Below are positions 1 through 64,000 of a stretch of 64,000 nt of DNA, piece by piece. The notes below the pieces were generated by a model that saw nothing but the letters and a program-made list of their open reading frames with translations, did no database searches and was not told the DNA's origin. Numbering within the stretch: the first letter of the stretch is position 1; every line of letters starts with the position of its first letter. A program made the position numbers and the translations under genes. This DNA comes from Cellulomonas sp. Leaf334 (GTDB lineage Bacteria; Actinomycetota; Actinomycetes; Actinomycetales; Cellulomonadaceae), in the NCBI RefSeq assembly GCF_001424195.1, contig NZ_LMOO01000001.1:2152812-2216811 (forward strand), read 5' to 3'.

Positions 1-956
1 CGCTGCCGCCCGAGCCGGTCGGCCTGCGCTGGGTCACCGAGTGGCGCTGGGACCTCGTGCTCGCGTCCGCGGCCGTCGCGGGGCTCGTCGTCTACTGGCG
101 GTGGGTGCTGCGGCTGCGTCGCCGGGGCGACTCCTGGTCGATGGCCCGTGCCGCGTCCTGGACCGTCGGGATGGTCCTGTTCTTCTGGGCCACCAACGGC
201 GGACCCGCCCTCTACGGGCACGTCCTGTTCAGCGCGCACATGGTCCAGCACATGGTGCTCGCGATGGTCGTGCCCCTGTTCCTCGCGCTCTCGGCGCCCA
301 TCACCCTCGCGCTGCGCGCCCTGCCCGTCCGCTCCACCCAGCTGCGCGACGACGACTCCCGTGGCCCGCGCGAGTGGATCCTCACCCTCGTCGACAGCCA
401 CGTCGGGCACTTCCTCGCGCACCCCGTCGTCGCCGCCGTGAACTTCATCGGCTCGATGCTGCTCTTCTACTACTCGGGTCTGTTCGAGTGGTCGTTGCGC
501 AGCCCCGTCGGGCATCTCGCGATGGTCGTGCACTTCACCGCCGCCGGGTACCTGTTCGTCAACGCGCTCGTCGGCATCGACCCCGGGCCTCGCCGGCTGC
601 CCTACCCGCAACGGCTCCTCCTGCTGTTCGCGACGATGGTGTTCCACGCGTTCTTCGGCGTGACCCTCGTGTCCGGCGAGTCCCTGTTCGTGGCCGACTG
701 GTTCGGGCTCATGGGCCGCCCCTGGGGTCCGTCGGCGATCGCCGACCAGCAGCTCGGCGGCGCGATCACGTGGGGCATCGGCGAGATCCCGACCCTGGCC
801 CTGGCCATCGGCGTCGCGCTCGCCTGGTCGCGCGACGACGACCGCACCGCCCGCCGCCGCGACCGCCAGGTCGACCGCGACGGCGACACGGAGCTGGACG
901 ACTACAACGCGATGCTGGCGGGTCTGGCCGACCGCGACACCCGCCCGTCGGCCTGA
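1..956 (+). CDS. ctaG: CtaG-type copper/cytochrome c oxidase assembly membrane protein (5' end outside window)
   Basis: The frame is open from base 3 with no plausible start before a GTG at 57, and the residues before it (LPPEPVGLRWVTEWRWDLVL) read as a loop and helix start, so the gene begins upstream of the window. The visible part has several hydrophobic helices and the His-rich HVLFSAHMVQHMVLAM stretch typical of the caa3-type CtaG family, which helps deliver copper to cytochrome oxidase in the membrane. In actinobacteria this domain is often fused behind a CopD copper-resistance domain; that fusion is inferred here, not seen. The tail after the last helix is polar and rich in Arg and Asp. 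Confidence 0.85.
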   Translation, partial: LPPEPVGLRWVTEWRWDLVLASAAVAGLVVYWRWVLRLRRRGDSWSMARAASWTVGMVLFFWATNGGPALYGHVLFSAHMVQHMVLAMVVPLFLALSAPITLALRALPVRSTQLRDDDSRGPREWILTLVDSHVGHFLAHPVVAAVNFIGSMLLFYYSGLFEWSLRSPVGHLAMVVHFTAAGYLFVNALVGIDPGPRRLPYPQRLLLLFATMVFHAFFGVTLVSGESLFVADWFGLMGRPWGPSAIADQQLGGAITWGIGEIPTLALAIGVALAWSRDDDRTARRRDRQVDRDGDTELDDYNAMLAGLADRDTRPSA

Positions 957-1124
957 CCCCGAGGTGCCGAACCGGCGGTGAGTGACGTCACGGGTGGCGT
1001 TCGCGTCACGAGGCGCCGATTCGCCCGCGTTCACCGAGGCGACCACAGCCCTCGGAACGGTGTGACCACTCGCAGACGACGCAGCCGGTCGGTCGTGGGC
1101 GGCTATCGGCGGTGGACTTGACCT

Positions 1125-2063
1125 GTGCGAGCGCTCGAACCGATACCCCGGTCCCTCATGGCGCTCGCGTTCCGAGAGGAAGGCCTCCTGTCGGCGGTCC
1201 AGTGCGACGAGGTGGGGCTCGGCGCTGGGCGCCGCGGTCGACTGATCTCCCGGGGCGAGTGGTCTCGAGTGACCCAAGGTGTCTTCGACACCGCGCCACG
1301 GCGCGATCGGCGGCGTGATGCGGACCATCGACGCCGGCGCTCCGCTTGGATCGGGCTACTCGCCTACGGACCCGATGCCCTCGCTGTCGGCTCGTGCGCC
1401 CTCGTGCTCCTCGGCGCGGCTGGTCTGCCCACGGACATCACGCCCGAGGTCGCGCTGCCTGGAGGCTCGCGTCGACAATCTCGCGACGGCGTTCGCGTCC
1501 GTCACTTCGCTGGGATGGAGCTCGCCCACGTCGGGTCTCGATCCGTGGCGGCGCTGGAGTCCGCCCTCGTCCAGGCGTTGCCCGACCTCCCGCGTCGACA
1601 TGGAATCGCGGTCCTCGACGACGTGCTGCGTCGAGGCATGCTGACGTCGAGCGGGCTCGTCCGGGTGCGCGACGGCCTGTGCGGCCGACGCGACGCTCGT
1701 CGTGTGCGCGGGTGGTTCGACCTCGTCGACGCACGATCCGAGTCGCCGCTGGAGACGTTTGCGCGGCTGGAGTGCGTGGACGGTGGGGTCCCGCCGGACG
1801 AGCTGCAGGTCGAGATCCGGTCGTCGAGCGGCGGATTCCTCGGTCGCGGCGACCTGGGGTGGCGCCTGCCGTCGAGTCGGTGGCTCATCGCGGAGATCGA
1901 CGGCCGCGAGTTCCACGAGAGGACCGACGCGCTGTTGCATGACCGGCACCGCCAGAACGCACTCATCCTCAGCGGCCAGGTAGACCTGCTCAGGTTCACG
2001 TCAAGGGACGTGGCAACCCGCGGCGCACTCCCGACAGCGATCCGCCGTGCGCTCGCCCGGTGA
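1125..2063 (+). CDS. Orphan AbiEi-like / DUF559-type protein
   Basis: 312 residues from a GTG start. The first about 50 residues look like the winged-helix domain of AbiEi-type antitoxins (a short helix pair followed by LISRGEWSRVTQGVF). The C-terminal 100 residues resemble DUF559/Vsr-like nuclease folds: an early Glu in SPLETFARLE, then RGDLGW, LIAEIDGREFHE and DRHRQNALILSGQVDLLRFT, giving a D-x(n)-E-x-D pattern. Proteins of this architecture are common and multicopy in actinobacteria. No AbiEii nucleotidyltransferase toxin is next to it, so a working type IV toxin-antitoxin pair is not supported. Cellular role unknown. Confidence 0.75.
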   Translation: MRALEPIPRSLMALAFREEGLLSAVQCDEVGLGAGRRGRLISRGEWSRVTQGVFDTAPRRDRRRDADHRRRRSAWIGLLAYGPDALAVGSCALVLLGAAGLPTDITPEVALPGGSRRQSRDGVRVRHFAGMELAHVGSRSVAALESALVQALPDLPRRHGIAVLDDVLRRGMLTSSGLVRVRDGLCGRRDARRVRGWFDLVDARSESPLETFARLECVDGGVPPDELQVEIRSSSGGFLGRGDLGWRLPSSRWLIAEIDGREFHERTDALLHDRHRQNALILSGQVDLLRFTSRDVATRGALPTAIRRALAR

Positions 2064-2122
2064 ACCGGCGATCGGTACTGCCTGAGCACCGTCTGACGAC
2101 ACCGAGCGCCGGTTCGTCACCA

Positions 2123-2160
2123 GGACATTGCGCATCGGTGGGTGATAGGACGTTGCGCAT
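2123..2160 (+). repeat. 13-bp near-perfect direct repeat over the S9 peptidase start
   Basis: GGACATTGCGCAT (2123-2135) and GGACGTTGCGCAT (2148-2160) differ at one base and start 25 bp apart. The second copy contains the AGGA ribosome-binding site and the AT of the start codon of the peptidase gene. It may be a small local duplication of the translation start. Confidence 0.5.
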
Positions 2161-4210
2161 GACCTTTCTTGATCTTGAGCAGTACGTTGCCGTCCCTCGG
2201 GTGAGCGGGTTGGTGCTGTCGCCGGACGGGTCGCGGTTGGTGACGAGCGTCGCGACGCTCGATGCCAAGGCGACCAAGTTCGTGACCGCCCTGTGGGAGG
2301 TGGACCCGACCGGGGAGAAGCCGGCGCGGCGCCTGACGAGGAGCGCGAAGGGGGAGGCCAGCGCCGCGTTCACCCAGGACGGGGACCTGCTGTTCACCAG
2401 CGCGCGGCCGGACCCGGACGGCACGGCGGACGACGACGAGCCCGTCCCGGCGCTGTGGCTGATGCCGCGCGACGGTGCGGAGGCGCGCGTGGTCGCTGCC
2501 CGTGCGGCAGGGCTGGGCGGGGTGCAGGTGGCCCGCGACGCGGACGTCGTGCTGGTCGGCTCGGACGTCCTGCCGAGTGCGACCGACGCGGAGACCGACG
2601 AGAGGCTGCGCAAGGCCCGCAAGGAGAAGAAGGTCGCGGCGATCCTGCACGACGGCTACCCGGTCCGGTTCTGGGACCACGACCTGGGGCCGGAGTCGCC
2701 GCACTGGTTCGTCGCGGACATCGGCACGGACGTGGTCGCGCCCCTGGCCGGGGCGAGGGACCCGCGGCTCACGCTGACGGACGTGACACCGGGCGCCCGC
2801 TCGGCGCTGGTCGAGCAGGCCGCAGCGATCAGCCCGGACGGCCGCACGGTCGTGACCGGGTGGAACCAGCCGCTCGCGCGCGGGGCGCAGCGGGGACGCC
2901 TGGTCGCGGTGGACGTGGCGTCGGGCGAGCACCGGGTGCTCGTCGACGACCCCGTCGCGGACCTCTGGTCGCCGGCGATCAGTCCGGACGGGCAGTGGGT
3001 CGCCTACGCGCGCGAGTCGCTGTCGACGCCGCACGACGCCCCCCGCGTCACGCTGCAGCTGGTCGCGCTGGCCGGCGGGGAGCCCCGGACGCTCGTCGCG
3101 AGCTGGGACCGCTGGCCGCAGCACCCGGTGTGGCTGCCGGACAGCACGGGTCTGCTGGTCACGGCCGACGACGACGGCCGCGGGCCGGTGTTCCGGGTCG
3201 ACCTGGCATCGGACGAGGTCACGCGGCTGACCAGCGACGACGCGACGTTCACGGACGTGTCGGTGAGCCCGGACGGGTCGGTCGCGTTCGCGCTGCGGTC
3301 GTCGTACGCGGCGCCGTCGCACCCGGTGCGGATCGACCTGGAGACCGGTGCGACGACGGCGCTGCGTAGCCCGGCCGCGACGCCCGAGCTGCCCGGCACG
3401 CTCACCGAGGTGGAGACGACCGTCGAGGACGGTCGGCGCGTCCGCGGATGGCTGGCGCTGCCCGAGGGTGACGGGACGGCGCCGCTGCTGCTCTGGATCC
3501 ACGGCGGTCCGCTCGGGTCGTGGAACGCGTGGTCGTGGCGGTGGAACCCGTGGATCCTCGTCGCGCGCGGCTACGCGGTCCTGCTCCCCGACCCGGCGTT
3601 GTCCACCGGCTACGGGCAGGACCACGTGCAGGCCGGCTGGGGAGCGTGGGGCGCGGCGCCGTACACGGACCTGATGGCGATCACGGACGCGGTCGTGCAA
3701 CGGGACGACATCGACGAGACGCGGACGGCGGCCATGGGCGGGTCGTTCGGCGGGTACATGGCCAACTGGGTGGCGGGGCACACGGACCGGTTCCGGGCCA
3801 TCGTCACGCACGCGAGCCTGTGGGCGCTGGACCAGTTCGGGCCGACGACGGACGCGGCCTACTACTGGGAGCGCGAGATGACCGCGGAGATGGCGCTCGA
3901 GAACTCACCGCACCGGTTCGTCGAGAAGATCGTCACGCCGATGCTCGTCGTGCACGGCGACAAGGACTACCGCGTGCCCATCGGCGAGGGGCTGCGCCTC
4001 TGGTACGAGCTGCTCGCCAAGAGCGGCCTCCCCGCCGACGAGGACGGCAGGACACCGCACCGGTTCCTGTACTTCCCCGACGAGAACCACTGGGTGCTCA
4101 CCCCGCAGCACGCGATCGTCTGGTACCAGGTCGTCGAGGCGTTCCTGGCGGAGCACGTGCTCGCCCGGACGGGTGAGAACGCCCCGGTCTACCCGGAGAT
4201 CCTGGGGTAG
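2159..4210 (+). CDS. S9 family prolyl oligopeptidase-like serine peptidase
   Basis: 683 residues from ATG 2159 (AGGA eight bases upstream); an earlier in-frame GTG at 2060 overlaps the previous stop and would add 33 unlikely residues. The N-terminal half is a WD40-like beta-propeller with repeated SPDG motifs (LSPDGSRL, ISPDGRTV, ISPDGQWV, SPDGSVAF). The C-terminal alpha/beta-hydrolase domain has the nucleophile S529 in GGSFGGYM, an acid in HGDKDYRVP (D601 or D603) and His644 in DENHWV, the order of acylaminoacyl-peptidase/DPP-type S9 enzymes. No signal peptide, so it probably trims cytoplasmic peptides. Confidence 0.93.
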   Translation: MTFLDLEQYVAVPRVSGLVLSPDGSRLVTSVATLDAKATKFVTALWEVDPTGEKPARRLTRSAKGEASAAFTQDGDLLFTSARPDPDGTADDDEPVPALWLMPRDGAEARVVAARAAGLGGVQVARDADVVLVGSDVLPSATDAETDERLRKARKEKKVAAILHDGYPVRFWDHDLGPESPHWFVADIGTDVVAPLAGARDPRLTLTDVTPGARSALVEQAAAISPDGRTVVTGWNQPLARGAQRGRLVAVDVASGEHRVLVDDPVADLWSPAISPDGQWVAYARESLSTPHDAPRVTLQLVALAGGEPRTLVASWDRWPQHPVWLPDSTGLLVTADDDGRGPVFRVDLASDEVTRLTSDDATFTDVSVSPDGSVAFALRSSYAAPSHPVRIDLETGATTALRSPAATPELPGTLTEVETTVEDGRRVRGWLALPEGDGTAPLLLWIHGGPLGSWNAWSWRWNPWILVARGYAVLLPDPALSTGYGQDHVQAGWGAWGAAPYTDLMAITDAVVQRDDIDETRTAAMGGSFGGYMANWVAGHTDRFRAIVTHASLWALDQFGPTTDAAYYWEREMTAEMALENSPHRFVEKIVTPMLVVHGDKDYRVPIGEGLRLWYELLAKSGLPADEDGRTPHRFLYFPDENHWVLTPQHAIVWYQVVEAFLAEHVLARTGENAPVYPEILG

Positions 4211-4221
4211 AAGCGCTCTCA
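4208..4221. promoter_or_regulatory. Weak CebR-like half-palindrome
   Basis: TAGAAGCGCTCTCA overlaps the end of the S9 peptidase gene, 83 bases before the DUF6458 gene. It matches 11 of 14 positions of the perfect site at 9247-9260, with the right half intact and the left half degraded. Weak support; it may be chance. Confidence 0.2.
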
Positions 4222-4303
4222 AGATGCGAGGTCGCGCGGTCGGGGCCAGACTCGCCGGTCGAGGCCGAGCGACCCGCGCCCGGCTCGACGGAAGGACCGA
4301 CTC

Positions 4304-4600
4304 ATGGGTATCGGAGGCGGAATCGCCCTCATCGTCATCGGCGCGATCCTCTCGTTCGGCGTCAGCGACGCCATCGACGGGGTCAACCTCACGGTGATCG
4401 GCTACATCTGCATGGGTGCGGGTCTCATCGCGCTCATCCTGGCGATCGTGCTCAACAACCAGCGGGCCAACACGTCGCACACCGCGGTCGTCGAGCAGCG
4501 CACCACGCCCAACGCGCCGCCGGCGCAGGCCGCCCCGGCCGCTCAGCCGGTCCAGCCGGTGCAGCAGCAGCAGCCGCCGGCCGCGCCGCCGGCCGTCTGA
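4304..4600 (+). CDS. DUF6458-like small membrane protein
   Basis: 98 residues with two hydrophobic helices (about residues 4-21 and 28-48) joined by a short polar loop with DAIDGVNL, followed by a Gln/Pro/Ala-rich cytoplasmic tail. The MGIGGGIALIVIGAIL start and GYICMGAGLI pattern match the DUF6458 family of actinobacterial membrane peptides. Function unknown. It stands alone, preceded by GGAAGGACCGACTC as the likely ribosome-binding region and followed by a strong hairpin terminator. Confidence 0.8.
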   Translation: MGIGGGIALIVIGAILSFGVSDAIDGVNLTVIGYICMGAGLIALILAIVLNNQRANTSHTAVVEQRTTPNAPPAQAAPAAQPVQPVQQQQPPAAPPAV

Positions 4601-4614
4601 CGCAGCACGCCGAG

Positions 4615-4645
4615 AACGCCCCCTCCCCTCGGGAGGGGGCGTTTC
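4615..4645. terminator. Bidirectional intrinsic terminator
   Basis: AACGCCCCCTCCC (4615-4627) and GGGAGGGGGCGTT (4631-4643) form a perfect 13-bp stem with a three-base CTC loop, followed by TTCTC. It lies between the convergent DUF6458 gene and the anti-sigma gene, so it probably serves both. Confidence 0.85.
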
Positions 4646-4650
4646 TCATG

Positions 4651-5415
4651 TCACGCCTCCAGCGGTCCCCGGACGATCGAGTCGCCGGAGTGCGCGGGGT
4701 CGCCGTCGAACTGCTCCTCCGACACGTCGACCACGGAGAACTGGTCGAGGTCCAGGCCCGCGGGCAGGTCGAACCGGCCGGACGCCCCGGCGAGGGTGCC
4801 CACGCTGACCAGGCCGCTGACGTCCGGCTTGAGCAGCCAGACCTCACGGAAGCCGTCCTCCGACGACTCGCTCTGGTCCAGGTCGACCACCAGCACGCGT
4901 GAACCGTCGGAGAGCGTCTCGACGACCGCGGACCCGGTCGCGTCCCAGCCGGGCAGCGGCTCGAGGACCGCGGAGGCGATCACCGTGACGGGGTCGGGCC
5001 GGTTGGCGACCCACCACGTCGCACCACCCCCGAGCACCAGGCCGACCGCGGCGGCCGCGGCGATCCAGCGGCCGGCACGCGGGCGACGCGAGTCGAGGGA
5101 GACGACGGGTGCGACGCCGTCCTCGGACGACAGGGCCGGCGTGACGGGAGCGGGCGACGCGACCGGCGATCCGGCTGCACCCGCCAGCCCCAGCTCTGCG
5201 GCGACCCGGTCCCACACCTGCGGCGCGGGCGCGACGAGTGCGATGTCGGCTCCGCCGGACCGGGCGAGGCCGACGACGTCGGTCAGCGACGCGAGCTCGT
5301 CGGCGCAGCGCTCGCACTCCTCGACGTGTGCGAGGTCGGCAGTCGTGCCGGCGGTCTCGCCGAGGGCGAGGAGCGCGAGCAGGTCGTCGTCAACGTGGGA
5401 CTCATCGAACGGCAC
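4651..5415 (-). CDS. RskA-like anti-sigma factor
   Basis: 254 residues from a GTG at 5415 that overlaps the end of the sigma gene by 14 bases, implying translational coupling. The N-terminus carries a zinc-associated anti-sigma signature ([12 protein letters not shown], HxxxCxxC). A single membrane helix follows the RRPRAGRW segment (about residues 115-140), and the extracytoplasmic domain has the [16 protein letters not shown] pattern of the anti-sigma-K (RskA) family. It should bind and hold the co-encoded sigma factor at the membrane until regulated proteolysis. Confidence 0.9.
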
Positions 5416-6067
5416 CGTCCACCTCCCATCGGGTCCGCAGCCGGGCAAGACTGCGCCGGACGTGGCTCTTGACCGTGCCCAGCGGCAGGTCGAGCCGGTG
5501 CGCGATCTGGTCGTGCGTCAGGTCGTCGTAGAACGCGAGCCGCAGGATGGTGCGCTGCGGGTCCCCGAGCCGGTCCAGCTCGTCGGCGACGACGACCCGG
5601 TCGACCACGCGGGTGTCGACGGACGGCACGGGCCGCTCGGCGGCACCGGCGACGGACTTGTCCCGGAGCCGACGGTCGCGGGCGCGCTTCTCGTGCGCGT
5701 CTGCGACGACGTGCCGGGTGATGCCGAGGATCCACGCGGGGAGCCGGGCCTTGTCCGGGTCGAACCGTTCGCGGCTGCGCCACGCCTCGACGAACACCTG
5801 CTGGGTCACGTCCTCCGCGTCGGTGACGCTGCCGAGCGAGCGGAGCGCGACGGTGTGCACGAGCGCGGACCAGCGCCGGTACGCCTCGGCGATCGCGGTC
5901 TCGTCACCCTGCGCGAACGCTGCGCCGAGCTCCTCGACGTTCTCGCCGTCGGGGTCGAGCCGGTGCGCGGGGCGCGACGAGTCAGCAGACCCGGGCGCGG
6001 GTGCGCTCACGGACGGCTCCTCCCTCGTCGGCTCCCCGATGACGGGGGCGCTCAGCAGCGTAGTCAT
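5402..6067 (-). CDS. SigK-like ECF RNA polymerase sigma factor
   Basis: 221 residues from ATG 6067, which begins two bases after the sortase stop. Region 2 has [20 protein letters not shown] and region 4 has [20 protein letters not shown], the helix-turn-helix that reads the -35 element. The pairing with an RskA-like anti-sigma places it in the SigK group. It is the third gene of a minus-strand unit DUF4397 / sortase / sigma / anti-sigma, so it probably controls its own envelope operon. The N-terminal 45 residues are a low-complexity Pro/Ser/Glu extension. Confidence 0.9.
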
Positions 6068-6069
6068 GA

Positions 6070-6762
6070 CTACCCACTGATCGGCTCGGCAGTGACGACG
6101 ACGTTGTCCGTATAGTGCCCGATGTCGCGGCGGAACGTGCCGCCGCAGGTCACGAGCACGAGCCGCGGCGCGCCGGACCGGTCGAACCACTGGTCCACGG
6201 GCGCCCCCTCCTTGGCCATCTTCTCGACGGTGACGACCCGGTACTGGTGGGTGCTGCCGTCGGCGGCCGTGATCGTCACCGCAGCCCCGACGCCGACGTC
6301 GCGGAGCTTCGCGAACTGGCCGATCCCCGTCTGGACGCTGTCGACGTGCGCCGCGATGACGGTCGCACCGGCGGGGTCGGCGGGCGCGGGGCCGAACCGG
6401 TACCAGCCGGCGCGGTCGGCGTCCTCGGGGATCTCCATCTCGCCGTCGTCGCGCACCCCGACAGGGTCGACGGCCATGTCGATGCCGACGTCCGGCACGA
6501 CGAGCTGCACGGGTGGCGGCGTGGCCGCGACGGCGGCGCCGAGCGTGGCGTCGACGACCGGGACCGAGGGGAGCACGGCGGTCGGTCGCGGCGTCGCCGT
6601 GGCGGACGGCGACGCCGCGACCGCCGGTCCGGAGGAGGGTTCCGGGCCGGTGCACGCGGTCAGCAGGGCCGTCGTCGTGCCGAGTGCGGCGACGGTCGCG
6701 AGCACGCGTGCCGAGACCCGGGAGCGCGCGGACGCACTCCCGGGTCGCGACGTGGTGGTCAT
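6070..6762 (-). CDS. Class F sortase
   Basis: 230 residues from ATG 6762. An N-terminal helix ends in a lipobox-like LLTACTG (around residues 25-31), then a Pro/Thr/Ala linker, then the sortase beta-barrel beginning [18 protein letters not shown]. Catalytic residues are visible: His in VIAAHVDS, Cys in LVLVTCGG and Arg in TFRRDIGHY. Actinobacterial class F sortases attach surface proteins to the wall or process them outside the membrane. It lies nine bases after the DUF4397 gene, whose product is the obvious candidate substrate, although that protein shows no LPXTG. Confidence 0.9.
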
Positions 6763-6770
6763 GAGGACAG

Positions 6771-7601
6771 TCAGCTCCGCTGGCTCGCGGCGCGGCGGGC
6801 GAACCCGGCCCCGACCAGACCGGCGACGGCCAGACCGGCGATCGCGAAGGTCCACGCGGAGGAGCCGTTCTCGGAGACGAGACCGACCTCGCCGGCGTTC
6901 ACGCCGGACGGGTTGCTGTGCAGGCCGGTGATGGTCTGCGTGGCGAGCGCGAGCGTGGCAGGCGACGCGGTCGCGCTGCCCCACGCGTACACGATCGTGC
7001 TGGTGCCCTCGGCGACCGGCACGTCGGCCGGGCCGAGCAGCGCGGGCGTCGTGGTCCCGGTGGCGGTGACGCTGGCCGAGACGGTGCCGGCGGGGAGGTC
7101 GAGCACCTCCTCGTCGGGGTTCGTGAGGTTGGTGATCACGGGCGTGGTGCCTGCGAGGACGTCGACCCCGGGAGCGGCTGCGACGTGCCGGACGGTGAGC
7201 CTGCCCTCGCCCGCGGCCGTGGCCGAGATGTCGTTGGTGAACAGGGTGGCGGTCGGGGCGCCCGCGGCGTCCAGGTGGGCGACGGCCGTGTAGTTCATGC
7301 CGGCCTCGAGCGGCAGGTCGACGGGGCCGATCGCGGGGGCGCTCGCGTCGGCGGCGTCGGCGGCCGTGATGGCGACCGTGTACGTGCCGGCGGGCAGGTC
7401 CAGCGGTCCGGCGAGCGTCCCGGGCGTGAAGTCGTCGAGCGTCCGCTCGCCGTTGACCCAGACGTCGACGGTGAGGCCGGGGACGCCGTGCAGGACGGAG
7501 AGCTTGGCGGGGTCGGCCACGGCCGCGGACGCGGGAACCGTGGCGAGGGTGACGAGGGCGAGGGTCCCGGCTGCGATGCCGGACAGGAGTCGTGCGCGCA
7601 T
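6771..7601 (-). CDS. Secreted DUF4397 surface protein
   Basis: 276 residues with a Sec signal peptide ending near ASAAVADP, two tandem DUF4397 beta-domains (around [18 protein letters not shown] and [17 protein letters not shown]), and a C-terminal hydrophobic helix followed by [10 protein letters not shown]. The end looks like a wall-sorting signal, but the residues before the helix read [14 protein letters not shown] with no LPXTG or LAXTG. First gene of the operon with a class F sortase, sigma and anti-sigma, so it is probably the main structural product of that circuit. Confidence 0.88.
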
Positions 7602-7620
7602 GGTGCGTCCTTCGAGGACT

Positions 7621-7679
7621 GGCCCGGCGGGTACGTCGGGCGGCCGATGTGCTGACACCCCCTCTTCACCCGCCGGGCC
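7621..7679. repeat. 12-bp perfect inverted repeat in the DUF4397 leader
   Basis: GGCCCGGCGGGT (7621-7632) and ACCCGCCGGGCC (7668-7679) are exact complements separated by 35 bases. The repeat sits between the alpha/beta hydrolase stop and the DUF4397 start, both on the minus strand. It could terminate the hydrolase transcript or act as a leader structure or operator for the sortase/sigma operon. Confidence 0.6.
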
Positions 7680-7693
7680 GTTCTCGGATGCAC

Positions 7694-8398
7694 CTAGGCG
7701 CGTGCGGCCTGTGCGATCGCCGTGGCGAGGTCGACGGGCCGCGAGAACATCGGCCAGTGTCCCGTCGGCAGGTCGACGTACGTCAGGTCGTGCGCGAAGC
7801 CCAGCTCGGTGTGGAACGGCGGGCCGCCGTGGGCCATGGGCTTGAGCTGCTCGGACGGCAGGCTGGTGCAGATCGCGGTCGCGGGGACGTCGAACCGGCG
7901 CGGGTCGGTGACGTGCACCGGGCCGCGCACGACGTTCGCGGGGTGGGGGACCGCGCGTCGTCGGAACTCCTCCAGGCGCTCCTCGGAGATGCCCTCGATG
8001 CTCGACCCCTGCGCCGCGAACTCCTCCCAGGTGGGCAGCGGGACCTCGACCGCCTCCGTCGCGGAGGCGTCGATGGCGCCGCCGTCCTCGAGCGGGCCCG
8101 AGTCGACGTAGATCGCGCGTCGCACCCGGTCGGGCCGCTCGTCGACGACCTCGCCGACGAGCGCGCCCCCGCCGCTGTGGCCGACGAGGACGACGTCGCC
8201 CTCGATGCTGTCGACGAGGTCGGTGAGCGCGCGGACGTGGTCGGCCCTGGTGATGCCGCCGCGGTCGGCGCCGGGCTCGAGGCCGGGCAGGGTCGGCGTG
8301 TGGACGTCGAAGTCGTCGGGGAGCGCGTCGACGACGGCGTCCCACGCCCAGCCGCCGAGCCAGAAACCAGGGATGAGGACCAGTGGTGTCGTAGTCAT
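7694..8398 (-). CDS. Alpha/beta hydrolase
   Basis: 234 residues from ATG 8398. The oxyanion motif VLIPGFWLGGWAW, the nucleophile elbow GHSGGGALVGE and a C-terminal His in LPTGHWPMF are those of small esterase-like alpha/beta hydrolases (EstA/salicylate esterase-like group). Substrate unknown. It is transcribed away from a WYL regulator with a 64-bp shared upstream region, which suggests it is the regulator's target. Confidence 0.88.
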   Translation of the reverse strand: MTTTPLVLIPGFWLGGWAWDAVVDALPDDFDVHTPTLPGLEPGADRGGITRADHVRALTDLVDSIEGDVVLVGHSGGGALVGEVVDERPDRVRRAIYVDSGPLEDGGAIDASATEAVEVPLPTWEEFAAQGSSIEGISEERLEEFRRRAVPHPANVVRGPVHVTDPRRFDVPATAICTSLPSEQLKPMAHGGPPFHTELGFAHDLTYVDLPTGHWPMFSRPVDLATAIAQAARA

Positions 8399-8462
8399 GG
8401 ATCCAGGTTCCACCCGGTGCGGTGACATCCGTCTGTCACCTTCGTGTCACCATGCTGGGACC

Positions 8463-9176
8463 ATGAACCGGACCGATCGTCTGTACGCCCTCGCCGAGGA
8501 GCTGCGCCGCGTCGGACACGCCGGCACGACGAGCACCCGGCTCGCGCGACTGTTCGAGGTGTCCCCGCGCACGGTCAAGCGCGACGTCTCCGCACTCCAG
8601 CAGGCGGGTCTCCCGGTGACCGCACAGGCGGGGCTCGGGGGTGGCTACGTGCTGGACGCGTCCGTCGGCCTCCCGCCGGTCAACTTCACGCCGGCGCAGG
8701 CGGTCGCCCTCGCCCTCGCCGTCCGGGCGCTGCCGGCGGGCAGCCCGTTCGGCACCGACGCGGAGGCGGCCCGCGCGAAGGTCCTCGACGCGCTGCCGCC
8801 CGCCGACCGCGCCCGCGCCGACGAGCTCTCGGGCCGGGTCTGGTCGCGGCCCGAGCGGGCCGGTGACGTGGCGACCGCCCAGGTGCTGCGCGCCGTCGAG
8901 GAGTCCCTCGGGCGGCACCGGGTGCTGGCGATCGAGTACCGCAGCGGCGACGGCACCGTCAGCCGGCGACGGATCGAACCCGTGCTGCTCGCCCGCACGG
9001 GGGGCCACTGGTACGTGGCGGCCTGGTGCCGGTGGCGCGAGGCGGTGCGCTGGTTCCGGCTCGCGCGCATCCTGCGGGCGGACCTGACACCGGAGCGCTA
9101 CCTCCCGCGACCGCCTGCTGACGTGGGCGAGCCGCCACCGGACGCCCACCCCGTCTCGTCGCGACCGTCGGACTGA
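8463..9176 (+). CDS. HTH-WYL transcriptional regulator
   Basis: 237 residues. The N-terminal winged helix (RLARLFEVSPRTVKRDVSAL) is followed by the beta-wing GLGGGYVLD and a WYL domain (RRIEPVLLARTGGHWYVAAW, then VRWFRLARI). WYL proteins sense small ligands or nucleic acid ends and usually regulate neighbouring genes. It is divergent from the alpha/beta hydrolase. The C-terminal tail after RILRADL is short, Pro-rich and probably disordered. Confidence 0.9.
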   Translation: MNRTDRLYALAEELRRVGHAGTTSTRLARLFEVSPRTVKRDVSALQQAGLPVTAQAGLGGGYVLDASVGLPPVNFTPAQAVALALAVRALPAGSPFGTDAEAARAKVLDALPPADRARADELSGRVWSRPERAGDVATAQVLRAVEESLGRHRVLAIEYRSGDGTVSRRRIEPVLLARTGGHWYVAAWCRWREAVRWFRLARILRADLTPERYLPRPPADVGEPPPDAHPVSSRPSD

Positions 9177-9246
9177 CACCGGACCGAGGTCCGACCTCGA
9201 CCGGCTGGGGGAAACCCGTGGAGCCGCCGCCGCTGACCCACTACCT

Positions 9247-9260
9247 TGAGAGCGCTCTCA
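9247..9260. promoter_or_regulatory. CebR-type operator of the GH9 gene
   Basis: TGAGAGCGCTCTCA is a perfect 14-bp palindrome that matches 12 of 14 bases of the known CebR/CelR operator TGGGAGCGCTCCCA, which represses cellulase and cello-oligosaccharide genes in Streptomyces and Thermobifida. It sits 19 bases before the GTG start, just upstream of the AAGGAGA ribosome-binding site, where a repressor would block transcription. Confidence 0.8.
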
Positions 9261-9279
9261 GCCGGTCGAAGGAGATCTC

Positions 9280-11670
9280 GTGCGCCCAGCCCTGCCCCTG
9301 GCGGTCGTCCTGCTGCTGGCCACGGCGGTGCCTGCCGCCGCGGTGGACGGTCCCGAGCTGATCCCGAACGGGTCGTTCGACACCGAGGCAGCGCCGTGGT
9401 GGACGACGCCGGACATGGTCGCGGACACCTCGTCGGGAAGCCTCTGCGTCGACGTGCCGGGCGGGTCGAGCACGGCGTGGTCGTCGATCGTCGGGGTCGA
9501 CGGCGTGCCGCTGGTGAAGGGGGAGACGTACCGGTTCGGCTTCACGGTCAGCGGGACGGCGGAGGTGCCGATCCGTGCGCTCGTGCAGATGAACACCGAG
9601 CCGTGGACGTCGACGTCCGAGGTGGGTCCGATCATGCAGGCCGAGCCGCAGCCGTACGAGGTGGGTTTCACGTCCACGATGGACTGGCCAGCGGGGCAGG
9701 TCGTGTTCCAGGTGGGTGGCGCGCCGGACGACTGGAGGTTCTGCGTCGACGACGTGTCGGTGCACACCGGTGAGCTGCCCGCACCGTTCGAGCAGGAGAC
9801 CGCGACGCGCGTCCGCGTGAACCAGCTCGGCTACCTGCCGACGGGCCCGAAGCGCGCGTCGCTGGTGACCGAGGAGACGGACGCGGTGCCGTGGCACCTC
9901 CTCGACCCCGAGGGGGAGGAGGTCGCGACGGGGACGACGACCCCGCGCGGCGAGGACCGGACCGCGGACGAGAACGTGCACGTGATCACGTTCGACGACG
10001 TCGACGCGACCGGTGCGGGGTTCACGCTCGTCGCGGACGGTGAGACCAGCCACCCGTTCGCCATCGACGCGGACCTGTACGCGGACCTGGCGTCGGACGC
10101 CCTCGGCTACTTCTACTTGGCGCGCAGCGGCATCGAGATCGACGCGGTTCTCGTCGGCGACGAGTACGCGCGCCCGGCAGGGCACCTGGACGTCGCGCCC
10201 AACACGGGGGACACCGCCGTCGGGTGCCAGGCGCCGCGGCCCTGGTACGCGGGCTGGACCTGCGACGGCACGTTCGACGTGCGCGGCGGCTGGTACGACG
10301 CGGGCGACCACGGCAAGTACGTCGTCAACGGCGGGATCGCGGTGCACCAGCTGCTCGACACGTGGGAGCGGGCGCTCGTCGCGCAGGGCCGCGAGGATGC
10401 CGAGGCGGGTGCGCTCGCCGACGGCACCGCAGCGATCCCGGAGGCCGGCAACGGCGTGCCGGACGTCCTCGACGAGGCCCGGTGGGAGCTCGAGTGGATG
10501 CAGCGGATGCAGGTGCCGGCGGGTGTCGGGAGCGCTGAGTACGCGGGTCTTGCCTTTCACAAGGTGCAGGACGACGGCTGGACCGGGTTGCCGCTGCCGC
10601 CCGACGAGGACCCGCAGGCCCGGCAGGTGCACCGGCCGTCGACCGCCGCGACCCTCAACCTCGCCGCGGTCGCCGCGAAGGGAGCGCGGCTGTGGGAGCC
10701 GTACGACGAGGAGTTCGCCGCGAGCCTGCTGGCTTCTGCGCGGACTGCGTGGGCGGCAGCGGAACAGACCCCCGATCTCTACGCGTCCGCGCTCGACGGC
10801 AACGAGGGTGGCGGCCCGTACGACGACAAGGACGTGTCCGACGAGTTCTACTGGGCGGCCGCCGAGCTGTTCCTGACCACGGGTGACGACGAGTTCGCCG
10901 ACGCCGTGACCGGCTCCCCGGTGCACTCCGCCGACCTGACGGGTGCGGTCGCGTTCGACTGGCAGCGCACCGCGGCCCTCGGCCGGATGGACCTGGCGCT
11001 GGTGCCCAGCGAGCTGCCCGACCGGGACGCCGTCCGTGACTCCGTGGTCACGCTCGCCGACTTCGCGCTCTACCAGCAGGGCAAGGCGTTCTTCGGGCAG
11101 CCGTACCAGCCGTCCGACGCCCGGTTCGAGTGGGGCTCCAACGGGATCATCCTCAACAACGCGGTGACCCTCGCGGCCGCCGCGGACATCACGGGTGACG
11201 ACGAGTACCGCACCGCGGCGCTGGAGAGCCTCGACCACGTGCTGGGCCGCAACGCGCTCGACCAGTCCTACGTGACCGGCTACGGCACCGAGTTCTCCCG
11301 GAACCAGCACCACCGGACGTTCGCCGCCCAGCTGGACCCGACGCTCCCGCACCCGCCGGCCGGCACCCTGTCGGGCGGTCCCAACAGCTCGATCCAGGAC
11401 CCCGTCGCCGCGCAGACGTGGCCGCAGGGGTGCGTCGCGCAGCGCTGCTACCTGGACAACATCCAGTCCTGGTCCACCAACGAGATGACGATCAACTGGA
11501 ACTCGTCGCTGACCTGGATGGCAGTCTGGGCGTCGTCCGACGGGGGGCCGACGTTCTCCGGCGCGTCGTACGGGGTCGACGGGGTGGCGCTCGCCTGGAT
11601 CCTGGCGGGCTCCCTGGTCGTCGTCGTCGGTCTCGCCACGTTCCTGCTCGCCCGACGGAAGAAGTCGTGA
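9280..11670 (+). CDS. CBM4-GH9 cellulase with C-terminal membrane anchor
   Basis: 796 residues. Signal peptide 1-22; a CBM4-like jelly roll to about residue 165 (ELIPNGSFDTEAAPWW, FCVDDVSVHTGE); an Ig-like module (RVRVNQLGYLPTGPKRASLV); then the GH9 barrel with catalytic D340/D343 in GGWYDAGDHGKYV and general acid E735 in NEMTINWN. It hydrolyses beta-1,4-glucan. Unlike free cellulases of this type such as CenC, it ends in one hydrophobic helix plus ARRKKS, so it is probably tethered to the membrane; no LPXTG precedes the helix. AAGGAGA precedes the GTG start. Its stop shares one base with the ABC exporter start. Confidence 0.95.
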   Translation: MRPALPLAVVLLLATAVPAAAVDGPELIPNGSFDTEAAPWWTTPDMVADTSSGSLCVDVPGGSSTAWSSIVGVDGVPLVKGETYRFGFTVSGTAEVPIRALVQMNTEPWTSTSEVGPIMQAEPQPYEVGFTSTMDWPAGQVVFQVGGAPDDWRFCVDDVSVHTGELPAPFEQETATRVRVNQLGYLPTGPKRASLVTEETDAVPWHLLDPEGEEVATGTTTPRGEDRTADENVHVITFDDVDATGAGFTLVADGETSHPFAIDADLYADLASDALGYFYLARSGIEIDAVLVGDEYARPAGHLDVAPNTGDTAVGCQAPRPWYAGWTCDGTFDVRGGWYDAGDHGKYVVNGGIAVHQLLDTWERALVAQGREDAEAGALADGTAAIPEAGNGVPDVLDEARWELEWMQRMQVPAGVGSAEYAGLAFHKVQDDGWTGLPLPPDEDPQARQVHRPSTAATLNLAAVAAKGARLWEPYDEEFAASLLASARTAWAAAEQTPDLYASALDGNEGGGPYDDKDVSDEFYWAAAELFLTTGDDEFADAVTGSPVHSADLTGAVAFDWQRTAALGRMDLALVPSELPDRDAVRDSVVTLADFALYQQGKAFFGQPYQPSDARFEWGSNGIILNNAVTLAAAADITGDDEYRTAALESLDHVLGRNALDQSYVTGYGTEFSRNQHHRTFAAQLDPTLPHPPAGTLSGGPNSSIQDPVAAQTWPQGCVAQRCYLDNIQSWSTNEMTINWNSSLTWMAVWASSDGGPTFSGASYGVDGVALAWILAGSLVVVVGLATFLLARRKKS

Positions 11671-13553
11671 TGCTCCGGTCCTGGTACCGCTCGGCGGTCC
11701 TCCCGCGCCGGGACATCGCGCGGCTGCTCCCGACCGCGGGCGCGGGCCTGGTGACCGGGCTCCTGGTGCTCGACCTCGTGCTCGGCCTGCTGCCGGTGGC
11801 GTTCGTGCTGGCCACGAGCGTGGTCGTCGGGCAGGTGCCTGCGGCGGTCGACGGCGGGACGGGGTCGGCGGCGTGGACCGACCTGGTCCGGACGTTCGTG
11901 CTCGCCGCGATCCTGTTCCTCACGCGGCAGGTGCTCGCGCCCGTGCAGACCGCGCTCGGCGTGCGGATGCAGCGGCGCATCGACGGAGCCCTGCGTGACC
12001 GGGCGGTCCGGGTGGCGCTGCGCTCGACGAGCATCGCGCCCATGGAGGACCAGGCCACCCTCGAGGCGCTGACGGAGGCGACCCGCGAGTTCGAGGCCGA
12101 CTTCCGCAGCCCGGGGGCGTCCGCCGCGGGGCTGCTCGCGCTCACCGCGCGGTACGTGCAGCTGCTGGGGTTCGCCGGGATCATCGGCGCGGTCGTGTCC
12201 TGGCCGGCCGCCGCGGCGGTCCTCGCCGCGACCCTCGTGTTCCGCTACGGCCAGCGCGGAGGGCTGCGCCGGTACTCGCAGGTGTGGTCGGAGGTCGTCG
12301 GCTTCCGCCGCCGGTCGGTGTACCTGCGCGAGGTGGCGATGGGCCCGGGGGCCGCCAAGGAGATGCGGGTCTTCGGGCTGGCCGGCTGGTTCAGCGACGA
12401 GTTCACCGACGCAACCACGAGCATGCTCGACCCGGTGGCCGCGCGCCGCCGCCAGCTGTACCTGGTGCCGTACCTCGTCTACACCGCGATCGGGCTGGTG
12501 ATCAGCGCCGCGGTGCTGGTGTCGATCGCCCGGTCCGCGTCGGCGGGCGAGATCACGTTGACCGCCCTCGCGCTGGGCATCCAGTCGGTCGTCGCCGCGA
12601 TCGCGCTCGGCGAGTACTACCCGGAGTCGGACGTGCAGACCCAGTACGGGATGCAGGCCGTCGCGGCGCTGGCCGAGTTCGAGGCGCGGATGGCCGCGGC
12701 CGAGGCGCGGCTCCCGCAGCACGGTCCCGGCCGGCCCGTGCCGGAGGGTGCGCCGACGAGCGGGCTCCGGTTCGAGGACGTGCACTTCACCTACCCGGGG
12801 ACCGGCCGTCCGGTGCTGGACGGCCTCGACCTGGAGCTGCCCGCCGGGCTGTGCACGGCGATCGTCGGCGTCAACGGCGCGGGCAAGACGACGCTGGTCA
12901 AGCTGCTCACCCGGCTGCACGAGCCCACCTCGGGCCGCCTGACGGTCGACGGCACCGACCTCGCCGACCTCGACGTCGCCGCGTGGCGCCGTCACGTCAG
13001 CGTCGTCTTCCAGGACTTCGTGCGGTACGAGCTCTCGGCCGCGGACAACATCGCCGTCGGCGCCGTGCACGCCCCGCGGGACATGGCGGTCCTGCGCGGT
13101 GCGGCCGAGCGCGCGGACATCGCGGAGGCCGTCGACGCGCTGCCGTCCGGCTTCGACACCACGCTGTCCCGCGCGTACGAGGGCGGCGCCGACCTGTCCG
13201 GCGGGCAGTGGCAGCGGATCGCCATCGCCCGGTCGCTGTACGCGCTCGAGGCCGGCGCTCGCGTCCTGGTGCTGGACGAGCCGACCGCCGCGCTCGACGT
13301 CCGGGCGGAGGCGGCGTTCTTCGACCGGTTCGTCGAGCTCACGCGCGGCGTCACGTCGGTGCTCATCTCGCACCGGTTCTCCAGCGTGCGGCGGGCGGAC
13401 CGGATCGTCGTCATCGACGCCGGCCGGGTCGTCGAGCAGGGCACGCACGACGAGCTCGTCGCGGCCGACGGGCACTACGCACGGCTGTTCCGGCTGCAGG
13501 CGGAACGGTTCGCCGCGGGACTGGACGCCGACGGGAACGAGGTGGAGTCATGA
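11670..13553 (+). CDS. ABC exporter half-transporter A (membrane plus ATPase)
   Basis: 627 residues. ATG at 11670 shares its A with the TGA of the GH9 gene, so translation is probably coupled. About six membrane helices occupy residues 1-330, then a nucleotide-binding domain with Walker A GVNGAGKTT (about residue 400), the signature LSGGQWQ, Walker B RVLVLDEPTAALD and the SHRF switch His. The next gene overlaps by four bases and encodes the second half, so the pair should form a heterodimeric ABCB-type exporter. Both ATP sites look intact. Substrate unknown; the coupling to a surface cellulase is unusual. Confidence 0.93.
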   Translation: MLRSWYRSAVLPRRDIARLLPTAGAGLVTGLLVLDLVLGLLPVAFVLATSVVVGQVPAAVDGGTGSAAWTDLVRTFVLAAILFLTRQVLAPVQTALGVRMQRRIDGALRDRAVRVALRSTSIAPMEDQATLEALTEATREFEADFRSPGASAAGLLALTARYVQLLGFAGIIGAVVSWPAAAAVLAATLVFRYGQRGGLRRYSQVWSEVVGFRRRSVYLREVAMGPGAAKEMRVFGLAGWFSDEFTDATTSMLDPVAARRRQLYLVPYLVYTAIGLVISAAVLVSIARSASAGEITLTALALGIQSVVAAIALGEYYPESDVQTQYGMQAVAALAEFEARMAAAEARLPQHGPGRPVPEGAPTSGLRFEDVHFTYPGTGRPVLDGLDLELPAGLCTAIVGVNGAGKTTLVKLLTRLHEPTSGRLTVDGTDLADLDVAAWRRHVSVVFQDFVRYELSAADNIAVGAVHAPRDMAVLRGAAERADIAEAVDALPSGFDTTLSRAYEGGADLSGGQWQRIAIARSLYALEAGARVLVLDEPTAALDVRAEAAFFDRFVELTRGVTSVLISHRFSSVRRADRIVVIDAGRVVEQGTHDELVAADGHYARLFRLQAERFAAGLDADGNEVES

Positions 13554-15337
13554 GGCAGACCGTCTCCGGGAGCTGGGCGCTGTTCCGGCTGGCGGGGAGC
13601 ATCAGCCCCGCCAAGCTCACGCTGTCCGCGGTGCTGATGGTGCTGCAGTCCGTGGCGCTGCCGCTGGCCGCGCCCGCACTCGCCGCCCTCACCGACGCGG
13701 CCGTCGCGGGGGACGCCCGGCGCGCGTCGGTCGCGGCCGTGCTCGTCGCGGTGCTGGTCGTGGCCGCGCTGACCGCCGGGCACTTCGCGCACATCTTCTA
13801 CTTCGAGCTGGGCGACGCGGCGGTCATGCGTCTGGAGCAGGACCTCATCGCGCTCTCGCACGACTCGCCCGGCATCGAGCACCACGAGCGCCCCGAGTAC
13901 GCGGACCGGCTGCAGGTGCTGCGCACGGAGCTGAGCCGGTCGGGCTGGGGGTCGATGCAGGCACTGCTGTCCGCCGTCGGGCTCGGGGTCGCGCTGGTCA
14001 TCACGGGTGTCCTGCTCGCGCAGCTCAACCCGTGGCTCCTGCTGCTGCCGCTCGCCGCGGTGCCCCCGCTGGTGCTCGGCCGCCGGGCGGAGAGCGTCCT
14101 GGGCGCGGCGCGCGCCGAGGCGGCCGCCGACAACCGCCTCGCGCGGCACCTGCTCACCCTGTCGCTCGACGCGGCGGCCGCCAAGGAGCTGCGCACGTGC
14201 GGCCTCGCCGAGGAGACGCGGTCGCGGCTCGGCCAGTCCTGGGACGCCGCGACGGCGATCCTGTGGGCGGGCGAGGAGCGTGCCGACACCCTGCGCGCGG
14301 CGGGTCAGCTGGCGTTCGCGGTCGCGTACGTCGGCGCGACGCTCCTGGTGCTCCGCGACGCGGTGGCGGGGCAGCGGACGGTCGGCGACGTGGTGCTCGT
14401 CATCACGCTCGCGTCGCAGGTGAACCAGCAGGTCACCGCCGCCGTGACGATCCTCCAGCAGCTCCAGCGGGCGGCCCGGAGCATGACGGACCTGGCGTGG
14501 ATGCGATCGCTGGTGCAGGCGCAGACGGTGCACGGCGCGCAGGTGGCCGCGCCCGACGCCCTGCGCGACGGGATTCGGTTCGACGGCGTCTCGTTCACGT
14601 ACCCGGGCACGGACGCCCCCGTGCTGGAGGCGGTCGACCTGATGCTGCCGGCCGGCACGAGCGTCGCGATCGTCGGTGAGAACGGCGCCGGCAAGACCAC
14701 GCTGGTCAAGCTCCTGTGCCGGTTCTACGCGCCGACGACGGGCACCATCACCGTGGACGGCGTCGACCTGCACGACCTCGACCCCGTCGGGTGGCGCGAC
14801 CGAACGGCGGCGGGCTTCCAGGACTTCTGCCGGTTCGAGCTGCTGGCGCGGCAGAACGTCGGCGTCGGGGACCTGCCGAGGATCGAGTCCGACGAGGCGG
14901 TGCTCGGCGCCCTGGACCGCGCACACTCCGCGGACGTCCTGCAGCGCCTGGACGACGGGCTCGACACGCAGCTGGGCACCAGCCACGCGGACGGGGCGCA
15001 GCTGTCCGGCGGGCAGTGGCAGAAGCTCGCGCTCGGCCGGGCGATGATGCGCGAGCAGCCGCTGCTGGTGGTGCTCGACGAGCCGACGTCGGCTCTCGAC
15101 GCCCAGGCGGAGCACGACCTGTACGAGCGGTACGCCGCGCACGCGAAGGCGGTCGGCGCGACGACCGGCGCCGTGACCGTGCTGGTGTCGCACCGGTTCT
15201 CGACCGTCCGCATGGCCGACCTCATCCTGGTCGTCGCGGACCACCGGATCGTCGAGTCCGGCTCGCACGAGGACCTGGTGGCGCAGGGCGGCCTGTACGC
15301 CGAGCTGTTCGGGATCCAGGCAGCCGCCTACCTCTGA
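13550..15337 (+). CDS. ABC exporter half-transporter B (membrane plus ATPase)
   Basis: 595 residues; ATGA overlap with half-transporter A. Membrane region 1-310, then a nucleotide-binding domain with Walker A GENGAGKTT (about residue 376), LSGGQWQK, Walker B LLVVLDEPTSALD and SHRFST. The Q-loop regions of the two halves are alike (VFQDFVRYE and GFQDFCRFE), so they probably arose by duplication. Similar pairs occur in lanthipeptide clusters, but no modification enzyme or precursor peptide is visible here. Expected to work with the preceding gene as one exporter. Confidence 0.92.
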   Translation: MRQTVSGSWALFRLAGSISPAKLTLSAVLMVLQSVALPLAAPALAALTDAAVAGDARRASVAAVLVAVLVVAALTAGHFAHIFYFELGDAAVMRLEQDLIALSHDSPGIEHHERPEYADRLQVLRTELSRSGWGSMQALLSAVGLGVALVITGVLLAQLNPWLLLLPLAAVPPLVLGRRAESVLGAARAEAAADNRLARHLLTLSLDAAAAKELRTCGLAEETRSRLGQSWDAATAILWAGEERADTLRAAGQLAFAVAYVGATLLVLRDAVAGQRTVGDVVLVITLASQVNQQVTAAVTILQQLQRAARSMTDLAWMRSLVQAQTVHGAQVAAPDALRDGIRFDGVSFTYPGTDAPVLEAVDLMLPAGTSVAIVGENGAGKTTLVKLLCRFYAPTTGTITVDGVDLHDLDPVGWRDRTAAGFQDFCRFELLARQNVGVGDLPRIESDEAVLGALDRAHSADVLQRLDDGLDTQLGTSHADGAQLSGGQWQKLALGRAMMREQPLLVVLDEPTSALDAQAEHDLYERYAAHAKAVGATTGAVTVLVSHRFSTVRMADLILVVADHRIVESGSHEDLVAQGGLYAELFGIQAAAYL

Positions 15338-15412
15338 GTTTCGCGTGTGGGTGCCGACCGGCAGACTGGCACCCGCTCGGGAGGAACCGGGCGAAGCGAC
15401 AGGGGGATCTTC

Positions 15413-16408
15413 ATGGACCACGGCACGGCACGCGAGACCAAGGCACAGGCGGTCGACTACGCCCGGGAGCTGTCGGAGCAGGTCATCCGGCCGTCCGACG
15501 TGGCCGACGGCGGTCCCGCGCTGGCCATCGGTCTCGCACCGCAGCCGGACGGGTCGTACGCGCTGGCGGTCCGGTACCGCCTGGGCCTGCCGTCGGTCCG
15601 GAGCATCGCGCGCAAGGTCGCCGCGGAGGTCGGCACGGACGTCGACATCCGCCGTACGGGCCGGATCTCCACGCTCGCGGACGACCCTGCGAAGGTCCGT
15701 CCCCGGCCGCCGGTGATCACCGCCCACGCCGTGGGGGAGACGGGTCGGACGCGCCCGTTGCGTCCGGGGATCTCCATCGCCCACGTCGACGTCACCGCCG
15801 GCACCCTGGGTGCGTTCGTGCAGAAGGCCGGTGTGGTCCACGCGCTGTCCAACTACCACGTGCTGGCGGGGTCGCCGCAGGCGAAGGTCGGCGACCTGGT
15901 CCTGCAGCCGGGTCCCGCCGACGGGGGGCGCGCCTCGCGGGACCGCGTCGGCACCCTGGCCGCCTGGGAGGAGCTCGACCCGGACCGTTCCGCCACGGTC
16001 GACTGCGCGATCGCGCTCCTGGACGACCAGGAGGTGAACCCCGAGTACCCGGTGGGCCGGATCACCACGACGGCCGTCGCGCTCGGCGGTGAGCAGGTGG
16101 CCAAGATCGGTCGCACGACGTCGGTCACGCGGGGGCGGGTGACCGCGATCGAGCTGGACAACGTGGTCGTCGGCTACGGCGAGGAGCTGGGGGAGATCAG
16201 CTTCGACAACCAGATCGAGGTCGAGTCCACGGGGTCGGGCCCCTTCTCCCGGGGCGGCGACTCCGGCTCGCTGGTGTACCGGGCGGACGGGGTCGCCCTC
16301 GGCCTGCTCTTTGCAGGCTCGGAGTCGGGGGGTGAGAATGGCACCGGGTTGACGTACATCAACCCCATCGATGCCGTTCTGGACGCTCTTGGGGTCACAC
16401 TGGTCTGA
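15413..16408 (+). CDS. Trypsin-like serine protease without signal peptide
   Basis: 331 residues from ATG 15413. Residues 1-95 form a small alpha/beta domain (ALAIGLAPQPDGSYALAV, then VDIRRTGRI). The protease domain follows with His149 (LSNYHVLAG), Asp197 (VDCAIALLDD) and Ser284 (GGDSGS), the chymotrypsin-fold triad. No secretion signal is visible, so it is probably cytoplasmic or exported by an unrecognised route. A 71-residue protein resembling the N-terminal domain is encoded 58 bases downstream. It follows the exporter pair by 75 bases and might be cotranscribed. Confidence 0.88.
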   Translation: MDHGTARETKAQAVDYARELSEQVIRPSDVADGGPALAIGLAPQPDGSYALAVRYRLGLPSVRSIARKVAAEVGTDVDIRRTGRISTLADDPAKVRPRPPVITAHAVGETGRTRPLRPGISIAHVDVTAGTLGAFVQKAGVVHALSNYHVLAGSPQAKVGDLVLQPGPADGGRASRDRVGTLAAWEELDPDRSATVDCAIALLDDQEVNPEYPVGRITTTAVALGGEQVAKIGRTTSVTRGRVTAIELDNVVVGYGEELGEISFDNQIEVESTGSGPFSRGGDSGSLVYRADGVALGLLFAGSESGGENGTGLTYINPIDAVLDALGVTLV

Positions 16409-16466
16409 CGACCGTCGGACCAGCCGCCCCCGCGGCCGCGTCGCGGTCGGCGGGAGGCGGGACACC

Positions 16467-16682
16467 ATGGCGGACCTCGAGCAGGCGCGGGCAGCGAAAG
16501 AGCGGCTGCGCATGACCTTGAAGGGGCGCTCGGACGTGCGCGGGATCGGGATCGCCCGGGCGGCCGACGGGTACCAGCTCCAGGTGAACATGTCACGGGA
16601 CCCGGGCTCCGACCTGCCCGGCGCGGTCGACGGTGTCGACGTGCGGGTGCGGGTGGTCGGAGCGATCCGCGCGAGCGCCTGA
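16467..16682 (+). CDS. Small protein resembling the protease N-terminal domain
   Basis: 71 residues from ATG 16467, preceded by GGGAGGCGGG. The pattern of a charged helix (AAKERLRMTLKG), then DVRGIGIARAADGYQLQV and finally VDGVDVRVRVVGAI parallels residues 5-85 of the neighbouring protease. It could be a free regulatory or chaperone-like copy of that domain. Function unknown; the similarity is my reading by eye. Confidence 0.75.
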   Translation: MADLEQARAAKERLRMTLKGRSDVRGIGIARAADGYQLQVNMSRDPGSDLPGAVDGVDVRVRVVGAIRASA

Positions 16683-16685
16683 CGG

Positions 16686-16880
16686 CTACTGCTCGTCGAG
16701 GAACAGCTCGTCGACCCTGATCTCGAACAGCCGGGCCAGGCGGAACGCCACGGGCAGGCTCGGGTCGAACTTCTGCGTCTCGATCGCGTTGACGGTCTGC
16801 CGGGAGACGCCGATGCGTACCGCGACGTCGGCCTGCGTCCAGGCGCGCTCCGACCGGAGCTCTGCGATGCGGTTCTTCAT
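16686..16880 (-). CDS. XRE-family small transcriptional regulator
   Basis: 64 residues, almost entirely one helix-turn-helix: ELRSERAWTQADVAVRIGVSRQTVNAIE, with the ending LARLFEIRVDELFLDEQ typical of the short YozG-like Xre group. Its ATG overlaps the stop of the upstream membrane protein gene (ATGA), so the two are coupled. Such pairs are usually autoregulated; two matching palindromes lie in front of the membrane protein gene. Confidence 0.9.
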   Translation of the reverse strand: MKNRIAELRSERAWTQADVAVRIGVSRQTVNAIETQKFDPSLPVAFRLARLFEIRVDELFLDEQ

Positions 16881-17293
16881 CGGTACCGGATCTTCCCGGC
16901 CACGAACGCGACGAAGAAGACGACGCCCATGAGCACGGGGAGGAGCGTCGCGACGTCCACGTCGGCCACGAGCCCCGCGCGTTCCGCGACGACGTAGCCG
17001 AACCCGGCGACCCACCCCGCACCGAGCGTGATGCCGAGCGCGTCCAGCATGATCTTGCGCTGCAGCTCGTCGACCGCCCGCAGGAAGCGCGTGAACGCGA
17101 CGATCCAGAGGACCCCGGCGACGAGGTTGGCGACGACGGCCGCCCAGGTCGCGACCTGCCGCGAGTCGCCCCAGAGCTCGGGGCCGAAGCGGGCGAGGGC
17201 GAGGGTCCCCACCCAGAGGAGCCCGGCGGCGACGAACACCCCGGTCGCCCGCATCTCCGCGCGGTACGCGTCTGTCTCCTGTGGTGCCTGCAT
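16877..17293 (-). CDS. Four-helix membrane protein paired with the XRE regulator
   Basis: 138 residues from ATG 17293; an upstream in-frame ATG at 17332 would run through the operators and is less likely. Four hydrophobic segments, and a conserved-looking cytoplasmic loop FLRAVDELQRKIMLDALG between helices two and three. DELQRKI-type proteins often lie next to small XRE regulators. It may sense a membrane signal and hold or release the regulator. Function unproven. Confidence 0.8.
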   Translation of the reverse strand: MQAPQETDAYRAEMRATGVFVAAGLLWVGTLALARFGPELWGDSRQVATWAAVVANLVAGVLWIVAFTRFLRAVDELQRKIMLDALGITLGAGWVAGFGYVVAERAGLVADVDVATLLPVLMGVVFFVAFVAGKIRYR

Positions 17294-17314
17294 GGCCCGT
17301 CCCTTCTCCTCCGA

Positions 17315-17371
17315 GTCAAGTTCACTTGACACGATAGGAACGACAGGCGGGTGGAGTCAAGTTCACTTGAC
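17315..17371 (-). promoter_or_regulatory. Twin operators and promoter of the membrane-protein/XRE unit
   Basis: GTCAAGTTCACTTGAC occurs twice (17315-17330 and 17356-17371). Each copy has 7-bp arms around TC and lies within an identical 22-bp block GAGTCAAGTTCACTTGACAC plus GA; the blocks are 41 bp apart. On the minus strand a -35-like TTGACT (17355-17360) and a -10-like TATCGT (17331-17336) are separated by 18 bp, so the distal site covers the -35 and the proximal site abuts the -10. Confidence 0.8.
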
Positions 17372-17413
17372 ACGACGAAGGGCCCGACCCGCGCAGGCCG
17401 GACCCTCCGTCGT
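17372..17413 (-). terminator. Hairpin terminator after the LPMO gene
   Basis: ACGACGAAGGGCCCG and CGGACCCTCCGTCGT form a stem of about 15 bp with two mismatched or wobble positions around an 11-12-base loop. It begins right after the LPMO stop on the minus strand and touches the distal XRE operator. No strong T-run follows. Confidence 0.6.
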
Positions 17414-17417
17414 CAGG

Positions 17418-18755
17418 TCACACCGTGGTGCAGGCGACCCCGTTCAGGGTCACGCCGGTCGGCTGACCGGGCGTCACCGTGCTGGTCCCCTGGAAGCCGA
17501 AGCTCACGGAGCCGTGGTGCGCGATGGTCCCGTTCCAGGCGGCGTTCTTCACGGTGACCGCCGTCCCGCTCTGGGTGGCCACGGAGTTCCACGCCTGGGT
17601 CAGCTTCTCGCCCTTCGTGAACGTCCACGCCAGCTGCCACGAGCTGATCGGCGTCAGGGAGTCGTTGTAGACGCTGACCTGCCCGACGAACCCGCCGTTC
17701 CACGAGTTCGAGACGTCGAACTCGACCTCGCAGCCCGCGTCCGGGACGGACCCCGAGCTGAACGTCAGCGTCGGAGACTTCCCGGAGGCGTTCCCTGCGG
17801 CGTCGCGCGCGACGACGTAGACCGAGTACTCGGTGCCGGCGGTCAGCCCGGAGACGGCGGCCGCGGGGCTGGTGGTGGTCGCCAGGACGGCGTCCGTCGC
17901 GGCGTCGTGCACCGTGTACGACGTCACGCCGACGGCGTCGGTCGACGCGGCCCAGGACAGCTGTGCCGCGGTGCCGGTGGCCGACACCAGGGACGGCTGG
18001 GCGGGGGTCGTCGGCGCGGTGGTGTCGCCGCCCGGCTCCGGCTCCTGCGTCGGGGTGGGGGTGGGCTCACCCGTCCCGCCGCCGAAGTCGACGTCCGCGC
18101 AGTTGTAGAACGACTCGGGGCTGTCCGAGCGCTCCCAGACGCTGAAGATGATGTGCCGGCCCGTCTTGGACGGCAGCGTCGCGTCCCAGTAGTACTCGGG
18201 TCCGGCGGGTCCGCCCGGGCGGATGGGCGGGTCGACGGCCGTGTCGAACGGGGTCGCCTCGAGGTCCGACCAGCCCAGCGGCTGCGTCGGGTCCCAGCCG
18301 TCCTTGGTGATGTACTGCATGAACTTGCCCGGGTGGGGCACCACGGCGGAGTACTGGATGTCGATCGTCGAGCCGGAGACCAGCGGCGTGGCCGGCCAGT
18401 CGGTGCTCGGGGTGTTGAAGTCGTCGAACTTCGAGTCCGGGCCGCAGAGCTTGCCGTCGGGGATGGTCGAGTGGCGGCCGGCGACGAGGCTGAGCAGGTT
18501 GCCGTACCAGTTGTAGAACGGGTAGTTGCTCGTGGCCAGCGCCGTCTTGCAGATGGGGTTGGTGGGCAGCATGTTCCCGCCCTGACCGGCCGCCTCGCCG
18601 CCGGCGAGCCCGTTCAGGTAGCACGCGTAGGTGCGGGTCTGCGGGTAGGTCAGGCCGCCGTGGGCGCTGGCGGGTGCTGCGGGGAGCGCGACGAACGCCG
18701 TGGCGACGAGCGCGGTGACGACCGCCAGGGTTCGTAGTCGGGGTGCTCGGGACAT
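17418..18755 (-). CDS. AA10 lytic polysaccharide monooxygenase with FN3 and CBM2
   Basis: 445 residues. Signal peptide 1-31 ends ASA, leaving His32 as the mature N-terminus; with His141 (VVPHPGKF) it forms the copper histidine brace. The AA10 domain runs to about residue 226 (RSDSPESFYNCADVDF), followed by a PTPTPT linker, an FN3 module and a C-terminal CBM2 with its disulphide cysteines (CEVEF, VACTTV) and exposed-Trp motifs (NSWNGGF, AWTF, AAWNG). The domain resembles the cellulose-oxidising CelS2-type group more than short chitin-type enzymes. It cleaves crystalline cellulose oxidatively and should cooperate with the GH9 enzyme. Confidence 0.95.
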   Translation of the reverse strand: MSRAPRLRTLAVVTALVATAFVALPAAPASAHGGLTYPQTRTYACYLNGLAGGEAAGQGGNMLPTNPICKTALATSNYPFYNWYGNLLSLVAGRHSTIPDGKLCGPDSKFDDFNTPSTDWPATPLVSGSTIDIQYSAVVPHPGKFMQYITKDGWDPTQPLGWSDLEATPFDTAVDPPIRPGGPAGPEYYWDATLPSKTGRHIIFSVWERSDSPESFYNCADVDFGGGTGEPTPTPTQEPEPGGDTTAPTTPAQPSLVSATGTAAQLSWAASTDAVGVTSYTVHDAATDAVLATTTSPAAAVSGLTAGTEYSVYVVARDAAGNASGKSPTLTFSSGSVPDAGCEVEFDVSNSWNGGFVGQVSVYNDSLTPISSWQLAWTFTKGEKLTQAWNSVATQSGTAVTVKNAAWNGTIAHHGSVSFGFQGTSTVTPGQPTGVTLNGVACTTV

Positions 18756-18898
18756 GGTGTGGTGCCTCTCCGGTCTGCGGCGTCGGGGCCGCGCGAGGGT
18801 GGCGCGGAGCGACGGCGCGCGCCGGGAGTGTCCAGGCTCGGGACCGGCGTCCACGCGGACAAGGTGCCGAAGCGATTCACCTGCACGGGTGATCAGGG

Positions 18899-18916
18899 TA
18901 GGCAAGCCTTACCTTC
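18899..18916 (+). promoter_or_regulatory. DtxR/IdeR-type iron box of the heme oxygenase gene
   Basis: TAGGCAAGCCTTACCTTC fits the actinobacterial iron-box pattern TAGG(T/C)(T/A)AGCCT(A/T)ACCT(A/T)A at all but the last base. It ends 44 bases before the GTG of the heme oxygenase gene, a position suited to iron-dependent repression. Confidence 0.8.
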
Positions 18917-18960
18917 TCGGTTACAGTTTCCTGACATTGCGTCAGCACCTGAGGAGCCCT

Positions 18961-19602
18961 GTGACCGCCACGACCACCCTGTCCCCGCTCTCGGTCGCAC
19001 TCCGCGAGGGGACGCGGGACGAGCACGAGACGGCGGAGCGCTCCGGGTTCGTCGAGCTGCTCCTCTCCGGGCGTCTCGACCGCGCGGCGTACGCCGACCT
19101 CGCCGCCCAGCAGCTCGTGATCTACACGGCGCTGGAGGCCTCCGGGTCCCGGCTCGAGGACGACGGCCACCTGGTCTTCGACGAGCTCACCCGCGTGCCC
19201 GCCATCGAGCAGGACCTCGCCCACCTGTACGGCGCGGGCTGGCGGACCGAGATCCGGGTGCTGCCCGCCACCGCGGCCTACGCCGACCGGCTCGCGGAGA
19301 CCGCGGACTCCCTGCCGCGGTACGCCGCGCACGCCTACACGCGTTACCTCGGCGACCTGTCGGGCGGCCAGATCATCAAGCGGATGCTCCAGCGCCACTA
19401 CGGCTTCACGTCCGAGGGCATCGCCTTCTACGACTTCCCCCAGATCCACAAGCTCAAGCCGTTCAAGGACGTCTACCGGGAACGGCTCGACGCCCTGCCC
19501 CTCGACGGGGCGGCCCGCGCGGCCGTCGTCGAGGAGGCGCGGCTCGCGTTCCGGCTCAACGCCGACGTCTTCGGCGAGCTCGGGGCGACGCACGTCCGAT
19601 GA
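18961..19602 (+). CDS. hmuO: Biliverdin-forming heme oxygenase
   Basis: 213 residues from a GTG with GAGGAG upstream. Proximal heme ligand His22 in EGTRDEHETAE, distal-helix motif RYLGDLSGGQIIKR, and the basic YDFPQIHKLKPFKD stretch, all as in the HmuO/HO-1 family; the length is normal. It opens heme to biliverdin, CO and ferrous iron in the cytoplasm, using host heme as an iron source. An iron box in its promoter indicates repression when iron is plentiful, as known for Corynebacterium hmuO. It is a single gene; heme uptake genes are not in the window. Confidence 0.95.
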   Translation: MTATTTLSPLSVALREGTRDEHETAERSGFVELLLSGRLDRAAYADLAAQQLVIYTALEASGSRLEDDGHLVFDELTRVPAIEQDLAHLYGAGWRTEIRVLPATAAYADRLAETADSLPRYAAHAYTRYLGDLSGGQIIKRMLQRHYGFTSEGIAFYDFPQIHKLKPFKDVYRERLDALPLDGAARAAVVEEARLAFRLNADVFGELGATHVR

Positions 19603-19730
19603 GCGCGGCGACGCCGGTGAACCCCTCGCCGGCGTGGGAACCTGTCAGGCAAGCGCTTCCGCTACGCCAGGACGGGTGATCTCATGCACCTCTCATCCGT
19701 CTGCGTCGCTGCATCCGGGATCGAGGGTCG

Positions 19731-21170
19731 ATGATGGGCGACGTGACGCGTCGCGGTTCGGCCGCCCCGGGCGCGCGCGCGGACAGCAGGTCCGCCGCGG
19801 GCCTCGTCGGCGTGCGCGCGCTCGCCCTGGCCGCGCACCGCCTCGACCGCTGCCGGTCCATCGACGAGGTCGCGCACGTGGCCACCTCCACCGGCATCGA
19901 GGTGCTCGGCGCCCGGCACGTCGCGTTCTGCCGCATCGACCAGGACACGTGCCGGACGGTCGTGGTCGAGCCGCCGCCGACCGACCCGCGCGCCGTCTGG
20001 ATGGCACGGGCCTCCTACCGGGCCGACGACCGACCGGCCCTGCGTGCCCTCATCCGCGACCGCGCCAGCTGGGTCGCCCACGCCCGGACCGTGCACGACG
20101 AGCCGACCGTCCCGGACGACCCCGACGCGGGTGACCCCGTCGAGGTCGACACGCTCCGTGAGCTCGACCTCGCGACGGCCATGGCGGCGCCACTGATGGT
20201 GAACGGCTCCGTCTGGGGTCAGCTCTACGCGGTCCGCGGACGCCCGGGCCCTCCCTTCCGGGTCGACGACATCGCCCGCGCCGAGGTGCTCGCGGCGCTC
20301 GTCGCCGGGGCGGTCGCCCGCGTCGACCTCGAGGCGCAGGTGCGTCACCTCGTCGCCGACGACCCGCTGACCGGCCTGGCCAACCGCCGCATCGCGGACG
20401 CGGAGGCGGAGGCGGCGCTCGAGTCCGGCCACGAGACGTGCATCGTCATGTGCGACGTCGACGGGCTCAAGCGGGTGAACGACGAGCTCGGCCACGACAC
20501 GGGAGACGACCTGCTGCGCTCGGTGGCGGACGTCCTCGGTCGCGCGGCCGCCGCGCTCCCCGGGTCGACCGCGGCGCGCATCGGTGGCGACGAGTTCTGC
20601 CTCGTGACCGTGGGGCGGCGGCGCGCGGAGGTCGCGGACGTCATGGCGGCGACCATCGCGGCGTTCCCCCTGCCCCACGGCGCGGCGATCTCCTACGGCA
20701 TCGCGTCGACGGCGGTGACCGGGTCGGTGTCCGCGCGGCACCTGTTCCGGCAGGCCGACACCGCCCAGTACAAGGCCAAGCGTGCGCGCGCGCGGGCGCT
20801 GCGCTCGCTCGTCCCCGCCGCGGCGGACCCGGCGGTCACGGCCGAACGCGTGCTCGTCGCCGCGACCGCCGCGATCGTTGCCGCGCAGTCCGGCGTCGTC
20901 CCGCGGCTCTGCGCGTTCGCGGCGGCGGCCACCGAGACCCTCGGCGGGTCCGCCTGGGCTGTCCTCACACGACGCAACGCCGCCGAGCCGCCCTCCGCGG
21001 TGGCCCGGGGAGGCAGCCCGGCGGAGCTCGGCGTGGAGTCGTCCACCGCCGTCGTCATCCACGACCTGTGGCAGGTCGAGATCGGCATGTCCGCGACGGC
21101 GGCCACGGGCGAGGTCGTCGCGACGTCGCTCGACGCGCTCGCGGCGGTCGCGATCCTCGGGGCCCGCTAG
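19731..21170 (+). CDS. GAF-GGDEF diguanylate cyclase
   Basis: 479 residues. A GAF-like sensor occupies about residues 25-200 (GIEVLGARHVAFCRID, then MAAPLMVNGSVWGQLYAV). The GGDEF domain follows (DPLTGLANRR, VMCDVDGLKRVNDELGHD) with an intact active site GGDEF at 285-289. An RxxD inhibitory site is not visible just before it. A second, degenerate GAF-like region of about 110 residues ends the protein. Likely a soluble enzyme making c-di-GMP in response to a small ligand. No EAL domain or effector is next to it. Confidence 0.9.
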   Translation: MMGDVTRRGSAAPGARADSRSAAGLVGVRALALAAHRLDRCRSIDEVAHVATSTGIEVLGARHVAFCRIDQDTCRTVVVEPPPTDPRAVWMARASYRADDRPALRALIRDRASWVAHARTVHDEPTVPDDPDAGDPVEVDTLRELDLATAMAAPLMVNGSVWGQLYAVRGRPGPPFRVDDIARAEVLAALVAGAVARVDLEAQVRHLVADDPLTGLANRRIADAEAEAALESGHETCIVMCDVDGLKRVNDELGHDTGDDLLRSVADVLGRAAAALPGSTAARIGGDEFCLVTVGRRRAEVADVMAATIAAFPLPHGAAISYGIASTAVTGSVSARHLFRQADTAQYKAKRARARALRSLVPAAADPAVTAERVLVAATAAIVAAQSGVVPRLCAFAAAATETLGGSAWAVLTRRNAAEPPSAVARGGSPAELGVESSTAVVIHDLWQVEIGMSATAATGEVVATSLDALAAVAILGAR

Positions 21171-21204
21171 CCCGTCGGCGTCGACGTGCGAGTGCTGAGC
21201 GGTC

Positions 21205-23190
21205 TCAGCCGTGCAGCGGAAGCGTGAGGGTCGCCGGTGCGCCCTCGACGAGCCGGACGGGCACTCCCCAGTCCTGCGCGTTCAGATGGCAGGCCGGGTA
21301 CTCGATCGCGGGGTCGGCGTCGCAGCTCGCCGCGTGCGCCGTGACGTGCAGGACACCCTCCGGCACGGCAGGGTCGAGGCGCAGCACCCGGTCGAGGGGC
21401 ACGTCGTCGCCGGCGCCCTCCAGCAGCAGCCCGGGCGGTGTCGACGAGACCTGCAGGCGGGTGGACGGTCCGTAGCGGTCGTCGTACTTCTGCCCTGCTG
21501 CCGGGGTGAACACGACGTCGAGCCGCACCTCGCCCGGGGACAGCTCGGTCACCGGTCGCTGCGTGCGGTGGGACCCGGAGTCCAGGAGTCGGCCGACGAG
21601 CGTCGCGGGCAGCGCGATCCGGGTGAGCCGGTGCGCGGCGGACTCGACCACCAGCAGCGTCGACCCGCCGTCGAGCACGACGATCCCGCTGGGCTCCGCC
21701 AGGTCGGTGGCCAGCGTGGTGACCTCCCCGTCGGCGTACCGGCGGACGGCGCCGTTGTAGGTGTCGGCGACCACCACGGACCCGTCGGGCAGGACCGCGA
21801 CGCCCAGCGGGTGCTGCAGCCGCGCATCCTGTGCGGGACCGTCGCGGTGGCCGAAGTCGAACAGCCCTTCGCCGACGACGGTGTGCACGGTCCGCTCGAC
21901 CGGGTCGACCCAGCGCAGCGCCGACGTCTCGGAGTCGGCCAGCCAGATCCGGTCGTCGGCGGCCGCGGCGAGCCCGGACGGCTGCGCGAACCACGCCTCG
22001 TGCAGGGGGCCGTCGAGCAGCCCCTCGTTCATGGTCCCGCCGAGCAGCTCGATGCTGCCCTGCTCGTCGTCGAAGGCCCACAGCGAGTGGTTGCCCGCCA
22101 TCGCGACGACGAACGCCCCGAGCGGCTGTGACCAGGCGACGTCCCACGGCGAGGACAGCTTCTGCCGACGAGGTCCGGGCAGGAACGTCGGCGGTGCGCT
22201 CGTGCCGCCGGTCGTCCCGGTCGTCAGCGTCGAGACGAAGGCGGCCGAGGCGTCGCCCGGGGTGCCGATCGCCGGCTCGTACGCGGACTCCTCGTCGGGC
22301 TCGTCCCACGGCTCCAGACCCAGGAAGTTGTCCGCCGCACCGACCATGTACTGCTCGCCGGTCCCCGCCACGGTGGTCACGGACCCGTCGTCCAGCCGGA
22401 CCCCGCGCAGCGCGTGGTTGACGGTGTCCGCGACGAGCACGTCGTAGCCCAGGCGGGCGCGCAGCTCGTCGGGGACCAGGCAGAGGCCGTTCGGCTCGCT
22501 GAACCGTGCCTCGTCGGGACCGCCGTCGACCAGTCCGCGCTCGCCGGACCCGATGCGCCGGACCAGCGTCTCCCCGTCGGCCTCGAGCTCGGCCAGGCTG
22601 TGGTGGCCGGCGTCTGCGACGAGCAGGTGCCCGTCGGGCAGCACGACCGCCTTCGCGGGGAACCGGAGCGTCCCCTCGCGGGGCGCGGGCGGGACGTACG
22701 GGCCGTCACCCCGGTGCAGGGTGCCCTTCGCCTCGTGCTCCGCGATGAGCTCCCCGACGAGGATCTCGACGTTGCGCCGGTGCCCCTCGCCGGCCATCTG
22801 CGCGACGACGTAGCCCTCGGGGTCGACGACGACGAGCGTCGGCCACGCCCGCGCCGTGTACGCGGACCACGTCACCAGCTCGGGGTCGTCGAGGACCGGG
22901 TGGTGCACCTCGTACCGCTCGACGGCCGCGGCGAGCGCCACCGGGTCGGCTTCGTGCACGAACTTCGGCGAGTGCACCCCGACGATGACCAGCACGTCAC
23001 GGTGCTGCTCCTCGAGCTCGCGCAGCTCGTCCAGGACGTGCAGGCAGTTGATGCAGCAGAACGTCCAGAAGTCGAGGACGACGATCTTCCCGCGCAGGTC
23101 CGCCAGGGTCAGCGACCGCCCACCGGTGTTCAGCCACCCCCGCCCGACCAGCTCGGACGCACGGACCCGCGGCAGTCGACTCTCACGCAC
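21205..23190 (-). CDS. Thioredoxin-like NHL-repeat protein (NHLRC2-like)
   Basis: 661 residues with no signal peptide. An N-terminal thioredoxin/TlpA-like domain has the motif WTFCCINCLHV in place of WCxxC, then AWPTLVVVDPEGYVV. It is followed by a beta-propeller of NHL repeats (FPAKAVVLPDGHLLVADAGHHS, FSEPNGLCLVP, QHPLGVAVLPDGSVVVADTYN) and a C-terminal beta-rich domain. The same architecture is conserved from actinobacteria to animal NHLRC2. Reaction unknown; a cytosolic redox or scaffold role is usual speculation. It follows the methyltransferase gene by 79 bases. Confidence 0.88.
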   Translation of the reverse strand: MRESRLPRVRASELVGRGWLNTGGRSLTLADLRGKIVVLDFWTFCCINCLHVLDELRELEEQHRDVLVIVGVHSPKFVHEADPVALAAAVERYEVHHPVLDDPELVTWSAYTARAWPTLVVVDPEGYVVAQMAGEGHRRNVEILVGELIAEHEAKGTLHRGDGPYVPPAPREGTLRFPAKAVVLPDGHLLVADAGHHSLAELEADGETLVRRIGSGERGLVDGGPDEARFSEPNGLCLVPDELRARLGYDVLVADTVNHALRGVRLDDGSVTTVAGTGEQYMVGAADNFLGLEPWDEPDEESAYEPAIGTPGDASAAFVSTLTTGTTGGTSAPPTFLPGPRRQKLSSPWDVAWSQPLGAFVVAMAGNHSLWAFDDEQGSIELLGGTMNEGLLDGPLHEAWFAQPSGLAAAADDRIWLADSETSALRWVDPVERTVHTVVGEGLFDFGHRDGPAQDARLQHPLGVAVLPDGSVVVADTYNGAVRRYADGEVTTLATDLAEPSGIVVLDGGSTLLVVESAAHRLTRIALPATLVGRLLDSGSHRTQRPVTELSPGEVRLDVVFTPAAGQKYDDRYGPSTRLQVSSTPPGLLLEGAGDDVPLDRVLRLDPAVPEGVLHVTAHAASCDADPAIEYPACHLNAQDWGVPVRLVEGAPATLTLPLHG

Positions 23191-23269
23191 GGGCCCATTC
23201 TCCCCTTCCCGGACGCTCGGTCCGGACGCGTCTCGGCGTCGGTTCGCGGGCGGTCGGCGTGCGCGTCGG

Positions 23270-24406
23270 TCAGGTGCGGTCCAGGACGTAGATGCGCGGG
23301 TGGTGGCCCTTGGCGAACACGCGCGTCGTGGAGCGGACGCGCCAGAGGGCGTCGGCGTCGCGCAGGCAGCGTTCCATGACCTTGACCTCGTGCGTGAGGA
23401 CGACGAACCGGGCGCCGGGTGCGGCCACGTCGTAGGCGGCCTGCAGCATGCCCGCGTGGACCTCCGCGCTGGTGGCGTGCGTGCCGTGCAGGTCGCCCCA
23501 CGGAGGGTCGGCGAGCAGCAGGTCCCAGCCGGTGCCGACGGCCTCGGTCAGCGCGGGGCCGGTGCAGTCGGCGTTCACCAGCGCGGCGTCGACCGCGGCG
23601 GCCCCGAGGTTCTCCGACGAGGCGGTCAGGGCGTCGGCGGAGAGGTCGACCCCGATCGCCTCGGCCGCGGGACCTGCGGACAGGCGCTCGACGAGGAGGG
23701 TGCCGGAGCCGCACATGAGGTTGAGCACCCGGTCCTCGGCCTCCACGCCACCGAGGCGCACCATCGCCGCTGCGATCGTTGCGTTCGCGGCGCCGGGGTA
23801 GTCCGCGACCCGCCACCGTCGTGCGGACAGGGGGCGTGCGCCGATGCGGACCAGCACGTCCCAGCCGGGATCCCCGGACGCGCCGGGTCGTGCCCCGCGT
23901 CGCACGCGCAGGACCAGCTCGCCCTGCGCCTCGTCGTACCGCAGGCCGGTGGCCTCCGCGAGCAGCTCCGCGAGCCGTGCGAACACCGTCGAGTCGGAGC
24001 CCGCGGCCTCGAACCGGAACGACGACGAGCTGCCGACGCGCAGCGAGGAGTACATGGCGTCGACGATGCGCTGGAGGTGGTCGCCGCTGGTCAGCGACTT
24101 GGGCCGGGGGACGTCGAACCGCAGGACGACGAACGCGGCGACAGCGGTGCGCAGATCCAGGACCGCGGTGAGCGGACCCCAGTGGGACACGTCGAGCGCG
24201 TCCTCGCGCCCGGGCACGGCGGTCGGGGCGCCGTCGAGCATGAGGACCTCGGACGCCTCGTCGGCGAGCACGTCACCGAGGCCGGGGAGGAACGTCAGCT
24301 CCAGGCTCGTGGACCGTCGGGCCGGCGGACGCGACCGTGGCCGGCGACCGACGGGATGGCTGCCGTGATGGGCGGGAGGTGTGCCACCGCGTGCGCGCTT
24401 CGCCAC
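23270..24406 (-). CDS. TrmN/TRM11-like RNA N2-guanine methyltransferase
   Basis: 378 residues. A basic N-terminal tail leads into a THUMP-like region, then a Rossmann methyltransferase fold with SAM motif LNLMCGSGTLLVE, acidic loop GVDLSADAL and the catalytic-type motif ADPPWGDLHG, in which Asp replaces the usual Asn of NPPY. The family modifies guanines in tRNA or rRNA. The GTG start lies four bases after the TetR gene stop, so they are probably one transcript. The exact nucleotide target cannot be read from sequence. Confidence 0.82.
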   Translation of the reverse strand: MAKRARGGTPPAHHGSHPVGRRPRSRPPARRSTSLELTFLPGLGDVLADEASEVLMLDGAPTAVPGREDALDVSHWGPLTAVLDLRTAVAAFVVLRFDVPRPKSLTSGDHLQRIVDAMYSSLRVGSSSSFRFEAAGSDSTVFARLAELLAEATGLRYDEAQGELVLRVRRGARPGASGDPGWDVLVRIGARPLSARRWRVADYPGAANATIAAAMVRLGGVEAEDRVLNLMCGSGTLLVERLSAGPAAEAIGVDLSADALTASSENLGAAAVDAALVNADCTGPALTEAVGTGWDLLLADPPWGDLHGTHATSAEVHAGMLQAAYDVAAPGARFVVLTHEVKVMERCLRDADALWRVRSTTRVFAKGHHPRIYVLDRT

Positions 24407-24410
24407 CGGG

Positions 24411-25028
24411 TCAGGCCGGCACGGGAGCGGGTGCAGCGGCGTCCGCTCCGACAGCCCTGAGCACGAACGCCTCGGTCTGGGCGATCGCCCGGTCGCGGGC
24501 AGGGCCCTCGGCGGGCACCCCGCGGCCGGAGAGGCAGGCGTTGATCAGCGGCACCGTGACGTCCAGGTCCTGTGACGGGAACGCGCCGGACTCGATGCCC
24601 GCGGCGAGGATCCGGCGCAGGATCTGCTCGACCACCATGACGTGCTCACGGACGCGCTGCTGGGTCCCGCGCGAGAGCACGGACCGCAGCTCCGGGCCGG
24701 GTGCCAGGTGGTAGACCTTCGTCAGCGCGGCCTGCTGGCGGACGTACGTCTGCAGCTGCTCGGTGGGGTCCTCGATGTCGTCGAGCGCGCGCTGCAACGT
24801 GGCCGCGTACTGCTCGGTCTCGTGCGTGATGAACCCGAGCAGGAGGGACTCCTTGTCGGGGAAGTGGTTGTAGACGGCGGTCCGTCCGACGCCCGCGGCG
24901 GACGCGATCTCGGCGAGCGTGATCGCGTCGAAACCCTGGTCGGCCATGAGTGCCGAGAGGGCCGCGAAGAGCTTCTGGCGGGTCTGCTCCCGGTGCTCGT
25001 GCAGGGACCCGCCGATGATCTTGGGCAT
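24411..25028 (-). CDS. TetR-family transcriptional regulator
   Basis: 205 residues from ATG 25028. N-terminal helix-turn-helix ITLAEIASAAGVGRTAVYNHFPDKESLL is classic TetR; the C-terminal ligand domain is helical and ends in a low-complexity Ala/Pro tail. It is followed within four bases by the methyltransferase gene and is divergent from the GAF regulator across 228 bases. Its target is unknown; TTCTGTCACCAAATAGG just upstream could hold its operator, but no clear palindrome is visible. Confidence 0.92.
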   Translation of the reverse strand: MPKIIGGSLHEHREQTRQKLFAALSALMADQGFDAITLAEIASAAGVGRTAVYNHFPDKESLLLGFITHETEQYAATLQRALDDIEDPTEQLQTYVRQQAALTKVYHLAPGPELRSVLSRGTQQRVREHVMVVEQILRRILAAGIESGAFPSQDLDVTVPLINACLSGRGVPAEGPARDRAIAQTEAFVLRAVGADAAAPAPVPA

Positions 25029-25256
25029 CGTGACATCATCGCACGTTCTGTCACCAAATAGGTCCGGGCGGCGAGGGGCGCCCGATATGGGGCCGATGAA
25101 CCGATATAAGTAGGGATTTCCGCGTGATCCTGCGGCAGAACGGCCGGAAATATACCCGCTTCGGCAGTTCGTGTTCGTACACTCGGACATGCGCGGGGGC
25201 CGGGCGGTCCTCGCGCGAACGTGCGTTCTCGACGGCGCGGTCGGGAAGGAGACGGG

Positions 25257-26519
25257 ATGACGGAGATCGTGGACACCGCCCGTGTGCGCGCTGCCCACGA
25301 GCGCTTCGTCACCACGGGCCAGCTCTCCAGCCGCGCGGTCCGATCCGTCGTCGCGGACTCCTGGCGGCGCAGCCAGCGCAGCGGTGTCGACCCCGAGGTG
25401 CAGAACGCTCCCGTCGACATGGGCGGCAGCGACCTCACCGGCTACCGCAGCTCTCTCGCGCTCGCGGCAGCCATGCCCGTGGTGCGGGACCTGCTCGTCG
25501 CCCCCGGCTCCGACGCCGGGTGGGTCACCGCGCTGACCGACGACGTCGGCCGCATGCTGTGGGTCGAAGGTGACCATGCGCTCCGTCGCCGGGTCGAGGG
25601 CGTCGGCTTCGTGGAGGGCGGGGTGTGGCGCGAGGACTCCGCCGGCACCAACGCGCTCGGCACCGCCCTGGTCACGGACCAGCCCGTCCAGGTCGTCGAG
25701 GCCGAGCACTACGCCCGCAAGGTCCAGCCGTGGAACTGCACCGCCGTCCCCATCCACGCGGCGAGCGGACAGGTCCTCGGGGTCCTCGACGTCACGGGCG
25801 GCCCGATGGTGGCTTCCGGTCTCGTGATGTCGCTGGTCCGCGCGACCGTCGCGGCCGTCGAGGCGGAGCTCGCGCGCCTCGCGCCCCCGCCCACCGAGAA
25901 GCACCCGGTCATCGTGCTCAGCGGCACCTCGACCGCGCGCCTGCGGGTGCTCACCACACCGACGGTGCACATCAGCGGCACCGACGTCCGGTTGAGCCTC
26001 CGGCACGCCGAGCTGCTCCTGCTCCTCGCCCGGCACCCCGCCGGCCTGAGCGCCGACGAGCTCGCCGTGCTGCTCAGCGGGCACGAGCTGTCGGACGTCA
26101 CCGTGCGCGCCGAGGTCTCGCGCCTGCGGCGGCTCGTCGGACCCTTGCTCAGCGAGTCCCGCCCGTACCGCCTCACGGCGCCGCTGCGGACCGACGTCGA
26201 CATGGTCCACGCGCTGCTCGACACCGGAGACGTCGACGCGGCCCTCACCGCGTACCCCGGACCGGTCCTCGCCCGGTCGGTGGCCCCGGGGGTCGAGCGG
26301 ATCCGTGACGAGCTCGCCTCCGACGTGCGTGCGGCCGTGCTGGCCAGTCCGCTGCCCGGCGTGGTGAGCCGCTGGCTGTCCACCGACGCCGGTGCCGACG
26401 ACTGGCAGGCCTGGGAGCGGCTCGCCTGGTTGGCACCGAAAGGGTCGCCGGTGCACGTCCGCGCCGTCGGCCGGCTCGACCTGCTGGGGCACCGCCTCGG
26501 AGCGCCCCGGCACGCCTGA
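25257..26519 (+). CDS. GAF-domain transcriptional regulator with C-terminal winged helix
   Basis: 420 residues. The N-terminus (SWRRSQRSGVDPE) and GAF domain (GVWREDSAGTNALGTALVTDQPVQV) match the AcoR-like sensory half, but instead of an AAA+ domain there is a C-terminal winged helix (RHAELLLLLARHPAGLSADELAVLL, then VRAEVSRLRRLVG). In related actinobacteria this protein usually lies beside an aldehyde or alcohol dehydrogenase gene; none is present here. GGAAGGAGACGGG precedes the ATG. Confidence 0.88.
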   Translation: MTEIVDTARVRAAHERFVTTGQLSSRAVRSVVADSWRRSQRSGVDPEVQNAPVDMGGSDLTGYRSSLALAAAMPVVRDLLVAPGSDAGWVTALTDDVGRMLWVEGDHALRRRVEGVGFVEGGVWREDSAGTNALGTALVTDQPVQVVEAEHYARKVQPWNCTAVPIHAASGQVLGVLDVTGGPMVASGLVMSLVRATVAAVEAELARLAPPPTEKHPVIVLSGTSTARLRVLTTPTVHISGTDVRLSLRHAELLLLLARHPAGLSADELAVLLSGHELSDVTVRAEVSRLRRLVGPLLSESRPYRLTAPLRTDVDMVHALLDTGDVDAALTAYPGPVLARSVAPGVERIRDELASDVRAAVLASPLPGVVSRWLSTDAGADDWQAWERLAWLAPKGSPVHVRAVGRLDLLGHRLGAPRHA

Positions 26520-26704
26520 CGAGCTCGTCCAGATCCGACGTCCCACCTGCAACCTTCCTGCAACGTGCTGCGCCCTACGTTTCCACACGTAGCGAGGCGG
26601 CCCTTGCTGGCCGGGGGGTAGACGAGCGGCGGCTGGGCGAGGATCGGAGGGGAACTTCGCCCGGCCGCAGCGCTCGCAGCAAGGGAACGACCAGGGGGTC
26701 ACGA

Positions 26705-26887
26705 ATGATCATCGACGCAGGAGAGCCCGGACGCGACGTCTGGCTCGACACGCGTGACGACGGCTGGATCGCGGGGGAGTTCGTGGCACCCGCAGCGGGG
26801 CGCATCGACGAGTCCCCCTACGGGCAGCGAGACCTGCCGGGAACGTCGTGGTTCCTGACGTACTCCGGGTACGAGGGCGACCACTAA
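26705..26887 (+). CDS. Small hypothetical protein
   Basis: 60 residues, ATG with CCAGGGGG seven bases upstream; acidic and Trp/Gly-rich (DVWLDTRDDGWIAGEF, GTSWFLTYSGYEGDH). It ends ten bases before the DinB gene, so it may be cotranslated. No family recognised and no membrane segment. Coding status is plausible rather than sure. Confidence 0.45.
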   Translation: MIIDAGEPGRDVWLDTRDDGWIAGEFVAPAAGRIDESPYGQRDLPGTSWFLTYSGYEGDH

Positions 26888-26897
26888 CCTTCCCTGC

Positions 26898-27425
26898 ATG
26901 ACGAACGACGAGATCCAGCCCGACACCAAGGACTGGACCTGGGTCCTGGCGCAGCGGTGCCCCGAGTGCGGGTTCACCGCCACCGACGTCGACGGCCCCG
27001 CCATCGCCGGCACCGTGCGCGACCTGTCCCCGCGGTGGGTCTCCGCGCTGCACCGGGTGGACGCGCGGCACCGCCCGGACCCGACCACCTGGTCGACGCT
27101 CGAGTACGGGGCGCACGTGCGCGACGTCATGCGGATCTTCGGTGCCCGTCTCGATCTGCTGCTGACCCAGGACGACCCCCTGTTCGAGAACTGGGACCAG
27201 GACGCGACGGCGATCGAGGACCGGTACGACCTCCAGGACCCGCTCGTGGTCGCCGACGAGCTCGCCGAGTCGGCGGACAGCACCGCAGCGCTGTTCGACT
27301 CGGTGGCCGACGACCAGTGGGACCGGTCGGGGCGGCGGTCCAACGGGTCGGAGTTCACGGTGCTGACGCTCGGGCAGTACTTCCTGCACGACGTGGTCCA
27401 CCACCTGCACGACGTCCACGCCTGA
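26898..27425 (+). CDS. DinB-family metal-dependent protein
   Basis: 175 residues. Four-helix DinB/MDMPI-like fold with the motif STLEYGAHVRDVMRIFGARLD and a closing YFLHDVVHHLHDVH, whose histidines form the usual metal site. A CPECGF near the N-terminus is a distinguishing feature of one actinobacterial subgroup. These proteins use mycothiol or bacillithiol as thiol cofactor in detoxification; the substrate here is unknown. Confidence 0.9.
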   Translation: MTNDEIQPDTKDWTWVLAQRCPECGFTATDVDGPAIAGTVRDLSPRWVSALHRVDARHRPDPTTWSTLEYGAHVRDVMRIFGARLDLLLTQDDPLFENWDQDATAIEDRYDLQDPLVVADELAESADSTAALFDSVADDQWDRSGRRSNGSEFTVLTLGQYFLHDVVHHLHDVHA

Positions 27426-27516
27426 CTGGAGCGCTGAGCCGGAGTGCAGCGGAGGGTGGGGGCGCGCCAGCGCACCCGCCCGCAGCGAAACGCAGGCGCA
27501 GCGCGACCACGAGAAA

Positions 27517-27570
27517 CTGTCCACAGGTTGTGTCCACAGGCGTGTGCAACACGCCGTAACCTGTGGAAAA
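27517..27570. promoter_or_regulatory. Cluster of three DnaA-box-like nonamers
   Basis: CTGTCCACA (27517-27525), GTGTCCACA (27530-27538) and, on the other strand, TTTTCCACA (27562-27570) each differ by one base from the actinobacterial DnaA box TTGTCCACA. They lie within 54 bp in the gap between the DinB gene and a gene of unknown function. No origin genes (dnaA, dnaN) are nearby. Confidence 0.45.
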
Positions 27571-27652
27571 CCCGCTGACCAGGAAGGACTCGCCGGAACG
27601 GCGCGCCGAAACTTCACCCGCTCGCATCACAACCTGTGTACGGTCCTCCGGC

Positions 27653-28582
27653 ATGAGCCTGCCGCTGGTCGACCTGCCCAGGGAGCTGGACGGGCGAAAT
27701 GTCCTCGTTGTCCCGCACGGCGCGGACGTCGTCGTCCTGGCCACCGCCTGGTTCCCCGACGCCACCTGGGTGCGCGAGCCGGTGAGCGTCGACGACGCGG
27801 CGAGGTCCCGCCCGATGACCGGTGCCCGGTTCCGGGGCATCGCCTCGGCCGTCGCCGAGCCGAGCCCCGGTCTGCTGCGGCTGAACGGCGCCGCGTCCCT
27901 CGAAGGACCGATACCGGCAGGTCCGTCCACCGCGCGGACGACCGGTCTCGTCGTGCCGGCGGTCGACCTGTACGCACTGGTCCCCGCCGACCCCCGTGCG
28001 TCCCTCGACCTCGTCTACGGCTGGATGGCTGCGGCCGCGCGTCGGGTCGCCGGCAGCATCGTCCCCGCGGACCGGGCGCACGCCGTGGTGGTGCCCGACC
28101 CCGGGGCGGCGGTCGACCTCACGCTCTGGTCGGCCATGCCGCTGTCCGCGCAGGACGCCCTGCCGCTGGTGCGCCCGGCGATGACGGGTGCGCGCGTCGG
28201 ACCGACGGACGTCCCGCACCCGCAGCAGTCCGAGGGGACCCCCGGCCCGCCGACGTTCTCCGTGACCGCGACGTTCGAGTACGACGGGGCGGTCACCGTC
28301 CGGACCGGCCGGTCGAGCGAGGTGCCCGTCGCCCTGTCCCGGCTCGACTGGCGGGAGTTCGGGCCGTGGTCGTACCACGTGACCTGGATCCCGCCGGAGC
28401 CCGAGGAGCTGCGCCAGGAGCACCCGTCGCAGCTGCACCTCATCGCACGGTCGCGGGTCGAGCCGTCGGTCGCGCGCATCGCCGCTGCCCTGTGGCGGGC
28501 GGTCGGCGGGACCGTCGTGGACAGCGGCGGGTTCATCGTCACGCCGGGCGAGCTCCAGGACCGGGCGACCGCGCGGCGCTAG
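27653..28582 (+). CDS. Uncharacterised protein, paralogue of 53166-54308
   Basis: 309 residues from ATG 27653; the leader holds the DnaA-box-like cluster. No known domain recognised. It shares an ordered set of motifs with the protein at 53166-54308: YGWMAAAARRVAGSIV against LQWMVAAARRLGGSVR, AVDLTLWS against AIDLTVLS, YHVTWIPPEPEEL against YRVHWEPPFIEEL, and a closing ARIAAALWRAVGGTVVDSGGF against ARVVHAAIGGEIADEADF. No signal peptide or membrane helix, so probably cytoplasmic. Function unknown. Confidence 0.8.
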   Translation: MSLPLVDLPRELDGRNVLVVPHGADVVVLATAWFPDATWVREPVSVDDAARSRPMTGARFRGIASAVAEPSPGLLRLNGAASLEGPIPAGPSTARTTGLVVPAVDLYALVPADPRASLDLVYGWMAAAARRVAGSIVPADRAHAVVVPDPGAAVDLTLWSAMPLSAQDALPLVRPAMTGARVGPTDVPHPQQSEGTPGPPTFSVTATFEYDGAVTVRTGRSSEVPVALSRLDWREFGPWSYHVTWIPPEPEELRQEHPSQLHLIARSRVEPSVARIAAALWRAVGGTVVDSGGFIVTPGELQDRATARR

Positions 28583-29493
28583 GCGAAGGGCTCGCTGCCC
28601 GAGGGCACCAGGTCGACCGACACCGTGAGCCGGGAGCCGGAGCCCTCCGTGAAGATGACCCCGCGCAGCGGCGGGACGTCGTCGTAGTCGCGGCCCCAGC
28701 CCAGCAGCACGTACCGGTCGTCGACGAGCTGGTCGTTGGTCGGGTCGACCTCCACCCAGCCCGCCCCGGGCACCCACGCCGACACCCACGCGTGCGACGC
28801 GTCGGCGCCCCGGAGCTTCTCCCGGCCGGCCGGGGGGCGGGTCTCGATGTAGCCGCTCGAGTACCGCGCGGGCAGCCCGTGCAGGCGTAGCGCGGCGATC
28901 ATCAGGTGCGCGAAGTCCTGGCAGACGCCCGCCTTCTGCGCGAGGAGCTGGGCCTGCGTGGTGTGCACCGTGGTGGAGCCCGACCGGTACGCCAGCTCGG
29001 TGCGGATCCGGTGCGCGAGCTCGACCAGCACCTCGACCATCGGGCGGTCCGTCGCGAACGTCGGGGCCGCCCAGTCGCGGACCTCGTCGGCGAACGTGAC
29101 GTGCGGCGACGGCAGCAGGGTCTCGCGCAGGTCCACGATGCTCGGGTCCAGCCGGCCGACCTCGCCGGCGGCGACCCGTCGCGCCACCTCGTGCCACCCG
29201 ACGGCGGGCAGGGTCGCGGGGTCGGGCGCCTGCCGGGTGACCTCGATCGTCGACCGGGACGCGACCACGAGCCGTGTGTGGGGTGTCGTGACGCCGAAGT
29301 ACGTGGTGCGGTTGCCGAAGTAGTCGACCCACTGGTTGGTGTCCGCGGGGGCCGGCTCGATCTCGACCGACGTCGACAGGCACGACTGTCCGGGGACGTC
29401 GCGGGGCGTCATCGTCGTGCGGCCGTAGGAGTCGGTCACCACGTTCGCGTACGAGTACGTGGTGCGGTGGACGAGGTCGTAGGTGCGGCTCAC
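28579..29493 (-). CDS. Transglutaminase-like cysteine protease family protein
   Basis: 304 residues. N-terminal transglutaminase-associated beta-domain (YDLVHRTTYSYANVVTDSYG, DYFGNRTTYFGV), then the papain-like core with Cys in AGVCQDFAHLMIAALR, His in DASHAWVSAW and Asp in EVDPTNDQL. Its ATG overlaps the stop of the upstream ATP-grasp/alpha-E gene. This trio (ATP-grasp, alpha-E, transglutaminase) is a widespread conserved module proposed to make and handle peptides; the product is not known. It converges on the previous gene with a four-base overlap of stop codons. Confidence 0.93.
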   Translation of the reverse strand: MSRTYDLVHRTTYSYANVVTDSYGRTTMTPRDVPGQSCLSTSVEIEPAPADTNQWVDYFGNRTTYFGVTTPHTRLVVASRSTIEVTRQAPDPATLPAVGWHEVARRVAAGEVGRLDPSIVDLRETLLPSPHVTFADEVRDWAAPTFATDRPMVEVLVELAHRIRTELAYRSGSTTVHTTQAQLLAQKAGVCQDFAHLMIAALRLHGLPARYSSGYIETRPPAGREKLRGADASHAWVSAWVPGAGWVEVDPTNDQLVDDRYVLLGWGRDYDDVPPLRGVIFTEGSGSRLTVSVDLVPSGSEPFA

Positions 29494-32075
29494 TCGCCAC
29501 CACCGTCCCGGGCGTCCCAGGGGTCCTCGAGCGCGCGGCTCGGGGAGAGCCGGACGAAGTGCACACGCTCGATCTCGTCGGCCGCGGAGTGCAGCCGCCA
29601 GAGCATCGACTCCAGGGTCTCGGCGAGCCGTGCGCGCCGGCCGTCGTCGGTGACGGCGGCGGCGATCGCGACGGGGTCCACCTCGGCCAGCAGGTCGACG
29701 ACGTCGGACAGCAGGTGGTCGCGCTGGTCCGGTGCCCGGCCGGCCAGGGGGACGAGGGCGAGCGACTCCTGCAGCCGGTCGAGCTGGTAGGCCAGCGAGC
29801 GGGGGTTGGTGCCGTCGAGCAGCAGGAGGTCCAGCACCTCGGCCAGGCCGGCACCCGTCTGGTGACGGCGGCGGTACGTGATGGCCGACTCGTGCGCGAG
29901 CAGCACCGACTCCAGCACCACGGCGTCGACGTCGGCGGGCCGGCGCTGCACGACCGTCGCCAGCAGGCTCTCGACCAGGTGCTGCGCGCGCTCGATACGC
30001 CGGCCCGCGTCGAGGAACTGCCAGCCGACGTCACGCACCAGCCCTTCGGCGGTGATCCCGGCGATGGCCAGCAGCCCTTCGAGCACCTTGTCGAGCGCGG
30101 GCCGCAGGCCGGCCGTGACCGTGTTGCCGGCGACGACCCCCAGGTCGAGCGCGTCCCGGCCGTGCGTCCGGCCGCGCGTCTTGCCACGCTCGTCGCGCAG
30201 CGCCCGCTCGATGCGCGCCAGCGGACCGAACGTGTCGGTGGAGAGCTGGTCCCGCACGGCGGCCGCCGCGGCAGCGAGCCGACGGACCGAGCGCGCGACC
30301 GTCCCCGCCGTCCGCGGGTCGAGGACCAGGTCCCGGAACGACGGCGCGCCCTGGTCGGTGGGCGTCAGCGACGAGATCAGCACGTCGAGCGCACGACCGC
30401 CCGCGGACGCCGGCCGCCGGTGGAAGTCGTCCCAGCGGTCGACGACGACGCGCAGCACGCGGCTGGCGTCCTCGGCCCGCTCGGCGTAGCGGCCCATCCA
30501 GTACAGGTTCTCGGCGGTGCGCGGCGAGATGCCCGTCGCGGGGCGGCGCGGGGTCGCGACCTCGCCCGCCGCGGACTCGTCGGAGGGCACCGACGGCTCG
30601 ACGGGCGCGTCCGGCTGCGTGGACAGCACCCAGACGTCCTTCGCGGCGGCGCCCAGGGCCGACGAGACGACGTGCCCCGGCGCGACGCGCGCGAGCCCGC
30701 CGGCCAGCACCGTGTACGACCCGCCGTGCGCGACCGCGTACGTCCGCAGCACCGCGGCCCGCGGACCGAGGTCGGCCGGACCGACGCCCTCCGCGGACGG
30801 CAGGTCGCTCCCGACGCCCACCGGCGTCCCGTCGACGGTCGGGCCGGCCGGGCCCACGGGCTCCTGGCCCACCCACTGCCACGGCTCCGCGCTGATCCGG
30901 GCGGCGAGCTGCTCGCGCTCGCGGTGGCTCAGGGTCCAGCCGAGGATCGTGCCGACGTCCGTCCCCCGGACGGTCGGCAGCACCACGAGCCGCTCGAGGT
31001 GCGTCACGACGTGCTGCAGCGACCGCGGCTCGCCGCACCACCAGGTGGGGGCCGACGGCAGGGCGAGGTCCTGGTCGAGCACCGCGTTCGCCAGCCGCGG
31101 CAGGTACGTGAGCAGCGCGGGGTTCTCCAGCACCGAGCTGCCCAGGGGGTTGACCACGCTCACGGTCCCGGCACGAACCGCCCGGACCAGCCCGGGCACG
31201 CCGAGTCGCGACCCCTGCCGCAGGTCGAGCGGGTCGCACCACTCGGCGTCGACGCGCCGCAGCACCACGTCCACCGGTTCGAGGCCCTCGACGCCGCGCA
31301 TCCAGACCCGGCCGTCGCGGACCAGCAGGTCGGACCCCTCGACGAGCGGGAGGCCCAGCATCGAGGCGAGGTACGCCTGGTCGAACGCGGTCTCGCTGGA
31401 CGGCCCGGACGTGAGCAGGACGACGCGCGGCTGCTCGGCGCGCCCGGGGGCCACGTCGCGCAGCGCGAGCCGCAACGCACGGAAGAACGGTCCGAGGCGC
31501 TGGATGGAGGCCTGCCGGTACACCCCCGAGAGCACCTGCGAGACGACGCGCCGGTCCTCCATCGCGTACCCGACCCCCGACGGCGCCTGCGTCCGGTCCG
31601 CGACCGCGCACCACCCGCCCGCGCCGTCGCGCACCAGGTCGGTCGCGGTGAGCACCAGCTCCCGCCCGCCGGGCAGCCGCAACCCGTCGACCGCCCGCAC
31701 GAACCCGGGGTGACCGAGCACGACCGTGGGCGGCAGGAGCTTGTCGGTCAGGAGCAGGCGGTGGCCGTACGCGTCCTGCAGGATCGCGTCCAGCAGCTCC
31801 GCCCGCTGCACGAGTGCCGCGTCCAGGCGGGCCCACTCCGGCTCGTCGACGATGACGGGCAGGGGGTCCAGGTGCCAGGGGTGCTCCCCGTCCTCGGAGT
31901 CCGCGCCGTACGTGACGCCGTGGTCCGCGAGCAGCCGCTCGGCCTCGTCGCGCGCGCGTGCCAGCCCCGGTTCGGTCGGGATGTCCGCGGGGTCGGGGAG
32001 CCACGACCAGTCGGCGCGATGGTCGACCGCACCCGACTCGCCCTGCAGGCGGGGGGAGGAGAGCAGGTCGGTCAC
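29490..32075 (-). CDS. Fused circularly permuted ATP-grasp and alpha-E protein
   Basis: 861 residues. Residues 1-520 are the circularly permuted type 2 ATP-grasp domain (DUF404/DUF407: ILQDAYGHRLLLTDKLLPP, VVLLTSGPSSETAFDQAYLA, VVNPLGSSVLENPALLTYLP, LRTYAVAHGGSYTVLAGGLA). Residues from about 545 are the helical alpha-E domain (DUF403: SPRTAENLYWMGRYAERAED, ending SAADEIERVHF). The two are separate genes in many bacteria, so this is a natural fusion. The ATP-grasp part should form amide bonds; substrate unknown. Coupled by ATGA overlap to the transglutaminase gene. Confidence 0.93.
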   Translation of the reverse strand: MTDLLSSPRLQGESGAVDHRADWSWLPDPADIPTEPGLARARDEAERLLADHGVTYGADSEDGEHPWHLDPLPVIVDEPEWARLDAALVQRAELLDAILQDAYGHRLLLTDKLLPPTVVLGHPGFVRAVDGLRLPGGRELVLTATDLVRDGAGGWCAVADRTQAPSGVGYAMEDRRVVSQVLSGVYRQASIQRLGPFFRALRLALRDVAPGRAEQPRVVLLTSGPSSETAFDQAYLASMLGLPLVEGSDLLVRDGRVWMRGVEGLEPVDVVLRRVDAEWCDPLDLRQGSRLGVPGLVRAVRAGTVSVVNPLGSSVLENPALLTYLPRLANAVLDQDLALPSAPTWWCGEPRSLQHVVTHLERLVVLPTVRGTDVGTILGWTLSHREREQLAARISAEPWQWVGQEPVGPAGPTVDGTPVGVGSDLPSAEGVGPADLGPRAAVLRTYAVAHGGSYTVLAGGLARVAPGHVVSSALGAAAKDVWVLSTQPDAPVEPSVPSDESAAGEVATPRRPATGISPRTAENLYWMGRYAERAEDASRVLRVVVDRWDDFHRRPASAGGRALDVLISSLTPTDQGAPSFRDLVLDPRTAGTVARSVRRLAAAAAAVRDQLSTDTFGPLARIERALRDERGKTRGRTHGRDALDLGVVAGNTVTAGLRPALDKVLEGLLAIAGITAEGLVRDVGWQFLDAGRRIERAQHLVESLLATVVQRRPADVDAVVLESVLLAHESAITYRRRHQTGAGLAEVLDLLLLDGTNPRSLAYQLDRLQESLALVPLAGRAPDQRDHLLSDVVDLLAEVDPVAIAAAVTDDGRRARLAETLESMLWRLHSAADEIERVHFVRLSPSRALEDPWDARDGGGE

Positions 32076-32133
32076 ACAGAGGAGTGTGTCCTACGACGGC
32101 GCCGACCGCGGAGGTCGGCACGCAGGTCGGCGG

Positions 32134-32580
32134 CTACAGCAGGCGCGGGTCGGGGGTGACGTCCTGCACGGAGACGTCGACCCGGATCCGGTCGACGGGC
32201 GGGTCGGTGAGGCCCAGCGTCTCGGCGACGGCGGCGGCGGCGAGGCGGCGGACCTCGTCGGCCAGCGGGACCAGCGGGGTGCCGTACAGCGCGATGACCT
32301 CGACGGTCAGCCGGTCCAGGTCGTCGTCGGCCGTGGTGGTGCACGTGATCCGCAGGACGCCGACGTCCGGGACCGCGGCGAGCGTCGCACCCACGCGGGC
32401 CACGACGACCGTGGACGCCACGAACAGCTCCGCGCCCGGCAGCGAGCCGCGGACCGGGGCGGAGGGTCGGAACGCCCGGACGGCGACCGCGACGACGTCG
32501 TCGCGCAGGGCCACCCAGCCGCTGTCGGTGTGCTCGCGCAGCGTCCGGGCAGCCTGTGTGAGCCGCTGTTCCGCGTTCAT
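32134..32580 (-). CDS. Asp23-like protein downstream of the sigma factor
   Basis: 148 residues, ATGA overlap with the sigma gene. Alternating beta and helix pattern with ITCTTTADDDLDRLTVEVIALYGTPLVPLADEV and VDRIRVDVSVQDVTPDP resembles the Asp23/Gls24 fold used in the divergent operon. No membrane helix. It may act as the regulatory partner of the sigma factor, linking it to the Asp23 layer; that role is inferred from position only. Confidence 0.7.
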   Translation of the reverse strand: MNAEQRLTQAARTLREHTDSGWVALRDDVVAVAVRAFRPSAPVRGSLPGAELFVASTVVVARVGATLAAVPDVGVLRITCTTTADDDLDRLTVEVIALYGTPLVPLADEVRRLAAAAVAETLGLTDPPVDRIRVDVSVQDVTPDPRLL

Positions 32581-33131
32581 CGCCACGCCTCCATCCGCTG
32601 GATCAGGTGCCCGCGCGCCCGGTGGAGCTGGCCGCGGACCGTGCTCGTCGTCGTGCCGGACACCTCCGCGATCTGGTCGTAGGACAGGCCTTCCACCTCC
32701 CGCAGCAGCCACGTCGAGCGCGGCCCCGGGGGGAGCTCGCGCAGCGCCGCGTTCAGCGCGTCGAGAAGGTCCGTGCCCTCGGCCGAGCGTTCCGGGTCGA
32801 TCGCGTGGCGGTCCACCTCCTCGACCGGGACGAACGGCAGGGGAAGAGCGGTACGAGCCCGCCGGCGTTGCAGGGACCGCACCTTGTGCGCCGTGATGGC
32901 GAACAGCCAGGTGCGCAGCGACGACCGGCCCGCGAACTGCGGCAACGAGGTCCACGCGGCGGCGAACGCCTCCTGCACGCAGTCCTCGGTGTCCTGTGGA
33001 TCATCGAGCATGCGGCGGGCATAGCGATAGAGCGACGGACCATGTCGGTCGACGATCACCCGGAACGCGGCGCGGTCGAGGAGCGCCGCCCGGCGGGCGA
33101 GCACCTCGTCCGGGATCTCGTCGGTGTCCAT
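32577..33131 (-). CDS. Sigma-70 family (ECF) factor of the Asp23 locus
   Basis: 184 residues from ATG 33131 (an in-frame ATG at 33167 is possible). Region 2: RYARRMLDDPQDTEDCVQEA and FAAAWTSLPQFAGRSSLRTWL; region 4: LPPGPRSTWLLREVEGLSYDQIAEVSGTTTSTV... up to RGQLHRAR. It is divergent from the six-gene Asp23/AmaP operon across 131 bases and precedes its own Asp23-like partner, so it probably drives this envelope-stress locus. Confidence 0.9.
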   Translation of the reverse strand: MDTDEIPDEVLARRAALLDRAAFRVIVDRHGPSLYRYARRMLDDPQDTEDCVQEAFAAAWTSLPQFAGRSSLRTWLFAITAHKVRSLQRRRARTALPLPFVPVEEVDRHAIDPERSAEGTDLLDALNAALRELPPGPRSTWLLREVEGLSYDQIAEVSGTTTSTVRGQLHRARGHLIQRMEAWR

Positions 33132-33262
33132 CCCGAGCAGCGTGCGTCCGGCGGCCTCCCGCCGCATCCCGACGGATGTGACCCAGGTCACATCGAACGC
33201 CCGTGACGAACCGGGAGGAACAGCGACCAACCCTGTGTACGCATCCGTCGAGAGAGGTCACC

Positions 33263-33718
33263 ATGAGCGAGTCCGCCACGACCGTCACCGCCCCCGCCGC
33301 CCGCACCCGGCAGAGCGCGCTCGTCACCGCCGAGGGCAGCACCACGATCGCCGACACGGTGGTCAGCAAGATCGCCGGCATCGCCGCACGCGAGGTCAGC
33401 GGCGTGCACTCCCTGGGTGGCGGCACCGCCCGCGCCATCGGCAACCTGCGCGAGCGCATCCCGGGCGCCCGCACCAACCACTCGCAGGGCGTCTCCGTCG
33501 AGGTGGGCGAGACCGAGGCCGCCGTCGACCTGGACCTCGTCGCCGAGTACGGCGTGTCCATCGCCGACCTCGCCGACGGGATCCGTCGCAACGTCATCAG
33601 CGCCGTCGAGCGCATGACCGGCCTGCACGTGGTCGAGGTCAACGTGACCGTCAACGACGTGCACCTGCCCCAGGACGACGCGCAGCCGGCAGCCCCGCAG
33701 GAGCAGCGGGTCCAGTGA
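33263..33718 (+). CDS. Asp23/Gls24 family envelope stress protein
   Basis: 151 residues with GAGAGG upstream of the ATG. Core motif TTIADTVVSKIAGIAAREVSGVHSLGG, then VSVEVGETEAAVDLDLVAEY and VVEVNVTVNDVHLP, the standard Asp23 pattern. In Staphylococcus Asp23 forms a membrane-attached layer through AmaP. It is the first gene of a tightly packed operon of six. Gln/Ala/Pro-rich C-terminal tail. Confidence 0.93.
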   Translation: MSESATTVTAPAARTRQSALVTAEGSTTIADTVVSKIAGIAAREVSGVHSLGGGTARAIGNLRERIPGARTNHSQGVSVEVGETEAAVDLDLVAEYGVSIADLADGIRRNVISAVERMTGLHVVEVNVTVNDVHLPQDDAQPAAPQEQRVQ

Positions 33719-34143
33719 CCGACGTCCCGGAGCACGTGCCGACGCCGCTGGAGGTCGCGGCGGACGTCGCGCCCCTGCCTGTCGTCGACCCGTCGCCCGC
33801 CGTCGACCCGTCGCCCGCCGTCGACCCGGCGCTCGTCGTCGTCATCGACGACGTCGTCCCGGACCCGGAGCCGCTCACCCCGGCCGAGGTCGTCGCCGCG
33901 GCCGTGCTGGCGGTCCCCGGCGTCGTCCGCCTGCACGGCGGCCGGTTCGGCGAGCTGGGCACCTACCTGCCCGGCCGCCGGGTCACGGGCGTCCGGATCG
34001 ACGACGAGGGCACCGAGGTGCACGTCGTCGTCTCCGACCTCGTCCCCGTGCCCGACACGGCGGCGCGGGTCCAGCGGGCCGTCTCCGCGGTCGCGCCCAT
34101 GCCCGTCCGAGTCCACGTCGAGGACATCGACACCATCGTCTGA
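33715..34143 (+). CDS. Asp23-related protein
   Basis: 142 residues from a GTG overlapping the previous stop. After an acidic Pro-rich leader with a tandem 18-bp repeat (33784-33819, encoding two copies of a VDPSPA unit) comes an Asp23-like domain: VAAAVLAVPGVVRLHGGRFGEL, GVRIDDEGTEVHVVVSDLVP and MPVRVHVEDI. It is a divergent member of the same family as its neighbour. Function in the layer unknown. Confidence 0.8.
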   Translation: MTDVPEHVPTPLEVAADVAPLPVVDPSPAVDPSPAVDPALVVVIDDVVPDPEPLTPAEVVAAAVLAVPGVVRLHGGRFGELGTYLPGRRVTGVRIDDEGTEVHVVVSDLVPVPDTAARVQRAVSAVAPMPVRVHVEDIDTIV

Positions 34144-34152
34144 GGAGCCACC

Positions 34153-34332
34153 GTGTCATCTGTCGCCATCGGGCTGTTCGCCGGCCTGCTGCTCGCCCTC
34201 GTCGCCGCCGTCGGCGGGTTCGACATGTTCATGCTCGCCCTGCTGCTCGGCGCCGTCGGCGTGGTCGTCGGCCTCGTCGTCGAGGGCCGGATCGACGTGA
34301 CCAGCCTCGTCTCCGGCCGTGGCCGTGGCTGA
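34153..34332 (+). CDS. DUF2273-like small membrane protein
   Basis: 59 residues from GTG 34153 with TGAGGAG upstream. Two hydrophobic helices (IGLFAGLLLALVAAVGG and MFMLALLLGAVGVVVGLVVEG) then DVTSLVSGRGRG. Its size and place between Asp23-family genes match DUF2273 peptides, which accompany amaP/asp23 in many Gram-positives. It overlaps the next gene by 14 bases. Confidence 0.8.
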   Translation: MSSVAIGLFAGLLLALVAAVGGFDMFMLALLLGAVGVVVGLVVEGRIDVTSLVSGRGRG

Positions 34333-34681
34333 CGACCGCGGCACGCTCACCATCGCCGACCGCGCCCTCACGCGCATCGCCCGGCAGGTGACCCTCGACG
34401 TGCCGGGCGTCGCCCCCGAGGACTCGGCCGGCGCGGTGGAGCGCACCCTCGGCCGCGGGTACCCGCGGGTCCACTGGCAGCGCGCCGGCACGACGGCACG
34501 CGTCGAGGTCGAGGTGGCCATCACGTGGCCGTCGTCTGCCGCCCAGGTCACCACCGGTGTCCAGGCCGCCCTGCGCCAGGAGCTGGAGCGCCAGGCCGGG
34601 CAGGAGCTCGCCCACGTGAGCGTCGCGGTGCGCGAGGTCGTCCGCGGGCCGTCGGCGCGTCCGGTCGCGAGGGTGCGATGA
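34319..34681 (+). CDS. Asp23/Gls24 family protein
   Basis: 120 residues from GTG 34319 (a GTG at 34325 is also possible). Short Asp23 domain: LTIADRALTRIARQVTLDVPGV, VEVEVAITWPSSAAQVTTGV and AHVSVAVREV. Third Asp23-type protein of the operon; overlaps both neighbours. Probably cytoplasmic and membrane-associated via AmaP. Confidence 0.85.
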   Translation: MAVADDRGTLTIADRALTRIARQVTLDVPGVAPEDSAGAVERTLGRGYPRVHWQRAGTTARVEVEVAITWPSSAAQVTTGVQAALRQELERQAGQELAHVSVAVREVVRGPSARPVARVR

Positions 34682-35253
34682 CCACCGTCGACACCCCCCG
34701 CGGGTTCGCGCCCGCCGCCGCCGCCACCCGCGCGGGCCGCGTCGCGTGGTGGAGCATCGGGCTCGCCCTGCTCGTCGTCGCCCTCGGCGTCCTCGTCCTG
34801 CGGGAGGCGCTCGTCGTCGCCGGCACCGTGCAGGGCGAACCCTGGCTCGCCCCGGCGGTCGACAGCGTCGACGGCGTCACGCCGTCCCCGCTGGTCGTCG
34901 TGATCGGCGTCGTCCTCGCTCTGCTCGGTCTGTGGCTCGTGGTCGTCGCGCTGGGCCGCCGGGTCCGCACGCGGCTCGACGTCACGTCCTCGACGGGGAC
35001 GACGATCGGCATCGCCGACGCCGCCCGGCTCGCCGCGTCGGCCGCCGACGAGGTCGACCGGGTCCTGTCCGCCCGCGCGACCGCCACCCGCCGCTCCGTC
35101 ACCGTCACGGTGACCACGCTCGAGGGCGACGACGTCTCCGAGGCCGTCCGCGCGGCCGTCACCGAGCGCCTCGCGCCGCTCGCGCAGCCGCTGCCCGTCA
35201 AGGTCGTCGGTCGCGTGACCGCCGGTCTGCACGCGGGAGGTGGCCGACGATGA
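34678..35253 (+). CDS. DUF6286-like two-helix membrane protein
   Basis: 191 residues; ATGA overlap with the gene before. Helices at about residues 22-48 (WWSIGLALLVVALGVLVLREAL) and 75-97 (LVVVIGVVLALLGLWLVVVAL), then a cytoplasmic alpha/beta domain with TTIGIADAARLAASAADEVD and VTVTVTTLEGDDVSEAVRAA. It is AmaP-like in layout, and DUF6286 proteins accompany Asp23 operons in actinobacteria. Function unknown. Confidence 0.8.
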   Translation: MTTVDTPRGFAPAAAATRAGRVAWWSIGLALLVVALGVLVLREALVVAGTVQGEPWLAPAVDSVDGVTPSPLVVVIGVVLALLGLWLVVVALGRRVRTRLDVTSSTGTTIGIADAARLAASAADEVDRVLSARATATRRSVTVTVTTLEGDDVSEAVRAAVTERLAPLAQPLPVKVVGRVTAGLHAGGGRR

Positions 35254-35828
35254 GGCGCTCCGTCCTGGCGTTCGACCGGGTGCTCGTCCTGCTCCTCGGC
35301 CTCCTGCTGATCGTCGTCGGCGTCGCCGCCGTGGGCTGGCAGACCGGCTTCCTGGCGTCCGTGTGGCCCGACGTCCCCGACGAGGTCGCCGTCGACTCCG
35401 CGCAGGTGACCGAGGCGTCGAGCTTCGCGGTCCTGGCCGGCCTCGTCGGCGGGGCGCTCGTCGTCATCGGGGTCTGGTGGCTGCTGGCGCACGTGCCCCG
35501 GCGGTCCGTCGGGTCGCTCCGGCTGCCGTCCGGCGAGCAGCCCGGCAGGCTCGTCGTCGACCCCGGCCCGGCCGTCTCGACCGCCGCGGACGTGCTCGCC
35601 GACGATCCCCTGGTCCGCTCCGCGCGCGGCGCGGTGCTGGACGATCGCGGTGAGCTCGTCGTGCGGCTGCGCGCCACCGTCGACCCGGACGCGGACCTCG
35701 GGTCCGTGGTCGCCGCGTGCGACCGCGTGCTCGTCGACCTCGCGCACGTGCTGCCCGCTGAGCAGCTGCGCTCGCGTGTGGAGCTGTCCGTGCTCCGTCG
35801 CGGGGAGGTCGGGCCGAGAGTGCGCTGA
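35250..35828 (+). CDS. amaP: AmaP-like alkaline shock membrane anchor
   Basis: 192 residues, ATGA overlap with the DUF6286-like gene. Two N-terminal helices (VLVLLLGLLLIVVGVAAVGW and LAGLVGGALVVIGVWWLLA) enclose a loop of about 30 residues; the C-terminal domain is Asp23-like (GAVLDDRGELVVRLRATVD, LRSRVELSVLRRGE). This is the layout of AmaP, which anchors Asp23 to the membrane. Last gene of the operon. Confidence 0.82.
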   Translation: MRRSVLAFDRVLVLLLGLLLIVVGVAAVGWQTGFLASVWPDVPDEVAVDSAQVTEASSFAVLAGLVGGALVVIGVWWLLAHVPRRSVGSLRLPSGEQPGRLVVDPGPAVSTAADVLADDPLVRSARGAVLDDRGELVVRLRATVDPDADLGSVVAACDRVLVDLAHVLPAEQLRSRVELSVLRRGEVGPRVR

Positions 35829-35885
35829 GGTCGCGTCGGTGGTCGGGTGGAGACTCGGGGCCACAACCGAGCGGAGGAGCCACCG

Positions 35886-36257
35886 ATGGGCCGGGATGCT
35901 GTCACGGGATGGGTCGAGCGGTACGAGGAGGCGTGGCGGGCGCAGGACGTGGACGCCCTGGACGGGCTCTTCGCACCGGACGCCCGCTACCTGCGCTCGC
36001 CGTACGACGCGGAGCCGCTGGAAGGGCTCGACGCGATCAAGGGGTTCTGGGTGGACCCCACGCCGTTCACCATGACCGCGACGGTGGTCGCGGCGGACGG
36101 TCCGGACGCGGTGGTCCGGGTGGAGGTCCGGTACGGCGGCGACGAGCCGCAGGAGTACCGGGACCTGTGGGTGCTGCGGTTCGGGCCGGACGGGCGCGCA
36201 GAGCTGTTCGAGGAGTGGGCCTACTGGCCCGACAAGACGTACAGCGCCTCGGCGTGA
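35886..36257 (+). CDS. SnoaL/NTF2-like protein
   Basis: 123 residues from ATG 35886, preceded by GCGGAGGAG. Cone-shaped NTF2 fold signature WVERYEEAWRAQDVDALDGLFAPDARY, then GLDAIKGFW and RDLWVLRFGPDGRAELFEEW. Members of the family are small enzymes or ligand-binding proteins; this one resembles the stand-alone nuclear transport factor 2-like group. Single gene, substrate unknown. Confidence 0.88.
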   Translation: MGRDAVTGWVERYEEAWRAQDVDALDGLFAPDARYLRSPYDAEPLEGLDAIKGFWVDPTPFTMTATVVAADGPDAVVRVEVRYGGDEPQEYRDLWVLRFGPDGRAELFEEWAYWPDKTYSASA

Positions 36258-36270
36258 AGCCCGGCTGAGG

Positions 36271-36510
36271 TCAGTGCAGCAGGGAGATGATCTCCCACGA
36301 TCCGGGGTCGGGCTGAGCGGCGATCTGCTCGCGGGCGAGCGCGAACGCCTCCTCAGGTGTCGGGACGACGACGCTCGCGTGGAACGTCGTCGCGCTGCTC
36401 AGCACGCTGTACAGCGGGCCCAGGGGGTTGCCGTCGTCGTCGCAGTTGCCGACGGCGACGATGAACGCCTGGTGCAGCAGGTCGGGGGCGGAGTCGGTGA
36501 TGAGCGTCAC
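36271..36510 (-). CDS. Small hypothetical protein
   Basis: 79 residues with CTAGGGAGTGACG overlapping the start region. Sequence features FIVAVGNCDDDGNPLGPLYS and PTPEEAFALAREQIAAQPDP suggest a compact alpha/beta protein. It is not related to anything I recognise. It faces the SnoaL gene (convergent, 13 bases) and the GNAT gene (divergent). Confidence 0.6.
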   Translation of the reverse strand: MTLITDSAPDLLHQAFIVAVGNCDDDGNPLGPLYSVLSSATTFHASVVVPTPEEAFALAREQIAAQPDPGSWEIISLLH

Positions 36511-36582
36511 TCCCTAGACATCGGCACGTCGGAGCCGATCCTGGAACCCGGATTGCTGTGAACGCGTGAGAAAGTCGTGTGC

Positions 36583-37197
36583 ATGCCTGCCGCACCCGGG
36601 ACGATCCGCCCGTTCCACCCGTCCGACCTCCCGGCGCTCTACCGGATCTGCCTGCTGACCGGCGAGGTCGGTGGTGACGCGACGAGGCTGTACCGCGACC
36701 CCGACCTGCTGGGGCACCTGTACGCCGGTCCCTACCCGGTGGCGGACCCGACACTGACGTTCGTGGTCGTCGACGAGCTCGGTCCCGTCGGCTACATCGT
36801 GGCGACGGCGGACTCGGCCCGGTTCGAGCAGTGGCTCGAGCGGCAGTGGTGGCCGACGCTGCGCGCCCGCTACCCCGAGCGCGTGGATCCGCACGACGGC
36901 ACCGAGGACCATGTGGTGATCGGTCGGATCCACGAGTGGGCCGGCGCGGACGAGTCCCTGCTCGACCGGTTCCCCGCGCACATGCACATCGACCTGCTCC
37001 CGCGGGCCCAGGGCCTCGGCCTCGGTCGTCGGCTCGTCGAGACCCTCTCGGCGGCCCTGCGCGAGCGTGGTGTGCCGGGCCTGCACCTCGGCGTCGACAG
37101 CCGCAACGAGGGCGCCATCGCGTTCTACACGCGCACCGGTTTCGTCGAGGCCGCCCGCCACGACTGGGGCAGGACGCTGACGCTCGACCTCACGTGA
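36583..37197 (+). CDS. GNAT-family N-acetyltransferase
   Basis: 204 residues from ATG 36583 (a GTG at 36577 is also in frame). TIRPFHPSDLPALYRICLLTG opens the GNAT fold; the acetyl-CoA loop is LLPRAQGLGLGRRLVETL and the closing beta-strand LHLGVDSRNEGAIAFYTRTGF. The insert with WPTLRARYPE resembles the acetyltransferase-like domain of eukaryotic O-GlcNAcase-type proteins. Substrate unknown. Convergent with the K+ channel gene, 8-base overlap. Confidence 0.9.
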   Translation: MPAAPGTIRPFHPSDLPALYRICLLTGEVGGDATRLYRDPDLLGHLYAGPYPVADPTLTFVVVDELGPVGYIVATADSARFEQWLERQWWPTLRARYPERVDPHDGTEDHVVIGRIHEWAGADESLLDRFPAHMHIDLLPRAQGLGLGRRLVETLSAALRERGVPGLHLGVDSRNEGAIAFYTRTGFVEAARHDWGRTLTLDLT

Positions 37198-37960
37198 CGG
37201 GGCCGTCCCGGTGCAGGGCGAGCACGCGGTCGACGTCCTCGACGGTGACACCGGGCAGGGCGAGGACGTCCCGCAGCTGGGTCAGGGCGTCGACCGGTTC
37301 CGGCGCCTTCTTGTGCGGTGACAGGAACAGGTTGGCCAGGTAGCCGGTGAACGTCCCGAAGATGCCGACGCCGACGACGATGATCATCGCGCCGACCACG
37401 CGCCCCGCGTTGGTGACCGGGTACTGGTCGCCGTAGCCGACGGTCGAGATGGTGACGATCGTGTACCAGAGGGCGTCCGACGCGGTCGTGATGTTGGCGC
37501 CCGGGGCGTCGTCCTCGATGCGCAGGATCGTGAGGCTGCCGAACTGCAGGACGAGGATGCCCGTGAGCAGCAGGGTGTACAGCGCGCTGCCGGCGCGGTC
37601 GCGGATCAGCGTCCGCACGACCTTGCGACCACCGACCTCGCGCATGAGCCGTGCGACGCGGACGAGCCGGAAGATGCGCAGGAACTTGAGCTCGGCGATC
37701 GGCAGGCTGGCGAGCAGGTCCGCCCAGCCGAAGTGCCGGAAGAAGTAGTCCGAGCGCGACGGCGCCGTCGCCAGCCGGTAGCTGAAGTCGAGCAGGAAGA
37801 TGACGCTGAAGATCGCGTTCATGATCAGCAGGACGTTCTGCAGGTCTTCGTCCTGCCGGGTGAGGACGACGAAGAACAGGTTGACGATCGACAGCAGCGA
37901 CAGCGCGCCGATGAAGAGCTCGTACCCGATGCCCTTGAGCTCCCTGCGCGGCGCGGCCAC
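37190..37960 (-). CDS. Voltage-gated-type potassium channel
   Basis: 256 residues, six membrane helices. S4-like helix KFLRIFRLVRVARLMREVGG carries regularly spaced Arg; the pore has the selectivity filter STVGYGDQYPVT. No RCK or cyclic-nucleotide domain; a short cytoplasmic tail follows. A compact single-domain Kv-like channel that sets membrane potential. Shares its upstream region with a small divergent gene. Confidence 0.92.
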   Translation of the reverse strand: MAAPRRELKGIGYELFIGALSLLSIVNLFFVVLTRQDEDLQNVLLIMNAIFSVIFLLDFSYRLATAPSRSDYFFRHFGWADLLASLPIAELKFLRIFRLVRVARLMREVGGRKVVRTLIRDRAGSALYTLLLTGILVLQFGSLTILRIEDDAPGANITTASDALWYTIVTISTVGYGDQYPVTNAGRVVGAMIIVVGVGIFGTFTGYLANLFLSPHKKAPEPVDALTQLRDVLALPGVTVEDVDRVLALHRDGPVT

Positions 37961-38096
37961 GGCAGGAGTCTGGCACGCGGTCGTGGGCCCGTCGGGCTGT
38001 TCGCCGAGTGTGTCGTCAGCGGGTGGGTCACGGCATTCGTGTGACGATGGTCAATGACTACTTGACTCTGCCGGGTGAACGCGTCACCCTGTGTAC

Positions 38097-38146
38097 GACG
38101 TCGCAGGGTCGGGACTCCCAGGAGGGTGGGGGATCCCGGCCCTGCG
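38097..38146. repeat. Imperfect hairpin sharing 16 bases with the one at 40170
   Basis: GACGTCGCAGGGTCGG (38097-38112) recurs exactly at 40170-40185. Here CGCAGGGTCGGGACTCCC (38102-38119) pairs imperfectly with GGGATCCCGGCCCTGCG (38130-38146). It lies between divergent genes, so it is not an obvious terminator. Confidence 0.55.
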
Positions 38147-38184
38147 CGCATCGACCAGGGGCCGGCGCAGTAGTGTCGCGAGTC

Positions 38185-38505
38185 GTGAGCGACCGTCCAG
38201 ACCCGTCCACCGCAGACCTCGTCGCCGTGGTCGTCGCACGCCTGATCGGTCCCGACTCGTTGCCCCTGCAGATCCGGGGCGGGCAGTTCGTCGACGAGCG
38301 CGAGGTGGCCGAGCTCCTCGACGCGATGCGCGCTCTCGTCGGCCGGTTCACGGACGAGTCGGCGGTGCCGAAGGAGCTCGCGCTGGCGACGGTCGGGACA
38401 GCGACGCGGTTCGAGAACGCCCAGTACCCGCAGGAGCAGCAGGACCGGCTCGAGGACCTCGGCGCGGAGGTCGAGCGGCTCGCGGAGGAGATGTTCGGCA
38501 CCTGA
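38185..38505 (+). CDS. Hypothetical protein
   Basis: 106 residues from GTG 38185 (GTG 38173 also possible). Mostly helical and acidic: TADLVAVVVARLIG, VDEREVAELLDAMRALVGRF and YPQEQQDRLEDLGAEVERLAEEMFG, the last a possible coiled coil. No membrane segment or known domain. Single gene, function unknown. Confidence 0.65.
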   Translation: MSDRPDPSTADLVAVVVARLIGPDSLPLQIRGGQFVDEREVAELLDAMRALVGRFTDESAVPKELALATVGTATRFENAQYPQEQQDRLEDLGAEVERLAEEMFGT

Positions 38506-38520
38506 CGCGGTTGTTGCCCC

Positions 38521-38564
38521 GGACACGTGTCAACGACAGACGCACGGGGAATGGACACGTGTCA
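38521..38564. promoter_or_regulatory. Twin 12-bp operator-like palindromes GGACACGTGTCA
   Basis: GGACACGTGTCA occurs at 38521-38532 and 38553-38564, starts 32 bp apart (about three helical turns), each with the 10-bp palindrome GACACGTGTC. A further GATCTgtccAGATC lies at 38594-38607. All are upstream of the Tat-exported protein gene at 38691. No regulator gene is adjacent. Confidence 0.65.
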
Positions 38565-38690
38565 CTCTTCCGGGTGGAGCCGAACGATTGTCGGATCTGT
38601 CCAGATCTTCCGTTGAGCCCGATGTGTCCCTACCGTGGTCCCGGGCCGCACCGCCGCGACCCGCTCGCCCGCCCTGGAGGGTCCCCTGCG

Positions 38691-40142
38691 ATGCCCGACG
38701 CCACGATCGACCCCGTCTCCTCCCACCCCGCTCAGGCCGCGCTCAGCCGCCGGTCGTTCCTCGTCCTGACCGGAGCGGCCGCCGCCGTCGCCGCGAGCGC
38801 GACGAGCGCCACCGCGGGTGGGCTGCCCGCCGCCGGCCCGGTCGCCGCGCACGGAAGCCCGCACGGTCACCCCCACGGCAGCCCCGCCGCCGCGCGCCGG
38901 GCAGCCGTCGCGTTCCTGCAGAGCGCCACCGACGCGTACCCGACGCTCAACACCGGCGCCCGCCTGCCCCAGAGCTACGCCGACGAGCTCGGTCTGTTCA
39001 GCACCGCGTTCGTGTACGACAGCGCCCTCGCCGTCATCGCGCTGCTCGCCGACGGACGCCGCAGCGCGGAGCAGACGGCACGCACCATCGGCGACGGCCT
39101 GATCTACGCCATGGAGCACGACCCCGGCTACTCCGACGGCCGCCTGCGGCAGGGCTACAACGTCGGCCCGTACACGTTCTACGACGGCAACCCGCAGCCG
39201 TACGGGTTCGTCCTGCCGGACGGCTCGGCGAACATCGGCTGGCAGTTCGGGTTCCTCGGCACCGCCGTCGGCGACATGGCGTGGCCCGGGATGGCGCTCG
39301 CCCAGCTCTTCGCCCGCACCCGCGACCGCCGGTACCTCGACGCCGCCGTCCGCATCGGCACCTGGATCACCACCACCACGTGGTCCACGCAGCCGCTCGG
39401 CGGCTTCTCGTTCGGCGTCAACGGCGCGAACGAGCCGGTGCCCAACGGCTCGACAGAGCACAACATCGACTGCGTCGCCTTCTTCACCATGCTCCGCGAG
39501 CTCACCCGCAGCAAGGCGTGGTCGAAGGCCGCCGACCACGCGCGCGCGTTCGTGGACCGCATGTGGGACCCGGCCCAGGGCACCTTCTGGACGGGGACCA
39601 ACGACGGCATCGAGATCAACAGGTTCCCGGTGCCGCTCGACCCGGCGACGTGGAGCTGGCTCGCGCTGCGCGAGAAGCGCTACGCGGGTGCGCTCGACTG
39701 GGCGGGGTCCGCGCTCGCCGTCACGGACGACGCGAGCTCTCCGACGTCCCAGCTGCCCGACGGCGAACGGCTCTCCGGCGTCACGTTCAGCACGGCGAGC
39801 CTCGTCTCGACCGCGCAGTACAACGGGATCACCGTCCACCCGCAGGGTGTCTGGCTGGAGGGCACCGCCCAGCTCGCGACGTCGCTGGCCGACCGCGGCC
39901 GCCGCGGCGACAAGCGCGCGGCGGACGGCCTGCTCGACCAGGCCCGGCACGCGCAGGACGTGCTCGGCGTCGGTCAGCACCTGGGGGGCGTAGAGGTCGA
40001 CGGCGGGATCGTCGCGGCGTCCAGCCTCCTCGACTCCGGGTTCGGGTTCGGCTACTTCCAGGTCCAGCACGTCGGCGCGACGTCCTGGTTCGTCTTCGGG
40101 GACCTCGGCGCGAACCCGATGCGCCTCGACCGCCGGAGCTGA
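38691..40142 (+). CDS. Tat-exported six-hairpin-like protein, putative glycosidase
   Basis: 483 residues. A twin-arginine signal (LSRRSFLVLTGAAAAVAAS) followed by a His/Gly/Pro-rich spacer (HGSPHGHPHGSP) that may bind metal. The rest is helical with repeated Trp/Gly-rich segments (YDSALAVIALLADGRRSAEQ, WPGMALAQLFARTRDRRYLD, HNIDCVAFFTMLRELTR, MWDPAQGTFWTGTNDG), suggesting an (alpha/alpha)6 barrel like many glycosidases. I cannot assign a GH family or catalytic acids with confidence. Ends in front of a strong hairpin. Confidence 0.75.
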   Translation: MPDATIDPVSSHPAQAALSRRSFLVLTGAAAAVAASATSATAGGLPAAGPVAAHGSPHGHPHGSPAAARRAAVAFLQSATDAYPTLNTGARLPQSYADELGLFSTAFVYDSALAVIALLADGRRSAEQTARTIGDGLIYAMEHDPGYSDGRLRQGYNVGPYTFYDGNPQPYGFVLPDGSANIGWQFGFLGTAVGDMAWPGMALAQLFARTRDRRYLDAAVRIGTWITTTTWSTQPLGGFSFGVNGANEPVPNGSTEHNIDCVAFFTMLRELTRSKAWSKAADHARAFVDRMWDPAQGTFWTGTNDGIEINRFPVPLDPATWSWLALREKRYAGALDWAGSALAVTDDASSPTSQLPDGERLSGVTFSTASLVSTAQYNGITVHPQGVWLEGTAQLATSLADRGRRGDKRAADGLLDQARHAQDVLGVGQHLGGVEVDGGIVAASSLLDSGFGFGYFQVQHVGATSWFVFGDLGANPMRLDRRS

Positions 40143-40176
40143 CCGAGCGCCGGTAGCGCTCAGCACCTGACGTCGC

Positions 40177-40216
40177 AGGGTCGGCATCTCCAGGACTGTG
40201 GAGATGCCGACCCTGT
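40177..40216. terminator. Bidirectional hairpin terminator
   Basis: CAGGGTCGGCATCTCC (40177-40192) and GGAGATGCCGACCCTG (40201-40216) form a perfect 16-bp stem with an 8-base loop between the convergent Tat-protein and subtilase genes. No T-run follows. Confidence 0.8.
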
Positions 40217-40236
40217 GCGAGCGTCGGAGGTCGGGC

Positions 40237-43200
40237 TCAGTCGTAGGTGCGGAAGTACCCGAAGGCGTCGACCACCAGGTCGGTGTCCGACGAGGCGGCG
40301 TAGAACGTGTCCTTGCCCCCGGCACCCAGCCGCAGGACGGCGAGGTTGGCCTCGTCGCGGCCGGGCACCAAGTTGATGCTCGACACCTCCGGCAGCGTCG
40401 CCGGGACGGTGGTCGGGAACGCCCGCACGTGGGTGAGCCGCCTCGGGCCGACGCCGGCGATGTTCAGGACCGCAGCGGTCGCGTCGGCCGGCACCACGGC
40501 CCCGGTGACCTTCAGGTCCGCCGGCACGCCCGAGCGCAACGGGCCGGTGAACCCGAGCTCGGCACGCGTGTCCGCCAGCCGGGTCGGGGTGACCGGGACG
40601 AACCCGTTGTCGCCGGTCGCGGTGTAGTAGCCGGCGACGTCCGCGACCAGGTGGGTCGCCGCGGCGCTGACGTAGAACCGGACGCGGCCGCCGTCGCCGA
40701 CCTTGACGGTCACCAGGTTGGCCTGGTCCCGGCCGGCGTACAGGTTGAGGTTGGAGACCGTCGGCGGGGTCGGGTCGGCACCGGGATCGGGCGTCGGGTA
40801 GGCGCTGACGTAGCAGCGGCCGGCCACGGACGTGCCCGTGACGTTGAGGACCACCGACGACGCGTCGACGGGGACGTCACCGACGCCCGCCACGCGCAGG
40901 TCGACCCAGTGACCGCCGGTCACCTGCCCCTTCGCCACGCCCGTTCCGTCGCGGGTGTCCATCACCCGGGTCGGAGCCAGCGGCTCGAACGCGGTCGCGC
41001 CGCCGGGGGAGTAGTAGCCGGCGACGTCGACGATCAGGTGGACGGTGGGGCCGTCGGGCATGAGGGTGACCGACCGGTCGGCGCCGACCTTGACGGTGAC
41101 CAGGTTCGGCTGGTCGACACCGGGTACGACGTTGAGGTTCGACACCACGGGCGCCGCGCCCGAGCCGGTGGGGAAGACACGGATGTTCCCCATCGAGGCC
41201 TGACCGACCGACGTCACGGTCATCACCACGGACGTCGCGTCGGCGGGGAGCCAACCGAGATCCAGGCGCCGCTTCTCGCCGGAGCGCACGATGCCGTACG
41301 CGGCGGTCATCGGATCCCGGGTGTCCAGCACGCGCCACGGATCGATGGGCGTGAACCGCGACCCGCTCGCGGCCACCGTGAACCACGTCCGCGCCGGCGC
41401 AGGCTGGACCGTCCCGGAGGTGTCCACGAGACCGGAGACGACCACCTCGTAGTGCCCGCCGGGCACGAGGTCGGCCGACGGTGTCAGCCGGATCGTGCGT
41501 GTCCCGACGTCGTACGTGCGGCTGGACTGCACCGCTGCGCCGACGGCGTCGACGAGCCGGACGGAGGTCGGTGTCACGGACGACGCCTCGATCGGTGCCT
41601 CCAGCCTGACCGTCACCGTCGGACGGACCGCGACGCCCGACGCGTGCGGGGCGGGCGTCAGGCCTCGGACCCAGCCGTGGCCCGCGGTGTGGTCGGGATC
41701 GAGCTGATGCATGACGGACACCCCGGCGGCCACCGAGACGATCTCGGCCGTGCCGTCGTCGTCCAGGTCCACGACGGTGATCTGCTCGCGGTACGGGACG
41801 GATCCGCCGCTCCAGTGCGCAGGAAGCCCGAACCGGTCGGGTGAGGTCAGCGTGCCGTCGGGCTTCTGGTACCAGATGTGGACGATGTCCTCGTCGACGT
41901 TGTCGACGACCACGTCGGCGAGGCCGTCGCCGTCCACGTCGGCCACGGTGAGGGGCAGGGCGTCGACGCTCGAGCTGCCGACGCCGTAGGACGCGGGCGG
42001 ACCGAATCCCCCGCCGGGGACACCGGGGTGGACCCACAGCAGCGCACGTCTCCGGTCCGTCCGCACGACGTCGGGGTGCCCGTCCCCGGTGAGGTCGGCG
42101 ACCGCGACGTCACCGTCCTCGACGCTCACCGCCGGCAGGTCCTGCGACTGGTAGGTCCCGTCCGCGAGCTGGCGGTGCCAGGTGCTCGACCCGATGACGT
42201 CGACGCGGCCGTCGGCGTCGACGTCCCCGGCCCTCGCCCACCGCCAGGTGTGCTGGAAGGCCGGGCCGGACGTGAAGTGGCCCGCCCCGTCGTTGAGCGC
42301 GACGGTCGTGCTGTAGGTCGGGTAGGGGAACGGGGCGGTCGACGGGAGGAGGCTGGTGAGCACGAGGTCGACGTGCCCGTCGTCGTTCATGTCCGCCGCG
42401 ACGACGTCCTCGCCCTTCCCGCCTCCACCGACGACGTCACCCGGTGACAGGTGGCCGTCCGACTGCAGGAACGTCCGGAATCCCTCGTCCCACGACGTGA
42501 AGCCGCGACTCCGGGCGTAGACGAGGTCGTCGTCCCCGTCGCTGTCGAGGTCCGCGACCGCGACGGCCCACAGTGCGCCCTCGCCGGTGGGCAGGGGGTC
42601 CGCTGCCGTGGTGCTCTCGGGCCCGAGGCGTCCGTCGCCGAGCCCCGGGAGCACCACGATCCGGGCGGGGGTGCCGGCGGTCGAGGCCACGTCGAGGATG
42701 CCGTCGCCCGTCAGGTCCCCGACGCCGAACTTGCCCGTCATCCGCTCCACCTGCACGGACGACGAGACGAACGCCGTGCGCGCAGGGGTGTCGCTGACGG
42801 CGATGCGATAGCTCAAGGGAACGGCTGCTCCGCCCGCTGTGGACACGCCGATGTAGAGGGGCCCGGCCGCCGCCGCGGCCATCGTGATCGGTGTGCCCGG
42901 CACCCGACGGTCGATCGAGCCGACGATGCTGCCGGACGCGTCGCGGACCTCGACGGTCGGCTCGAACGCCGCCCCGGCCACGGTGAGCGAGTACAGGCCG
43001 CGGGCGGGTGCGTCGAACCGGTACCAGTCCACGTCGCCCTCGGGGGCGAGGGTGGCGTCCGCTCCGGATGCAGGCAGCGCCCGCGCTGTGTCTCGCGTGT
43101 CGTCGCTCGCGCCGGGGTCGCCCGCGACGCGGACCAGCGGGACGCGGGGTGCGGCCGGGGCGGCGTCGCCGAGCGTGATCGCCGCCGCAGCGTCCACGAT

Positions 43201-44385
43201 GCCCGACCCGAACCACGGGTCCTGCCCGCGGGGGCCGGCGTCCTGAGCGGTCTGCACCAGCCGTTGCTCGACCTCCGCCGGGGTCAGTGCCGGGAACCGG
43301 CCACGGACCAGGGCGGCGACGCCGCTGACGACCGCCGCCGCCGACGACGTGCCCTCGAGCCCCAGGTGCTGGCCCGGTGCGGCGAGCGTGACCGAGTCGC
43401 CCCAGCTGGTCGACGGGAGGGACATCGCGTGGTTGCTGGCGGAGACCGACAGCAGGCCGGCGATCTCGGGGGCGTAGGCCGCGGGGTACTGCGGTGCCTC
43501 GGTGCCCTCGTTGCCCGCCGCGGCGACCACCACGACACCTGCCGCCGTCGCGGCCGTGATCGCGTCCCGGAGCACCGGCGACGTGGCCGGGCCGGCGATC
43601 GACACGTTCACGACGTCGGCCCCCTCCGTGACCGCGCGGGCGATGCCCTGGGCGAGCCGGGAGTCCGGCGTGCGCCGCTGCTGGTCCAGGACGCGAACCG
43701 GGAGGACCCGCGACCCGTGGGCGACACCCGCCGAGCCGATCCCGTTGTCGGCGCGGGCGGCGACGATCCTCGAGACGGCCGTGCCGTGATGGGACTGGGT
43801 GAGCTGGGGATCCGGCTCGGCGGGCACGAGGTCGATGCCCGGCAGCACCGCCTCGGCGAGGTCCGCGTCCGTGGCGTCGGTGCCCTCGTCGACCACCGCG
43901 ACCACCGTGCCCACTCCGCTGCCCGCGTCCCACGCCCGCGGGAGGCGGACGGACTCGACCTGGGCACGCGTGTACGTGAACGAGCTGAAGGCCAGCTCGG
44001 GGTCGGACGGCCAGCCGGCTGCCTCCCGCACGTGGTCCAGCTGCACGGCCGACACGCCTGCCGCCCCCCGCAGCTCCGCGGCGACCGCGGACAGGTCGGT
44101 GCGGGTGACGGTGAGCAGGCGCCAGGTGGTCGCCCCGACGGCCCCCGCGTCCGTCGCGCCGACGGCCGCGCGGGCGGCTGACGTCTGGTTCGCGGTCGCG
44201 CCGTCGGCGAAACGGACGAGCACCCGACCGGCCGCCTGCTCGCCGACGGCGTCGTCGGAGGCCTCCGCCGCGGCAGGCACGACAGCCGCCGGCAGCCCGG
44301 CGACGTGCGCAGACGCGGGTGCCGGCACGAGCGCCCCGACGAGCACGAGGGAGCCGACGAGCGGACGAGCGACGCGTGCGTGCAT
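40237..44385 (-). CDS. Secreted S8 subtilase with FG-GAP and C-terminal triple repeats
   Basis: 1382 residues from ATG 44385. Signal peptide ends near ASAHVAG; a pro-domain follows (GRVLVRFADGATANQT). Catalytic triad: Asp166 (VVAVVDEGTD), His200 (HHGTAVS), Ser347 (GTSSAAAVVSG), with oxyanion Asn292 (AAAGNEG). After a pre-peptidase-like domain (DVDWYRFDAPARG) come about seven FG-GAP/VCBS repeats (DLDSDGDDDLVYA, DVDGDGLADVVVD), an Ig-like domain, and three C-terminal repeats of about 120 residues (DTR..., NLN..., DVAGYY). Probably a wall-associated degradative protease. Confidence 0.92.
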   Translation of the reverse strand: MHARVARPLVGSLVLVGALVPAPASAHVAGLPAAVVPAAAEASDDAVGEQAAGRVLVRFADGATANQTSAARAAVGATDAGAVGATTWRLLTVTRTDLSAVAAELRGAAGVSAVQLDHVREAAGWPSDPELAFSSFTYTRAQVESVRLPRAWDAGSGVGTVVAVVDEGTDATDADLAEAVLPGIDLVPAEPDPQLTQSHHGTAVSRIVAARADNGIGSAGVAHGSRVLPVRVLDQQRRTPDSRLAQGIARAVTEGADVVNVSIAGPATSPVLRDAITAATAAGVVVVAAAGNEGTEAPQYPAAYAPEIAGLLSVSASNHAMSLPSTSWGDSVTLAAPGQHLGLEGTSSAAAVVSGVAALVRGRFPALTPAEVEQRLVQTAQDAGPRGQDPWFGSGIVDAAAAITLGDAAPAAPRVPLVRVAGDPGASDDTRDTARALPASGADATLAPEGDVDWYRFDAPARGLYSLTVAGAAFEPTVEVRDASGSIVGSIDRRVPGTPITMAAAAAGPLYIGVSTAGGAAVPLSYRIAVSDTPARTAFVSSSVQVERMTGKFGVGDLTGDGILDVASTAGTPARIVVLPGLGDGRLGPESTTAADPLPTGEGALWAVAVADLDSDGDDDLVYARSRGFTSWDEGFRTFLQSDGHLSPGDVVGGGGKGEDVVAADMNDDGHVDLVLTSLLPSTAPFPYPTYSTTVALNDGAGHFTSGPAFQHTWRWARAGDVDADGRVDVIGSSTWHRQLADGTYQSQDLPAVSVEDGDVAVADLTGDGHPDVVRTDRRRALLWVHPGVPGGGFGPPASYGVGSSSVDALPLTVADVDGDGLADVVVDNVDEDIVHIWYQKPDGTLTSPDRFGLPAHWSGGSVPYREQITVVDLDDDGTAEIVSVAAGVSVMHQLDPDHTAGHGWVRGLTPAPHASGVAVRPTVTVRLEAPIEASSVTPTSVRLVDAVGAAVQSSRTYDVGTRTIRLTPSADLVPGGHYEVVVSGLVDTSGTVQPAPARTWFTVAASGSRFTPIDPWRVLDTRDPMTAAYGIVRSGEKRRLDLGWLPADATSVVMTVTSVGQASMGNIRVFPTGSGAAPVVSNLNVVPGVDQPNLVTVKVGADRSVTLMPDGPTVHLIVDVAGYYSPGGATAFEPLAPTRVMDTRDGTGVAKGQVTGGHWVDLRVAGVGDVPVDASSVVLNVTGTSVAGRCYVSAYPTPDPGADPTPPTVSNLNLYAGRDQANLVTVKVGDGGRVRFYVSAAATHLVADVAGYYTATGDNGFVPVTPTRLADTRAELGFTGPLRSGVPADLKVTGAVVPADATAAVLNIAGVGPRRLTHVRAFPTTVPATLPEVSSINLVPGRDEANLAVLRLGAGGKDTFYAASSDTDLVVDAFGYFRTYD

Positions 44386-44577
44386 AGGTGGTCTCCGTGC
44401 TCCGTGCTGCGCGGTGACCACGACACGGTCCGCGAGGGTGGCGCCAACCTAGCGCCGGACACGAGCCGTCCGTGGGCGCTTCACCCGATGGGATGAGCGC
44501 GCGGTCGGCGTCGGTGCCGATCGTGTTCCGCCGACAACCACGCTGGTGCCGATGGCGAGCCCACTAGCCTCGCGTCC

Positions 44578-44926
44578 ATGAGGGCTGCGGTGCACACCAG
44601 GTACGGACCCGTGCGCGACGTCGACGCACCGGTCCCACGCGAGGACGAGGTGCTCGTCCGGGTCCACGCCACCACGGTGAACCGGCCAGAACCCGCTCCT
44701 CGCGCTCGTCACCAGGCTGCTCCCCGGCAGGACCGTGGTCTGCCCCCTGCCGCTGGACAGCCAGGCGGTCGTGAACCACCTGAGGCACCTGATCGAGTCG
44801 GGGACGTTCCGGCCCGTCGTCGACCGGTACTACCCGTTGGACCGGATCGTCGAGGCCTACCGGTACGTCGAGACCGGGCAGAAGATCGGCAACGTGGTGA
44901 TCGAGGTCGCGCCGGTCCACGGATGA
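44578..44926 (+). pseudogene. Internally deleted zinc-type alcohol dehydrogenase/quinone reductase
   Basis: From ATG 44578 the frame reads MRAAVHTRYGPVRDVDAP and VLVRVHATTVNR, the normal start of an MDR-family oxidoreductase. At about 44683 homology jumps to a different frame, NPLLALVTRLLPGRTVVCPL through RPVVDRYYPLDRIVEAYRYV, the normal C-terminus. About 200 central residues, including the zinc and NADPH sites, are missing and the two pieces are out of frame. A clear relic; the frame at 44735-44926 alone should not be annotated as a gene. Confidence 0.85.
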
Positions 44927-44956
44927 CCGTCCGCGCGACGTCGGTGGGGCGATGGG

Positions 44957-45027
44957 AGCGGGTGACGAGAATCGAACTCGCGCTATCAGCTTGGGAAGCT
45001 GAAGTTCTGCCACTGAACTACACCCGC
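44957..45027 (-). tRNA. tRNA-Gly (anticodon CCC)
   Basis: On the minus strand the 5' arm GCGGGTG (ending at 45027) pairs with CACCCGC near 44958, with U as discriminator at 44957. The D-arm GTTCAGTGGCAGAAC, anticodon stem-loop TCAGC-TTCCCAA-GCTGA (anticodon CCC, reads GGG) and T-arm GCGAGTTCGATTCTCGT are all present. The 3' CCA is not encoded. 71 nt. Confidence 0.95.
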
Positions 45028-45085
45028 GTGGACCGACGGATCGGTCCGGAGAGAGAGCATACCCGGATGGCTGGGACGAGCGAAC

Positions 45086-46072
45086 TCAGGTCCGCACGGT
45101 CAGCGTGAACGCCCCGCAGCGCTCCTCGCCGGGCTCGAGGACGAAGACACCCGTGCCCTGCACCCCGGCGTCGTGCAGCGCGAAGCCGTCGTTCACGTTG
45201 GTGACGGGCTCCACCGCGAAGTACGGGCGCTTGCGGGGCGCGTACAGGACGAGGTGGGCGTACACGGGGTCGACGTGCAGGTCCACGTTCACGCCGAGGT
45301 CCTGGTAGCTGATCCGCACCGGTGCGCCGGGCTCCCACGCGGTGAGCACGTCGTCGATGAAGGACGAGGTCAGCGGTCGGGCCACACGGAAGTCGGCGCG
45401 CTGCGGGACGGTGCCCGCCGGACCCGACGGGAGGGCGTTGACCAGCGCGTAGCCCTTCTGCGCGGGGACCTCGAGCACCGGCTGGCCCGGGGTCGGGGGC
45501 GCCGACGTGCCGAGCGGCGACAGCGTGCGCTGCAGGTACGGGTGGTGCCCGAAGCCGGCGGGGAACGGTTCGAGGTCGACATTGCGCACCGCCGTGCCGA
45601 CGGTGAGCTTGTGACCGCTGAGCGCGTAGGTGATCTGCGCACGGAACCGCCAGGGGAAGTTCACGCCGACGAGGCCGGTGGTGTCGAGCTCGAGGACCAC
45701 GCGGGTCTCGGTCAGGTCGGTGACCGTCCACGCCGAGTGCCGCGCGGCGCCGTGGATGGCCGTGCCGTCCGCACCGTTGCGCTGCAGCTGCCAGGTCCGG
45801 CCGCGGAACGGGAGCACCCCGTCCCGGATCCGGTTGGACCACGGGACCATCGGGAAGCTGGAGCACTTCTCCGCCTCGCCCGTCGCGGTCGGCCGGGTCG
45901 GGCGCAGCAGGTCGCGCCAGACCCCGTCGGACGTGCGGATGCGACCGCCCGCGAGGGCGCCGCCCGTGGCGGGGAGCACGTCGAGCTCCCACCGGTCGTT
46001 GCGGAGCGTGATCAGGCGCGTGTCGACGTCGAGAGGCGACGTAAGCGCTTCGACTTCCTGGAGCGCAGTCAT
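45086..46072 (-). CDS. Aldose 1-epimerase family protein
   Basis: 328 residues. Supersandwich mutarotase motifs: PMVPWSNRIRDG, TAIHGAARHSAW, catalytic-type His in FGHHPYLQ and Glu in AVEPVTNVNDGFAL. It interconverts anomers of free sugars, or a related sugar, in the cytoplasm. It follows the cellobiose phosphorylase gene by 28 bases, so it probably serves glucose or cellobiose released in that pathway. A palindromic AAGCGCTT lies just inside the coding start. Confidence 0.9.
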   Translation of the reverse strand: MTALQEVEALTSPLDVDTRLITLRNDRWELDVLPATGGALAGGRIRTSDGVWRDLLRPTRPTATGEAEKCSSFPMVPWSNRIRDGVLPFRGRTWQLQRNGADGTAIHGAARHSAWTVTDLTETRVVLELDTTGLVGVNFPWRFRAQITYALSGHKLTVGTAVRNVDLEPFPAGFGHHPYLQRTLSPLGTSAPPTPGQPVLEVPAQKGYALVNALPSGPAGTVPQRADFRVARPLTSSFIDDVLTAWEPGAPVRISYQDLGVNVDLHVDPVYAHLVLYAPRKRPYFAVEPVTNVNDGFALHDAGVQGTGVFVLEPGEERCGAFTLTVRT

Positions 46073-46100
46073 CAGAGCATCCCGTCAGCCCCCTGCGGGG

Positions 46101-48572
46101 TCAGACGGTGACCTCGACGCGGACGACCGAGCCCTCGGCGGCGTACGGGACGAGGTTGCCCTCGACCGGGGTGCCGTCGACGGTGAGGCGCCCGCGGGCG
46201 CCCTCGGTGCCGGAGTTGGTCACGTGGATCTCGTACGTGGCGCCGCGGGCGACGCGCGTGACGGTGAACGACGGGACGTCCGGGCCGATCTGCGGGTCGA
46301 CGACGATGCCGTCGTAGTCGGGCCGCACGCCGAGCAGGTACTGGGAGACCGCGACGAAGTTCCACGCCGCAGTACCGGTCAACCACGAGTTCTTGGCCTC
46401 GCCGGCGCGCGACGCCTCCTTGCCCGCGATCATCTGCGCGTACACGTACGGCTCGAGCTTGTGCGTGTCCGAGATCTCCTCGCGGTACGCCGGCGTGATC
46501 CGCTTGTAGTAGTCGAACGCCTTGGCGCCACGGCCGACCACGGTCTCGCCGATGATCACCCACGGGTTGTTGTGGCAGAAGATGCCACCGTTCTCCTTGT
46601 ACCCGGGCGGGTACGTGGAGACCTCGCCGAGCTCGATCTGGTACGTGGTGTACGCCGGGTACTGGAGCACCAGGCCGTGCGGGGTGCCCAGCATCTCGCC
46701 GACGGAGTCCAGTGCCTTGATGGCGGGGGACTCGTCGTTCAGGCCGTCGACACTGTCCACGCCAATGCCCGCCATGACCGCGAAGCCCTGCGGCTCGATC
46801 CAGATCTTGCCCTCGGGCTTGGCGTCCGTGCCGATCGGGTTGCCGTAGTAGTCGTACGCGCGCAGGAACCACTCGCCGTCCCAGCCGTGCTCGAGCACCG
46901 CGGCCCGGACCTCGTCGACGACCTTGCGGGCCTGCGAGGCCACCTCGGTGAGTCCCCGCCGCGACGCCAGCTCTGCGAACTCCGCGCCGTACAGGACGAA
47001 CTGGGCGGCGATGAACACCGACTCGGCGTGCCCGCCCGCCTGGTTCTCGGTGGTCTGGAACGACTCGCCGGGGGTGGTCGAGAAGCAGTTGAGGTTCAGG
47101 CAGTCGTTCCAGTCGGCGCGGCCGATGAGCGGCAGGCCGTGCGGACCACGGTTGTCCACCGTGAACTGGAACGAGCGGACCAGGTGCTCGAACAGCGGGA
47201 CCTCGGAGCCGGGCTCGTTGTCGAACGGCACGGGCTCGTCGAGGATCGCGACGTCGCCGGTCTCCTTGATGTACGCGGCCACGCCCGCGATGAGCCACAG
47301 CGGGTCGTCGTTGAAGCCCGAGCCGATGTCGTTGTTCCCACGCTTCGTCAGCGGCTGGTACTGGTGGTACGCCGAGCCGTCCTCGAACTGCGTGGACGCG
47401 ATGTCGATGATGCGCTCGCGCGCACGCTCGGGGATGAGGTGCACGAAGCCCAGCAGGTCCTGGTTGGAGTCGCGGAAGCCCATCCCGCGGCCGATCCCGG
47501 TCTCGAAGAACGACGCCGAGCGCGACATGTTGAACGTGACCATGCACTGGTACTGGTTCCAGATGTTGACCATCCGGTCCAGCTTCTCGTCGTCCGACTT
47601 CACCGAGTACGTGGACAGCAGGCCGGTCCAGTGCGCGCGGAGCTGCTCGAACGCGGCGTCCGTCTGCTCCGTGGTCGCGAAGCGGCCCAGCAGCGCGTGC
47701 GCGCGCTCCTTGTTGATCACCTGGTGGGCGTCGTCGGCCCACTTCTCCTCGTCGGGGTTCTCGACGTAGCCGAGCACGTACGTCAGCGCGCGGGACTCGC
47801 CCGGAGCCAGCGTGAGGTTCACCGAGTGCGAGCCGATCGGGTACCAGCCGGAGGCCACCGAGCCGGTGGACGCGCCGCTGCGGGGGACGGTCGCCTCGCC
47901 GAGGCCGTTGTAGGCGCCCACGAACGTGTCGCGGTCCGTGTCGAAGCCGTCGGCCCGCGTGTTCACGCCGTAGACGGCGTAGTGGTCGCGGCGCTCGCGG
48001 TACTCGGTCTTGTGGAACACGGCCGACCCGTAGGGGCCGTCCTGCTCGACCTCGACCTCGCCGATCGACAGGTTGCGCTGGTAGTTGGTCTGGTCGTCCT
48101 GCGCGTTCCAGAGGCAGAACTCGACGAACGAGAAGAGCGTGATCGTCTTGCTCTCGTCGGAGGTGTTGGTGACCGTGACCTTCTGGATCTCGGCGGTCTC
48201 GCCGATGGGCACGAAGAACAGCGTCTCGACGGAGATCCCGCGGCGCTCACCCGTGATGCGCGTGTAGCCGAGGCCGTGCCGCGTCTCGAAGTGGTCCAGG
48301 TCCGCCTTGACCGGCAGCCACGACGGGGTCCACACGTCGCCGCCGTCGTTGACGTAGAAGTACCGGCCGCCGGCGTCCGCGGGGATGTTGTTGTACCGGT
48401 AACGAGTGAGGCGGCGCATCTTCGCGTCGCGGTAGAACGAATAGCCACCGGACTGGTGCGAGATGAGCGAGAAGAACTGCTCGGACCCCAGGTAGTTGAT
48501 CCACGGATAGGGCGTGTGAGGCGTCTCGATGACGTACTCGCGTGCCTCGTCGTCAAACTGGCCGTACCGCAT
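46101..48572 (-). CDS. cbp: GH94 cellobiose phosphorylase
   Basis: 823 residues, start [20 protein letters not shown] with GAGGGG upstream of ATG 48572. N-terminal beta-sandwich, linker and (alpha/alpha)6 barrel; the catalytic acid Asp490 sits in [12 protein letters not shown], the same number as in Cellulomonas gilvus Cbp as I recall it. It splits cellobiose with phosphate to glucose 1-phosphate and glucose (EC 2.4.1.20), saving one ATP. No signal peptide: intracellular. First gene of the unit with the epimerase; a CebR-type site lies 107 bases upstream. Confidence 0.97.
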
Positions 48573-48678
48573 GGACTTGCCCCTCGAGTGCTCGGCAGTG
48601 GCGCCCGCGGCTCGTCGACACCCGCTGCAGTGCGGGACGCGTCGTCGCCGGCGCTGTTCGGTGTGCGATGTGCATGTG

Positions 48679-48692
48679 CGAGAGCGCTCCCA
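48679..48692. promoter_or_regulatory. CebR-type operator of cbp
   Basis: Read on the minus strand, TGGGAGCGCTCTCG matches 12 of 14 bases of the CebR consensus TGGGAGCGCTCCCA; the left half is perfect. A second palindrome CTCTCGgaCGAGAG lies at 48698-48711. Together they point to cellobiose-controlled transcription of cbp. Confidence 0.75.
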
Positions 48693-48866
48693 CGCAACTC
48701 TCGGACGAGAGCATAGCCGCCCGAGTCGCGTGGCGGAACGGACGAAGCGATTCCTGCGCCGACCCCGGTCGGGCCCGCCCGAACGTGCAGGTCCGCAGGA
48801 ACGAAACTTTTCGCAGACCGGCAAGCCCCTACGGTGCTCACCATCTGACACGTGGGGAGCTCGACG

Positions 48867-50279
48867 ATGAGACGGACCCGGCTCGGCCTGACCCTGGCGA
48901 CGGCACTGGCCGCCGTCCTGCTGCTCGCAGCCCCGGCGTCCGCGGGCGACGTCCACCGCGAGGAGTTCGGCCGGGCGCTGGGCCCCGGGTGGGAGGTCCT
49001 CGGGTTCAGCAGCGACCCCGTCGCGTCGACCCGCGGTGGCACGATCACCATCGGCGAGGAGACCCTCGTCATGCTGCGGGAGTACGCCGCCCCGTCGGAG
49101 TGGACCGGCGCGGCGGGCCGGCTGACCGGCTGGGACGTCGACTTCCGCATGCGGCTCGGCGCCGACTCGACGCGACCGTGCCTCGACGAGACCGGAACCG
49201 CGCCCGCGACGACGCTCTGGGTGGGCGACACCCTGGACCTCGTGCAGATCGGGTTCGGCCCCGGCGAGCTCTGCCTCGCCTACCCGTACGAGGACCGCGA
49301 GGTGATCGCACTCGACACCCACCGGTGGCACCGGTACCACCTCGAGGCCCGCGGGCAGCACCTGCGGCTGACCGTGGACGGTCGGACGGTGCTCGACCGG
49401 ACCCTCACGGGACGCGGCGCCGGCACGATCGCGCTCGGCTTCGAGACGCACCAGGGCAGCTCGAGCTGGGACTACGTCCGCTACGACACCTCGCCGGGGC
49501 ACGCCTGCACGATCCGGGGCACCGACGGCCCCGACGTCCTCGTCGGCACGCGTCGCGCCGACGTGATCTGCGCCGGGGCCGGCGACGACCGGGTCTCGGG
49601 ACTCGGCGGTGACGACGTGCTCGTCGGCGGCGACGGCGACGACACCCTGCTCGGCGGGGACGGCCACGACCTGCTCCAGGGCGGCTGGGGCTCCGACGTG
49701 CTCGACGGCGGTGCCGGCAGCGGTCGTGCCGAGGGTGGCCAGGGGGCGGACCGGTTCGTCACCGGGGCGTCGCCGGACGGCGCCCACCAGCTCGTCGGGG
49801 GACCCGGGCACGACGTCGTCGACTACAGCGCGCGCACCGGCCCCGTGACCGTGACCCTCGACGGGATCGGTGGCGACGGGGAGCCCGGTGAGGGGGACTC
49901 GGTCGGGGTGCCCGCCCCGTGGAGCTCCTCGCCGGACATCGAGGAGGTCGTCGGCGGGCACGGGGACGACGTGCTCACCAGCATCAGGTGGCCGGTGACG
50001 CTCGAGGGCGGGCCGGGCGCCGACGTGCTGCGCGGCAGCGGCAGCCACGACACGCTGCGCGGCGCGGACGGGGTCGAGGGGAACGACCGTCTCGACGGTG
50101 GCGACGGCAGGGACACCTGCACGGCCGACCAGCTCGACACGATGATCTCGTGCAACGACCAGTTCCCGTGGCCACCGCTCCCGACGCCCACGCCGACGCC
50201 GAGCACGTCCGCCGGTGCGACCGCACCGTCGCGGGTGCTGCCGACGGTCGCGCCCGCGTCGTCCACCGGCGAGCGGTAG
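48867..50279 (+). CDS. Secreted RTX/hemolysin-type calcium-binding protein
   Basis: 470 residues from ATG 48867 with a Sec signal peptide ending APASAG. Residues 30-220 form a jelly-roll, lectin-like domain ([35 protein letters not shown]). Then come glycine/aspartate nonapeptide repeats ([51 protein letters not shown]) that bind calcium and fold outside the cell, and a Thr/Pro/Ser tail. The jelly-roll could bind polysaccharide. No catalytic residues recognised. Confidence 0.88.
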
Positions 50280-50300
50280 ACGGACGCGGGCGCCGACCGG

Positions 50301-50684
50301 TCAGCGCACCGGGTCGGCGACCGTGGCCCGACGCGGGTCCAGGCCTGCCGCGACCGTCAGGCCGACGACCAGGTGCAGGGCGACCAGGGTGCCGACCGCG
50401 GCCGGCGACGTGCCGCCCAGGGCGCCGAGCAGCGAGACGGCCAGCACCACCCCGCAGGTGAGCCACCACGCGACCGGGGTGCGTCGGCGGAGCAGCGTGC
50501 GGACGCCCCACGCGGCCAGGGTGACGACGAGGGTCGTGACGACGACGGACACGGCTCCGACGGTCCGGGCGGGGGTGCCGGCCGCCAGGTCGACACCGGC
50601 GACCGGGACCGCGAGCACCCAGACGGCGAGGGCGAGGGCCGTCGCGGCGACGGCGACGAGCCAGACGGGGACGGGACGGGACAT
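50301..50684 (-). CDS. DUF6069-like four-helix membrane protein
   Basis: 127 residues with AGGAGAACCTC before the ATG. Four hydrophobic helices with the pattern VPVAGVDLAAGTPARTVGAV and AWWLTCGVVLAVSLLGAL of DUF6069 proteins. Divergent from the two-component genes across 135 bases, so it may be their target. Function unknown. Confidence 0.75.
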   Translation of the reverse strand: MSRPVPVWLVAVAATALALAVWVLAVPVAGVDLAAGTPARTVGAVSVVVTTLVVTLAAWGVRTLLRRRTPVAWWLTCGVVLAVSLLGALGGTSPAAVGTLVALHLVVGLTVAAGLDPRRATVADPVR

Positions 50685-50819
50685 GAGGTTCTCCTGACGT
50701 CGAGGTGGACGACGTCGACACTGGTCGCGGTCGGTGTCCCTGGGCCCCGGCCGGAGGTCCGTCCCGCCCCCTCCTTTGGTCGGTGGTGGGTCTGTGAGAG
50801 GCGTTCCTACGCTCACCGC

Positions 50820-51911
50820 ATGAACCCACGCCGCCACACCCCCGTCCTGCTCGGGCTGCTCGTCGGGATGCTCACGCTCACGGCCCTGGCTGCGTGGGCC
50901 GCGCGGGTGGACGGTGTCCCGCTCGCGGTCGACCTGGCGCTCGGCGTCGCGGCCGTCGCCGTCCTCCCGTTCCTGCGCAGCCGCCCGCTGCTCGGCGGAA
51001 TGGTCCTGGGCGTCCTCGCCGCGCTCAGCCCGGCTGCGACCCCCGCGGCGACCGCCGGCACGTACGTCGTCGCACGCCGCGAGCGGCTGGGCATCGCGGT
51101 CCCCGTCGCGTGCGCGAGCATCGTCGGGCACGCGGTGCAGGCGCTGTGGCGCTCCGTCGGGCTGCCGCTCGGCTGGTGGCTGCTGTGCGACGTCGCGGTG
51201 CACGCCGCGCTGCTGGGCTGGGGGGCCTACGGCCGCACCCGGGACGCCCTGGTCGAGCAGTGGCGGGCGCGCGCCCGGGCCGCCGAACAGGACCAGGTGC
51301 GCAAGGTCGAGGAGGCGCGGTCGGCGGAACGCGCCCGGATCGCCCGCGAGATGCACGACACCCTCGCGCACCGGCTGACCCTCCTCGCGACGACCGCGGG
51401 AGCGCTGGAGTACCGCACCGACCTGTCGCCGGAGCAGGTCGCAGCAGCGGCCGGGGTGGTGCGAGCGAGCGCGGGCGAGGCGCTGGAGGACCTGCGGACG
51501 GTGATCGGGGTGCTGCGGGCCGGCCCCGACGAGCTGCGGCCCGCGCCGGGGCTGCCCGACCTCGCCGCGCTCGCCGACCAGGAGCGCGCCGCGGGGACCG
51601 TCGTGACCTGGGACGTCGCCGACCTCGTCCTGCCCTCGACCCTCGGGCTCGCCGTCTACCGGACCTGCCAGGAAGGGCTGACCAACGCGCGACGGCACGC
51701 CCCCGGTGCGACGGTCGAGGTGCGGGTGGAGGGGGGCGACGGGTTGCGTGTCCGCGTGGCGAACGGGCCGGGCGGCCGCGGGCTCGGGTCGGGGACCGGC
51801 ACCGGGCTGGTCGGGCTGCGGGAGCGGGTCGAGCTGCTCGGCGGGACCCTGCGGGCCGGACCGGCGGACGGCGGGTACGTGCTCGACGCGTGGCTACCGT
51901 GGACGCCGTGA
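50820..51911 (+). CDS. Histidine kinase of the NarL/LuxR type
   Basis: 363 residues. About four to five membrane helices (residues 8-145), a short coiled coil (QDQVRKVEEARSAERARIAR), the HisKA_3 box REMHDTLAHRLTLL with the phospho-accepting His, and an ATPase domain (CQEGLTNARRHAP, GTGLVGLRERVELLGG). No separate sensor domain; the membrane part should sense the signal. Its stop overlaps the response regulator start (GTGA). Confidence 0.93.
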   Translation: MNPRRHTPVLLGLLVGMLTLTALAAWAARVDGVPLAVDLALGVAAVAVLPFLRSRPLLGGMVLGVLAALSPAATPAATAGTYVVARRERLGIAVPVACASIVGHAVQALWRSVGLPLGWWLLCDVAVHAALLGWGAYGRTRDALVEQWRARARAAEQDQVRKVEEARSAERARIAREMHDTLAHRLTLLATTAGALEYRTDLSPEQVAAAAGVVRASAGEALEDLRTVIGVLRAGPDELRPAPGLPDLAALADQERAAGTVVTWDVADLVLPSTLGLAVYRTCQEGLTNARRHAPGATVEVRVEGGDGLRVRVANGPGGRGLGSGTGTGLVGLRERVELLGGTLRAGPADGGYVLDAWLPWTP

Positions 51912-52555
51912 GCGTCCGGGTGATCGTCGTCGACGACGACGCGCTCGTGCGGTCCGGGCTGACGCTGCTGCTCGACGGCGCGCAGGGGATCAGCGTCGTC
52001 GCGCAGGTGTCCGACGGGTCCGCCGTCCCTGCCGCGCTCGACGCGCACCCCGTCGACGTGGTGCTCATGGACCTGCGGATGCCCGGCACCGACGGCATCG
52101 CGGCGACCCGGGCCGTCCGCGCCCGTCGGGACCCGCCCGCGGTGGTCGTGCTCACCACGTTCGACACCGCGGCCGAGGTCGAGGCCGCCCTGCACGCCGG
52201 TGCGAGCGGCTACCTGCTGAAGGACACGGAGCCGCGGCGGATCGTCGAGGCGGTCCTGGCGGCGGCCGCCGGGGAGCCGGTGCTGTCGCCGCGGGTGGCC
52301 CGTCGGCTCATGGACACGACCGCCCGTGCGGGCGGGAGCCGTGCGGCGGCGCGGGCGTCCCTCGCGCTGCTCACCGACCGGGAGCGGGACGTCGTCGTCG
52401 CCCTCGGGCGGGGCGCGAGCAACGCCGAGATCGGTGCCGAGCTCTACCTCACCCTGGCGACCGTCAAGGCGCACGTGTCCAGCGTCCTGCTCAAGCTCGG
52501 CCTGGAGAACAGGACGCAGGTGGCCCTCCTGGTCCACGAGGCGGACCTGCCCTGA
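51908..52555 (+). CDS. LuxR-type response regulator
   Basis: 215 residues from GTG 51908. Receiver domain: VIVVDDDALVRSGL, phospho-acceptor Asp in VVLMDLRMPGTDG, TTFDTA and LLKDTEP. C-terminal LuxR helix-turn-helix: LTDRERDVVVALGRGASNAEI, then LYLTLATVKAHVSSVLLKLG. Cognate partner of the overlapping kinase gene. Confidence 0.95.
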   Translation: MSVRVIVVDDDALVRSGLTLLLDGAQGISVVAQVSDGSAVPAALDAHPVDVVLMDLRMPGTDGIAATRAVRARRDPPAVVVLTTFDTAAEVEAALHAGASGYLLKDTEPRRIVEAVLAAAAGEPVLSPRVARRLMDTTARAGGSRAAARASLALLTDRERDVVVALGRGASNAEIGAELYLTLATVKAHVSSVLLKLGLENRTQVALLVHEADLP

Positions 52556-52585
52556 GCCGACCGGCAACCGGACTACCGTGGCCCC

Positions 52586-53161
52586 GTGCTGCTCTCCGAC
52601 CGTGACATCAGGGCCGAGCTCGAGTCGGGCCGCGTGGCCCTCGACCCCTATGAGCCCGCCATGCTCCAGCCGTCGAGCATCGACGTGCGGCTCGACCGGT
52701 ACTTCCGGCTGTTCGACAACCACAAGTACCCGTTCATCGACCCCGCGGCCGACCAGCCCGACCTGACGCGGCTGGTCGAGGCGTCCCCGGGGGAGCCGTT
52801 CGTGCTGCACCCCGGCGAGTTCGTCCTCGGGTCCACGTACGAGGCCGTGACGCTGCCCGACGACATCGCCGCGCGGCTGGAGGGCAAGTCGTCGCTCGGG
52901 CGGCTCGGGCTCCTCACGCACTCCACGGCCGGGTTCATCGACCCCGGGTTCTCCGGGCACGTGACCCTCGAGCTGTCCAACGTCGCGACGCTGCCGATCC
53001 TGCTGTGGCCCGGCATGAAGATCGGGCAGATGTGCTTCTTCCGGCTGTCGTCCGCGTCCGAGCACCCGTACGGGTCCTCCGAGTACGGCTCGCGATACCA
53101 GGGGCAGCGCGGCCCGACCGCATCGCGCTCCTTCCAGAACTTCCACCGGACGGACGTCTGA
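52586..53161 (+). CDS. dcd: dCTP deaminase (probably dUMP-forming)
   Basis: 191 residues from GTG 52586. Trimeric dUTPase-like fold: [56 protein letters not shown] with the active-site Glu, and [17 protein letters not shown]. Actinobacterial members such as that of Mycobacterium deaminate dCTP and hydrolyse it to dUMP in one enzyme; I expect the same here. The next gene starts four bases after its stop. Confidence 0.95.
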
Positions 53162-53165
53162 GGCG

Positions 53166-54308
53166 ATGGCGAAGCTCACCCGCCTCCCCGCCGACGACCC
53201 CGGTCTCCGCGACCGCCACATCCTCGCGCTCCCGCCGGACGTCGCGGCCGACGAGGTCGAGGTGCTCGCCATCAGCCGGTTCGCCAACGCCCGGTGGGAG
53301 GAGGCGCCCCAGGACACGCTGCAGCCGCGCGGGATCATCGGTCCGATGACCGCCGCGCTCGGCATCCGATCCGTCGGCTCCGCGACCATCCCGACCCGCA
53401 CGCTCCGGCTCGCGCGCCTCTCGACGCTGAACGGCCCGTTCCGCATGGAGACCGGCGACGCCGTCAGCCTCGGGCTGCCGGCGGCGTCCACCCTCGCGTA
53501 CGTGCTGGTCTGCCCGCGGGAGCGCGGCGAGAAGCCCTACCCGGGCGGTGACCGCGACGGGCTCAAGCGCGCGTTCCCCGACGGCATGCCGATCCGCGAG
53601 GAGGAGCGCGTCCTGCAGTGGATGGTCGCCGCCGCCCGCCGCCTCGGCGGCTCCGTGCGCACCGGCGAGAACGGCACCGTGCTCACGCCCGACGTCGACA
53701 GCGCCATCGACCTCACCGTCCTGTCCGACTCCTGGCTCGAACCGGCCGAGGCGCTCGCCGTCGTCCAGCAGGTGCAGCCCCGCGCGCGGCTCAGCGAGGC
53801 CACGAGCACCTGGACCGGACCCACCCCCGGCGTCGGCCGGGACGCCCGTGGCCGCCCCGGCTGGGTGGCCGAGGCGGGCGGGCGCGGGCTGTCCGCAGCC
53901 CTGGAGCGCCACGGGGTCGACGACGAGGCCGAGCGGCAGCGGCTCATGGACGAGGCGTCCGCGTACGACGAGCTCATGCTCGCGGTGCCGCCCGTCCCCG
54001 AGGCGTACGGCGTGCTCGTCGACCTCGGGCACGACGGGACCCTGTCCGTCGAGGCCGGCGTCGAGACCGCGCTGCCGCCCCTCATGCGCGACCTGCCATG
54101 GACCCAGGGCGGCGTCGTCGCCTACCGCGTGCACTGGGAGCCCCCGTTCATCGAGGAGCTCGAGGCCGAGCGGCCGTCGTTCGAGCACCGCGTCGCCCGG
54201 TCCCGCGCCGCGCCGCTGGTGCAGGCTGTCGCGCGCGTGGTGCACGCCGCGATCGGAGGCGAGATCGCCGACGAGGCGGACTTTCTGGTGGACCCCGAGG
54301 ACGTCTGA
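53166..54308 (+). CDS. Uncharacterised protein, paralogue of 27653-28582
   Basis: 380 residues, four bases after dcd. Shares the motif order of the protein at 27653-28582 (LQWMVAAARRLGGSVR, AIDLTVLSDSW, YRVHWEPPFIEEL, closing VVHAAIGGEIADEADF) but is 71 residues longer, with an acidic helical insert around residues 215-275. No signal peptide or membrane helix. The fold looks alpha/beta; no catalytic motif recognised. Probably cotranscribed with dcd. Confidence 0.8.
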   Translation: MAKLTRLPADDPGLRDRHILALPPDVAADEVEVLAISRFANARWEEAPQDTLQPRGIIGPMTAALGIRSVGSATIPTRTLRLARLSTLNGPFRMETGDAVSLGLPAASTLAYVLVCPRERGEKPYPGGDRDGLKRAFPDGMPIREEERVLQWMVAAARRLGGSVRTGENGTVLTPDVDSAIDLTVLSDSWLEPAEALAVVQQVQPRARLSEATSTWTGPTPGVGRDARGRPGWVAEAGGRGLSAALERHGVDDEAERQRLMDEASAYDELMLAVPPVPEAYGVLVDLGHDGTLSVEAGVETALPPLMRDLPWTQGGVVAYRVHWEPPFIEELEAERPSFEHRVARSRAAPLVQAVARVVHAAIGGEIADEADFLVDPEDV

Positions 54309-54407
54309 CGACGGTTAGGCCGGACAGGTGATCCCACCCCGCCCGGTTGCCGCGGTGAACAGGTCTTCATACGGTCGACGGAAGCGCAGAGCTATGGGGG
54401 CTCGACG

Positions 54408-55436
54408 ATGACGTCGCTGAAGCAGGAGACCGCTGGAGCGGGAACGTGGCTCCTCCGCGGCCTGCTCGCGCTCGCGGCCCTCGTGCTGCTCGTCCTCGTG
54501 CAGGCCGTCCTCGCCGCCCCGCCCGCGCGTGCCGACGACTCGCCGCCGCGCACCGACGTCGTCGCCGAGCTGCTGTCGCCGGTGGTCGACGCGGTGGTCG
54601 CTCCGGTGGAGCCGGTCGTGTCCGGGGTGGTCGCGCCGGTGGAGCCCCTCGTGTCCGGCGTCGTCGCGCCGGTGGTGTTCGCGGTGCTCGCGCCCGTGAC
54701 GCCGGTGGTGTCCGCGGTGGCTGCGCCGGTGGCTCCCGTCGTCGAGGCGGTCGCCGCACCCGTCGCGCCCGTGGTCGAAGGCGTCGTCGCGCCGGTGGTT
54801 CCCGTCGTCGCACCCGTCGTCGACCTCGCCTCCCCGGTGCTCGACAGCGCGGCCCCGGTCGTCTCCGCCGTCGCACCCGTCGTCGACGCGCTCGACCCCG
54901 TCGTCGCACCGCTCGGCCCCGTGCTGGCGCCCCTCGGCGGGGCGCTCGCTCCGGTGCTCGACGCGCTGGGACCGCTCGTCGGGGTGCTGCAGCCCGTGGT
55001 CGACGTCCTGGAGCCGGTCGTCGAGCCCGTCACCGGGATCCTCCTGCCCGTGCCTGGGACCAGCGACCCGCACCCGGCCCTGGACGTCGCGGACACGGTC
55101 GTGCCGGCGTCCGCCACGGCCGCCGTCCGCGTGCCGGACCTCGGCGCCGCCGTCGTGCGCCACGTGCCGCAGGCGGGCGTGCCGGCTGTCGACCACCGGG
55201 CGCCCGTCCCCGTCCCCGCCCCCTCCCAGCCTGCGCCGACCGACCCCGCGCCGGGCGTTCCCGCCGTTCCCGTACCCCCGGGCTCCGCCACCAACGGTGG
55301 CCGCACCGTCGTGGACGCGGCCGTCGTCGGCGGCCCCGCCCACGCCGCAGCACCCCTGGGCCGATGCCTGCTCGGTGTAGTCCCCGTGACGTCCGCCGCC
55401 CCGCCCGCCGCCGAGGTCCCCAGCTCCCCTGCCTGA
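54408..55436 (+). CDS. Secreted protein of 11- and 7-residue APV repeats
   Basis: 342 residues. A signal-like helix at 14-42 ends ARADD. Residues 57-213 (54576-55046) are repeats on the pattern APVxPVVxxV plus one residue, in units of 11 mixed with 7 or 8, e.g. APVEPVVSGVV, APVAPVVEAVA, APVVPVV. Only V, A, P, L, G with scattered D/E occur. The spacing would give an amphipathic rod or beta-stack. The rest is Pro/Ala-rich and disordered. It is 75 bases before the chaplin-like gene on the same strand. No family recognised. Confidence 0.8.
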   Translation: MTSLKQETAGAGTWLLRGLLALAALVLLVLVQAVLAAPPARADDSPPRTDVVAELLSPVVDAVVAPVEPVVSGVVAPVEPLVSGVVAPVVFAVLAPVTPVVSAVAAPVAPVVEAVAAPVAPVVEGVVAPVVPVVAPVVDLASPVLDSAAPVVSAVAPVVDALDPVVAPLGPVLAPLGGALAPVLDALGPLVGVLQPVVDVLEPVVEPVTGILLPVPGTSDPHPALDVADTVVPASATAAVRVPDLGAAVVRHVPQAGVPAVDHRAPVPVPAPSQPAPTDPAPGVPAVPVPPGSATNGGRTVVDAAVVGGPAHAAAPLGRCLLGVVPVTSAAPPAAEVPSSPA

Positions 55437-55511
55437 CCGGAGGCCGGTCGCACCCGTGCGACACGCGTCCAGGCCCGTCCGGGCCATCCGATCAGCAGGA
55501 GGAGCTCCGCC

Positions 55512-56831
55512 ATGCACACCTACGTCCGGCGAGCGCTGCAGACAGCACTCGTGACAGGCGGCCTCGTCGCCGCCGGGGCCTCGATGGCCCACGCAGAAGA
55601 ACCCGCTCACGACCACGCCGTCGTGGCCGTCGACCTCCGCCTCGGCAGCACCGAGGGCATCCTCGACCTGGCACCCGACCAGGTCGTGCACGCACCCGTC
55701 CACGTCCCGGTCGACGTGTCGGGGGTCGCGCTCGCGGTCGGCGGGGACAGCCTCGTCCGGTCCGCGCCCGCGGCCGATGCGGCTCCCGCGGCTCCGGCTC
55801 CGGCGGCTCCGGCCCCCGACCGCGCCGCTCTCGTGGAGGCGCCGATCAGCGTCCCCGTGACCGTGTCGGGGGTCGCCGTCGGCGTCCTCGGTGACGCGGC
55901 CGTGGTCGGGGGCGGTGGTGCCTCCGGCGGGACGGCGGCACCCGCGACGGCGGACGACGCGGTCGTGGCGGCGCCCGTCACGGTGCCGGTGGACGTGTCG
56001 GGGGTCGCCGTCGGCATCCTCGGTGACGCGGCCGTCGTTCGGCCGGCGTCCGGGGCGTCCGGTGGTGCGGCGGTGGGGAACAGCCTGGTGGCTGCTCCGG
56101 TCGTGGTGCCTGTGGACGTGTCCGGGGTCGCCCTCGGGGTGCTCGGGGACGCGGCTGTGGTCGGGTCGTCGGGGTCGTCGTCGTCCGGAGGAGCGTCCGT
56201 CGGGGATGCGCTGGTGGCGGCTCCCGTGACGGTTCCCGTGGACGTGTCCGGGGTCGCGCTGGGGGTGCTCGGGGACGCGATCGTCACCGGCGGATCCGGT
56301 TCGTCCGGGGGCTCGTCCGGGGGTGACGCGCCCGGTCGTTCCGACGGTGCGCTCGTCGCGGTGCCGGTGACCGCTCCGGTCACCGTCACGGACGTCGCCG
56401 TCGGCGTCGTCGGCGAGGCGGTCGTGACGCCGGTGAGGACGACGCCCGGCACGACGCCGGGCACGACGCCCGGCACGACGCCGGGCACCTCGCCCGGCTC
56501 GACGCCTGGTTCGTCGGTCGGTCGGACGCCGGGCGGGTCGCCTGGTACGGGGCCGGCGGTCGGGGTCGTCGGTGCCGGTGTCGTGGGTGCGTCGGTGGTG
56601 TCCGCCGACGGAACCGTGCTCGGCGCGGGCGCGACGACGGCGGCGGGCGGTGCGGGGCTCGCGGACACGGGCTGGACGCCGTGGGCCGCGTTCGCCGGGC
56701 TGTTCCTGGTCGCGCTGGGCGTGACGTTGCGCCGGACGGCGACCACGCGTCGGTCGACGACGAGCCCGTTCACGCACCCGGCGCTCCTGGACCGCGTGCC
56801 GACCCAGCGGGGGGAGACACAGGCCCGGTGA
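55512..56831 (+). CDS. Cysteine-free chaplin-like surface protein with LADTG sorting signal
   Basis: 439 residues; AGGAGGAG upstream of ATG. Signal peptide ends AHAEE. Six repeats of about 26 residues (57-83, 107-132, 150-176, 191-218, 233-258, 279-306) on the theme APVTVPVDVSGVAVGVLGDA, close to the Streptomyces chaplin motif PVxxPVNVCGNxVxVxG but with Ser in place of Cys. Gly/Ser linkers separate them; then a (TPGT)n stalk, LADTG (383-387), a membrane helix and RRTATTRR. The ending fits a class E sortase substrate, though 25 residues follow the basic patch. Likely wall-linked and surface-active. Confidence 0.82.
   Translation: MHTYVRRALQTALVTGGLVAAGASMAHAEEPAHDHAVVAVDLRLGSTEGILDLAPDQVVHAPVHVPVDVSGVALAVGGDSLVRSAPAADAAPAAPAPAAPAPDRAALVEAPISVPVTVSGVAVGVLGDAAVVGGGGASGGTAAPATADDAVVAAPVTVPVDVSGVAVGILGDAAVVRPASGASGGAAVGNSLVAAPVVVPVDVSGVALGVLGDAAVVGSSGSSSSGGASVGDALVAAPVTVPVDVSGVALGVLGDAIVTGGSGSSGGSSGGDAPGRSDGALVAVPVTAPVTVTDVAVGVVGEAVVTPVRTTPGTTPGTTPGTTPGTSPGSTPGSSVGRTPGGSPGTGPAVGVVGAGVVGASVVSADGTVLGAGATTAAGGAGLADTGWTPWAAFAGLFLVALGVTLRRTATTRRSTTSPFTHPALLDRVPTQRGETQAR
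56436..56515 (+). repeat. 12-bp tandem repeat coding the TPGT stalk
   Basis: Units such as ACGACGCCCGGC and ACGACGCCGGGC follow one another at least four times, then decay into TCGCCCGGCTCGACGCCTGG. They encode (TPGT)n in the chaplin-like protein. Such runs vary in copy number by slippage. Confidence 0.75.
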
Positions 56832-56918
56832 CCGGTACGCCGCCGTCGGGTCCGTGGGGAGGTCGCGGGGGATCGCTCCGCGGGCCCGGGCGGCGGTGAC
56901 CGGACTAGGGTCGCCTGC

Positions 56919-57386
56919 GTGACCCCCGCAGCGCGCAGGAGTGCCGGACTGCTGGTGTTCCGACGGTCGGCCGGGCTCGAGGTGCTGCTCGGGCACATGG
57001 GCGGTCCGTTCTGGGCGCGCAAGGACGCAGGCGCGTGGACGATCCCGAAGGGCGAGCCGTCGCCGGGCGAGGACCCGTACGCGACCGCGCTCCGGGAGTT
57101 CGCGGAGGAGATCGGGGTGCCCGCGCCGTCGTCGGACCCGATCCCGCTCGGTGACGTCCGGCAGAGCGGCGGCAAGGTCGTCACCGCGTGGGCGCTGGAG
57201 GGAGACCTCGACGCGTCCGCGATCGCCAGCAACCTCATCGAGATCGCCTGGCCGCCGCGGTCGGGGCGGACGCTGATGGTGCCCGAGCTCGACCGGGCCG
57301 GGTGGTTCGTGCCCGACGAGGCGCGACGGCTCGTCGTGACCGCGCAGGCGGCGTTCGTGGACCGGCTGGAGGACCTGCTCAGGTGA
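56919..57386 (+). CDS. Nudix hydrolase
   Basis: 155 residues from GTG 56919. Nudix box G-x5-E-x7-REFAEE-x-GV is complete (from GEPSPGE, about residue 46). Start SAGLLVFRRSAGLEVLLGHMGGPFW and later DRAGWFVPDEARR resemble the NUDIX group that removes pyrophosphate from small nucleotides; exact substrate unknown. Converges on the MBL-fold gene with 8 bases of overlap. Confidence 0.92.
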   Translation: MTPAARRSAGLLVFRRSAGLEVLLGHMGGPFWARKDAGAWTIPKGEPSPGEDPYATALREFAEEIGVPAPSSDPIPLGDVRQSGGKVVTAWALEGDLDASAIASNLIEIAWPPRSGRTLMVPELDRAGWFVPDEARRLVVTAQAAFVDRLEDLLR

Positions 57387-58194
57387 GGTGGTCGAAGTCG
57401 CCGTTCGCCCAGCCGATGTGCCGGTCGGCGGAGCGGCGGACGACCTCCTTCGCGTCGGCCGCGATGACGTTGGCGAAGTTGCCGTAGAGGCGGTCGAACT
57501 CCAGCCGGTCGACGTGGTCGGCGACGCGACGCGCGACCGCACCGGACAGCGGCAGGTGGTTCGGGTAGCTGCGCATGAAGGCGACGGACCGCCGGTCCGG
57601 GTTGGCGAAGATCGTGTCGCCGCTCAGCAGCACGCCCTTGCCCGCCGCCCCGGCCGTCCAGTGTGCGATCGCGCTGCCGGGGAAGTGGCCGCCCGGCTGG
57701 GACAGCGTGACGCCCGGCAGGACCTCCAGCTCACCGGACCACGTCCGGATGACCGGGTCGGGCCGGTTGATCCAGTGCGCGTCGGCCTCGGCGACGAGGA
57801 CCGGCGGGTTGCCCAGCGCACGGCTCCACTCCACCTGCACGCCGTACATGTGGGGGTGGCTCGCGGTGATCGCCCGGACGGGACCGAGGGCTCGGACGCG
57901 CTCGACCACGTCGTCGTCGAGGAACCCGATCGGGTCCCACAGCAGGCTGCCCTCCGGGGTGACGAGCAGCTTCGACTGCTGGCCGATCCCGGCGCTCGGC
58001 GAGCTGGTGATCGCGAACAGGTCCGGCTCGAGCTCCTCCAGCTGCGCGCGGTACCCCTGCGCGGCGAGCTCCTCCAGGGTGGTCCAGCGCTGGCCCGACG
58101 CGGGCACCCACTGGCGTTCGTCGGCACAGATCGGGCAGACGTCGAGCTGCTCGGCACTCTCCACGGCGCACGTGGCGCAGATCCAGAAGGTCAT
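57379..58194 (-). CDS. MBL-fold hydrolase with N-terminal zinc ribbon
   Basis: 271 residues from ATG 58194. The first 25 residues hold a rubredoxin-like ribbon (CATCAVESAEQLDVCPIC). A metallo-beta-lactamase fold follows with metal-site segments ITASHPHMYG, PGGHFPGSAIAHW and LLSGDTIF. The first motif is HPHMYG rather than HxHxDH, so the metal site is altered. Role unknown; located five bases before a DinB gene on the same strand. Confidence 0.85.
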   Translation of the reverse strand: MTFWICATCAVESAEQLDVCPICADERQWVPASGQRWTTLEELAAQGYRAQLEELEPDLFAITSSPSAGIGQQSKLLVTPEGSLLWDPIGFLDDDVVERVRALGPVRAITASHPHMYGVQVEWSRALGNPPVLVAEADAHWINRPDPVIRTWSGELEVLPGVTLSQPGGHFPGSAIAHWTAGAAGKGVLLSGDTIFANPDRRSVAFMRSYPNHLPLSGAVARRVADHVDRLEFDRLYGNFANVIAADAKEVVRRSADRHIGWANGDFDHLT

Positions 58195-58199
58195 GCCCG

Positions 58200-58814
58200 T
58201 CACGCTAGCCGGAGGTACAGGTCCCGGAGGAGGGCAATCTCGGCGCCGTGGTGGACGACCTCCTGGTTGACCCACCAGACGATGTCGAGGAACACGTCCT
58301 CCGCGTCGGAGCCGTCGGGGTAGGTGCTGTGGCCGACGGTGTCGAGGGCGTCGTCGTCGGCGCGCAGGAGGGTCGCGCGCCAGGCGGCGGATGCGGCGGT
58401 CAGCCCCGTGATCGCACCCGTCGCGGTGCCCTGCGGCTCGTCGGACTCGTCGGTCAGGGAGTGGGTGCCGTCGGTGTGGTCGGCGCGGCCCGCCAGCATC
58501 GTCGTCAGGTGGTTGATGCGCCACGCGATCGTCGTGACGGGCGGCGGCCACGGGTGCGGGCGGCCGCCGTCGCGGCCCCACTCGCCCGCACCGACGAGGA
58601 CCGTCGCGCCGACCCCCGGCCCGTCCGCGTGCCGGCGGACCGACCAGCTGCCCGGCACCGGCTCCCACAGCAGCTCCGTGTCGGTCAGCGGCGGGACCTC
58701 CACCTGCTCGCCGTCGCCGCTGTCCATCGTCGGACCGGTGAGGCGGTGCAGGAGACGCTCGCACGCGAAGTCGTACTCGGCGAGGAGCGGGGCGAGGCGG
58801 GCGGGTACGGGCAT
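58200..58814 (-). CDS. DinB-like protein
   Basis: 204 residues from ATG 58814. Four-helix DinB layout: LLAEYDFACERLLHRLTG, ITTIAWRINHLTTML-type helix (TTIAWRINHLTTMLAGRADH) and a closing VNQEVVHHGAEIALLRDLY with the paired His that bind metal. It also has WSVRR, common in DinB_2 proteins. Detoxification or thiol-transfer role inferred from family. Close upstream of the MBL gene. Confidence 0.85.
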   Translation of the reverse strand: MPVPARLAPLLAEYDFACERLLHRLTGPTMDSGDGEQVEVPPLTDTELLWEPVPGSWSVRRHADGPGVGATVLVGAGEWGRDGGRPHPWPPPVTTIAWRINHLTTMLAGRADHTDGTHSLTDESDEPQGTATGAITGLTAASAAWRATLLRADDDALDTVGHSTYPDGSDAEDVFLDIVWWVNQEVVHHGAEIALLRDLYLRLA

Positions 58815-58855
58815 CCCCCGACAGTCGTCCTGGGCGGCGCCGACCGCAACAGGAT

Positions 58856-59506
58856 TCAGGACAGGCCGAGCGCCGCCAGCGTCTCCGGGCCGAGGGGGAC
58901 CGGGTTGTCCGGGTGGGCGACCGCGTGGCCGTCGACGACCGTGTAGAAGCCCTGGTCGACGTTCACCGGGGTCGGCGGCCAGTCGCCCTCCAGGTCCGCG
59001 AGGTCGTCGAGCAGGATCACGTACGTACCCCCGGGGACGAGGTCGTCGCGCCCTTCGGCGCCCCCGCTCGAGTACGCGATCTCGAGCGTGGTCCCGGGTT
59101 GCACCGGCCCCTTCGCCGACGCGGTGACGTCGACCGACGCGATCGTGCGCCCGAAGCCCTCGGAGTCGTCGCGGGCCGTCGACGTGAACGTGCCGCGGAC
59201 GATGAGGTCGGCTTCCCCCTCCAGCTCCGCCGTGGTCGCGTAGTAGGGGTAGTCGGCGCTGCCGCCGGACTGCGGCTCGGGCAGCAGCGGGGCGACGACC
59301 ACCACGGCGACCACCGCGGCCGCGACCGCTCCGGCGATGCCGGCGACCCACCGCACCGTGCGGGTGCGGCGCGGCGCGAGCGGCACCGTGCGCGCCGTGC
59401 TCGGCACCAGCGCGCGCAGCTCGGCGCGGCCCCGTGGGCTCAGCCGCGCGGAGCGGTCCTCCGGGACCGGGTTGGCGTCGCGGAGCAGGGTGCGGGTGCT
59501 CGTCAT
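58856..59506 (-). CDS. CU044_5270-like membrane protein paired with ECF sigma
   Basis: 216 residues, ATGA overlap with the sigma gene. Cytoplasmic N-terminus with the LLRDANPVP motif, one membrane helix at about 52-75 (WVAGIAGAVAAAVVAVVVVAPLL), and an external beta-domain (DLIVRGTFTSTARDD, PGGTYVILLDDLADLEG). In this position it may anchor or inhibit the sigma factor. No zinc anti-sigma motif. Confidence 0.75.
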   Translation of the reverse strand: MTSTRTLLRDANPVPEDRSARLSPRGRAELRALVPSTARTVPLAPRRTRTVRWVAGIAGAVAAAVVAVVVVAPLLPEPQSGGSADYPYYATTAELEGEADLIVRGTFTSTARDDSEGFGRTIASVDVTASAKGPVQPGTTLEIAYSSGGAEGRDDLVPGGTYVILLDDLADLEGDWPPTPVNVDQGFYTVVDGHAVAHPDNPVPLGPETLAALGLS

Positions 59507-59979
59507 GACCGGTCCTCCCGGTAGGCCGTACGGAACGCGCGGCGGGCGCGGTGGAGGCGGACCCAGACGGCCGACGTCGAGATGCCGAGCACGTGCGCGA
59601 GCTCCGCGCCGCTGAGCTCGTCCCAGTAGCGCAGCCTCAGCAGGTCCCGCGTGGCGTCGTCGAGGCGGTCGAGCGCGTCGAGGACGTCGTCGTCGGGAGG
59701 GTCCTGCACTGTCGCAGGCTGCGTCCGCCGCGCACGCATCTCCGACCGCACGTGGTTGCGCACGACGTTCTCGGCGGTGACGAACAGCCAGCCCGTGCCG
59801 ACGTCGACGCCCTCGCAGGTGCGGGTCCACGCGATGCGGAACACCTCGGCGGCGACGTCCTCCGCGTCGTGAGGCCCGATGCGTCGCGCCGCGTACCGCA
59901 CGATGCGGCCGTGCGTGGCCTCGTAGAGCGCAGCGAACTCCGCCTCGACGCGGGGGTCGTCGGTCTCGATGACGTTCAC
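59503..59979 (-). CDS. ECF sigma factor
   Basis: 158 residues. Region 2: RIVRYAARRIGPHDAEDVAAEVFRIAW; region 4: YWDELSGAELAHVLGISTSAVWVRLHRAR. Short ECF type. Overlaps its membrane partner by four bases. No conserved auto-promoter recognised in front. Confidence 0.92.
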   Translation of the reverse strand: MNVIETDDPRVEAEFAALYEATHGRIVRYAARRIGPHDAEDVAAEVFRIAWTRTCEGVDVGTGWLFVTAENVVRNHVRSEMRARRTQPATVQDPPDDDVLDALDRLDDATRDLLRLRYWDELSGAELAHVLGISTSAVWVRLHRARRAFRTAYREDRS

Positions 59980-60009
59980 ACCCCTAGATGTCCGCCGGAG
60001 CCCGGAACC

Positions 60010-60357
60010 TTACGCGGGCCTCACCACGCACCACTCGTTGCCCTCCGGGTCGAGCAGCACCTGGAACGAGCCGGCCGTGTCGACGTGGATCTCGCCGACC
60101 CTCGCCGCCCCCAGCGCCTCCGCCTGGACGGTGGCCTCGGCGATGTCGTCGACCACGACGTCGAGGTGGACACGGTTCTTCACCACCTTGCCCTCGGGCA
60201 CCCGTTGGAACGCGACACGCGTCCAGCCCGGCGGGTCGACGTAGTGCCAGCCGTCGTTCCGGCCCACCGGGGTGCCGCCGAGCACGTCGGCCCAGAAGCG
60301 CACGAGCACCGCCGGCTCGGCACAGTCGAAGACGACCTCGTCGATGCGTCCGATCAT
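60010..60357 (-). CDS. VOC/glyoxalase-family protein
   Basis: 115 residues. IDEVVFDCAEPAVLVRFWADVLG opens the beta-alpha-beta-beta-beta unit, and VLLDPEGNEWCVVRP closes it with the Glu common in this family; KNRVHLDVVVDDIAEA lies between. ATGA overlap with the ABC exporter gene, so they are cotranslated. It may be a self-protection protein for what the exporter pumps; that is inference. Confidence 0.9.
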   Translation of the reverse strand: MIGRIDEVVFDCAEPAVLVRFWADVLGGTPVGRNDGWHYVDPPGWTRVAFQRVPEGKVVKNRVHLDVVVDDIAEATVQAEALGAARVGEIHVDTAGSFQVLLDPEGNEWCVVRPA

Positions 60358-62249
60358 GCGGCGACGGTAGCGCTGCCCGCTCCTTCTGCGAACTGCGTCC
60401 GGTAGAGCTCCGCGTACACGCCGCCGCGCGCGAGCAGCTGGGCGTGCGTGCCCTGGTCGACGACGCGCCCGTGGTCCAGCACGACGATCGAGTCGGCCTG
60501 GCGCACCGTGGAGAGCCGATGGGCGATGACGATGCTCGTGCGTCCCGTCAGTGCTTCGTCGAGCGCGGCCTGGACGGCGGCCTCGGACCCGGAGTCGAGG
60601 TGCGCGGTGGCCTCGTCGAGGATGACGACGTCGGGCGCCTTGAGCAGCATCCGCGCGATCGCGAGACGCTGGCGCTCGCCGCCGGACAGCCGGTAGCCGC
60701 GGTCGCCGACCACGGTCCGGATCCCGTCGGGCAGGGTCGCGACGAGGTCGGCGATGTGCGCCTGCTCGAGCGCCCGCTCGATGTCGGCGTCCGTCGCCTC
60801 CGGGCGGGCGTAGCGCAGGTTCTCCGCGATCGTGTCGTGGAACAGGTGGGCCTCCTGGCTGACCACGCCGACCGTCGCGCGCAGCGAGGCCTGCGTGACG
60901 TCCCGCAGGTCCGTCCCCGCGATCCGGACGGCGCCGGCCGTCGGGTCGTACATGCGGGTGACCAGCTGGGAGATCGTCGTCTTGCCGGCGCCCGAGTGGC
61001 CGACGAGCGCGACCATGTGCCCGGCCGGGACGGTGAACGACACGTCGCGCAGGGTGTCCTCGACGGGTTCTCGGCTCAGGGTAGCGACGGACTCCAGCGA
61101 GGCCAACGAGACCTCGTCGGCCCCCGGGTACCGGAACGTGACGGCATCGAGCTCGACCGTCGCGCCGTGCGTCGCCCTCTCGGTCCGCAGGTCGATCGCG
61201 TCGGGCTTCTCGGCGACCGTCGGCTCCAGGTCCAGCACCTCGAGCACGCGCTCGAAGCTGACCAGGGCGGTCATGACGTCGACCTGCACGTTCGACATCG
61301 CCGTCAGCGGGCCGTAGAGGCGGCCGAGGTAGGCGGTGAGCGCGACGACGACACCGACGGTCAGCTGGCCGCGGATCGCCATGACCCCGCCGAGGCCGTA
61401 GACGATGGCGACGGCGACGCTGGCCAGCGTCGTCAGACCCACGCGGAACCACGTGGAGTACAGGGCGCGCTTGACCCCGATGTCACGGACACGGTCCACC
61501 TGCTCGGCGTAGCCCGTCGACTCGCGCTGCGGGTCGCCGAAGATCTTCACCAGGTGCGCGCCCGCGACGTTGAAGCGCTCGTTCATGATCTGCGCGGCGT
61601 CCGCGTTCAGCGCGTAGCTCTCGCGGGTGATGGCGGCGATCTTCTTGCCGAACCAGCGGGCCGGGAAGATGAACGCGGGCAGCAGGACCAGGCTCAGCAG
61701 GGTCAGCTGCCAGGACATGCTGAGCATCGCCGCGAGCACGAACACGATGGTCAGCGAGTTGCTCACGACGTTCTGCAGCGTGGACGTGAACGCCTGCTGC
61801 GCGCCGAGCACGTCCCCGTTCAGCCGCTGCACCAGCGCGCCGGTCTTGGCGCGGCTGAAGAACGCGAGCGGCATGCGCTGCACGTGGTCGAAGACCTCCG
61901 TGCGCAGGTCGCGGATCAGGCCCTCGCCGACCTGGGAGGACACCCAGCGGTCGGCGACGGACAGGCCGGCCGTCACGATCGCGAGCACCGCGACGACGGC
62001 CGCCATGGTGAGGACCACCTGCGTGTCGCCGGCCGTGATGCCGTCGTCGATGAGCGTCTTGAACAGCAGGGGGGTGACCGCGCCGGCCGCGGCCTCGACG
62101 GCGATGAGCGCGACGAAGACCGCGAGCTTGCCCTTGTAGGGGCGCGCGAACTGCAGGATCCGCTTCAGGGTGTCGCGCGTGAGCTTGTGGTCCGCGACCG
62201 TGCGGTCCTTGGCGAAGCTGCGCATGTTGGGGCTGCCGGTCATCGACAC
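60354..62249 (-). CDS. ABC multidrug-type exporter (membrane plus ATPase)
   Basis: 631 residues from GTG 62249, chosen because GAGGAGG lies eight bases upstream; GTG 62258 and ATG 62243 are alternatives. Six helices, then Walker A GHSGAGKTT, signature LSGGERQRLAIARMLL, Walker B VVILDEATAHLD and AHRLST, as in homodimeric MsbA/BmrA-type exporters. A DVTQASLRATVGVVSQEAHLFH Q-loop is canonical. Divergent from a MarR gene that probably represses it. Confidence 0.92.
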   Translation of the reverse strand: MSMTGSPNMRSFAKDRTVADHKLTRDTLKRILQFARPYKGKLAVFVALIAVEAAAGAVTPLLFKTLIDDGITAGDTQVVLTMAAVVAVLAIVTAGLSVADRWVSSQVGEGLIRDLRTEVFDHVQRMPLAFFSRAKTGALVQRLNGDVLGAQQAFTSTLQNVVSNSLTIVFVLAAMLSMSWQLTLLSLVLLPAFIFPARWFGKKIAAITRESYALNADAAQIMNERFNVAGAHLVKIFGDPQRESTGYAEQVDRVRDIGVKRALYSTWFRVGLTTLASVAVAIVYGLGGVMAIRGQLTVGVVVALTAYLGRLYGPLTAMSNVQVDVMTALVSFERVLEVLDLEPTVAEKPDAIDLRTERATHGATVELDAVTFRYPGADEVSLASLESVATLSREPVEDTLRDVSFTVPAGHMVALVGHSGAGKTTISQLVTRMYDPTAGAVRIAGTDLRDVTQASLRATVGVVSQEAHLFHDTIAENLRYARPEATDADIERALEQAHIADLVATLPDGIRTVVGDRGYRLSGGERQRLAIARMLLKAPDVVILDEATAHLDSGSEAAVQAALDEALTGRTSIVIAHRLSTVRQADSIVVLDHGRVVDQGTHAQLLARGGVYAELYRTQFAEGAGSATVAA

Positions 62250-62321
62250 GGGCGCCACCTCCTCGGTTCTGGTGCGTCCCGTCCCTTGGGGCGCGCGGCC
62301 TCGTGAGCCGATGCTGAGGTT

Positions 62322-62349
62322 AACTCACTATGTGCCTAGGTCACAAGTT
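62322..62349. promoter_or_regulatory. Candidate MarR operator
   Basis: TGTGCCTAGGTCACA (62331-62345) is nearly palindromic around CCTAGG and is framed by AACT (62322-62325) and AGTT (62346-62349). It lies in the 117-bp gap between the divergent exporter and MarR genes. Confidence 0.55.
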
Positions 62350-62366
62350 GCGATAGTCTCGCCGCC

Positions 62367-62795
62367 GTGACCTCCTCCGACGGCTCGGGCGAGCTCCTCG
62401 AGCTCCTGTACGGCGTGCTCCGCGGCGTCCGTCGCGACGCCGCCGCCCGGCTCGAGCTCCAGGGCACCACACCCGGACAGCTGCGGCTGCTGCGCACCCT
62501 CGAACGGTGCGACGGGCCACGCCGGCTCGGCGAGCTCGCCGCCGCGCTCGACGTCGCGCCGCGTTCGGTCACCTCCAAGGTGGATCTTGCCGAGGAGGAC
62601 GGGTTGGTCCGACGCCTGCCCGATCCGAGCGACCGGCGCGCGACCCTGCTGGAGCTGACGCCCGCCGGGCACAAGATGCTCGCGGCCATCTCCGCGCAGC
62701 GGCACGAGGGGGCGGCCGAGCGGCTGGGACGGCTGTCCGCCGACGAGCAGGCGGAGCTGCTGCGGCTGCTGCGGATCGTGGGCGACGGAGGCTGA
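62367..62795 (+). CDS. MarR-family transcriptional regulator
   Basis: 142 residues from GTG 62367. Winged helix: LGELAAALDVAPRSVTSKVDLAEEDGLVRRLPDPSDRRATLLELT, a textbook MarR DNA-binding region with the DxR wing. Divergent from the ABC exporter gene, implying local repression relieved by the exported compound. Confidence 0.93.
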   Translation: MTSSDGSGELLELLYGVLRGVRRDAAARLELQGTTPGQLRLLRTLERCDGPRRLGELAAALDVAPRSVTSKVDLAEEDGLVRRLPDPSDRRATLLELTPAGHKMLAAISAQRHEGAAERLGRLSADEQAELLRLLRIVGDGG

Positions 62796-62964
62796 CGCTC
62801 GACGGTCGTCCGCCCGCAGCGCATTCGATCCAGCCGCACTGGGTACTCGCAGGGGTCGGTGGGGCGGTGCACGGGCCCCATCCGTCACACCCGTACCAGG
62901 TGCGGCTGGTTCTGACGCGCACGCGTCGTCCCGCCGACCGCCCGGGGCAGACCATCATGGGTGG

Positions 62965-64000
62965 GTGCCCACCGACCCGGATGACGACGAGCTCGAGCTG
63001 ATCCGCCGGTCCGGCGTCGTGCTGCGGGTCGGACGGCTGAGCCTGTCGGCCGGGACCGGGTCGTACCGCGTCAAGGCGTCGATGGCGCGGATCGCGCACG
63101 CGCTGGGGATCGACAGGCACGAGGCGCACGTCACGCTCACCGAGATCACCACGACCTCGCACCGCGGACCGAGCTTCCGCACCGAGGTGACCGAGGTGCG
63201 CACGATCGGTGTGAACGTCGACCGGCTCACGGAGCTGGAGCACCTGGCGGGACGCGTCGACGACGCCGGTCGCGTGACACCCGACGAGGTCACCGCAGAG
63301 CTGGACCGCATCGCCGACAAGCCGCCGCTGTACCCGGTGCTGCTCAATGCGTTGTGGGCGGCGATCGCCTGTGCGGCGTTCTCGTTCCTGAACAGCGGGG
63401 GGATCGTCGAGATCGTCGGCGTCGTCGTGGGCGCGTTCCTCGGCCAGGCGCTGCGCCGCACCCTGCTGCACCGCGGGTTCAACCAGTTCGGCGTCACCAT
63501 GCTGAGCGCCACGGTGGCGTGCCTGGGCTACCTCGGCTTCGTCTGGCTGCTCCAGGCCGCCGGTGTCGGCGGTGTCGGCCACGAGGCCGGGTACGTGTCC
63601 GCCGTGCTGTTCCTGGTGCCCGGGTTCCCCCTGGTCACCGGGTTCCTCGACCTGGCGAAGCTGGACTTCTCGGCCGGGATCGCTCGCCTCGTGCACGCGC
63701 TGATGATCCTGACCTCGGCGGCGCTCGCGCTGTGGGCCGTGTCGCTGGTCGTCGGGCTCAGCCCCGACCCACCCTCCGCGCCGGCGCTGGACCCCGGGCT
63801 GCTGCTCGTGCTGCGCCTCGTCGCCAGCTTCCTCGGCGTGCTCGGCTTCGCGCTGATGTTCAACAGTCCCTGGCGTATCGCGGTCGCGGCGGCTGGCGTC
63901 GGGATGGTGGCGAACGTGCTGCGCATCCAGCTGGTCGAGGGGTCCGTGCCGCCGCAGGCAGCCGCGGCGGTCGCGGCCCTGGTGGTCGGGCTGCTCGCCG
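62965..64000 (+). CDS. ThrE-type threonine/serine exporter (3' end outside window)
   Basis: The frame from GTG 62965 stays open to the window end, 345 codons. The N-terminal soluble domain has ARIAHALGIDRHEAHVTLTE and EVRTIGVNVDRLTELEHLAG; then many membrane helices (VLLNALWAAIACAAFSFL, VVGAFLGQALRR, VLFLVPGFPLVTGFLDLAK). This is the DUF1212/ThrE layout, which exports threonine and serine in Corynebacterium. Family proteins are usually 450-550 residues, so the C-terminal part is missing here. Confidence 0.88.
   Translation, partial: MPTDPDDDELELIRRSGVVLRVGRLSLSAGTGSYRVKASMARIAHALGIDRHEAHVTLTEITTTSHRGPSFRTEVTEVRTIGVNVDRLTELEHLAGRVDDAGRVTPDEVTAELDRIADKPPLYPVLLNALWAAIACAAFSFLNSGGIVEIVGVVVGAFLGQALRRTLLHRGFNQFGVTMLSATVACLGYLGFVWLLQAAGVGGVGHEAGYVSAVLFLVPGFPLVTGFLDLAKLDFSAGIARLVHALMILTSAALALWAVSLVVGLSPDPPSAPALDPGLLLVLRLVASFLGVLGFALMFNSPWRIAVAAAGVGMVANVLRIQLVEGSVPPQAAAAVAALVVGLLA

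Follow-up and report, generated by a model that had tools for sequence, protein, structure and literature searches.

The window analysed here, the whole stretch of 64,000 nucleotides from Cellulomonas sp. Leaf334, holds at 55512..56831 a gene that an initial annotation had described as encoding a cysteine-free chaplin-like protein linked to the cell wall. Chaplins are water-repellent proteins that coat the hyphae of Streptomyces and have been studied for aerial growth; the host of the protein described here, a non-filamentous soil bacterium, is not known for aerial growth. The locus raises the questions of whether the product is truly akin to chaplins, how it would be held at the cell surface, and what it would do there together with the product of the gene upstream.

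The chaplin-like gene and its sorting signal

The ORF check returned an ATG-started frame of 439 aa exactly at 55512..56831, with an AGGAGG ribosome-binding site just 5' of the start, and the six repeats and the LADTG motif claimed for it were borne out. The parts of the gene are as follows.

55512..56831 (+), chaplin-like protein of 439 aa that has a wall-sorting signal and lacks cysteine
55512..55595 (+), signal peptide MHTYVRRALQTALVTGGLVAAGASMAHA, better conserved in the family alignments than any other block, with a putative cleavage site
55689..55772 (+), chaplin-like repeat 1, residues 60-87
55836..55919 (+), chaplin-like repeat 2, residues 109-136
55968..56051 (+), chaplin-like repeat 3, residues 153-180
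56091..56174 (+), chaplin-like repeat 4, residues 194-221
56217..56300 (+), chaplin-like repeat 5, residues 236-263
56358..56441 (+), chaplin-like repeat 6, residues 283-310, with Thr at the Cys position
56439..56506 (+), TTPG-type linker repeat with a 12-bp unit, perhaps a wall-spanning stretch
56658..56672 (+), LADTG sorting motif, residues 383-387
56679..56759 (+), predicted membrane helix, residues 390-416, with basic R407-R408 inside (AF2 and alignment)

All six repeats follow the type APVTVPVDVSGVALGVLGDA; they begin at residues 60, 109, 153, 194, 236 and 283, and a 126-bp tandem array represents the DNA of the middle repeats. The replacement of the conserved Cys by Ser had been reported for all repeats; it holds for five of them, but the sixth carries Thr. 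Comparison with Cellulomonas terrae gave a dN of 0.100 and a dS of 0.273, values that show purifying selection on the gene.

The C-terminal LAXTG motif, membrane helix and basic residues of long chaplins are all present, in the order that had been proposed. The 52 residues that follow LADTG are many compared with the 25-37 seen in 17 of 20 relatives, these 20 being the ones in which an LAxTG-like motif was detected near the C-terminal end. According to the available text of PMC5148588, LAXTG is recognised by class E sortases, and the sortase family search of the own genome yielded two genes. One of them is the class E sortase that the initial annotation had expected elsewhere in the genome (NF033747, 238.7 bits, cut-off 160); its best solved relative is 5utt, it matches SrtE1 of S. 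coelicolor (5cuw, E=1.9e-26), and it would be the enzyme that anchors the chaplin-like protein to the wall. The second sortase lies in the window at 6073-6984 (-) and has a lipobox-like N-terminus (LLTACTG) and a class-F-like domain; since the class F match stays below its cut-off (117 vs 166 bits), it was not taken as the anchoring enzyme. Another locus of the own genome (L006, G000:C5:487106-487516) matches the C-terminal part of the chaplin-like family weakly (E=0.004) and is perhaps a further sortase substrate.

Similarity to chaplins, cysteine pairs and predicted repeat fold

In agreement with the assignment made initially, the Pfam chaplin model PF03777 scored 27 bits on the protein against a cut-off of 21 (E=4e-6, four stretches). 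The margin of 6 bits over the gathering cut-off, the shortness of the repeats and the biased composition could also reflect convergence, i.e. a Val/Pro/Gly-rich composition that merely resembles that of chaplins, and in whole-genome mode PF03777 gave no match over the own genome at E<=0.001; as the E-value of that mode counts per genome and over six frames, the direct Pfam score, the family alignment and a home-made HMM were relied on. This HMM, built from 27 chaplin domains of Streptomyces-like genomes (presumably Streptomyces), gave the protein 18.9 bits and placed all six repeats, whereas the best residue shuffle reached 7.6 bits (2000 shuffles, 1996 scored), the best dipeptide shuffle 2.8 bits (500 shuffles) and the top one among 346 other ORFs of the window 8.0 bits. 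With none of the 2500 shuffles near the real score, compositional convergence was rejected and the profile scores support a chaplin likeness that goes beyond composition; convergence is thus regarded as highly improbable, and the cysteine pairs described below argue further against it.

A protein search returned 24 relatives, several of them Cellulomonas proteins named by NCBI 'chaplin family protein', 'chaplin domain-containing protein' or 'DUF320'; a sequence comparison with the PDB gave nothing up to E=10. Among the genomes sampled, PF03777 matched 35 of 396 at the order level and 96 of 394 at the class level, and the chaplin-like family was found in 30 of 81 same-genus genomes, three of these matches being repeat-less (G025, G036, G042) and two weak or fragmentary (G046, G071). 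In addition, 40 named contig loci matched the family, several of which belong to the same genomes as the same-genus set; they come from Cellulomonas, Oerskovia, Pseudactinotalea, Cellulosimicrobium, Isoptericola, Luteimicrobium, Blastococcus, Actinomadura, Catellatospora and one Micrococcales MAG. Given these same-genus matches and the cysteine-free LAxTG relatives in other families of the order, the protein is not peculiar to this organism: it had been placed correctly in kind, yet it is part of an already annotated family.

Three sets of loci were evaluated. From the 35 order-level genomes with a match, 32 loci were fetched (G073 and G030, both of the same genus, and G810, with its match at the contig start, were left out beforehand), and 29 remained after L224, at a contig edge, and L218 and L227 had been dropped; the latter two had no signal peptide or repeats, look like chance matches and were rejected as family loci. 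From the 96 class-level genomes with a match, 30 were chosen that belong neither to the Streptomyces-like family f26 nor to the order, with f24 included in part; 27 regions were fetched (G089, G095 and G144 lacked coordinates), and the exclusion of L246 and L249, which had no start, left 25, one locus per genome. A start was located in all but 10 of the 40 named loci, leaving 30.

In canonical long chaplins, each domain has two cysteines and, according to the available part of PMC13251363, three GN motifs lie 12-13 residues apart. The protein of the window has no cysteine in its 439 aa and no such set of spaced GN motifs; at the turns of its repeats, SG or TD and GD or GE stand in place of GN. 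The claim that the repeats closely follow the chaplin pattern is thereby borne out by the profile match but not by the cysteine pair, the spaced GN motifs or the number of repeats, which is six and not two. The protein is not a canonical chaplin, and the profile and motif evidence supports describing it as chaplin-like and equipped with a wall-sorting signal.

Pattern matches in the relatives and the window protein gave 143 repeats, of which 132 have no cysteine in the hairpin part, 11 have two and none has one; 13 of 15 successive cysteine pairs in this pattern-found repeat set are spaced 13-14 residues. The cysteines of these repeats are kept or lost in pairs. Cysteine-free and cysteine-paired repeats occur mixed within one protein in Pseudactinotalea (L018), Cellulosimicrobium (L024) and Oerskovia (L013), with the pair retained by the last repeat in each, a picture to be expected if chaplin repeats had lost their disulfide. 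No cysteine was found after residue 28 in 26 of the 29 order-level loci (two of the 29 are cut short), in 18 of the 30 named loci and in none of the 25 class-level loci.

The hydropathy of the first strand of the repeat alternates, with Val at positions 3, 5, 7 and 9 (+3.8 to +4.2) and Pro, Thr or Asp between. In support of the chaplin-like reading, AF2 predicted beta-hairpins for the repeats, at low confidence (mean pLDDT 53.5 for the whole model): in repeats 2 to 5 an 11-residue strand leads through a short turn into one of 4 residues, and repeats 1 and 6 form similar, more broken hairpins. Foldseek gave no match to solved structures at E<=0.001.

The number of repeats ranges from 0 to 12 among the relatives. 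In Cellulomonas humilata (L015, 6001-6279), L072 and L074 the chaplin repeats are gone and the signal peptide runs straight into the sorting signal or hydrophobic end, and in two Isoptericola loci (L032 and L038, from 6001) acidic repeats of the type DGVVDDVLEDQG stand between the family signal peptide and LAATG in place of the chaplin repeats. Such variation, the loss of cysteines and GN motifs, and the long Ser/Gly/Pro linkers would suit an ordinary wall-anchored repeat adhesin or stalk of chaplin descent that is soluble and monomeric and forms neither coat nor amyloid. The repeats of the window protein have nevertheless kept the alternating hydrophobic pattern and the match to the chaplin profile, and we consider such a soluble stalk unlikely, though the strongest competitor of the coat-forming protein proposed below.

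The upstream partner gene and conservation of the pair

The gene that ends 75 bp upstream of the chaplin-like gene had been overlooked in the initial annotation; referred to here as the partner, it has the following parts.

54408..55436 (+), partner, a repeat protein of 342 aa rich in Pro and Val, bearing a signal peptide and a conserved tail at the C-terminus
54578..54822 (+), 33-bp (11-residue) APVxPVV repeats (Tandem Repeats Finder)
55413..55433 (+), conserved C-terminal tail EVPSSPA

A Pro-rich spacer separates the APVxPVV repeats from the tail, and comparison with C. terrae (dN 0.121, dS 0.416) indicates purifying selection. No Pfam or NCBIfam model matched any of nine partner proteins over its cut-off. 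The family pAdhesive_17 (PF20609) was rejected, its match to two partners lying far below the cut-off. The precomputed accession PF27499 of the distant partner-like match P0025 was absent from a direct Pfam scan of that protein, and some matches of the partner search look compositional (e.g., P0028, P0054 and P0059). AF2 gave low-confidence helices (pLDDT 53.7), which are unlikely in view of the many prolines. The promoter and terminator scan detected neither a sigma-70 site nor an intergenic terminator between the pair, a result of little weight in an actinobacterium of high GC content.

The tails read EVPxSPA, DIPHTPA or DVPVFPA in Cellulomonas relatives; mostly TDxSPD or TDxTPD (some after LPSSPxxx), DPGSSPD or PGSRPD at the order level; and DPSFSPD, DPSFAPD or EPSFAPD in the class-level group and Blastococcus (L041). 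We read the tails of all groups as one tail family. As the far groups have no more in common than tail, signal peptide and position, which are also mainly what the class-level partners share, homology of the partners between them is likely. A second partner-like type with the tail RPGARPD or RPGARPA occurs in the genus (L097, L101, L102); in L102 it is followed by the gene for a different secreted protein, which has EAPISLGGLSIGL repeats.

Under a broad rule, by which the partner is an ORF of at least 120 codons that ends in [STRAF]P[DAG] and stops within 330 bp upstream, it was present directly upstream in all 29 evaluable order-level loci, which represent three families, in 25 of the 30 named loci and in 11 of the 25 chosen class-level loci; the background of such endings was 26 of 1496 other same-strand ORFs. 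The strict tail pattern [DE][VILY]P.[STFA]P[AGDS], searched in 3668 ORFs of 75 loci, gave 56 matches in 56 loci (several loci share one genome), and all 56 are followed 74-96 bp downstream by a gene start with a family-type signal peptide. Among the 81 same-genus genomes, 30 match the chaplin-like family and 33 the partner: 28 have both, two the chaplin-like gene alone (G046, G071), five the partner alone (G003 and G079, both weak; G035, a fragment; G048 and G068) and 46 neither (Fisher p=1.9e-14, kinship ignored). Owing to the kinship of the loci, some of which share a genome, this p value and the 56 matches overstate independence.

Two of the five named loci that failed the broad rule lie at contig edges: L026 is the far half of a split gene, and the genome of L016 has a partner C-terminus at a contig end. 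The other three (L025, L036, L043; Actinomadura and Catellatospora) encode cysteine-bearing chaplins, and L025 has an ORF ending in PRHTPD farther upstream. In the 10 named loci without a located start, the tail was seen upstream in five (L015, L017, L030, L039, L044) and not in the other five (L035, L037, L040, L045, L046), all from Catellatospora. The 14 class-level loci in which the rule found no partner (L228-L238, L243-L245) all have an LPxTG or LAxTG motif. One class-level family (L239-L242, L246-L248, L250-L254) has cysteine-rich multi-repeat chaplins without LPxTG or LAxTG, and in all 12 of its loci an upstream gene ends in DPSFSPD or EPSFAPD (11 by the broad rule and L246 by reading of the tail).

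From Streptomyces-like genomes, 30 loci were taken with 1500-base flanks, one per genome out of many per genome. The chaplin ORF was located in 28 of these loci, and among the upstream ORFs listed for them there was no [STRAF]P[DAG] ending. On both strands together, three of 407 ORFs end in [STR]P[DAG] and five in [STRAF]P[DAG]; four of the five lie on the strand opposite to the chaplin, and the fifth (L118, tail RPERPA), on the strand of the chaplin and before the matched short chaplin, is not partner-like.

The upstream gene might be a mere neighbour, kept in place by conserved gene order and standing outside the function. This would accord with the lack of a recognised counterpart beside the Streptomyces-like chaplin loci, with G048 and G068, where a partner-like gene (tail RPGARPD or RPGARPA) was present and no chaplin-like gene was seen in the short downstream stretch, and with the loci in which the chaplin repeats are lost. 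Against it stand the unbroken occurrence in the order-level loci across three families and the joint distribution within the genus, and we hold the mere-neighbour reading to be improbable. The partner is intact upstream of the repeat-less L015, L072 and L074 and retained in both Isoptericola loci, so it may serve the anchored surface protein or the locus as such, not the chaplin repeats.

Proposed function and relation to known systems

The reading preferred, with somewhat better than even confidence, is that the two genes form one surface unit, most likely a hydrophobic, beta-rich wall coat or adhesin. The chaplin-derived protein would be exported by Sec and joined at LADTG to peptidoglycan by the class E sortase, with the PT/PG-rich stalk displaying the repeats beyond the wall. 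The six amphipathic beta-hairpin repeats would be cysteine-free versions of the strand-turn-strand core of chaplins and could associate side by side through beta structure, within and between molecules, into a hydrophobic and possibly amyloid-like coat, which would be used for attachment and for contact with other cells or with surfaces, and not for aerial growth. The partner would be exported separately and is probably a helper or co-assembling subunit, its conserved C-terminal tail being the putative recognition part.

A wider proposal, to which we give slightly less than an even chance, is that this two-gene system is widespread in non-filamentous actinobacteria. It would consist of a sortase-E-anchored, disulfide-free chaplin-repeat protein and a secreted Pro/Val-rich partner whose tail (EVPxSPA; elsewhere LPSSPxxxTDxSPD, DPGSSPD or DPSFSPD) recognises or nucleates the assembly; on this view, the chaplins found in filamentous relatives would represent a single branch within an older, general adhesion or coat system, and aerial growth would be a later use. 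A cysteine-free, many-repeat form with a wall-sorting signal in non-filamentous relatives, accompanied by a similar upstream gene in all evaluable order-level loci, allows a test of whether adhesion or coat formation was the original role of chaplins. The disulfide and the GN motifs would be revealed as dispensable chaplin features, and the partner is a candidate for the kind of helper protein to be sought beside a functional amyloid.

Parts of this proposal have precedents. Chaplin-like genes were noted in 2013 in Arthrobacter chlorophenolicus, which does not sporulate, and the same source already raised the idea that attachment preceded aerial growth (PMC4255298, available text). With the long chaplins ChpA-C the window protein shares the signal peptide, the chaplin-type beta repeats, LAXTG with a class E sortase and the hydrophobic composition; it differs from them in its six repeats against two, in the missing cysteine pair and spaced GN motifs, and in the upstream partner gene, which was not recognised at the Streptomyces-like loci examined. 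Chaplin domains without cysteines are described, in the accessible portions of these sources, for ChpE (PMC5618241) and the C-terminal domain of ChpB (PMC13251363), but both proteins are from Streptomyces and ChpE is a short chaplin; the cysteines of ChpH matter for development in Streptomyces (PMC5618241, same portion). The direct relatives are the Cellulomonas proteins of the 'chaplin family', 'chaplin domain-containing' or 'DUF320' type, with 38-73% identity in the aligned part and the same layout where complete; they are known by annotation names only, and no study of them was found in the mostly non-subscription literature searched. That literature also gave no description of the partner or the gene pair. 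The conserved two-gene unit is the feature most worthy of attention, and the pair points to an unrecognised surface system.

CwpA and CwpB of Actinoplanes missouriensis are hydrophobic, class E sortase-anchored proteins outside Streptomyces, as the window protein would be; unlike the window protein, they have no chaplin domains according to their authors (PMC13251363, in the part available). The partner resembles, by analogy only, the rodlins RdlA and RdlB, secreted surface proteins of Streptomyces that act beside chaplins (PMC5618241, in the part available).
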